This document shows, one piece after another, positions 1-36,361 of a stretch of DNA of 36,361 bases; the stretch's first letter is position 1; every line of letters begins with the position of its first letter. Position numbers and translations under genes: made by a program. Source of the DNA: Actinomycetota bacterium (GTDB lineage Bacteria > Actinomycetota > CADDZG01 > JAHWKV01 > JAOPZY01); the NCBI GenBank assembly GCA_025963875.1, contig JAOPZY010000027.1, forward strand, positions 1 through 36,361, given 5' to 3'. The notes below the pieces were generated by a model, which made no database searches, was not told where the DNA came from, and worked only from the letters and a program-made list of their open reading frames with translations.

Positions 1-1421
1 GTGGTGAGGCCGTTGGTCAACTCGCTCACGGGGCCGGTCAGGCCCTGCGCCTGGGACCCGAACGGGGAGCTCACCTGGTCCAGCGTGACGTTGGTGAGCC
101 TGGCCACCTGGTCGAGCTGGTCGGCGAGGATGTTGCTGATGGAGTCGACGTTGGAGAGCGTGTTGTCGACGACGTTGCCGCCAGGCGTGAGGCCCAGCCC
201 CGAAAGCAGGTCCAGCGGACCGGCACCCGCGGAGGAGGGCGGCCCCACCAGCGAGGGAGTGGTCACGGCAGGTGCGCGCTGGGCGCCGCCGCCGGCCGGG
301 CCGGCGGTGACGGCCGACGCCGAGGATGCCTGGTAGAGCACCGACGTGGCCGGCACGCTCTGGACCTGCACCGGTGCAGCGGCGACCGATGCAGAGGCCG
401 ATCTCGACGAGACTGCGGTGCTGGAGGGCGCCGCCGTCGTGGTGAGGGCCGGCGCCATCGTCACGACGGTGGCCACCAGCACGCCCCCCGCGACCTCGGC
501 GATGCGCACGAACGGTGCTGCCATGACCGACGAGCCGGACCCGGCCAGGGCGAGGGCGTCGCGCGCCCGGTCCGATATCCGCTTGACCGACGGGGCCAAG
601 GCCGGGCGCCGCAACAGCGTGGCGATGCGCCCGAGACCCACCAGCGGCGGGAAGAACCCGAAGGCCCGGCCGGCGAACGGGGGCCTGGCGGCGACGCCCA
701 GGCGGGCCTGGCGCCGGCAGTCGGCACAGTGCGCGAGGTGCTCGGCGGCCTCCTCGGAGCGGGCTCCCTGCGGGTTGTCACCGACGAGCCTGAGCACGCG
801 GCGGCAGGTGGCTCTGGCCTCCTCGACGGCCTCGGCGCGGGAGATCTCCATCCGGAACCTGGCCCGCGCCCGGCGCAGGGTGGCCTCGACGCCCCGGGGG
901 TTCGTCCCGACGACCTGAGCGATGTCGGCGTAGGACATGCCCTCCATCTCCCGCATCACGAGGACCGCCCGCTGGCGGGAGGGGAGCGCCTGGAGCGCCC
1001 GGTGGACAACCGTGGCGACCAGGTCCCGGGAGACCGACTCCCAGACGTAGTCGGGGGCAGGGATACCCTCGAGCTCCGGAAGCTCGCCCGGATCGGTCAG
1101 GGCGGGCTGGCGGACGTTGCGCCTGGCCTCGTCGATGCAGAGGTTCTTGGCGATGCGGAGCAGCCAGTGCTCGAACTGGTACTGGCCGTTGAACCGGCCG
1201 AGCGCCTTGAGTGCCCGGACAAAGACCTCCTGGGTGAGGTCCTCGGCACTGGCCCGGCCGTAGGTCAGGTGCGAGACGAAGGAGTAGATACGGGGGTAGT
1301 AGCGCTGGTAGAGGACGGTGGCGGCTTCCTCACGCCCGTGCTGCGCCTCGTGGACGAGCGCCCGGTCGGGCCGGGTGTCGGTGTCGGGCCGAAGGTGAAG
1401 GATGCGTTCTGCTACTGCCAT
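1..1421 (-). CDS. ECF-type RNA polymerase sigma factor with fused HC2 zinc finger and membrane segment (partial)
   Basis: The frame is open from ATG at 1421 to the window edge, 473 codons with no stop, so the C-terminus is missing. Residues about 33-100 match sigma region 2 (YYPRIYSFV, AEDLTQEVFVRAL, HWLLRIAKNLCIDEARR). Residues about 145-200 match region 4 (LPSRQRAVLVMREMEGMSYADIA, then a helix-turn-helix). Residues 228-235 read H-LAH-C-AD-C, the HxxxCxxC zinc motif of anti-sigma factors (zf-HC2). A hydrophobic stretch at about 298-320 (VAGGVLVATVVTMAPAL) could cross the membrane and is followed by a long Ala/Ser/Thr/Pro-rich presumably external tail. ECF factors normally have a separate anti-sigma partner, so here the sigma and a sensor-like domain appear to be one chain. 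The function as a sigma factor is well supported; membrane tethering is inferred. Confidence 0.88.
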   Translation of the reverse strand, partial: MAVAERILHLRPDTDTRPDRALVHEAQHGREEAATVLYQRYYPRIYSFVSHLTYGRASAEDLTQEVFVRALKALGRFNGQYQFEHWLLRIAKNLCIDEARRNVRQPALTDPGELPELEGIPAPDYVWESVSRDLVATVVHRALQALPSRQRAVLVMREMEGMSYADIAQVVGTNPRGVEATLRRARARFRMEISRAEAVEEARATCRRVLRLVGDNPQGARSEEAAEHLAHCADCRRQARLGVAARPPFAGRAFGFFPPLVGLGRIATLLRRPALAPSVKRISDRARDALALAGSGSSVMAAPFVRIAEVAGGVLVATVVTMAPALTTTAAPSSTAVSSRSASASVAAAPVQVQSVPATSVLYQASSASAVTAGPAGGGAQRAPAVTTPSLVGPPSSAGAGPLDLLSGLGLTPGGNVVDNTLSNVDSISNILADQLDQVARLTNVTLDQVSSPFGSQAQGLTGPVSELTNGLT

Positions 1422-1668
1422 CTATCCCCTCCCCCAACTCCACTGACTCGACTGGCTTGAACGGACGGCCGTACCGGCACGCCCTCCGCACTGGCGGGGC
1501 AGGAGCGTTAGCCTAGCACTTCGGCCCGATTTGCCGCTCGAATTATGCGGGAAATATCCGTAACCACGGGCCCGGATCCCCTTACCCAAAGGCGCGCCTG
1601 ACGCAAACTCAGCGGGTTCGCCTGCACTATTTCGGCAATCCGGCTACCGAACTTGACGGCCCTGCGGC
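1422..1668. other. Non-coding gap upstream of the sigma factor gene
   Basis: This gap of about 250 bp separates the start of the sigma gene from the stop of the SLOG gene; both are on the minus strand. It is locally less GC-rich near 1540-1580. I see no convincing gene, terminator with a T-tract, or complete promoter. It should hold the promoter of the sigma gene. Confidence 0.5.
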
Positions 1669-2157
1669 TCAGCAGAAATGCTTAGTCGCGGCGGCGAGGG
1701 CAGCTCTGGCGGCAGCTTCGGGGGACTCGACTCGCTCGATGGCGATTTGGACGGCGTCTTCCGCCGGTGGGGCCACCTCCCAGGTGCGGAGCCCGATCAC
1801 AGGCCTGCCCATCTTGAGGGCCAGCCCGATCTCGGACAGAGTCCCGACGCCCCCGCCGACGGCGATCACGGCGTCTGCCGCGCGCACGACGAGGGCGTTG
1901 CGGGCCTCACCCATGCCGGTGGGGATGGCGATGTCGACGAAGGAGTTGGCGTCCTCGCGGGTGGGACCCGGCAGGATCCCAACCGTGGTCCCGCCGGCGC
2001 TGCGCGCCCCGCGGCACGCCGCCTCCATCGCCCCGCCGCCCCCGCCGCACACGAGGATGGCCCCACCGCCGGCGATCAGCGCACCCACCTGGAACGCCGC
2101 TTCTGCGATCTCGGGAGAGGCCCGGCTCGGGCCGATCACGGCTACGTAGATCGCCAC
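1669..2157 (-). CDS. TIGR00725-type SLOG (Rossmann-like) protein
   Basis: This 162-residue protein is a compact Rossmann-like fold of the SLOG/LOG superfamily. It opens with YVAVIGPSRAS and has a glycine-rich loop (CGGGGGAMEAACRGA, about residues 37-51). It then has IGxLPG-like text (VGILPGPTREDAN) and a second Gly-rich loop with the family Thr-Glu signature (AVGGGVGTLSEIGLAL, about 99-114). The family includes cytokinin riboside phosphate phosphoribohydrolases and uncharacterised nucleotide-binding proteins. The lysine-decarboxylase-like PGGxGTxxE motif is present as GGGVGTLSE. The substrate is unknown. It is divergent from the STAS gene, with a 111-bp shared upstream region. Confidence 0.85.
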   Translation of the reverse strand: MAIYVAVIGPSRASPEIAEAAFQVGALIAGGGAILVCGGGGGAMEAACRGARSAGGTTVGILPGPTREDANSFVDIAIPTGMGEARNALVVRAADAVIAVGGGVGTLSEIGLALKMGRPVIGLRTWEVAPPAEDAVQIAIERVESPEAAARAALAAATKHFC

Positions 2158-2206
2158 GGCAACGCTGGCCCAGATGTCAGCATGATGAAAATATTGCCAG
2201 AACCCG

Positions 2207-2229
2207 GTTTCTCACCGACCGCTGGGTAT
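2207..2229 (+). promoter_or_regulatory. Candidate SigB/SigF-type promoter for the STAS gene
   Basis: GTTT at 2207-2210 and GGGTAT at 2224-2229 resemble the GTTT/GGGTAT elements of SigB/SigF-type promoters. The 13-nt gap is slightly shorter than the usual 14-16. The predicted transcription start, about 2237, leaves a leader of about 32 nt before ATG 2269. Only sequence similarity supports this. Confidence 0.4.
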
Positions 2230-2268
2230 GCTGTTGCCACCCTGCCCACACCATGAGGGGGAACATAT

Positions 2269-2625
2269 ATGGATCTGTCGATCGAAACGGAAAACGTCGG
2301 AGATGCGGTGGTGCTGCACGTCGCCGGTGAGGTGGACGTGTTCACCGCCCCTCAGCTCCGCGAGGCACTGGTCGGCGCCATCGAGGAAGGCAGCCGCGAC
2401 GTCGTCGTGGACCTCCAGGGGGTGGACTTCCTGGACTCCACCGGGCTCGGTGTGCTCGTGGCTGGCCTGAAGCGCGTCCGCCAGTACGGAGGGGACCTCT
2501 CGCTGGTGTGCACCCGCGAGCACATCCTCAAGATCCTCGACATCACCGGCCTCGTGAAGGTGTTGAAGGTCTACGACTCCATCGAGGCGGCCACGTCCGG
2601 CGAAGGCAAGGAACCCGCAGGTTGA
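2269..2625 (+). CDS. STAS-domain anti-sigma factor antagonist (BldG/SpoIIAA/RsbV-like)
   Basis: This is a single STAS domain of 118 residues. The conserved phosphorylation loop reads [11 protein letters not shown], placing the phospho-acceptor at Ser57 (Thr58 adjacent). Family members bind and sequester an anti-sigma kinase when unphosphorylated, freeing a SigB/SigF-type sigma factor. AGGGGGAAC just upstream is a plausible ribosome site for ATG 2269. The gene sits next to an H+-PPase and near topA, as Streptomyces bldG does, so it may be the positional bldG counterpart. No anti-sigma kinase gene is beside it; the next gene is convergent. A SigB-like promoter candidate lies upstream. Confidence 0.92.
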
Positions 2626-2673
2626 GCCGCCGACGTTCTCTGCGAACCATGTTGCGGTTTCCGCGACGCCATG

Positions 2674-2692
2674 CGCTAAGAACCGAGGGCTC

Positions 2693-2698
<6 letters not shown>
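2674..2698. terminator. Inverted repeat between convergent STAS and hppA
   Basis: CGCTAAGA (2674-2681) and TCTTAGCG (2691-2698) form a perfect 8-bp stem with a 9-nt loop. It overlaps the hppA stop codon (2693-2695) and lies 49 bp past the STAS stop. There is no clear T-tract. The placement between convergent genes suggests a bidirectional terminator. Confidence 0.45.
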
Positions 2699-4981
<2,283 letters not shown>

Positions 4982-5210
4982 GTCGAACGCTCCCTTTTGG
5001 TTTCCGGCCGCTCTCGCCGCCCCACAAACGCGCACGTTCGGCGCACGCCGAACAACAAGATGGCGAGCCCCGCCGTCTCGACGGACCCGACGACCCCCCC
5101 TCCGGCAACCGATTCGGCCCGCGATTGCAGAACGCGGCGGGGATCATACCGAAGTTAGGCCGCGAAAATCTGAGGCGGAAAAAACGGCGTCTGGATTATC
5201 CTCTTGCCTG

Positions 5211-5242
5211 ACCGCTCATCGAGGGAACCGCTCATCGAGGGA
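5211..5242 (+). repeat. 16-bp tandem duplication carrying a ribosome-binding site
   Basis: The 16-mer ACCGCTCATCGAGGGA occurs twice in a row (5211-5226 and 5227-5242), directly before the HD-domain gene. Each copy contains GAGGGA, so the Shine-Dalgarno-like segment is duplicated. Only the second copy is at a usable distance from ATG 5247. Confidence 0.85.
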
Positions 5243-5246
5243 ACCC

Positions 5247-5798
5247 ATGGACCGAGCCGAAGCCGTTGCCCTCGTCCGCTCCAAGGCGGAGAAGGAGACG
5301 ACCGTCCGCCACCTCATCACCGTGGAGGGCGTGATGCGGCGCCTGGCGGTCCACTTCGGCGAGGACGCCGACACCTGGGGCCTCGTGGGCCTGTTCCACG
5401 ACATCGACCAGGACCAGACCCACGGCGATCTGGAGCGCCACGCCCGGCTGGGGGCCGAGTGGCTGCGCGAGGCCGGCGTCGACGAGGGGATCATCAACGG
5501 GGTGCTCGCCCACGCCCACGAGCAGTACCGGACCGACCTCGTGTCCCGGGCGATCGTCCCGGCCGACGCCGTCACCGGGTTCCTCGTGGCCTGCGCGCTC
5601 GTCCGTCCCGAGAAGGCGTCCGGCATGAAGGTCTCCTCCTGCAGGAAGAAGCTGAAGGAGCGCTCCTTCGCTCCCGGGGTCAACCGTGACGAGATCCGCG
5701 CGTGCGAGGCGAGCATCGGGTTGAGTGTCGACCAGTTGTTCGCCCTCGGGATCGAGGGCTTGGAGTCGGTGGCGGACGAGGTCGGCCTCACCACCTGA
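5247..5798 (+). CDS. HD-domain protein, putative phosphohydrolase
   Basis: This 183-residue protein has an HD-type metal site. His in TVRHLITVEGVM, the His-Asp pair in GLFHDIDQDQ, and His residues in VLAHAHEQY are arranged as in HD/HDIG phosphohydrolases of the type seen next to metabolic genes. ATG 5247 is chosen because GAGGGA lies just upstream and the homologous-looking sequence begins there. An in-frame upstream extension to 4980 overlaps the hppA leader and looks non-coding. The substrate cannot be told. The gene ends 18 bp from the convergent DedA gene. Confidence 0.85.
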   Translation: MDRAEAVALVRSKAEKETTVRHLITVEGVMRRLAVHFGEDADTWGLVGLFHDIDQDQTHGDLERHARLGAEWLREAGVDEGIINGVLAHAHEQYRTDLVSRAIVPADAVTGFLVACALVRPEKASGMKVSSCRKKLKERSFAPGVNRDEIRACEASIGLSVDQLFALGIEGLESVADEVGLTT

Positions 5799-5816
5799 GC
5801 GAGCGGGGCACCCGGG

Positions 5817-6443
5817 TCAGACGGCCGCCCGGCTCGCTTTCCGCCGCCGCACCAGCCACAGGGCGGCGCCCACCACGATCGCCGCCAGCACGGCGTACTC
5901 CAGCGGGCGGGTGTAGGTCAGGACCCTCTGCCAGTTGGCGCCGAGCACGTACCCGGCCACGGTCAGGGCCGTGACCCAGGGAATGCAGCCGAGCACCGTC
6001 AGGAGCGCGAACTTCTTCACGTCCATCTTCGCCACCCCGGCCGGGAGGGAGATGAAGGTGCGGACGACGGGCAGCAGCCGGGAGAAGAACACCGCCGGAG
6101 GGCCGTAGCGGGCGAACCACTCGTCGGCTCGTTCGACGTCGTGGGGTTTGACCAGGATGTAGCGGCCGTACTTCAGGAGCAGGCTGCGGCCCTCCCCCCG
6201 GCCGACGGCGTAGGAAACCAGGGAGCCCGCCAGGTTGGCGACGACGCCCACCACGATCACAGGCACCAGGGACAGGTGGTGCTGGGAGGCGAGCAGGCCT
6301 GCCACCGGCATCGTGATCTCGCTCGGGATCGGGATGCACGCCGACTCGAGCAGCATCAGGGCGAAGACGACGCCGTAGCCCCCCAGCCCGTAGGGGATGA
6401 CGTTCACGACCCACGTCTTGATCGCGTCCAGGAGGTGTGCCAC
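5817..6443 (-). CDS. DedA-family (VTT/SNARE-associated domain) membrane protein
   Basis: This 208-residue protein is polytopic. It carries the DedA signature: an N-terminal ESxxxPxPSE-like segment (LLESACIPIPSEITMPVAG, about residues 32-50) and the C-terminal FxRxxPxxR segment (FFSRLLPVVRTFISLPAGVAKM, about 119-140). DedA proteins are membrane transporters linked to lipid-carrier (undecaprenyl phosphate) recycling and membrane homeostasis. The exact substrate here is unknown. The last 40 residues form a terminal helix and a basic tail (WLVRRRKASRAAV). The gene is divergent from topA and convergent with the HD gene. Confidence 0.93.
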   Translation of the reverse strand: MAHLLDAIKTWVVNVIPYGLGGYGVVFALMLLESACIPIPSEITMPVAGLLASQHHLSLVPVIVVGVVANLAGSLVSYAVGRGEGRSLLLKYGRYILVKPHDVERADEWFARYGPPAVFFSRLLPVVRTFISLPAGVAKMDVKKFALLTVLGCIPWVTALTVAGYVLGANWQRVLTYTRPLEYAVLAAIVVGAALWLVRRRKASRAAV

Positions 6444-6784
6444 GGCCGAAGTCTAGGCCACGGTCGCTGAGGGCGTGCTGTGACTTATTTCCAGGACGAC
6501 CGTTTGACACTTCGGGATAGATGTCGCATGGTCCCCCAACCGGATTCTCGGGCCTGACGCAATATGGGCACGAACCGGAGCCGGGAATGAGAAGCGGCCG
6601 AACGGTGTTATGTCGGATAGCTACTCTGGGAGCGACGCCGCAGCTACCCTGGCAGAGCAGTCATCTCGGAGGAGCCCCCCCTCCCAGGAAGTCCACCCGT
6701 CCGGCGATTCTTCCAAATTGGTCCAAACTGGGTGGGGAGCAGACAAGACCGGAACAACAGCAGCAGTCAACAATGGAGCACGCT
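6444..6784. other. Non-coding region between divergent dedA-like gene and topA
   Basis: This gap of about 340 bp contains a perfect -35-like TTGACA at 6504-6509 on the plus strand. The only -10 candidate at 17-bp spacing is poor (CATGGT, 6527-6532). Codons in frame with topA continue upstream to 6521 but have low-quality composition and no family similarity, so they are treated as leader. No other gene is supported. Confidence 0.5.
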
Positions 6785-9049
6785 ATGGCACAGAAACTCG
6801 TGGTGGTCGAATCCCCCGCCAAGGCCAAGACCATCGAAAAATACCTCGGCAAGGACTACAAGGTCCTGGCCTCGGTCGGCCACATCCGGGACCTCCCCGA
6901 GAGCTCGCTGGGGGTGACGGTCGACAATGGCTTCGCCCTCGAGTACGTGATCAACGAGGACAAGCAGAAGGTCATCGAGGCCATCGCCAAGGCGGCCAAG
7001 CGGGCGGATTCCGTCTACCTCGCCACCGACTACGACCGTGAGGGCGAGGCCATCGCCTGGCACGTCGCCGAAGCTGCGCAGATCCCTCTGGAGAAGCGGA
7101 ACCGGGTGACGTTCACCGAGATCACCCGCCGGGCGGTGACCGAGGCCATCGAGCACCCGCGGGAGATCGACAGCCGCCTGGTCGACGCCCAGCAGGCGCG
7201 CCGGGCCATCGATCGCCTGGTCGGCTACCCCGTCTCGCAACTCCTTTGGAAGAAGATCCGCTACGGCCTGTCCGCCGGGAGGGTCCAGTCGCCGGCGCTG
7301 CGGCTCATCGTGGAGCGCGAGCGGGAGATCCGCGCCTTCGTGCCCATCGAGTACTGGAGCCTGGCTGCCCTGCTGTCGACCGACGCCGGCGAGAACTTCC
7401 TCGCCACGCTGATCCAGATCGGCGATCGCAAGGTGCCGACGAAGATCGACCGCGAGACGGCCATGGACGCCTCCCGCGGCACCAATCCGGACATCCTCAC
7501 CGGCCAGGAGGCCGAGACGCTGAAGGAGGCCCTCCAGGGGGCCAGCTTCGCCGTCGAGGACGTCCGCACCAAGGAGCAGCGCCGCACGCCTCCACCTCCG
7601 TTCATCACCTCGACCTTCCAGCAGGAGGCCTCACGCAAGCTCGGCCTGTCGGCCCGGCGGGCCATGGGCGTGGCCCAGCGCCTCTACGAGGGTGGCTACA
7701 TCACCTACATGCGGACCGACTCGACCTCGATGGCCGCCGAAGCGGTCGCCGAGGCCGCCGGGCTGATCAAGTCGAGCTTCGGCGAACAGTACTGGGCGGG
7801 CCGGTACAAGCACCACGACAAGAAGGTCGCCGGGGCCCAGGAGGCCCACGAGTGCATCCGCCCGACTGCGATGGCGCGGCCCCGCCGCGAGGTCGAGGCC
7901 GAGATCCGCGCCGACGGGGGCCGGGACTCCGAGGCGATGGCCCGGGTCTACGACCTCGTCTGGAAGCGCACGGTCGCGTCGCTGATGTCCCCGGCGGTCT
8001 ACGACCAGGTGTCGGTCGACATCCTGGCCACCCCGGCGTCCGCCAACCCCGTCCGCTATCTCTTCCGGGCCACCGGCTCCACGCTGCGCTTCGACGGCTT
8101 CATCCGCATCTACCTCGAGGGCAGCGACGAAGAGGAGGAGGCCGAGGGCCGCCTCCCGGCCCTCACCGTCGAGCAGGCGCTCCAGCTCCTCGAGCTGCGC
8201 CCCGAGCAGCACTTCACCCAGCCCCCGCCCCGCTACACCGAGGCCTCGCTGGTCAAGGAGCTGGAGGAGCGCGGGATCGGCCGGCCGTCGACGTACGCCT
8301 CGATCATGGGGACCCTCGTCGAGGAGAAGCGCGACTTCACCCACATGGACAACCGGCGGTTCAAGCCCACCGACACCGGCGAGGTCACCACAGACTTCCT
8401 CGCCCGCTACTTCGGCGACCATTTCATGGACTACAAGTTCACATCCGACATGGAGAGCCACCTCGACGAGGTCGCCGAGGGGCGCTACGCCTACCAGCCC
8501 ATGGTCGAGGCCTTCTACCTGCCGCTGCAGGACCGCCTGGCCAGGGGCAGCGAGGTGCCGAAAGAGGAGGTGACCACCGAGGCGACCGATGAGGTCTGCC
8601 CCGAGTGCGGCTCCCCGATGGTGGTGAAGCTCGGCAAGCGCGGGAAGTTCCTCGGCTGCACCAACTACCCGGAGTGCAAGAAGACGCTGCCGATGCCGGG
8701 TCAGGAGCGGGAGGTCCCGGAGCTGCTCGACGAGAAGTGCCCGGACTGCGGCAACCAGCTCGCCAAGCGCAAGGGCCGCTTCGGTCCGTTCATCGGCTGC
8801 TCGACCTATCCCGAGTGCAAGTACATCCAGCGCAAGCCCCGCACCTCGACCGGCATGCCCTGCCCCAAATGCGTCGAAGAGCCGTGCAAGAAGTGCAAGG
8901 CGAAGGGCGTCGAGCCGGCGGAGCTGATCGAGCGGGAGGGCAAGCGCGGGAAGTTCTACGGCTGCAGCCACTACCCCGCCTGCCGCCACACCCAGAACGC
9001 GGATCCCCGGGAGACCAAGCCCGAGGAGCCCGCAGTCGCCGCAGGCTAA
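6785..9049 (+). CDS. topA: DNA topoisomerase I (type IA) with three C-terminal zinc ribbons
   Basis: This enzyme relaxes negative supercoils through a 5'-phosphotyrosine intermediate. The Toprim domain begins at LVVVESPAKAKTIEKYLG, with the acidic triad region ATDYDREGEAIAWH. The catalytic tyrosine is Tyr308 in YITYMRTDS. The C-terminus has three tetracysteine zinc ribbons: CPECG...GCTNYPEC, CPDCG...GCSTYPEC, and CPKC...GCSHYPAC. Mycobacterial and Streptomyces TopA, as I recall, end in lysine-rich tails without these motifs. ATG 6785 (MAQKLVVVESP) is preferred because GGAG (6775-6778) sits 6 nt upstream; ATG 6773 is the alternative. The gene heads the topA-tmk-holB cluster, with only 3 bp to tmk. 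Confidence 0.97.
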   Translation: MAQKLVVVESPAKAKTIEKYLGKDYKVLASVGHIRDLPESSLGVTVDNGFALEYVINEDKQKVIEAIAKAAKRADSVYLATDYDREGEAIAWHVAEAAQIPLEKRNRVTFTEITRRAVTEAIEHPREIDSRLVDAQQARRAIDRLVGYPVSQLLWKKIRYGLSAGRVQSPALRLIVEREREIRAFVPIEYWSLAALLSTDAGENFLATLIQIGDRKVPTKIDRETAMDASRGTNPDILTGQEAETLKEALQGASFAVEDVRTKEQRRTPPPPFITSTFQQEASRKLGLSARRAMGVAQRLYEGGYITYMRTDSTSMAAEAVAEAAGLIKSSFGEQYWAGRYKHHDKKVAGAQEAHECIRPTAMARPRREVEAEIRADGGRDSEAMARVYDLVWKRTVASLMSPAVYDQVSVDILATPASANPVRYLFRATGSTLRFDGFIRIYLEGSDEEEEAEGRLPALTVEQALQLLELRPEQHFTQPPPRYTEASLVKELEERGIGRPSTYASIMGTLVEEKRDFTHMDNRRFKPTDTGEVTTDFLARYFGDHFMDYKFTSDMESHLDEVAEGRYAYQPMVEAFYLPLQDRLARGSEVPKEEVTTEATDEVCPECGSPMVVKLGKRGKFLGCTNYPECKKTLPMPGQEREVPELLDEKCPDCGNQLAKRKGRFGPFIGCSTYPECKYIQRKPRTSTGMPCPKCVEEPCKKCKAKGVEPAELIEREGKRGKFYGCSHYPACRHTQNADPRETKPEEPAVAAG

Positions 9050-9052
9050 AAG

Positions 9053-9751
9053 ATGGGACCCCTCTTCCTGGTCGTCGAGGGGATGGACGGGGCCGGCAAG
9101 TCGACCCAGATCGAACGCCTTGCCGGCTGGCTGACGCGGGCCGCCTCCCCACCGGTGGTGACCCGGGAGCCGGGGGCGACGGCGATCGGCGGGCGGATCC
9201 GGGAGATCCTGCTCGATCCCGCCAGCGCCGCCATGGACCCGAAGACCGAGGCCCTCCTCTACGCCGCGGACCGGGCGCAGCACGCCGCCGAGGTGATCCG
9301 GCCGGCCCTCGCCGCCGGACGGGTGGTCATCTCCGACCGCTACGTCGACTCGTCGCTCGCCTACCAGGGCCTCGCACGGGGGCTCGGCATCGAGCGCATC
9401 CTCGACCTCAGCATGTGGGCGACCGGCGATCTGCTCCCCGACCTCGTCATCCTCCTGGACGTCGCTCCCGAGCTGGCCCGTGGCCGCTCGGGCGCCACCG
9501 ACCGCATCGAGCTCGAGGGCCAGGCATTCCACCAGCGGGTGGCGGATGCCTACTGGGCGCTCGCCCGCACCTATCCCGACCGCTTCGCCGTCGTCGACGC
9601 CTCCGCGCCGCCCGATGCCATCGAGGGGGAGATCCGCCGCCTCGTCGAGGCCCGTCTCGAGGCCGGGCGGGAAGTCCGCAACGAAAACCGTGTCCACCAC
9701 GGAAAAGGTTGCGGACTTCCGACCGGGGCCGGCCCCCAGGCTCCCTCGTGA
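9053..9751 (+). CDS. tmk: Thymidylate kinase, C-terminus extended by a palindromic repeat
   Basis: The enzyme phosphorylates dTMP to dTDP. The P-loop is EGMDGAGKST (near residue 10-18), the DR(Y/X) motif is ISDRYVDSSLAYQG, and a LID-like segment precedes DRIELEGQAFHQRV. The family usually ends near residue 205-215. Here 232 residues are predicted because the reading frame runs through a palindromic element at 9670-9720, which adds a tail starting at about residue 206 (EVRNENRVHHGKG and on). The stop TGA (9749-9751) overlaps the holB GTG start, so translation is probably coupled. Confidence 0.95.
   Translation: MGPLFLVVEGMDGAGKSTQIERLAGWLTRAASPPVVTREPGATAIGGRIREILLDPASAAMDPKTEALLYAADRAQHAAEVIRPALAAGRVVISDRYVDSSLAYQGLARGLGIERILDLSMWATGDLLPDLVILLDVAPELARGRSGATDRIELEGQAFHQRVADAYWALARTYPDRFAVVDASAPPDAIEGEIRRLVEARLEAGREVRNENRVHHGKGCGLPTGAGPQAPS
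9670..9720. repeat. Nested palindromic element, copy 1 (inside tmk)
   Basis: The outer arms GAAGTCCGCAAC (9671-9682) and GTTGCGGACTTC (9708-9719) pair perfectly over 12 bp, and G9670/C9720 extends the stem to 13. The inner arms CCGTG (9688-9692) and CACGG (9698-9702) form a second stem with a 5-nt loop, and A-rich internal loops separate the two stems. A closely related element is at 25061-25104. Here the repeat lies in the coding frame of tmk. Confidence 0.9.
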
Positions 9752-10875
9752 CCGAGCTCTGGGCCCGCCTCGTCGGCCAGGAGCGGGTGACCGCCACCCT
9801 GCGGGCCGCCGCGGGTCTGCCGGGCGACGCCTACCTCTTCGCCGGCCCCCCCGGCACGGGCAAGGAGGAGGCGGCGAGGGTTTTCGCTGCGGCCATCCTC
9901 TGCCCGGATCACTGCGGGACGTGCACCATCTGCGGGCGGGTGCTCCGGGGCATCCACCCCGACGTCGTGATTCTGGAGCCGGAGGGGTACACGTACCCGA
10001 TCGAGGCCATCCGGGAGGCGGTCTCCCAGGCGGCGCTGTCGCCCATGGAGGGGAAGCGGCGGATCATCGTCGTCGAGGAGGCGGACCGCATCGTCGAGCG
10101 CAGCCAGAACGCCCTCCTCAAGGCGCTGGAGGAGCCGAACCCTTCGGTGACCTGGGTGCTGGTCACCAGCGTCCTCCAGCCGATCCTGCCCACGATCCTG
10201 TCCCGGTGCCGGATCGTCGAGTTCGCTCCCGTCCCCGAAGCCGAGCTGGCGGCCGTGGTCCGTACCAGGGGGGCACTCGATGACGAGGAGGCCGCCGTCC
10301 TCGTCCGAGCGGCGAGAGGTGACCTGGTGCGGGCGATCTCCCTGGTGGAGGACGAGGCCACCCGCGCCCTGCGGACGCTGGCCATCGATGTCGCCATCCG
10401 GCAGGCCGCCGAGCCGAACGCCCGCCGGGCGCTCCAGGCAGCCACCGACGTGCGGCTCGCCGCCACTGCGGCACGGGAGGCGCGGGAGAAGGCCGCCGTG
10501 GTGGAGCTTGCCGAGCTGGAGGAGGTCCTCGGGACCGGCCGCGGCTCGGGCGGGATGCGCCGGCGCCTCGGGGAACGCCAGAAGCGGGCGGTGCGCCGGG
10601 CCGAGACCGATGTGTTCGTGGAGTTCTGCTCCTGGCTGGCCCAGGCCTTCCGGGACCTTGCCGCCCTGTCGGCCGGAGCCGGACCCGAGTCGATCAGCGC
10701 GCCGGACCGGGCCGCCGACCTTGCGGCCGCCGCCGCCCTGCGCCCGACTGCCCACTGGCTGCAGATGGCCGAAGAGGCGCTGGGGGGCCAGGTTGCGATC
10801 CGGGAGAACGCCCAACCCGCCCTCGCCGTCGAGGCGGTCCTGCTGGCCCCGCTCGCGGCGCAGATTACAATCTAG
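9748..10875 (+). CDS. holB: DNA polymerase III delta' subunit (clamp loader)
   Basis: This 375-residue AAA+ protein of the clamp-loader complex starts at GTG 9748, overlapping the tmk stop (GTGA). It begins with the typical ELWxxLVGQERV text. The P-loop region is AGPPGTGKEEAARVFA, with Glu replacing Ser/Thr after the Walker Lys. The zinc-binding cysteines of the family are present as CPDHCGTCTICG. A Walker-B-like VVEEADRI and the sensor/SRC region (TILSRCRIVEF) follow, and RSQNALLKALEEP is also characteristic. The C-terminal half is helical, as in the delta' collar region. The modified P-loop is consistent with delta' being a non-hydrolysing subunit. Confidence 0.93.
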   Translation: MTELWARLVGQERVTATLRAAAGLPGDAYLFAGPPGTGKEEAARVFAAAILCPDHCGTCTICGRVLRGIHPDVVILEPEGYTYPIEAIREAVSQAALSPMEGKRRIIVVEEADRIVERSQNALLKALEEPNPSVTWVLVTSVLQPILPTILSRCRIVEFAPVPEAELAAVVRTRGALDDEEAAVLVRAARGDLVRAISLVEDEATRALRTLAIDVAIRQAAEPNARRALQAATDVRLAATAAREAREKAAVVELAELEEVLGTGRGSGGMRRRLGERQKRAVRRAETDVFVEFCSWLAQAFRDLAALSAGAGPESISAPDRAADLAAAAALRPTAHWLQMAEEALGGQVAIRENAQPALAVEAVLLAPLAAQITI

Positions 10876-10883
10876 GGGTTCCC

Positions 10884-10958
10884 GCCGGAGTAGCTCAGCG
10901 GCAGAGCATTCGCTTCGTAAGCGAGTGGTCGAGGGTTCGATTCCCTCCTCCGGCTCCA
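10884..10958 (+). tRNA. tRNA-Thr (anticodon CGT)
   Basis: A full cloverleaf can be drawn. The acceptor arm GCCGGAG pairs with CTCCGGC, followed by discriminator T and an encoded CCA. The D-arm GCTC/GAGC has loop AGCGGCA. The anticodon stem TTCGC/GCGAG has loop TTCGTAA, giving anticodon CGT at 10916-10918. The T-arm GAGGG/CCCTC has loop TTCGATT. It reads ACG (Thr). It begins 8 bp after the holB stop, so it may be transcribed with that operon. Confidence 0.97.
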
Positions 10959-11001
10959 TTCCGACCCCTCCGACCGGGGCCAGCCACGAGGCCGCGGCCC
11001 C

Positions 11002-11025
11002 CCGAAATAAATCCCGAAATAAATC
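11002..11025. repeat. 12-bp tandem duplication
   Basis: CCGAAATAAATC is present twice in direct succession (11002-11013 and 11014-11025), just downstream of the tRNA. The A/T-rich unit stands out from the surrounding GC-rich DNA. Its role is unknown. Confidence 0.8.
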
Positions 11026-11099
11026 AAGGCCAATCCGGGTTGTAACCCCCGAACGTATCTTTGGGTGTCCGTCCACCTCGAGACACAGGGAGAGATCTG

Positions 11100-11297
11100 T
11101 TGGCCATGGTTGGTCCGATCCAGGGGGCCCGCATCTCAGCGCTGCCGCGGCGAAACACCCGTTTCGAAGCTGATCGCTTGTGCTCGCACCCAGGCTGCAT
11201 CACCAAGCTGTCGATCTACAACCGGCGTGACACCTGCTTCGCCCATGCGGGGTTCAAGATCCCCCGCCTGCGCGGCCGCACCCGACCGCAGAGTTGA
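11100..11297 (+). CDS. Small conserved-looking protein with CxxxxC...CxxH motif
   Basis: This predicted protein has 65 residues. TTG 11100 is favoured because GGGAGAG (11088-11094) lies at a good distance, but ATG 11106 (MVGPIQGARIS) is also possible. Cys28, Cys33, Cys46 and His49 are spaced as a possible zinc site (CSHPGC ... CFAH). They are embedded in a segment resembling small actinobacterial proteins with the pattern CSxPGCxTxLSxYN. The C-terminus is Arg-rich (RLRGRTRPQ). A strong hairpin follows the stop. No function can be assigned; a nucleic-acid-binding or structural zinc-ribbon role is only a guess. Confidence 0.65.
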   Translation: MAMVGPIQGARISALPRRNTRFEADRLCSHPGCITKLSIYNRRDTCFAHAGFKIPRLRGRTRPQS

Positions 11298-11306
11298 CGG
11301 CCCTTC

Positions 11307-11340
11307 ACGGCTTCGCCCCCGAATGACGGGGCGAGGCCGT
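11307..11340 (+). terminator. Strong GC hairpin after the small zinc-motif gene
   Basis: ACGGCTTCGCCCC (11307-11319) pairs with GGGGCGAGGCCGT (11328-11340) over 13 bp with one G-T pair and an 8-nt loop. It starts 10 bp after the stop codon at 11297. No T-tract follows, as is common for actinobacterial terminators. Confidence 0.65.
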
Positions 11341-11446
11341 CTCGGTTGTTCGGCGCGGCAGTTCGCGTCAGCCTCTAGAATGCCCCCCCGAGAGCGTCCC
11401 GACCGCGCCCATCCCGGCGCCGCGCGGCGAAGAGCGAGGAGGGTTG

Positions 11447-12094
11447 ATGTTCCGCAAGGTGATGCTGGGTATGTACCTCGCTGCGATGGTCCTTCTCGTC
11501 CCCAGCGGCGCACTTGCGAAGGTTCTGCCCGACCACGCCCCCGACCGTGCTCCCGGTCGTGCCCCCGCTCAGGCCCCGGCTGCCGGCAACACCGTCGAGG
11601 CGACGGAGACCGGCGGCGGCGCCACCTTCGTCTTCGTGCCCGACACGATCACCATCAAGACCGGCGACACGGTCACGTTCAAGAACACGGGCAAGGTCCC
11701 TCACACGGCGACCGCCGACGACGGCTCGTACGACTTCACGCCGCTGAACGTCGGTGACTCCAAGACCACCCCTCCCTTCACCAAGCCGGGGACCTTCACG
11801 TACAAGTGCACCTACCACGCCACGCTCGGCATGACCGGCAGAGTCATCGTCACCGGAGCGGCCACCGGCCCGGTCGGCGCCGGCTCCCCGAGTGCCGCAG
11901 CCTCTGCGTCGGCGAGCCCCACGCCGAAGCTCACCGGCGCCGCCCAGTTCGGCATCAGCCCCTCGCCTGTCCCCACGGCGCCGCCGAGCCAGAAGTACTT
12001 CCCGAAGATCGCCGGGGCCGTCGTGGTCCTCGCCCTCCTCGGCATCGCGCTCGGCTACGTGAAGACGGCTAGGAAGCTGGCGGATAAGAGTTGA
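11447..12094 (+). CDS. Membrane-anchored plastocyanin-like (cupredoxin) protein
   Basis: This exported type-1 copper protein has 215 residues. The signal peptide MFRKVMLGMYLAAMVLLVPSGALA is followed by a Pro/Ala-rich linker (PDRAPGRAPAQAP). A plastocyanin domain covers about residues 45-130. Its copper ligands are visible: His in KVPHTATADD and the Cx2Hx4M set in KCTYHATLGM. A Ser/Ala/Pro linker and a C-terminal transmembrane helix (IAGAVVVLALLGIALGYV) with a short basic end anchor it on the outer face. GAGGAGG (11436-11442) precedes ATG 11447. The stop overlaps the TTG start of the next gene. It probably acts in electron transfer or copper handling; the partner is unknown. Confidence 0.9.
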   Translation: MFRKVMLGMYLAAMVLLVPSGALAKVLPDHAPDRAPGRAPAQAPAAGNTVEATETGGGATFVFVPDTITIKTGDTVTFKNTGKVPHTATADDGSYDFTPLNVGDSKTTPPFTKPGTFTYKCTYHATLGMTGRVIVTGAATGPVGAGSPSAAASASASPTPKLTGAAQFGISPSPVPTAPPSQKYFPKIAGAVVVLALLGIALGYVKTARKLADKS

Positions 12095-13164
12095 GCGCCA
12101 TGCCCGCAGGCAAGCACCCGGACCGTCGAGGCCTTGTCGACACGGGGGTAGCCCTGCGGGTGGCGGGCCGCCTCGCCATCGACCCGATGGAGGGGTCCTA
12201 TCTGCTCCAGGACCTGGCGAGCCACTTCGCGGAGCTGGTCGCCGAGGCCGAGCCCCTCGTCGTCGAGGAGGCAGGCTTCGGCCCCTCCACCCCGGCACGG
12301 GCGCGGGTCATGTCCCGGTCCGAGTGGGCGCAGGCAAACGTCTCGTCGATCATCACCCTGCTCTCACCGCTGCTGGACAAGGTCGACGCCCGGATCCCCG
12401 ACGGGGCGGCCGGGGGGTTCACGCGAAAGGCCTACGGGTCGGCCCTCGGGGCACAGCTCGGCGGCGTGCTGGGCTTTATCTCCCAGCGGGTGCTCGGGCA
12501 GTACGAGATCGACCCGGTCAACGCGCACGACGTGTGGTTCGTCGGCCCGAACGTCGTGATCACGGAGCGCCGCTTCGGCTTCGTCCCCCGCGACTTCCGC
12601 CTCTGGGTTGCCACCCACGAGCTGACCCACCGGGCGCAGTTCGAGGGCAACGACTGGCTACGGGGGTACTTCATGGGATTGGTCCACGACCTGCTCTCGT
12701 CGCTGGAGCTGCAGCCCATGTCGCTCCTGGAGCGGGCGCTGAAGGTGGTCAGCTCGTCGGGTTCATCAGGGTCCGGCAACGAGTCGACGCCTATCGGCAT
12801 CCGCCTGCTCGACGAGGAACAGCGCAAGATCTTCGACAGGCTCCAGGCGATGATGTCGGTGGTCGAGGGCCACGGCAACTTCCTGATGGACGCCGTCGGC
12901 GCCGCCGCGATCCCCACCCAGGCCCGGATGCGCCGGAGCCTGCAGAGCGGCTCCTGGGAGGGGCCGCTCGGCAAGGTGATGCGCCGGCTCCTCGGCCTCG
13001 ACCTGAAGCGTGCCCAGTACGAGGAGGGCCAGAAGTTCTTCGACGCCGTGTCGGCTGCTGCCGGCAGGGACGGGGTCCGGGCGGCGTTCGGCAACGCCGA
13101 GAGCCTGCCGACCCTCGAGGAGATCCGGTCACCCGCCCTCTGGCTCGCCCGGATCGGTCCCTGA
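12091..13164 (+). CDS. Zinc-dependent metalloprotease-like protein (DUF2342, F420-associated family)
   Basis: This protein has 357 residues. The zinc-binding HExxH motif is HELTH, with the first His at residue 176, followed by RAQFEGNDWLRGYF. It belongs to the actinobacterial DUF2342/zincin family described as 'coenzyme F420 biosynthesis-associated', whose substrate is not established. The family commonly sits directly upstream of tilS, as here. The TTG at 12091 overlaps the cupredoxin stop (TTGA). ATG 12100 is the alternative start, and neither has a strong Shine-Dalgarno sequence. The stop TGA (13162-13164) overlaps the apparent start region of tilS. Confidence 0.9.
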   Translation: MSAMPAGKHPDRRGLVDTGVALRVAGRLAIDPMEGSYLLQDLASHFAELVAEAEPLVVEEAGFGPSTPARARVMSRSEWAQANVSSIITLLSPLLDKVDARIPDGAAGGFTRKAYGSALGAQLGGVLGFISQRVLGQYEIDPVNAHDVWFVGPNVVITERRFGFVPRDFRLWVATHELTHRAQFEGNDWLRGYFMGLVHDLLSSLELQPMSLLERALKVVSSSGSSGSGNESTPIGIRLLDEEQRKIFDRLQAMMSVVEGHGNFLMDAVGAAAIPTQARMRRSLQSGSWEGPLGKVMRRLLGLDLKRAQYEEGQKFFDAVSAAAGRDGVRAAFGNAESLPTLEEIRSPALWLARIGP

Positions 13165-14459
13165 GCCCAGCATCCGCTGAACGGGTCCTCGTCGCGTTCA
13201 GCGGCGGGCCCGACTCGACGGCCCTGGCGCTGCTGGCCGCCTCCGCGGGCTGCGACGTTGTGCTCGCCCACGTCGACCACGCGATGAGGGAGAACTCGTC
13301 CGGCGACGCACGGCACTGCCGGCACGTGGCCCGCATGCTCGGGCTCCCCATCGAAGTCGTCCGGCTTAGCGAGCCTCCTGCGAATGAGGCCTCGGCCCGC
13401 TCGGCCCGCTACGAGGCCCTCGAGCGCATGGCCGACCGGGTGGGCGCCTGGACCATCGCCACGGGCCACACCCTCGACGACGATGCCGAGACGGTCCTGC
13501 TGCGCATGGGCCGAGGCGGCTACCCGCTCGGGATCCCGCCACGGCGGGGCAGGGTCGTGCGTCCCCTGCTGGCGATGCGGCGGGCGCAGACCGCCGAGGT
13601 GTGCGCCGCCCACGGGGTCCCGGTGCTCGCCGATCCCACGAACACCGACGAGCGCTTCGCTCGCAACCGCATTCGCCACCGGGTCCTCCCGCTTCTCGGG
13701 GACGAGGGCGTTCTCGCGCTGGCCCGGCTGGCCCAGGCCACCCGGGAAGCCAAGGCCCGCCACGACGCCGCCCTCGACCACCTCGTAGCCGCCGTGCTGC
13801 GCCTCCCGGCCCCCGGTACGCTCCTTCGCCTCGACCGCCCGGGGCTCGCGGCCCTTCCGGCGCACCTCAGGGAGGGCGTCCTGCGACGGGCGCTCGCGTC
13901 GCTGGGGATGGACCCGTCGACCCGGCTGGTGCGCGACCTGTCCGCCAAGGTCGTGCCCGTGCCGGGGGCCCGCCTGAGCCTCCCCGGCGGCCTCACGGCG
14001 TGGGCCGAGGCCGACGACCTGCTGGCCGGCGCGGCGCTTCCTCCGCCCCCGGCGGCACCCATCGCGGTGCCGGGGACGACCCGCCTCCCGGACTGGGGCA
14101 TCGAGGTCCTCACCGAGGTGCTGCCCCCACCGACGTCGCCACGCACCGGTGGCTGGGAGGCACTGCTCGACGGCCGTGCCGCCGCGGTTCCCCTGGCCGT
14201 GCGGTCCCGCCAGCCGGGCGACCGCTACCGGCCCCTGGGTGCACCAGGCGTCCGCAAGCTGCAGGACGTGCTGGTCGACGGCAAGGTGCCCCGGGCAACC
14301 CGGGACCGGGTGCCGCTCCTCATCGCCGGTGGGCGTCTAGTGTGGGTCGCCGGGCACCGGATCGACCACGACTTCCGCCTCACGCCGGCGTCGGTATCGG
14401 CCCTCCGGGTGCAGATCCGTCGGCTGGACCTCTTGTCAACGAACAAAGGCGCTCCGTAG
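13161..14459 (+). CDS. tilS: tRNA(Ile)-lysidine synthetase, start codon non-canonical
   Basis: TilS converts C34 of tRNA-Ile(CAU) to lysidine so that it reads AUA. The ATP-pyrophosphatase P-loop is VLVAFSGGPDSTALALL. Other conserved blocks are HVDHAMRENS, the substrate motif GHTLDDDAETVLLRMGRGG, and NRIRHRVLPLL. The C-terminal TilS domain runs to about RSRQPGDRYRPLGAPGVRKLQDVL. No ATG, GTG or TTG lies in frame between the end of plausible homology and the P-loop. CTG 13161, overlapping the metalloprotease stop as CTGA, or CTG 13140 would give MSPASAERVLVAFSGG or MARPDRSLSP.... The start is therefore uncertain. Confidence 0.9.
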   Translation: MSPASAERVLVAFSGGPDSTALALLAASAGCDVVLAHVDHAMRENSSGDARHCRHVARMLGLPIEVVRLSEPPANEASARSARYEALERMADRVGAWTIATGHTLDDDAETVLLRMGRGGYPLGIPPRRGRVVRPLLAMRRAQTAEVCAAHGVPVLADPTNTDERFARNRIRHRVLPLLGDEGVLALARLAQATREAKARHDAALDHLVAAVLRLPAPGTLLRLDRPGLAALPAHLREGVLRRALASLGMDPSTRLVRDLSAKVVPVPGARLSLPGGLTAWAEADDLLAGAALPPPPAAPIAVPGTTRLPDWGIEVLTEVLPPPTSPRTGGWEALLDGRAAAVPLAVRSRQPGDRYRPLGAPGVRKLQDVLVDGKVPRATRDRVPLLIAGGRLVWVAGHRIDHDFRLTPASVSALRVQIRRLDLLSTNKGAP

Positions 14460-14499
14460 CATGAGCGGCTGACCGCCGGGCGAACGGAGAGCTGCGCAC

Positions 14500-15048
14500 A
14501 TGGAGTTGCCGCCTGAAATCGGGGAGGTCCTGCTCACCGAGGAGATGATCCGGGACAAGATCCGGGAGCTGGCAAAACGCATCACCGACGACTACCGCGA
14601 CCGGGACCTGCTCCTCGTCGGCGTGCTCAAGGGGGCGTTCATCCTGATGAGCGACCTCGCCCGGGAGATCTCCCTGCCGCTGGAGTTCGACTTCATGGCG
14701 GTCTCCAGCTACGGCTCCGCCACCCGGACCTCCGGGGTGGTCCGGATCCTGAAGGACCTCGACTTCGAGATCTCGGGGCGCCACGTGCTCCTCGTCGAGG
14801 ACATCATCGACTCCGGGCTGACGTTGCTGTACCTCCTCAAGTACCTCCAGACCCGCACCCCCGCGAGCCTCGAGGTCTGTGCCCTCATGCGGAAGGAGGG
14901 CATTCAGAAGGTGGCCCTGGACGTACGGTACGAAGGCTTCGAGATCCCGGCGAGATTCGTGGTGGGCTACGGACTCGACTACCGGCAGAAGTACCGCAAC
15001 CTCCCCTACGTCGCCGTCATGCGGGAGGAACCGCCGCATTCGGGATGA
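14500..15048 (+). CDS. hpt: Hypoxanthine phosphoribosyltransferase
   Basis: This purine salvage enzyme of 182 residues converts hypoxanthine or guanine plus PRPP to IMP or GMP. The PRPP-binding loop VLLVEDIIDSGLTL is intact. LLVGVLKGAFILMSDLAREI, the flexible-loop SSYGSATRTSG, and the base-binding KVALDVRYEGFEIPARFVVGYGLDY are all conserved. GGAGAG lies upstream of ATG 14500. The gene sits between tilS and ftsH, as in most Actinobacteria. Confidence 0.97.
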   Translation: MELPPEIGEVLLTEEMIRDKIRELAKRITDDYRDRDLLLVGVLKGAFILMSDLAREISLPLEFDFMAVSSYGSATRTSGVVRILKDLDFEISGRHVLLVEDIIDSGLTLLYLLKYLQTRTPASLEVCALMRKEGIQKVALDVRYEGFEIPARFVVGYGLDYRQKYRNLPYVAVMREEPPHSG

Positions 15049-15141
15049 GAGTGGAAAGAACGAAGGGGCAGGGACTCTACCTGGCTGGGCGGCGATTCTC
15101 AAGGTGTCCATCTCCTGACACCGTGCTAGATTGGCGGTGCC

Positions 15142-17109
<1,968 letters not shown>

Positions 17110-17129
17110 GTTCCATCCGCTCCACCCGC

Positions 17130-18299
17130 TTGTCCGATCCCAAGCTCGACGCCATCCGTGAGGAGCTGCCGGCCCTTCGCCGCGGCGCCTTCCTCAACAC
17201 CGGCAGCTTCGGCCCCCAACCCATCCGGGCGCATGCGGCCCTGGTCACCTCTGACCGGGCCGACGTCGAGGAGGGACGGATGGGCCACAAGGTGTTCGAG
17301 CGGATGCTCGACAGCCGGGCGCGCACCCGGAGCGTCTTCGCCGGGGTCCTCGGGTGCGACGACTCCGAGCTGGCTCTGACGCACAGCACCACCTCAGGGG
17401 TCAACATCGCCGTCATGGGGCTCGACTGGCAACCGGGGGACCGGCTCATCACCGCCCAGGCCGAACACCCCGCTGAGCTGAACCCCGCCGCCGTCCTGAA
17501 GCAGCGCCGCGGGGTGGAGGTGGTGGCGACCGAGATCGGCCTCCCCGGGGTCGACCACGTGGCAGCCCTCGCCGCCGCCCTGGATGAGGGTGGCGCCCGG
17601 GCGGTCCTGCTCTCGCACGTCTGCTGGACGACCGGGCTCGTGATGCCGGTGCGAGAACTTGCCGATGCCGCCCACCAGGCCGGTGCCGTGCTGATCATCG
17701 ACGCCGCCCAGGGGGCCGGCGAGGTGCAAGTGAACGTGAAGGACCTCGACGTCGACGCCTACGCCTGCTCCGGGCAGAAGTGGCTGTGCGGACCCTCGGG
17801 GACCGGTGCCCTCTACGTCAGGCCCGACCGCATGGACGACTTCCAGCTGACCTTCGCCGGCTACGGTGCGGGCAAGGCGGCCCGGGACTGCTCCACGTTC
17901 GACGTGACACCCGGCGCCGCGCGCTTCGAAGCGATCACGCTGCACGGCCCGTCCCTGGATGCGCTGCGGGTGGGCCTGGAATGGCTGCAGGGCGACGAGG
18001 TCGGCCTCCCGTGGGCCCACGAGCGGATCGCCGGACTCGGCCGGCGCTGCCACGAGGCCCTGAGCGCCCTGCCGGGGGTGACCACGCTCTCCCCGGCGGA
18101 GGGGATCGCCGGTCTCGTCAGCTTCACCGTCGCCGGGATGGAGCCCGAGAAGGTCACGACGGCCCTCGAGGAGAAGGGGTTCTTCATCCGCCACGTCGAG
18201 TTCCCGGCGGCGAACCGGATCTCGACGGGCTTCTACAACACGGAGGACGAGATCGACGCCGTCGCTGAGGCGATCGGGGAGCTGGCCGGGGCGAGGTAG
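17130..18299 (+). CDS. Class V aminotransferase-fold PLP enzyme (cysteine desulfurase/epimerase-like)
   Basis: This fold-type I PLP enzyme has 389 residues. The N-terminal FLNTGSFGPQP motif, the PLP-ring contact region LTHSTTSGVN, the aspartate in LIIDAAQGAGEV, and the Schiff-base lysine in CSGQKWLCGPSGTGALYV are present. It resembles cysteine desulfurase-like and isopenicillin-N-epimerase-like members. The SufS/IscS catalytic Cys loop is not obvious, so the substrate is uncertain. TTG 17130 (LSDPKLDAIREELPALRRGAF) is the only sensible start after the ftsH stop. The gene occupies the place where folE follows ftsH in many Actinobacteria. Confidence 0.88.
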   Translation: MSDPKLDAIREELPALRRGAFLNTGSFGPQPIRAHAALVTSDRADVEEGRMGHKVFERMLDSRARTRSVFAGVLGCDDSELALTHSTTSGVNIAVMGLDWQPGDRLITAQAEHPAELNPAAVLKQRRGVEVVATEIGLPGVDHVAALAAALDEGGARAVLLSHVCWTTGLVMPVRELADAAHQAGAVLIIDAAQGAGEVQVNVKDLDVDAYACSGQKWLCGPSGTGALYVRPDRMDDFQLTFAGYGAGKAARDCSTFDVTPGAARFEAITLHGPSLDALRVGLEWLQGDEVGLPWAHERIAGLGRRCHEALSALPGVTTLSPAEGIAGLVSFTVAGMEPEKVTTALEEKGFFIRHVEFPAANRISTGFYNTEDEIDAVAEAIGELAGAR

Positions 18300-18300
18300 C

Positions 18301-18316
18301 CCCCCACCCGTGGGGG
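18301..18316 (+). terminator. Short GC hairpin directly after the PLP enzyme
   Basis: CCCCCA (18301-18306) pairs with TGGGGG (18311-18316) with a 4-nt loop, starting 2 bp after the stop codon. There is no T-tract; a terminator role is plausible. Confidence 0.45.
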
Positions 18317-18396
18317 TGAGTGAAGCCTCCTAGCGCACCGCCGACCGCCCTAAAGTGGTGATCTTGTGGGTCGATAGAGGGCCACCCGAAATCGAG

Positions 18397-18433
18397 TGTC
18401 TGTTTCACCACGCATAGAGTGGTGAAACAGACA
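18397..18433. repeat. Perfect 15-bp inverted repeat
   Basis: TGTCTGTTTCACCAC (18397-18411) is repeated inverted at 18419-18433 without mismatch, with a 7-nt loop. It is much less GC-rich than its surroundings and has no T-tract. Placement between convergent genes allows a bidirectional terminator, but the length and perfection suggest an inserted palindromic element. Confidence 0.85.
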
Positions 18434-18599
18434 GAGAATTTCCAGGGCCGCCGCGGCGGGCTCAAAATCGGTCATATTGGGCACCCACCGTTCCCTCCGG
18501 CACCGTAACTGACGGCGATAGGTGAGCGGGTCCGACAGGGAGCGACCGCCTCCTGCGATCGGGGGGAGGTCAAGGCTGCGGCCCGATGCTTCTGCCGGC

Positions 18600-19340
18600 C
18601 TAGTGCGGGGTGAACAGGCCGACCAAGTGGCCCTGCGGGTCGGTGAACATGGCGATCGTGAGGTTGGGCATGTGCGTCGGCGGGACGACCGTCGTGGCGC
18701 CGAGTCCGACAGCCTTGTCCAGCGTCGCCTCGACGTCGGGGACCGAAGTATGGACGGTGGCGTAGGACTGACCCTGAGCGCCCGTGCCGATGCCGCCCTT
18801 GATGCCGTCCTCGCTCCCGGTATCCATCTCCCAGTAGTCGAAGCCTGGGGCGTCGTACTTCTTGGAGGTCCAGCCGAACAGCTCCGAGTAGAAGGCCACG
18901 AGCGCCGGGCCGTCCCCGCCCATGACCTCGAACCAGGAGACCGGCGCGCCCGAACCTGGGGACGGAGAGCCCTGCTGCGTCTCCATCTGGTTGCCGCCGC
19001 CCACGAGGCCCACCTCGTGTCCTTCGGGGTCGGCGAACATCGCCAGCGTCACGGCGCCCGGGATGGTCATGACCGGCTGCGTCGTCTTGCCGCCGAGCGA
19101 CTCCGCCTTGTCGAGCACGGCCTGCAGGTCGTCGGCCATGACGTAGAACGCCACCTGGCCAGGGCCTTCCGGGGCGGTCCCGATACCGCCGTTGATGCCG
19201 GACCCACCCTGCGTGTCGACGAGGGCGTAGTTCATCTCCGGGACCGGGGTGATCTTCCAGCCGAACAGCTCGCCGTAGAATCTCTGGAGCTCCTCGGCGT
19301 TCGGACCGCTGATGTCGAAGTGCACGACGGGCTTGCCCAT
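18600..19340 (-). CDS. VOC-superfamily protein with two glyoxalase-like domains
   Basis: This 246-residue protein is a tandem duplication of the vicinal-oxygen-chelate fold. The first half begins VVHFDISGPNAEELQRFYGELFGW and ends FADPEGHEVGLV. The second begins VSWFEVMGGDGPALVAFYSELFGW and ends FTDPQGHLVGLF. Such two-domain proteins include antibiotic-binding, dioxygenase-like and glyoxalase-related members; substrate and metal use cannot be told. ATG 19340 is chosen because AAAGGAGG lies just upstream; the upstream in-frame ATG at 19391 adds a basic, dissimilar leader. It is divergent from the YciI gene. Confidence 0.92.
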   Translation of the reverse strand: MGKPVVHFDISGPNAEELQRFYGELFGWKITPVPEMNYALVDTQGGSGINGGIGTAPEGPGQVAFYVMADDLQAVLDKAESLGGKTTQPVMTIPGAVTLAMFADPEGHEVGLVGGGNQMETQQGSPSPGSGAPVSWFEVMGGDGPALVAFYSELFGWTSKKYDAPGFDYWEMDTGSEDGIKGGIGTGAQGQSYATVHTSVPDVEATLDKAVGLGATTVVPPTHMPNLTIAMFTDPQGHLVGLFTPH

Positions 19341-19437
19341 GTTCGGCCTCCTTTGACGGTGCCGGCAGCGCGAGGCCACCGGGAAAGCCATTCAACCGCA
19401 TCCATCAGTGCCTGACTAGTGCAAGAATCCACCCGGC

Positions 19438-19731
19438 ATGGCCATCACGGAACCTTGTTACGTCGCCGAATGCTTCTATGCCAAGGACGCCGCCAACAGG
19501 CGCGCCCCGTTTCGTGAGGCGCATCTGGCCCGGGTGGGCATGCTCTCCGACGAGGGTGCGCTGCTGCTGGCAGGCGCCTTCGACGACATGAGTGCCTCGC
19601 TGCTCGTGTTCGCTGTGGAGAGCGAGGAGGCCGTGGCCGCCATTATCGAGACCGACGTCTACTGGAAGAACAAGGTCTGGACCTCCTACAAGATCCGCAG
19701 GCTCAACCGCGTGGTCTTGGAGGACCGGTAG
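19438..19731 (+). CDS. YciI-family (YCII-related) protein
   Basis: This small protein of 97 residues has the YCII fold: a ferredoxin-like domain with a conserved His in RAPFREAHLARVG and an Asp in TDVYWKN. It includes the typical EGALLLAGAF segment. Members are thought to have enzymatic or ligand-binding roles that are still poorly defined. It lies 10 bp upstream of the folP-folB fusion on the same strand, so it may be co-transcribed with folate genes. Confidence 0.88.
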   Translation: MAITEPCYVAECFYAKDAANRRAPFREAHLARVGMLSDEGALLLAGAFDDMSASLLVFAVESEEAVAAIIETDVYWKNKVWTSYKIRRLNRVVLEDR

Positions 19732-19741
19732 TCCGGGCCCA

Positions 19742-20983
19742 GTGAAACGGACACCGCAGGTCTGGCGCTGCCGGGATGTGGTGCTCCGGGTGTCGGAGCG
19801 CACGCACGTGGTCGGGATCCTCAACGTCACGCCCGACTCGTTCTCCGACGGTGGCCGCTATACCGATCTCGACGCCGCGGTCTCCAGGGGGGCGGAGATG
19901 GCGGCGGGAGGAGCGGACGTCATCGACGTCGGGGGAGAGTCCACCCGCCCGGGCGCCGAGCCCGTCGCCGAGGCGGAGGAGCTGCGGCGGGTGATCCCGG
20001 TCATCGAGGCTCTGGTCCGGGAGGTTCCCGTGCCGATCTCGATCGACACCGCCAAGGCCGGTGTCGCGCAGGCGGCCCTCGACGCAGGCGCGGTCATCGT
20101 CAACGACGTGACCGCCCTTCGCGGCGACCGGCGCATGGCCGAGGTCGTGGCGACCTCGAAGGCGGGGGTGGTGCTCATGCACATGCTCGGTGATCCCCGG
20201 ACCATGCAGAAGGACCCGCGGTACGGCGACGTGGTGGCCGACGTCGGGGCCTCCCTGCTGGCGTGGGCCAAGGGCGCGGAGGCGTCGGGCGTCGAGTGGG
20301 AACGGATCGTCATCGACCCGGGCATCGGCTTCGGCAAGACCCTTGAGCACAACCTCCTGCTGCTCCGGAACCTTGGGTCGCTCACGGTGCTCGGCTACCC
20401 CGTGCTCGTGGGGCCGTCCCGCAAGTCCTTCATCCACGCAGCCCTCGGACTCCCGCACGGGGAGCGCCTCGAGGCCACGGCAGGCGCGGTGGCGTGGGCG
20501 GTGGCCCAGGGGGCGCAGCTGGTCCGGGTCCACGACGTCACGGAGATGGTGCGGGTGGTGCGGATGACCGAGGCGATCCGCGACGCCGGGGCGTCCTTCG
20601 AGGACGAGTTCGAGCCGCCGCCCGGCAGGGACAAGGTGATCGTACGAGGCCTCAGGGTCTTCGGCTACCACGGCGTCCATGCCCACGAGCAGGAGCGGGG
20701 CCAGGACTTCGTCATCGACCTTGAGGCGCACCTCGATCTGCGGCCGGCCGGGCGCGGCGACGACCTCGACGAGACCCTGGACTACTCCGACCTCGCCCGG
20801 CGGGCCTCCGCCATCGTCTCGAGCGAGCGCTTCAACCTCATCGAAGCCCTGGCGGAGCGTCTCGCCGCCGAGGTGCTGGAGGACCCGAGGGTCGCCCGGA
20901 CCGTGATCCGGGTGGCCAAGCCCGCCGCGCTTGCCGCCCGCAACGTCGAAACCGTCCTCGTCGAGATCGAACGGGAGCGGTGA
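19742..20983 (+). CDS. folP-folB: Dihydropteroate synthase fused to dihydroneopterin aldolase
   Basis: This bifunctional folate-pathway protein has 413 residues. The N-terminal part (to about residue 285) is dihydropteroate synthase: GILNVTPDSFSDGG, DVGGESTRPGA, ISIDTAKAGVAQAALDAGA and GPSRKSFI are present. The C-terminal part (from about 300) is dihydroneopterin aldolase: RGLRVFGYHGVHAHEQERGQDFVIDLE, then NLIEALAERLA. The linker is EFEPPPGRDK. In most Actinobacteria these are separate adjacent genes. GTG 19742 gives MKRTPQVWRCRD..., matching the usual FolP N-terminus. The stop overlaps the folK start (GTGA). Confidence 0.95.
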   Translation: MKRTPQVWRCRDVVLRVSERTHVVGILNVTPDSFSDGGRYTDLDAAVSRGAEMAAGGADVIDVGGESTRPGAEPVAEAEELRRVIPVIEALVREVPVPISIDTAKAGVAQAALDAGAVIVNDVTALRGDRRMAEVVATSKAGVVLMHMLGDPRTMQKDPRYGDVVADVGASLLAWAKGAEASGVEWERIVIDPGIGFGKTLEHNLLLLRNLGSLTVLGYPVLVGPSRKSFIHAALGLPHGERLEATAGAVAWAVAQGAQLVRVHDVTEMVRVVRMTEAIRDAGASFEDEFEPPPGRDKVIVRGLRVFGYHGVHAHEQERGQDFVIDLEAHLDLRPAGRGDDLDETLDYSDLARRASAIVSSERFNLIEALAERLAAEVLEDPRVARTVIRVAKPAALAARNVETVLVEIERER

Positions 20984-21477
20984 CAACCGGGGTGACCACC
21001 GCCTACATCGGGCTGGGGTCCAACCTGGGCGACCGGCTCGGCAACCTCCAGGCGGCCCTCAAGGCCCTGTCCGCCCGGGGACTGGAGCCGGCGGCTCGTT
21101 CCTCCGTGTACGAGAGCGACGCCTTGGGACCGCCGCAACCCGACTACCTGAACGCCGTCGTCTCGGTGCCGACCTCGTTGACGCCCCGGGAACTGCTGGA
21201 GGCGCTGTTGGCCGTCGAAGCCGAGCTCGGCCGCCACCGTGGGCAGCGTTGGGGGCCCCGGGAGATCGACCTCGACCTGCTGCTCTACGGCGACGAGATG
21301 GTGGAGGAGGACGGCCTCACGGTCCCGCACCCCGAGATGACCAAGCGCTCGTTCGTGCTGCTGCCCCTGCTGGAGATCGCCCCGGATCTGGACCTGCCCT
21401 CGGGCGAGCCGGCCACGGCTTTCCTGGAGCGGGACCCACCCGGCATCCGCAAGCTCGGCCCGCTTCCCCTGGGCTGA
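20980..21477 (+). CDS. folK: 6-hydroxymethyl-7,8-dihydropterin pyrophosphokinase
   Basis: HPPK transfers pyrophosphate from ATP to the pterin ahead of dihydropteroate synthase. The N-terminus AYIGLGSNLGDRLGNLQ, the central SSVYESDALGPPQPDYLNAVV, and RWGPREIDLDLLLYGD with the metal-binding Asp pair are intact, followed by VPHPEMTKRSFVLLPLLEI. It has 165 residues, normal for the family. GTG 20980 overlaps the folP-folB stop by 4 bp. With the fusion gene it supplies three consecutive folate activities; folE is not in the window. Confidence 0.97.
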   Translation: MTTGVTTAYIGLGSNLGDRLGNLQAALKALSARGLEPAARSSVYESDALGPPQPDYLNAVVSVPTSLTPRELLEALLAVEAELGRHRGQRWGPREIDLDLLLYGDEMVEEDGLTVPHPEMTKRSFVLLPLLEIAPDLDLPSGEPATAFLERDPPGIRKLGPLPLG

Positions 21478-21480
21478 GGC

Positions 21481-21504
21481 CGCCACTCGCCACGAGGAGT
21501 GGTG
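21481..21504 (+). terminator. Hairpin after folK
   Basis: CGCCACTC (21481-21488) can pair with GAGTGGTG (21497-21504) over 8 bp including one G-T pair. It starts 3 bp after the folK stop and precedes a new promoter for panC. There is no T-tract. Confidence 0.35.
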
Positions 21505-21550
21505 GATCTGGCCGCTCGACCACTCTGCGTAACGGCCCCCGGCAGACCCC

Positions 21551-21556
21551 TATAAT
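21551..21556 (+). promoter_or_regulatory. Consensus -10 element upstream of panC
   Basis: TATAAT at 21551-21556 is a perfect -10 hexamer in otherwise GC-rich DNA, 39 bp before panC ATG 21595. The -35 region is poor (GTAACG near 21529). It would start a panC-panD-coaX-lysS transcript. Confidence 0.55.
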
Positions 21557-21594
21557 GGTGGTGACCGGTATCCCTCAAGGAACTGGATCCCAAC

Positions 21595-22473
21595 ATGAAG
21601 ATGCACACCACGAAGCAGTCACTGGGCGCCGCCCTTGCAGGCGAGCGCCGGCAGGGCAGGACCATCGGCTTCGTTCCGACGATGGGAGCCCTCCACGAGG
21701 GCCACGTTTCGCTCATGCGGCGGGCGCGGGGCGAGAACGCCGTCGTCGTGGCCTCGATCTTCGTGAACCCGCTCCAGTTCGCCCCCACCGATGACCTCGC
21801 CCGCTACCCCCGCAGCCTGGAGGCTGACGCGGCGCTGGCCGCCGAGGCAGGCGTGGACCACCTGTTCGCTCCGGAGGTCGCCGAGATGTATCCCCACGGC
21901 TCGATTGCGACTCGTGTCGACGTGGGTCCGATCGGCGACATCGGGGAGGGAGCGTGGCGGCCCGGCTTCTTCGCCGGCGTCGCTACCGTGTGCTGCAAGC
22001 TCTTCCACATCGTCGCTCCCGACCGTGCCTACTTCGGCCAGAAGGACGCCCAGCAGCTCGCCGTCATCCGGCAGCTGGTAGCCGACCTCGATCTGCCGCT
22101 GGAGATCGTCGGGTGCCCCACCGTCCGGGAGCCCGACGGGCTCGCGCTCTCGAGCCGCAACACCTACCTCGACCCGGAGGCTCGACGGGCGGCGCCGGCC
22201 CTCGCTGCGGCCCTCATGGCCGCCCGGGATGCCGCGGCCAGCGGGGAGGAGTCGGCCGAGGAGCTCCGGTGGACCGTGAAGACCTGCCTGGAGGCCGAGC
22301 CGGGCATCCGCCTGCAGTACGTGGATCTCTTCGATGCGGATTCCTTCTCCGCCCGGGAACGCCTCGACGGCCGGGGGATCCTGGCGGCGGCGGCCTACGT
22401 CGGAGGTACCCGCCTGATCGACAACGTCGACGTGGTGCCGGCAGCCCTTCCGGCGGAGGTGAGGGGAAGATGA
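21595..22473 (+). CDS. panC: Pantothenate synthetase
   Basis: PanC ligates pantoate and beta-alanine with ATP. The HIGH-like nucleotide-binding motif is FVPTMGALHEGHVSLM. FVNPLQFAPTDDLARYPR, the pantoate/ATP loop GEGAWRPGFFAGVATV, RAYFGQKDAQQLAVIR and DGLALSSRN are all present. It has 292 residues. It starts a tight cluster: its stop overlaps the panD start (ATGA), which puts pantoate ligation and beta-alanine supply under one control. Confidence 0.97.
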   Translation: MKMHTTKQSLGAALAGERRQGRTIGFVPTMGALHEGHVSLMRRARGENAVVVASIFVNPLQFAPTDDLARYPRSLEADAALAAEAGVDHLFAPEVAEMYPHGSIATRVDVGPIGDIGEGAWRPGFFAGVATVCCKLFHIVAPDRAYFGQKDAQQLAVIRQLVADLDLPLEIVGCPTVREPDGLALSSRNTYLDPEARRAAPALAAALMAARDAAASGEESAEELRWTVKTCLEAEPGIRLQYVDLFDADSFSARERLDGRGILAAAAYVGGTRLIDNVDVVPAALPAEVRGR

Positions 22474-22871
22474 GGCGCACGATGCTGATGGGCAAGGTCC
22501 ACCGGGCGACGGTGACCGATGCCAACCTGAACTACGAGGGGAGCCTGACCCTGGACCCGGACCTGATGGAAGCTGCCGGGATGCTGCCCTACGAGCAGGT
22601 GCAGGTCCTCGACGTGGACAACGGGTCCCGCCTGACCACCTACCTGATCAAGGGGGAGCGCTCCTCCGGTCAGGTGGTCATCAACGGGGCGGCTGCCCGG
22701 CTCGTGGCGCCGGGCGACAAGGTGATCATCGTGGCCTACGGGGAGATGGAGGACGAGGAGGCCCGTTCGCACACGCCGAAGGTGGTCCTGGTGGACGGCG
22801 CCAACCGGCCCATCACGTCGCCCTCCCACGGTGCCGGTCCGAGCGCGGCAAGGTTCACAGCGTACGATTAG
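22470..22871 (+). CDS. panD: Aspartate 1-decarboxylase (pyruvoyl enzyme)
   Basis: PanD makes beta-alanine from aspartate and self-cleaves to form a pyruvoyl group. The site is Gly24-Ser25 in LNYEGSLTLD, at the same position as in the E. coli enzyme. The start MRRTMLMGKVHRATVTDANL and the motif GAAARLVAPGDKVIIVAYG are typical. The protein has 133 residues and begins at ATG 22470, overlapping panC. It ends 3 bp before coaX. Confidence 0.97.
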   Translation: MRRTMLMGKVHRATVTDANLNYEGSLTLDPDLMEAAGMLPYEQVQVLDVDNGSRLTTYLIKGERSSGQVVINGAAARLVAPGDKVIIVAYGEMEDEEARSHTPKVVLVDGANRPITSPSHGAGPSAARFTAYD

Positions 22872-22874
22872 GCC

Positions 22875-23651
22875 ATGCTGCTCGCCGTCGACACCGGCAA
22901 CACCCAGACCCATATCGGCATCTTCCGCAGGGAGAGCCTGGTTGCGCAGTGGCGTACCTCCACCGAGCCAGGCCGGACGGCGGATGAGCTCGCCCTGATC
23001 TTCCAGCAGTTCCTCGCCCTCGTGGGCCTCTCGTTCTCCCGCGAGGTGACGGGGGTCGTGCTCGGCAGCGTCGTCCCGGCGCAGACCACCGCACTCCGGG
23101 AGATGGTGGCCAGGTACTTCCACTTCGAGCCGGTGGTTGTCGAGGCCGGCATCCGGACCGGGCTCCCCGTGAAGACGGATCACCCCAGGGAGGTCGGGGC
23201 GGACCGCATCGTCAACGCCGTCGCAGCCCTGGACCTCGTCGCCCCGCCGCTGATCGTCGTCGACTTCGGGACGGCCACCACGTTCGACGCCGTCGGGGAG
23301 CGCGGCGACTACCTCGGGGGCGCCATCGCCCCCGGCCTGGAGATCTCCGCCGACGCCCTCTTCCGCGTCGCCGCCCAGATCCAGAAGGTGGAGCTGGTCG
23401 TGCCGGACGACGTCATCGGGCGGTCCACGGTCGAGGCGGTCCGCTCGGGGGTCCTCCTCGGCGCCGCCGCCATGGTGGACGGGATGATCGAGCGGATGTC
23501 CAAGGCCCTCGGCGGCCACGTATCCGTGCTGGCCACCGGCGGGCTGGCGCCAACGGTCCTCCCGGCGTGCAACAGCACCATCCGCCACGAGCCCGAGCTC
23601 ACCCTCATGGGGCTCCGCCTCATCTACGAGCGCAATGCCGGCCCCGTCTGA
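22875..23651 (+). CDS. coaX: Type III pantothenate kinase
   Basis: CoaX catalyses the first step of CoA synthesis. The ASKHA phosphate motifs are visible: LLAVDTGNTQTHIGIF at the N-terminus, the Asp in PREVGADRIVNAVAA, and VVDFGTATTFDAV. GGAIAPGLEIS and LATGGLAP follow. It has 258 residues. A -10-like TACGAT ends 6 nt before the ATG, within the panD end, so a short-leader internal promoter is possible but not required. It overlaps lysS by 17 bp. Confidence 0.96.
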   Translation: MLLAVDTGNTQTHIGIFRRESLVAQWRTSTEPGRTADELALIFQQFLALVGLSFSREVTGVVLGSVVPAQTTALREMVARYFHFEPVVVEAGIRTGLPVKTDHPREVGADRIVNAVAALDLVAPPLIVVDFGTATTFDAVGERGDYLGGAIAPGLEISADALFRVAAQIQKVELVVPDDVIGRSTVEAVRSGVLLGAAAMVDGMIERMSKALGGHVSVLATGGLAPTVLPACNSTIRHEPELTLMGLRLIYERNAGPV

Positions 23652-25032
23652 CGGCGCGCCGCTGCGCTTCGACCGGACCTCGACGCCGGGGGAGCTGGTC
23701 GCCAAGCACGGGTCGCTGGAGCCCGGTGCCTCGACGGGCGAGATCCATCGCGTCGCCGGGCGGATCCAGACCACCCGCGGGCACGGCAAGGTCGCGTTCG
23801 CCGACCTCGGCGACTGGGGTGGCAAGATCCAGCTCTTCGCCCGGGCAGACCGGCTGGGGGACCGCTTCGAGGACTTCCTCGCCCTCGGAGTTGGTGACTG
23901 GGTGGGGGCCTCGGGCGAGGTGGTCACGACGCGCACCGGTGAGCTGTCGATCCTCCTCGACGGCTTCGAGCTCCTCGCCAAGTCCCGCCGGCCGTGGCCG
24001 GACAAGCGTTCCGGCCTCCAGGACGTCGAACGCCGGCATCGCCAGCGGTACCTCGACCTCGCCACGAACGCCCGGGCCCGCGAGGTGCTGATGGCCCGCT
24101 CGAAGACGGTGGCGGAGATCCGGCGCTGGCTCTCGGACCGCGGCTTCATCGAGGTCGAGACGCCGATGTTGCACCCCATCCCCGGCGGGGCGCTCGCCAA
24201 GCCCTTCGTTACGCACCACGAGACGCTCGGCGTCGACCTCTACCTGCGCATCGCCCCCGAGCTCTACCTGAAGCGGCTGCTGGTCGGAGGCATGGAACGG
24301 GTGTTCGAGCTCAACCGGAACTTCCGCAACGAGGGGGTCTCGACCCAGCACAACCCCGAGTTCACCATGCTCGAGGCCTACCAGGCCTACGGCGACTACA
24401 CCGACATGGCGGACCTGCTCGAGAGCCTGATCCGCGACGTCGCCCAGTCCGTCACGGGCGGGCTCGTCGTGCCCTGGCACGACATCGACATCGACCTCGG
24501 GACCTTCCGGCGGGTCCGGCTCGTCGACCTGGTGCGGGAAGCGGGAGCGGACCCCGACGCCGACCTGGCGGCCGAGTGCGAGCGCCTCGGCGTTGCTTTC
24601 GACCCGAAATGGCCCTGGGGCAAGCTCCTGGTCGAGATCTACGAGAAGAAGGTCGAGCACACCCTCGTCCAGCCGACGTTCGTCCTCGACTTCCCCCGTG
24701 ACGTCTCCCCGCTCGCCCGGACCCACCGCACGGATCCCCGCTTCACCGAACACCTCGAACTGATCATCGGCGGCATGGAGATCGCGCCCGCCTACTCCGA
24801 GCTCAACGACCCGGTCGAGCAACTCGCCAGGTTCCAGGCGCAGGCCGATGGCGCCGCCGGCCCGGAGGACGAGGCCCACCGGATCGACGAGGACTTCCTC
24901 ACCGCCCTGGAGTACGGGATGCCCCCGGCGGGGGGCCTGGGGCTCGGCATCGACCGCCTGGTGATGCTGCTGACGGATTCGCCGTCGATCCGGGACGTGA
25001 TCCTCTTCCCGGCCCTCCGTCCCGAGGACTGA
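23635..25032 (+). CDS. lysS: Lysyl-tRNA synthetase, class II
   Basis: This enzyme charges tRNA-Lys. An N-terminal OB-fold (RVAGRIQTTRGHGKVAFADLGDWGGKIQLF) is followed by the class II core. Motif 1 is around FIEVETPMLHPIPGGALAKPF, motif 2 is ERVFELNRNFRNEGVSTQHNPEFTMLE, and motif 3 is GLGLGIDRLVMLLT near the C-terminus. It has 465 residues. ATG 23635 lies inside coaX, which implies coupling. In mycobacteria lsr2 and clpC1 follow lysS; here a palindromic element and an ACT gene intervene. Confidence 0.97.
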   Translation: MPAPSDGAPLRFDRTSTPGELVAKHGSLEPGASTGEIHRVAGRIQTTRGHGKVAFADLGDWGGKIQLFARADRLGDRFEDFLALGVGDWVGASGEVVTTRTGELSILLDGFELLAKSRRPWPDKRSGLQDVERRHRQRYLDLATNARAREVLMARSKTVAEIRRWLSDRGFIEVETPMLHPIPGGALAKPFVTHHETLGVDLYLRIAPELYLKRLLVGGMERVFELNRNFRNEGVSTQHNPEFTMLEAYQAYGDYTDMADLLESLIRDVAQSVTGGLVVPWHDIDIDLGTFRRVRLVDLVREAGADPDADLAAECERLGVAFDPKWPWGKLLVEIYEKKVEHTLVQPTFVLDFPRDVSPLARTHRTDPRFTEHLELIIGGMEIAPAYSELNDPVEQLARFQAQADGAAGPEDEAHRIDEDFLTALEYGMPPAGGLGLGIDRLVMLLTDSPSIRDVILFPALRPED

Positions 25033-25060
25033 CCCCGCTCGGCACCTGAGCTAAGAAGAG

Positions 25061-25104
25061 GTCCGCAACCGAAAACCGTGTCCCACACGGATAACGTTGC
25101 GGAC
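25061..25104. repeat. Nested palindromic element, copy 2 (lysS/ACT intergenic)
   Basis: The outer arms GTCCGCAAC (25061-25069) and GTTGCGGAC (25096-25104) are perfect. The inner arms CCGTG (25076-25080) and CACGG (25086-25090) form a second stem. The spacer text GAAAACCGTGTCC is identical to copy 1 at 9670-9720. It lies between convergent genes, 28 bp after the lysS stop, so it could also act as a terminator there. Confidence 0.9.
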
Positions 25105-25132
25105 TTGTGCCTGGGGGCAGGCTCCAGGGCCC

Positions 25133-25513
25133 CTACAGGTCCCGGCGGGCCTTGTGGAGGTCGTCCACGGCGACGACCAGCTCCTTGTCCCCGGCCCTGC
25201 CCCCGGCGATGTAGAGGCTGGTGATGTTGATCCCCGCATCCGCCAGGCGCCGGGCGAAGCGGCCGAGCTCGCCGGGGCGGTCGTCGAGGGAGATCGACAG
25301 GACCTCCTGGACTCCCACGACCTGCCACCCACCGTCCTGCAGGGCCTGCATCGCCCGGTCTGCCTCCTGCACGACGAAGTGGAGGAAACCCCGGCCGTCG
25401 TAGGTGAAGGCGGCGGCGGCCGTGATGTTGACCCTGGCCTCCCCCAGCAACTCGCCCAGCGAGGCCATCATCCCCGGGCGGTCCTCGGCTTCGATGACGA
25501 TCTCGGTCGGCAT
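25133..25513 (-). CDS. Protein with two ACT domains
   Basis: This 126-residue protein consists of two ACT-type regulatory folds in tandem. One is TEIVIEAEDRPGMMASLGELLGEARVNITAAAAF; the other is LSISLDDRPGELGRFARRLADAGINITSLYI, each with the DRPG(x)L turn and the (V/I)NI strand. Stand-alone ACT proteins usually bind amino acids and control enzymes or transcription. The ligand and target here are unknown. AAAGGTACCAGGT precedes ATG 25513. It is divergent from clpC and convergent with lysS. Confidence 0.9.
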   Translation of the reverse strand: MPTEIVIEAEDRPGMMASLGELLGEARVNITAAAAFTYDGRGFLHFVVQEADRAMQALQDGGWQVVGVQEVLSISLDDRPGELGRFARRLADAGINITSLYIAGGRAGDKELVVAVDDLHKARRDL

Positions 25514-25885
25514 ACCTGGTACCTTTGACGAGAGGCGGTTCGAATCCTAACGCTTCCCTGGGCTCCCAGACTTCGGGCTTGTGCCAATCGGGCATACAAT
25601 GATGATTCGGACGACCCCCTGCTCGCATATCCAGCAAACGCTCTGCGGAACCGATACTGGATAGGTAGGGCCGGTGGGCGGGTACGCTTGTAAGGCCCGG
25701 CAGGGAACTTAACAGGCCGGTAACGGTAGAGAAGCGGTCCTCCGTATAATGGGGGAAGGGCCGGGACCCCCTTACGGGACCCCAGATCCCAGGCCCCGAC
25801 GACGAGGAGAGGGTGACGAGGATAGGTACTACGCACGCAGCATTCGGCCAACAAGGACTGTGCGTCAGTCAGAAGGACGGCCAGC
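25514..25885. other. clpC upstream region
   Basis: This 372-bp gap between divergent genes holds the clpC promoter and a leader of about 130 nt. The candidate -10 is annotated at 25745-25750; another -10-like TACAAT is at 25595-25600. I found no convincing ClgR, CtsR or HrcA operator. No gene is supported here. Confidence 0.55.
25745..25750 (+). promoter_or_regulatory. Consensus -10 element upstream of clpC
   Basis: TATAAT at 25745-25750 is a perfect -10 hexamer, 136 bp before ATG 25886. No good -35 is at 16-18 bp. The long leader could carry regulation, but no structure was identified with confidence. Confidence 0.5.
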
Positions 25886-28393
<2,508 letters not shown>

Positions 28394-28416
28394 CACTCAC
28401 CACCGCTTCCCACTCC

Positions 28417-28440
28417 CAGCGCCCCCTTTCGGGGGCGCTG
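28417..28440 (+). terminator. clpC terminator hairpin
   Basis: CAGCGCCCCC (28417-28426) pairs perfectly with GGGGGCGCTG (28431-28440), with a TTTC tetraloop, 24 bp after the clpC stop. There is no T-tract, but the stem is very stable. Confidence 0.75.
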
Positions 28441-28491
28441 GCGCGTCCGGCCCCGGTTCACACCCTCCTTCCGCTGGGGGAGGCGAGAGGT

Positions 28492-28532
28492 TTTCGTAAC
28501 TTTTCGTTCCCAGGCAACGAAAAGTTACGAAA
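28492..28532. repeat. Perfect 17-bp inverted repeat
   Basis: TTTCGTAACTTTTCGTT (28492-28508) is repeated inverted at 28516-28532 with no mismatch and a 7-nt loop. It is AT-rich, against GC-rich flanks. It lies downstream of the clpC terminator and 39 bp before the promoter of the ArsR-permease operon. It may be a palindromic insertion, a second terminator or a protein-binding site. Confidence 0.88.
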
Positions 28533-28571
28533 CGTACGCTGTTCCCTCCCGGCCCTTTCGACCCCTTGCTT

Positions 28572-28600
28572 TTGACGTCCCACAGACATATGGTTACCAT
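28572..28600 (+). promoter_or_regulatory. Sigma-70-type promoter of the ArsR-permease operon
   Basis: TTGACG (28572-28577) and TACCAT (28595-28600) are separated by 17 bp. The downstream palindrome at 28598-28623 overlaps the -10 and the expected start site. The nonamer TTGACGTCC recurs at 30243-30251 in front of the next ArsR gene. Confidence 0.65.
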
Positions 28601-28623
28601 GTCCGTACGGACGTACGGACATG
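28598..28623. promoter_or_regulatory. Palindromic operator of the ArsR-permease operon
   Basis: CATGTCCGTAC (28598-28608) and GTACGGACATG (28613-28623) form a perfect 11-bp inverted repeat with a GGAC spacer. It contains tandem GTACGGAC units (28605-28612 and 28613-28620). It covers the -10 and start site, so binding would block initiation. The likely ligand is the ArsR protein encoded at 28637. Confidence 0.75.
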
Positions 28624-28636
28624 TAAGGAGATTGGC

Positions 28637-29041
28637 ATGAGCCCACGCAAGTCGTCAGCACTCGAGCACCATCATCCCGTCGTTCCGGAGCGGGTTGCTC
28701 GGGCGCAGGAGGGGCTCCTATCCGCTGACGACGCCCAACGCCTGGCAAGTGTCCTGGGGCTGTTGGCTGACCCCGTGCGCTCCCGCATCCTGTATGCCCT
28801 GGACCTGGTCGAGGAGCTGTGTGTGGGGGATCTGGCCCTGGCCCTGGGTACGACGGAGGACGCTGTCAGCTACGGCCTGCGGATCCTCCGCACCGCCGGG
28901 CTGGTCCAGGCCCGGAAGGACGGGCGGATCATCTTCTACCGCTTGGCGACCAACTTCCCGGAGCCTCTGCTGGAGCACTGCCTGCGGGAGCTGGTCGTGC
29001 TGTCCCGAGCGGTCCAGGGACTCGACGGCGAGGAGGTGTGA
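28637..29041 (+). CDS. ArsR/SmtB-family repressor, sensor 1
   Basis: This winged-helix regulator has 134 residues. The fold is clear: LASVLGLLADPVRSRILYAL, then ELCVGDLALALGTTEDAVSYGLRILRTAGLVQARKDGRIIFYRL. The Cys pair (CxC) of ArsR/CadC is reduced to a single Cys in ELCVGD. Other possible ligands are the N-terminal HHH (residues 11-13) and EHC near the C-terminal helix (LLEHCLREL). AAGGAG lies upstream of ATG 28637. It overlaps the permease start by 1 nt (TGATG), so the two are co-translated, and it should bind the palindrome at its own promoter. The inducing metal is unknown. Confidence 0.9.
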   Translation: MSPRKSSALEHHHPVVPERVARAQEGLLSADDAQRLASVLGLLADPVRSRILYALDLVEELCVGDLALALGTTEDAVSYGLRILRTAGLVQARKDGRIIFYRLATNFPEPLLEHCLRELVVLSRAVQGLDGEEV

Positions 29042-30216
29042 TGCGCGCGATCCATGCCCTGGGCCACGCCGTGGTGCTGGCCGGCTCGATGACCTGGGAG
29101 ATCCTCTGGGCACTCATCTTGGGCTTTGCCCTGTCGGCGATCGTCCAGGCCCTCGTGCGACGTGAGACCGTCGTACGTCTGCTGGGCGACGACCGGCCCA
29201 GGACCCTGGCGATCGCCGCCGCACTAGGCGCCGCGAGCTCGTCGTGTTCCTACGCAGCTGTCGCCCTGGCCCGTTCGCTGTTCCGCAAGGGTGCCAGCTT
29301 CACGGCCGCGATGGCCTTCGAGATCGCTTCCACCAACCTCGTCATCGAGCTCGGCATCATCCTGGCCCTCCTGCTCGGGTGGCAGTTCACCCTCGCCGAG
29401 TTCATCGGAGGCCCGCTGATGATCATTTTCATCGCCGTGGCTTTCCGCCTGTTCCTCCGGCAGCGGTTGGTCGAGGAGGCTCGCCGCCAGGCAGACAGAG
29501 GGCTGGCCGGCTCGATGGAGGGCCATGCCGCCATGGACATGAGCATCGTCGGCGAGGGCATGTTCGGGCAGCGGCTGCGCTCGGCGGAGGGGTTCACGGC
29601 GGTGTCGCACATCTTCGTCATGGAGTGGGCCGCGGTCCTTCGGGACATCGTCATCGGCCTGGCGCTCGCAGGCGCCATCGGGGCCTGGGTGCCCGATCGC
29701 TTCTGGCGCCACTTCTTCCTGGCGGGCCATCCCCTCGCTTCCAAGCTGTGGGGACCGATCGTCGGGCCGCTCGTGTCGGTGGTGAGCTTCGTGTGCTCCA
29801 TCGGCAACGTGCCCCTGGCCGGCGTGTTGTGGAACGGCGGCATCAGCTTCGGCGGGGTGATCAGCTTCATCTTCGCCGACCTCATCATCCTGCCCATCCT
29901 GGTCATCTACCGGAAGTACTACGGCACGAAGATGGCGCTGTTCATCGCCGCCACCTTCTACGCCGCCATGGTCGCCGCCGGCTACGCCATCGAAGTCCTG
30001 TTCGGCCTGCTCCACCTGATCCCGCACGAGCGGGCAGCCAAGGTGGTGGAAGCCGGCGTCACGTGGAACTACACCACCTTCTTGAACCTCGGGTTCCTGG
30101 TGCTCGCCGGCGTGCTGGTGGTGCGCTTCCTGCGCAGCGGGGGGCGGCAGATGTTCAAGATGATGGGCGGCGGCCCGGATGACATGTCCGGCCATGGGGC
30201 AGTCCCGTCCTCATGA
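29041..30216 (+). CDS. YraQ/ArsP-type permease
   Basis: This polytopic protein has 391 residues with about 8-9 membrane helices. It belongs to the permease family (DUF318/ArsP_1) that includes organoarsenical and putative metal exporters. Two halves carry related motifs with a central cysteine: SSCSYAAVALARSLFRKGASF (about residue 65) and VSFVCSIGNVPLAGVLWNGGISFG (about residue 265). The cytoplasmic loop between them is Met/His-containing (GSMEGHAAMDMS), and the tail has a Met/Gly-rich end (MFKMMGGGPDDM). It is co-transcribed with ArsR sensor 1. A metal or metalloid substrate is inferred from context only. Confidence 0.88.
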   Translation: MRAIHALGHAVVLAGSMTWEILWALILGFALSAIVQALVRRETVVRLLGDDRPRTLAIAAALGAASSSCSYAAVALARSLFRKGASFTAAMAFEIASTNLVIELGIILALLLGWQFTLAEFIGGPLMIIFIAVAFRLFLRQRLVEEARRQADRGLAGSMEGHAAMDMSIVGEGMFGQRLRSAEGFTAVSHIFVMEWAAVLRDIVIGLALAGAIGAWVPDRFWRHFFLAGHPLASKLWGPIVGPLVSVVSFVCSIGNVPLAGVLWNGGISFGGVISFIFADLIILPILVIYRKYYGTKMALFIAATFYAAMVAAGYAIEVLFGLLHLIPHERAAKVVEAGVTWNYTTFLNLGFLVLAGVLVVRFLRSGGRQMFKMMGGGPDDMSGHGAVPSS

Positions 30217-30242
30217 GGGCCGCCTGACAGGCCGCGGAGCCC

Positions 30243-30275
30243 TTGACGTCCTGTTATCTTCACATCTATGAAGAT
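30243..30275 (+). promoter_or_regulatory. Promoter/operator region of the CadC-like regulator
   Basis: ATCTTCA (30256-30262) and TGAAGAT (30269-30275) form a perfect 7-bp inverted repeat spaced by 6 bp, over the ATG at 30268. Two promoter readings exist. One is TATCTT (30255-30260), 7 nt before ATG 30268, giving a leaderless mRNA. The other is TTGACG (30243-30248), 18 bp, TATGAA (30267-30272), which would push the true start downstream to GTG 30289. Confidence 0.6.
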
Positions 30276-30681
30276 GATTCCCGATGCTGTGGTCCCCCTG
30301 GAGCGCTGCGAGGTCGAGTGCGTCGAGCCGGAGAAGGCCGCGTCAGTCCGGGAGCGACTCCCCGGCGAGGCCGTTTCCCAGGAGCTTGCGGAGACCTTCC
30401 GGGTCCTCGCCGACGCAGGCCGTGTCCGGCTGATCCTCGCCCTGCTCGAGGGCGGCGAGCTCTGCGTCTGCGACCTTGCGGCGGTCACGGGACTGAGCCA
30501 GACCGCCTGCTCACACAACCTCCGGCTGCTGCGTGCCGGACGGATCGTTCGGTATCGAAGAAGCGGCCGCAACGTCTTCTACACCCTGGACGATGCCCAC
30601 ATCCGACTCCTGCTCGACGTGGGCCTGCAGCACCTTGGGCATGAGGGCCCCCGCCGGAGCACGGGGAACAGGAATGACTGA
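30268..30681 (+). CDS. CadC/SmtB-like metal-responsive repressor, sensor 2
   Basis: This ArsR-family winged helix has 137 residues from ATG 30268. It has two potential metal sites. The CadC-type site is Cys14-x3-Cys18 plus CVC in GELCVCDLAAV. The C-terminal helix site is D-x-H...H-x2-H (DDAHIRLLLDVGLQHLGH), the SmtB/CzrA alpha-5 pattern. If translation starts at GTG 30289, the N-terminal cysteines become Cys7 and Cys11, the CadC numbering. There is no Shine-Dalgarno sequence for either start. It likely senses Cd/Pb/Zn-type ions. It overlaps the next CDF gene by 8 bp. Confidence 0.92.
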   Translation: MKMIPDAVVPLERCEVECVEPEKAASVRERLPGEAVSQELAETFRVLADAGRVRLILALLEGGELCVCDLAAVTGLSQTACSHNLRLLRAGRIVRYRRSGRNVFYTLDDAHIRLLLDVGLQHLGHEGPRRSTGNRND

Positions 30682-31366
30682 ACGCCCACTGCCCATCGCT
30701 TCGCCAGCCCCCCCGGCGACGGGAGGGTCGAGCCCGGCTACCGGGATGCTGGACCGCACCGGGGAACGAGCCCGGCTCGTGGCTCGGGCCCGGTTGCTTG
30801 CCTGGGGCGCCAACGCCTGGCACATGATCGAGTTCGCCATCGCCGTAGCCGCGGGCGTAGCGTCGTCCTCTACCGCGCTGGTCGGCTTCGGTGCGGACTC
30901 CCTCATCGAGGCGCTGGCCGGCTTCGTGGTCATCTGGCGCTTCGCCCGGCGGCGGAGTGAATCGGCGGCGGCCGAGCGCCGCGCTCAGCAGCTGGTCGCG
31001 ATCAGTTTCTTCCTGCTCGCCGCCTACGTCGTCGGGGACACGGTGCGGACCCTGGCCGGGGCCAGCCATCCACAGGTGAGCTGGCCAGGCATCGCCCTGG
31101 CGGCCTTCACCGCCGTGACCATGCCCCTGCTGGCGATGGCCAAGCGGCGTGTCGGTCGACAGCTCGACTCGGCGGCAACGGTGAGCGAGGGGAGCCAGAA
31201 CATGGTCTGCGCCTACCTCTCGGTCGCCCTCCTCGTCGGGTTGGGGGCCAACGCCGCCTTTGGAGCCTGGTGGGCGGACTCACTCGCGGCGCTCGTCATC
31301 GCCGGAGTGGCCATCCGGGAGGGCATCGAGAGCTGGCGGGGCGATGCCTGCTGCGATGCCTGCTGA
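30674..31366 (+). CDS. CDF-like cation transporter, compact, with Cys-rich C-terminus
   Basis: This membrane protein has 230 residues with about 6 helices. It resembles the membrane half of cation diffusion facilitators: STALVGFGADSLIEALAGFVVIW and, near the end, WWADSLAALVIAGVAIREG. The usual cytoplasmic metal-binding domain is missing. Instead the protein ends in DACCDAC, a possible metal-binding tail. GGGGA (30663-30667) precedes ATG 30674, inside the end of sensor 2. It overlaps the next gene by 23 bp, so sensor 2, this gene and the CzcD-like gene form one translationally coupled operon. Confidence 0.86.
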   Translation: MTERPLPIASPAPPATGGSSPATGMLDRTGERARLVARARLLAWGANAWHMIEFAIAVAAGVASSSTALVGFGADSLIEALAGFVVIWRFARRRSESAAAERRAQQLVAISFFLLAAYVVGDTVRTLAGASHPQVSWPGIALAAFTAVTMPLLAMAKRRVGRQLDSAATVSEGSQNMVCAYLSVALLVGLGANAAFGAWWADSLAALVIAGVAIREGIESWRGDACCDAC

Positions 31367-32300
31367 GAAGGCTGCCGACCACGGTTCGCACGCAGGGCAC
31401 CAGCACGGCGCGCTAGATCCGGACGCGGACCGGCGCCGCCTGGGCTTCGTGTTCGTCCTCATCCTCGCCTTTATGGCCGGCGAGGTCGTGGTCGGCATCC
31501 TGGCCCACTCCCTTGCGCTCCTTTCCGACGCCGGGCACATGCTCACCGACGCCGGGGCGATCGCTCTCTCACTGGTCGCGGTGCACCTTGCTGCTCGTCG
31601 GCCCGAGGGCGGGATGACCTTCGGTCTGAAGCGGGCGGAGATCCTCTCGGCGCTCGTCAACGGAGCCGCCCTTCTCGGCCTGGGGATCCTGGTCATCTAC
31701 GAGGCCATTGGTCGCCTGATCTCGCCGCCACCGGTCGAGGGACTCCCCGTTCTCGTCGTGGCCATCGGCGGCGTCGGGGTGAACCTGGTGGCCACGTGGC
31801 AGCTGGCCAAGGCGAACCGGAGGAGCCTGAACATCAAGGCGAGCTACAAGCACATCCTGACCGACCTCTACGCCTTCGTCGGCACGGCGATCGCCGCGGT
31901 GCTCATCCTCACGACAGGGTTCCTGCGGGCCGACGCCCTCGCCTCGCTGGCCGTCGCTGCGCTGATGCTGCACGCCTCCTACCAACTGCTGCGGGATGCC
32001 GGCCGGATTCTCCTCGAGGCGGCTCCGGTTGGCATGGACCCCCGTGAGATCGGCCAGAGCCTCGTGGACCATGCGTGCGTGACCAACGTCCACGACCTGC
32101 ACATATGGGAGATCACCTCGGGCTTTCCCGCTCTCTCGGCCCACGTCCTCGTGCGACCTGGCGACGACTGCCACAAGGTCCGCGAAGAGCTGGAGCAGCT
32201 CCTCGCGGAGCGCTTCGGCATCGACCACACCACGCTGCAGGTCGACCACGACCAGGCGGGCCGTCTGCTCTCCATCGAGAGGCGCCCACCCAAGCCTTGA
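31344..32300 (+). CDS. CzcD-like CDF Zn/Cd/Co exporter
   Basis: This protein has 318 residues. The N-terminus is His-rich (HGSHAGHQHG). Six membrane helices carry the tetrahedral zinc site as SDAGHMLTD in helix 2 and KHILTDLYAF in helix 5. The C-terminal ferredoxin-like domain (VTNVHDLHIWEITSGFPALSAHV) is complete and ends in a potential metal-binding HTTLQVDHD. ATG 31344 is chosen; ATG 31356 is also possible. It is a proton-coupled exporter by family, with Zn2+ the most likely main ion. It is the last gene of the sensor-2 operon. Confidence 0.93.
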   Translation: MPAAMPAEKAADHGSHAGHQHGALDPDADRRRLGFVFVLILAFMAGEVVVGILAHSLALLSDAGHMLTDAGAIALSLVAVHLAARRPEGGMTFGLKRAEILSALVNGAALLGLGILVIYEAIGRLISPPPVEGLPVLVVAIGGVGVNLVATWQLAKANRRSLNIKASYKHILTDLYAFVGTAIAAVLILTTGFLRADALASLAVAALMLHASYQLLRDAGRILLEAAPVGMDPREIGQSLVDHACVTNVHDLHIWEITSGFPALSAHVLVRPGDDCHKVREELEQLLAERFGIDHTTLQVDHDQAGRLLSIERRPPKP

Positions 32301-32349
32301 AGATGCCGCCGCACTCGGCCCGGTCGGCAATCATTCCCTCGTTTCGGCC

Positions 32350-32703
32350 CTACATCTCGGCGTGGTCCGGCAGGTCGGCCACGACATGATCGGCGTGGAA
32401 CAGGGCCTCTTCGGTGAGCCGGCGGACGTGGTCGTCCGTAGCGGCGTAGAAGATGCGTGTTCCTTCACGCCGGGTACTGACCAACCGGGCCAGTCTCAAC
32501 TTGGCGAGGTGCTGGGAGACGGCGGAGGGAGCCACGCCCACCAGTTCGGCGAGGCGACCGACGGACTGCTCGCCCGAAAAGAGTGCCCAGAGGATGCGCA
32601 GGCGCGTCGGTTCGGCCAGCATCCGCAGCGTCGCTGCAGCGAGCTGTGACTGTTCCGCAGTCGGGAGATCGGGATCCCCTCTTATCTGCGCATCAGCGCA
32701 CAT
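32350..32703 (-). CDS. CzrA/SmtB-like zinc-responsive repressor, sensor 3
   Basis: This ArsR-family protein has 117 residues, with LRMLAEPTRLRILWAL, then QSVGRLAELVGVAPSAVSQHLAKLRLARLVSTRREGTRIFYAA. It lacks the ELCxC cysteine box but has a full alpha-5 site: D-x-H-x10-H-x2-H in DDHVRRLTEEALFHADH, the CzrA pattern for Zn/Co. The ATG at 32703 has no Shine-Dalgarno sequence. A TAGAAT -10 (minus strand, 32715-32710) sits 6 nt upstream, so the mRNA is probably leaderless. It faces the CDF gene at 32722 with only 18 bp between starts. Confidence 0.93.
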   Translation of the reverse strand: MCADAQIRGDPDLPTAEQSQLAAATLRMLAEPTRLRILWALFSGEQSVGRLAELVGVAPSAVSQHLAKLRLARLVSTRREGTRIFYAATDDHVRRLTEEALFHADHVVADLPDHAEM

Positions 32704-32704
32704 A
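32683..32704. promoter_or_regulatory. Inverted-repeat operator for sensor 3 and its CDF
   Basis: TATCTGCGC (32683-32691) and GCGCACATA (32696-32704) form 9-bp arms with one mismatch around ATCA. It spans the start codon and presumed start site of sensor 3, and covers about -39 to -18 of the divergent CDF gene. One bound dimer could block both promoters. Confidence 0.7.
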
Positions 32705-32708
32705 ACAG

Positions 32709-32715
32709 TATTCTA
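32709..32715. promoter_or_regulatory. Overlapping divergent -10 elements (symmetric promoter)
   Basis: On the plus strand TATTCT (32709-32714) lies 7 nt before GTG 32722. On the minus strand TAGAAT (32715-32710) lies 6 nt before ATG 32703. The two -10 hexamers overlap by 5 bp and would serve two leaderless transcripts starting 19 bp apart. No -35 is recognisable on either side. Confidence 0.6.
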
Positions 32716-32721
32716 GCCCGA

Positions 32722-33630
32722 GTGAACCGTCCCGCTGGTACCGGAGCCCCTGCCCGGCACGATGAGGCGGAGCACCGGCAGGCTGCGAATCGGGCAATCG
32801 CCGTGTCGGCCGTTGGCCTGGCGCTCACGGGGGCCATCGAGCTCGTTCTCGCCCTCATCACCCACTCCGTCGGGTTGCTGGGCGACGCCCTGCACAACCT
32901 TTCGGACGTCTCCACCAGCGCGCTCGTCTTCCTCGGGTTCGCAGTATCCAAGAAGCCTCCCAGCGCCCGCTACCCCTACGGGTACGAGCGGGCCGAGGAC
33001 ATCGCCGGCCTGGGCGTTGCCCTCGTCATCTGGGCCAGCGCCCTCTTCGCCGGCGTGGAGAGCTACCGCAAACTCGTCGGTCACGGCCAGACAACGCACC
33101 TTGGGGTGGGAATGGTGGGAGCGGCGCTCGGGATCGTCGGGAACCAGGTGGTGGCCCGCTACAAGGCCCGAGTCGGGCGCCGGATCCAATCGGCCACGCT
33201 CCAAGCCGATGCCCGTCACTCCTGGCTCGATGCCCTGTCATCGCTGGGCGCCCTGATCGGTCTCGTGGTGGTCGCACTCGGCTACCGCATCGGTGACCCG
33301 ATCGCAGGCTTCGCGGTCACCCTGTTCATTCTCCACGTGGGATACGAGGTGACAACGGAGCTGGTCCATCACCTCATGGACGGCGTCGATCCAGAGACCC
33401 TCCACGTCGGGAAGGCGGCCGCCGAGGTCGTTCCTGGTGTGCTCGAGGCCGACCTTGCCGGGAGATGGACCGGCCGCACGCTGCGCCTCGACGTCGAAGC
33501 TCGCCTCGATCCGGGAGCAACCATGGCCGAGGCCGAGGCGGTGGGAAGGCAGGTGGAGACTGCGGTGCTCGATGCCGTGGAGGAAGCGAGGCAGGTTCGA
33601 TTCATTGCGCGGGCTGACGCACAGAGGTGA
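32722..33630 (+). CDS. CDF-family cation efflux protein
   Basis: This protein has 302 residues and starts at GTG 32722 with no Shine-Dalgarno sequence. Six helices are predicted. The metal-site motifs are GDALHNLSDV in helix 2 and DARHSWLDALSSLG in helix 5 (HxxxD). A cytoplasmic C-terminal domain follows (ELVHHLMDGVDPETLHVGKAAAEVVPGV to the end). The N-terminus has a few His residues (ARHDEAEHRQ). It belongs to a different CDF subgroup from the CzcD-like gene at 31344. Its divergent neighbour is the CzrA-like sensor, so Zn or Co control is likely. Confidence 0.92.
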   Translation: MNRPAGTGAPARHDEAEHRQAANRAIAVSAVGLALTGAIELVLALITHSVGLLGDALHNLSDVSTSALVFLGFAVSKKPPSARYPYGYERAEDIAGLGVALVIWASALFAGVESYRKLVGHGQTTHLGVGMVGAALGIVGNQVVARYKARVGRRIQSATLQADARHSWLDALSSLGALIGLVVVALGYRIGDPIAGFAVTLFILHVGYEVTTELVHHLMDGVDPETLHVGKAAAEVVPGVLEADLAGRWTGRTLRLDVEARLDPGATMAEAEAVGRQVETAVLDAVEEARQVRFIARADAQR

Positions 33631-34263
33631 AGTGGCTCAGAAGTCGCCGCTCGATCCCTCAAGTTAGCGTTTTGCGTGGAGGTGGAGTGCCTCGGCCACT
33701 TATGACAACAGACGTTAGTCCTCTTTCGCGCGTATCCGCGCGATTCCGGTCTAACCTCGGCCCGACCCGGGACTGGTTCTCTCTCAGGCGCGGAGAGCAC
33801 GAGTCGTGCGTACCGGCGCCGGCGCCGGTCGAACTGGCCGCGCCGCCGACGCCGTTGTTAGGCTCCACGGCCGACTGAGCCGATCCCACCATCGTCGCAA
33901 GAGTCACTCTAACCACGTCGGATTCGGGCGACTAAATCGTTGTCGGATTCGGCAACAGATTTCAGCCGGAATTCACATTTCTGTCGCGCAATGGCCACTA
34001 GGGCTCCCTACGCCTGGATCGGTCCTCCATCGTGAGCGTTTGGATACACGCGCCTGGCTACAGCTATGGAGGCAAACCGTCGTGGTCGACACCGGGCCCG
34101 ACCAGCACCGCTGCCCGATCCGGCGCGACGGGGCGCCGGGAAAGAATTCATCAGCCGTTCACAATCCCGTCAGCGTTCGGACACGCTCTCGTTTCGCCGC
34201 CTCTGTAGCGTTCGCGCCGGTGTCACCAAACTCGGTGCCGTGTGCTTCCGCGAAAGGGCGTGA
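33631..34263. other. Gene-poor stretch with palindromes
   Basis: About 630 bp show no convincing gene on either strand, and composition is less GC-rich than the rest. Visible signals are TCGCGCG/CGCGCGA around TATC (33726-33743), an 18-bp perfect palindrome (33812-33829), and AAGTGGC...GCCACTT arms (33630-33636 and 33695-33701). It marks the right border of the metal island. Confidence 0.55.
33812..33829. repeat. 18-bp perfect palindrome
   Basis: ACCGGCGCCGGCGCCGGT is its own reverse complement. It is low in complexity, so significance is uncertain. Confidence 0.7.
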
Positions 34264-34731
34264 ATGAACAGAGATGTGACCTCCTTCGGGCCGATTCGCA
34301 TTCACGAGGGTCTCGGCAAGGGGGCCGGGTGGACGAGCCGCTTCGCTCTGACGCTGGCTGTGGGTCTTTTCGCAATATTGGCGGTGTCGTGCTCGTCGTC
34401 GAAGGCTTCCCCGGGAGCGGCAGCATCCGTAAATGCCAGCAGCAAGCCGGCTCCCTCGCCGCCCACGGTAACGATCACGGTGCACCCCGCCGGGTTTGAC
34501 CCTCCCGCAGTCACGACCACCGTTGAGGGCAACATCATCTGGTCCCAGGGGGACGGGAAGGCGCACATCATCGCCTCGGGCGTTCCCGGGAAACCAGACG
34601 GAAAATTCGAGAGCGGTCCTCTGGCGAAGGGGTCCAGCTTTACCCTGGTGCTCCATACCGCGGGTACGTATCACTACTTCGACAAGAACTTCCCCACGCT
34701 GAGCGGTCAAATTGTCGTCAGGCCGCACTGA
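34264..34731 (+). CDS. Cupredoxin-like lipoprotein without the copper cysteine
   Basis: This protein has 155 residues. A hydrophobic segment (FALTLAVGLFAILAVSC) ends in a lipobox-like AVSC with Cys43, followed by a Ser/Ala/Pro linker. The cupredoxin-type beta domain runs from about residue 68 (TVTITVHPAGFDPPAVTTTVEGNIIW) to the C-terminus. His is present in GKAHIIAS and TYHYFDK. The Cys-x2-His-x4-Met loop of blue copper proteins is replaced by YHYFDKNFPTLSG, so a type-1 site is unlikely. AAAGGG lies just upstream of ATG 34264. It could bind copper differently or have lost the metal. Confidence 0.8.
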   Translation: MNRDVTSFGPIRIHEGLGKGAGWTSRFALTLAVGLFAILAVSCSSSKASPGAAASVNASSKPAPSPPTVTITVHPAGFDPPAVTTTVEGNIIWSQGDGKAHIIASGVPGKPDGKFESGPLAKGSSFTLVLHTAGTYHYFDKNFPTLSGQIVVRPH

Positions 34732-34814
34732 TCATGCTCAGGGCAAGGTTCGGCAACGCCAGCCTTACGGGAAGGTGAACTCTTGCGGAACTTTCCATCG
34801 GTCCTCTTGACTGA

Positions 34815-34886
34815 CCTGAGAAATCCGACTTAGCTGGCAACGGAAATATTCTCGAAATCCTCCGTGACACCCGTCGGATTCTCAGG
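34815..34886 (+). repeat. Long imperfect inverted repeat with nested stem (structured RNA or MITE-like)
   Basis: CCTGAGAAATCCGAC (34815-34829) pairs with GTCGGATTCTCAGG (34873-34886) over 14 bp with one bulged A. Inside, ACGGA (34840-34844) pairs with TCCGT (34861-34865). A TTGACT -35-like hexamer lies just before it. No transposase is nearby. Confidence 0.7.
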
Positions 34887-34902
34887 CAGGCAAAAGGAAG
34901 GA

Positions 34903-34941
34903 ATGAGTAGCCTCGTCGTCAGACGTGAGTTGCGTTTCTAG
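34903..34941 (+). CDS. Possible 12-codon mini-ORF
   Basis: ATG 34903 follows AAAAGGAAGGA and opens a frame coding MSSLVVRRELRF before TAG (34939-34941). The ribosome site is among the best in the window. It could be a leader peptide for the downstream surface protein or chance. Confidence 0.25.
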   Translation: MSSLVVRRELRF

Positions 34942-35040
34942 ACGCGTTTGTGGCCCACATTGGCGACGCCAGGAACAACGAAGTGCTGCTGTATGAGCAT
35001 GTTGCCCGGGCTGCAAATCGTCCACGACAGGGGGTTCCGA

Positions 35041-36361
35041 ATGCAATTTCGTTTAAACCCAGTACTCGCGTGCCTCATAAGCGCGCTCATGCTCGCCGGA
35101 TCGTTCGCAGCGTTTGTCCCGGCGGCTCAGGCAGCAGCGCCGCCATTCGAGCCGGACCCAAACTCAAGGGGTTGCGTCACGTTTTACGACGCCACCGGTA
35201 AGACGGTCACCAGTGGCAGCACCAGCGACTCACCCATAGCCGCCTATGCCCAGGCATCGAGCCCGGGGCGCACCGTGGACAACACGGCCACCCTGTTCGG
35301 CTATGCGGCCCAGCCGGGCCTGAACACCCTGGCCTGGACCCACGGCGAGCAGATGTCGGCCGGCAACACCTACCCGGTTGCGGGAGCACCCGCCAACATC
35401 GCGGGCTCGCCGAACCCCACGGTTGCTGGAGCCCCGGGAGAGCTCTCCGTCGCCCAGCTGCAGACCGACTTCCCTTCAACCGATCCGAGCACACCCGGCG
35501 TCTACCAGATCCGGATCGTCACCTCCGGGGCCGGCACCGCAGACCCCCTGTACTTCCGAGCTGACATCCAGATCACGGGCAGCACCTGGACGCAGATCTG
35601 GTGCCAGAGCACGACCACATCCCTGAGTGTCTCGCCTCCCAGCCCTGCGGCCGCGGGGACAACCGAGAATCTCACGGCACAGGTCACACCTTCCACGGCC
35701 ACGGGAACCGTGCAGTTCATGGACGGTCCGACGAACATCGGGGCCCCCGTCCCTGTCAGTTCCGGCACGGCCTCGACGACCACGACGCTTCCGACCGGGC
35801 CACTCAACCTCACCGCCGTCTTTACGCCGGGCGATCAGAACTCGTTCAATCCGTCAACCTCCAATAGCGTGTCGTATACGGTCGGGACTTCCACCCCGTC
35901 CGCTGACCTGTCCATCACCAAGACGGCCCCGGCCACGGCGAGCACCAACAGCCCGCTCGCCTACACCATCGTGGCCACCAACAACGGCCCCGGTGCCGCC
36001 ACCGGCGTGGGGGTCACCGACACCCTGCCCAGCGCCGTGACCTTCGTCTCCGCCAGCTCCGGCTGCACCAACGCCTCGGGCACCGTGACCTGCACCATCG
36101 GCAACCTCGCCAACGGCGCCAGCTCCACGATCACCATCAACGTGACCACCCCCGCCACTCCGGCCACAATCATGAACACCGCAGTCGTGGGTGGCAACGA
36201 GACCGACCCGAACACCGCCAACAACACCGCCACCGCATCGACGACGGTCACCGCGACCACCACCCCATCCGCCGACCTGTCGATCACCAAGACCGCCCCG
36301 GCCACGGCGAGCACCAGCAGCCCGCTCGCCTACAGCATCGTGGCCACCAACAACGGTCCGT
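35041..36361 (+). CDS. Secreted surface protein with Ig-like domain and DUF11 repeats (partial)
   Basis: ATG 35041 follows AGGGGG and opens a frame that runs off the window end (440 codons). The signal peptide is about residues 1-34 (VLACLISALMLAGSFAAFVPAAQA). The next domain, to about residue 185, is unassigned. Residues about 195-285 look like a bacterial Ig-like (Big_3-type) domain (TTTSLSVSPPSPAAAGTTENLTAQV ... GTVQFMDG). From about 288, DUF11-type repeats begin: TPSADLSITKTAPATAST, then LAYTIVATNNGPG. The second repeat starts 369 bp after the first and is almost identical. Such proteins are cell-surface or extracellular and often very long. It is rich in Thr, Ser, Ala and Asn. Confidence 0.88.
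   Translation, partial: MQFRLNPVLACLISALMLAGSFAAFVPAAQAAAPPFEPDPNSRGCVTFYDATGKTVTSGSTSDSPIAAYAQASSPGRTVDNTATLFGYAAQPGLNTLAWTHGEQMSAGNTYPVAGAPANIAGSPNPTVAGAPGELSVAQLQTDFPSTDPSTPGVYQIRIVTSGAGTADPLYFRADIQITGSTWTQIWCQSTTTSLSVSPPSPAAAGTTENLTAQVTPSTATGTVQFMDGPTNIGAPVPVSSGTASTTTTLPTGPLNLTAVFTPGDQNSFNPSTSNSVSYTVGTSTPSADLSITKTAPATASTNSPLAYTIVATNNGPGAATGVGVTDTLPSAVTFVSASSGCTNASGTVTCTIGNLANGASSTITINVTTPATPATIMNTAVVGGNETDPNTANNTATASTTVTATTTPSADLSITKTAPATASTSSPLAYSIVATNNGP
35896..36361 (+). repeat. Tandem 369-bp DUF11 repeats
   Basis: Copy 1 starts at about 35896 and copy 2 at about 36265, where the window ends after about 97 bp of it. The aligned starts (GACCTGT at 35905 and 36274) give a period of 369 bp, or 123 codons. 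The first 95 bp differ at only a few positions, mostly silent. Confidence 0.85.

Follow-up and report, generated by a model that had tools for sequence, protein, structure and literature searches.

The 36,361-nucleotide stretch of Actinomycetota DNA analyzed here (the window) carries two nested palindromes about 15 kb apart, which raises the question of what kind of element they represent and what could have placed them there. A reading made from the sequence alone had located them at 9670-9720 and 25061-25104, had taken them for a structured family rather than chance, and had offered as candidates a REP/MITE-type element, an RNA processing or termination signal, and a protein-binding site. 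Both palindromes are present as it described, with arms longer than it gave. A third copy, which it missed, lies ~80 bp past the stop of a gene at 32803-33630 (Table 1).

Table 1. Palindrome copies and adjoining host genes in the window
Feature	Position	Strand	Description
Copy 1 (subfamily A)	9671..9719	+	outer arms GAAGTCCGCAAC/GTTGCGGACTTC, inner arms CCGTG/CACGG; A-rich internal loops
Copy 2 (subfamily A)	25058..25107	+	outer arms GAGGTCCGCAACC...GTTGCGGACTTG
Copy 3	33711..33758	-	GAGGTTAGACCGGAATCGCGCGGATACGCGCGAAAGAGGACTAACGTC; model R3 match 33704-33765, E=3.8e-9
tmk reading frame (thymidylate kinase)	9053..9751	+	gene call; host gene, outside the element
Lysyl-tRNA-synthetase-like gene	23635..25032	+	gene call; upstream of copy 2; host gene, outside the element

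Copy 1 is placed in frame within the 3′ end of the tmk reading frame, immediately ahead of holB, and supplies the last codons of that frame; the alignment with a sister genus (genome G001, 70% identity) stops before the element. Copy 2 is intergenic, with lysS (+) and an ACT-domain gene (-) as convergent neighbours; the name lysS is our reading of a gene that has homologs in 24 of 25 genomes. Neither at the tmk-holB junction nor downstream of lysS was an element found in G001, and the emptiness of both sites is consistent with lineage-specific insertion. RNA folding of copy 1 gave -36.7 kcal/mol, where shuffled sequences averaged -17.8 (z -6.9); for copy 2 the z against shuffles was -4.8, and strong hairpins formed on both strands. 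When the window was searched with the curated Rfam covariance models only a tRNA was detected, and the palindromes had no match. The short tmk frame is found in this genome and in G001, in contrast to most same-class relatives, where the open frame is ~680 aa long, probably through a domain fusion (L089-L096).

The genome of the window (G000) is a 3.84-Mb draft of 273 contigs, 94.6% complete, in which genes were called with a simple codon-usage script. Its best ClpC match was ClpC1, which by itself points to a probable place in Actinomycetota. The exact-arm pattern was found at 8 places in this genome and at 0 when read backwards, and it is lineage-restricted, with no occurrence in 60 relatives. 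Successive covariance models gave 54 (R1), 79 (R2) and at least 149 (R3) matches, and copies 1 and 2 were matched by all three. The R3 matches correspond to at least 106 distinct places, and to at least 127 once the places matched by R1 or R2 only are added; places are fewer than matches because palindromes often match on both strands. From these minimum counts the density is ~1 element per 30 kb. We confirmed, in this way, that the window palindromes are members of a dispersed family of ~49-bp elements with at least 106 copies in the genome; a structured family had been suggested by the sequence-only reading, which called for a covariance-model search for further copies. At several places (C139, C162, C16, C23, C18 and C214) a copy is only a few hundred bases or less from the end of its contig, suggesting assembly breaks at the repeats and a true copy number above the one counted. 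Viral contigs searched with the subfamily B pattern yielded no match, and the sole match in public genomes, in a Deltaproteobacterium MAG (L076), was judged to be due to chance, since its outer bases do not extend as arms.

Ninety-two copies were aligned from their ends inward. Positions 1-12 are paired, positions 13-16 lack consistent pairing, and positions 17-22 are again paired and enclose a short apical loop, so that an outer stem of 12 pairs is separated by a 4-base unpaired, A-rich internal loop from an inner stem of 6 pairs. Covariation among these copies was far above the shuffled expectation at positions 6, 7, 9, 11, 18 and 21. In alignment A5, both sides had changed in 13 of 16 pairs, and pairing was kept in 90.8% of the cells; shuffled alignments kept 74.7% and slid controls no more than 45.5%. 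Hence both stems are maintained by compensatory change. The ends are sharp throughout the family, GA(A/G)(G/C)T at one side and A(G/C)(C/T)TC at the other. Over 94 copies no conserved tag was detected outside this core, no flank position exceeding 0.3 bits; a GTAG-type unpaired tag at one end was not found in these 94 copies, nor was a CGTC tag at one end. The flanks, which were to be checked for target-site duplications, contained none that was convincing: flank matches were not clearly above shuffles, and the residual ones are accounted for by the shared flanks of one subfamily.

Copies fall into subfamilies that we named A-D. Subfamily A includes copies 1 and 2 of the window, B has the form GAAGTCCGGAA-AAAAT-CGCGTG..., C, the most numerous, GAAGTTGGGAGC-GAAT-CGCGCG..., and D GAGGTGCGGAA-GAAAT-CCCGCG.... 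In A, B and D both sides of the internal loop are mostly A-rich on the same strand, unlike a plain dyad-symmetric duplex site or quasi-palindromes corrected by template switching; this is a tendency and no rule, since some copies of subfamily C are perfect palindromes. The constant palindrome of subfamily C has ragged flanks, which reach from about -95 to +120. Because of the nested imperfect hairpin we also considered integron attC sites, but on visual inspection the arms showed no core-site motifs and AAC/GTT was missing from subfamily B, so that this reading appeared unlikely. At one locus (L021, C127:311 and 554) a tandem duplication of ~243 bp bears two element copies, and at another (L032, C244) a separate palindrome, GCGTCAAAAAGTGGGCCTGGCACCCTTTTTGACGG, is located ~300 bp to the right of the first and apparently belongs to another dispersed repeat family.

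The placement of the copies is far from uniform. Among 79 intergenic copies with callable neighbours, 38 lie between convergent, 37 between co-directional and 4 between divergent genes, and many of the co-directional copies are near the upstream stop codon. Among all the intergenic copies, a distance of only tens of bases to a stop codon is common. The background gene pairs of the same loci number 18, 130 and 34, respectively; by Fisher's test the convergent excess (p=3.5e-11) and the divergent deficit (p=0.004) are significant, in a contrast somewhat inflated by the omission of element-bearing pairs from the background. The copies show no bias in orientation with respect to transcription, 17 being sense and 20 antisense. 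Such placement at 3′ ends also fits terminators, and the copies could be bidirectional terminators or 3′-end RNA-stability elements duplicated genome-wide, their link to the nuclease genes described below being incidental. The abundance of copies between convergent genes and close to stops, the hairpins of both strands and a TTTT that follows the inner hairpin on one strand speak for this explanation, which we nevertheless hold to be improbable. Copies also occur upstream of nuclease genes and inside reading frames, there is no orientation preference despite the one-strand T-run, and unrelated genes share whole-element sequence families. Furthermore, copy 1 precedes holB, where a new promoter would have no room. 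The termination or RNA processing signal proposed from the letters alone fits less well for the same random orientation and for the position of copy 1 inside the tmk frame, although the elements may have a secondary terminator effect.

In one comparison of two loci (L040 on C151 with L029/L097 on C187), the regions to the left of the palindromes are related (67% over 202 bp), that of C187 lying within a Glyco_hydro_16 gene. Palindromes of differing subfamilies directly follow the C151 and C187 stops, which suggests a preferred landing spot.

A second component is a nuclease gene with 15-19 matches in this genome, whose products are ~305 aa long (gene starts were estimated from alignments). Pfam domains in 46 aligned members were MTES_1575 (41 of 46), AbiEi_4 (36 of 46) and DUF559 (32 of 46); in most members AbiEi_4 is N-terminal and the REase MTES_1575/DUF559 region C-terminal. 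The three closest intact proteins missed the Pfam cut-offs. MTES_1575 is a nuclease domain of the Vsr family (PMC3710099). The alignment profile matched 3hrl, an endonuclease-like protein, and 3r3p, a mobile intron protein (E=1.2e-5), and gave a weak match to Vsr (0.01-0.04). We take 3r3p to be the catalytic domain of I-Bth0305I. Residue D235 is invariant, and E247, H254 and D263 are nearly so. On this profile similarity and these conserved catalytic residues, the protein is related to the EDxHD/Vsr-type nucleases and is predicted to cleave DNA. The genes on C187, C95 and C230 are damaged.

The palindromes and this gene are found together. On C187 two inverted element copies bracket the damaged nuclease gene, and the genes on C187, C95, C226, C120 and C230 have a palindrome about 42-100 bp before the start, while that on C238 has one directly past the stop and a partial copy upstream. 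The gene-associated palindromes align with the solitary elements with almost no gaps, and subfamily B copies are 81-96% identical to the palindrome of the C95 gene. One intermediate carries a gene remnant: C220b is a solitary B copy to which a piece of the nuclease N-terminus is attached (detected by tblastn only), and it looks like an internal-deletion derivative. A profile search for nuclease remnants in the flanks of solitary copies returned only the C187 and C95 genes.

A survey of the phylum gave strong nuclease matches in 37 of 397 genomes. The same repeat, usually a hairpin, was present on both sides of the gene at 21 of 50 loci, of which at least two (L149 and L158) are tandem-repeat contexts, whereas none of 217 control genes was bracketed in this way (p=8.5e-18). 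Examples are G008 (98% over 61 bp), G004 (96% over 50 bp), G001 C35 (96% over 55 bp) and G264 (84% over 57 bp). An upstream palindrome score of at least 12 was reached at 15 of 50 nuclease loci and at 2 of 217 control genes; an earlier, smaller control, which the 217-gene control replaced, had shown enrichment upstream and not downstream. Fourteen of the 50 nuclease genes, some of them in this genome, have no palindrome by the criteria used. We conclude that the association between palindrome and nuclease gene is strong but not universal. Solitary relatives of the gene-flanking palindromes were found in G001 and G008, and in G001 four elements among those listed share the architecture and differ in their arms. 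Palindrome and protein similarity are correlated (Mantel r=0.23, p=4e-4), a signal that comes from close pairs only and is absent from the rank correlation. At two loci, L114 (G019) and L149 (G289), several palindromes or repeats stand in a row next to the nuclease gene.

No reading offered from the window alone had anticipated a link to an AbiEi-Vsr/EDxHD-type nuclease. In the open-licence papers searched we found no link of DUF559, AbiEi or Vsr proteins with palindromic elements; the pairing may have been described elsewhere. Homing-endonuclease-like nucleases are suspected behind hairpin repeats in organelle genomes, and a literature search for such a pairing of organelle hairpin repeats with a nuclease returned nothing.

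It is conceivable that an unrelated transposase moves the palindromes, with the nuclease genes as passengers, or as parasites to which the palindromes offer landing sites. Palindromic repeats serve some insertion sequences as landing sites. ISPpu9, for example, is reported to land in REPs (PMC8450116). The search of this genome was for Y1 transposases only, so another enzyme could be missed in a draft of this completeness. We regard this explanation as unlikely, because the association recurs in many genera, with unrelated palindrome sequences and always with the same protein family, and because subfamily B matches the palindrome of one nuclease paralog. Nor did the genome, 94.6% complete, contain a match to the Y1 transposase domain (PF01797), for which control genomes were positive. 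The RAYT-type transposase that the sequence-only reading had wanted looked for was not found, in agreement with its remark that no transposase is nearby.

REP-like palindromes are common in bacterial genomes. One close comparison, REP/RAYT (REPtrons; PMC3733652, PMC8266576), shares with the present family short imperfect hairpins in high copy number, mostly downstream of or between convergent genes, repeats that flank the cognate enzyme gene, several families per genome and solitary, non-autonomous copies. It differs in that the enzyme here is an AbiEi-Vsr/EDxHD-type nuclease and not a Y1 HUH protein, and in that a ~49-bp nested two-stem element with a symmetric unpaired loop replaces the GTAG-tagged hairpin. 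The family would work like REP/RAYT, yet it is not a member, since neither the Y1 enzyme nor the GTAG tag was found. Of the REP/MITE-type identity first proposed, the dispersed, structured, mostly non-coding and 3′-end-enriched character holds, and the RAYT, the GTAG tag and the target duplication do not. REPs with a CGTC tag, including the Rickettsia palindromic elements, are likewise REP-like hairpins without RAYT, some of them within genes, and no dedicated enzyme is known for them (PMC3733652); the present family lacks that tag and has a nuclease gene bracketed by repeats. MITEs are also short, gene-less, dispersed and complementary at their ends, but here there is no target duplication or known transposase partner, and the internal architecture is conserved beyond the ends; ends matching the solitary elements occur around nuclease genes and not around a recognised transposase.

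With the EDxHD homing endonucleases (I-Bth0305I) and the Vsr mismatch endonucleases the protein shares, by profile, a related catalytic domain and the conserved D, E, H and D; it differs in being encoded by a free-standing, palindrome-bracketed gene, with an AbiEi-type winged helix and with no intron or intein seen. The N-terminal AbiEi_4 domain is that of type IV toxin-antitoxin AbiEi antitoxins, but the C-terminus here is a nuclease and there is no AbiEii partner: no PF08843 match over the cut-off was detected in G000 or G001, the one weak match in G000 being on C173, a contig without these nuclease genes. An AbiE operon was rejected on this ground. Rhodococcus plasmids carry adjacent AbiEi-AbiEii pairs of different appearance.

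AbiEi-type proteins bind inverted repeats in front of the operon that encodes them. The N-terminal AbiEi_4 domain, together with the palindrome that precedes several nuclease genes by about 42-95 bp, might therefore point to an autoregulatory operator, with the scattered copies as a regulon or decoys. This is the least likely of the alternatives. Solitary copies lie at 3′ ends and are scarce in the spaces between divergent genes, where promoters lie (4 of 79), and the palindrome upstream of the nuclease gene is found again downstream of it. In addition, the stem sequence varies while pairing is kept, which is not operator-like; a plain protein-binding site, as first suggested, also fits less well for this reason. 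Autoregulation alongside mobility is possible.

The explanation that we judge probable is a mobile system resembling REP/RAYT, made of palindrome-gene-palindrome units and solitary palindromes, in which a homing-endonuclease-like nuclease would replace the tyrosine transposase. The autonomous unit would be ~1.1 kb long and consist of a first palindrome, a leader of ~45 bp, a gene whose product has ~305 aa and a second palindrome that coincides with the stop codon or lies close to it. In the encoded protein an AbiEi-type winged helix would be joined to a nuclease of the Vsr/EDxHD/DUF559 type. The window palindromes would be solitary, non-autonomous copies. We infer an active protein with the palindrome as substrate, and copying that is nuclease-driven: the nuclease probably recognises and cuts its cognate palindrome, which could be extruded as a hairpin, with paired stems and unpaired A-rich loops, or be bound as a ~50-bp duplex by a nuclease dimer. 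The unpaired loops and the covariation favour the hairpin, whereas the nearly 60-bp target on which I-Bth0305I dimerises (PMC3943268) would suit the duplex. Repair of the break would then copy the palindrome, along with more or less of its flank, to new sites, and insertions would survive mainly downstream of genes, so that copies build up at 3′ ends. The ragged flanks of subfamily C would be better explained by break repair that co-copies stretches of variable length than by fixed-end transposition, although decay is also a possible source. Counting against a mobile system, no clean empty site or target duplication was found. The damaged gene copies, the 14 of 50 nuclease genes that lack a palindrome and a protein-palindrome correlation carried by close pairs only likewise speak against it.

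The balance tips slightly towards a wider proposal, namely that palindrome-bracketed AbiEi-Vsr/EDxHD nuclease genes, which disperse gene-less palindromes through nuclease-triggered repair, form an undescribed class of mobile elements present in many genera of the phylum. For REPs without a RAYT, the identity of the mover was left open by Di Nocera et al. 2013 (PMC3733652), and our data indicate a specific enzyme family for one such REP-like group. They also suggest a possible role for orphan AbiEi/DUF559-type proteins, and connect dispersed bacterial hairpins with nucleases of the homing-endonuclease kind. If the proposed explanation is true, the system would be a counterpart of REP/RAYT that uses no tyrosine transposase.
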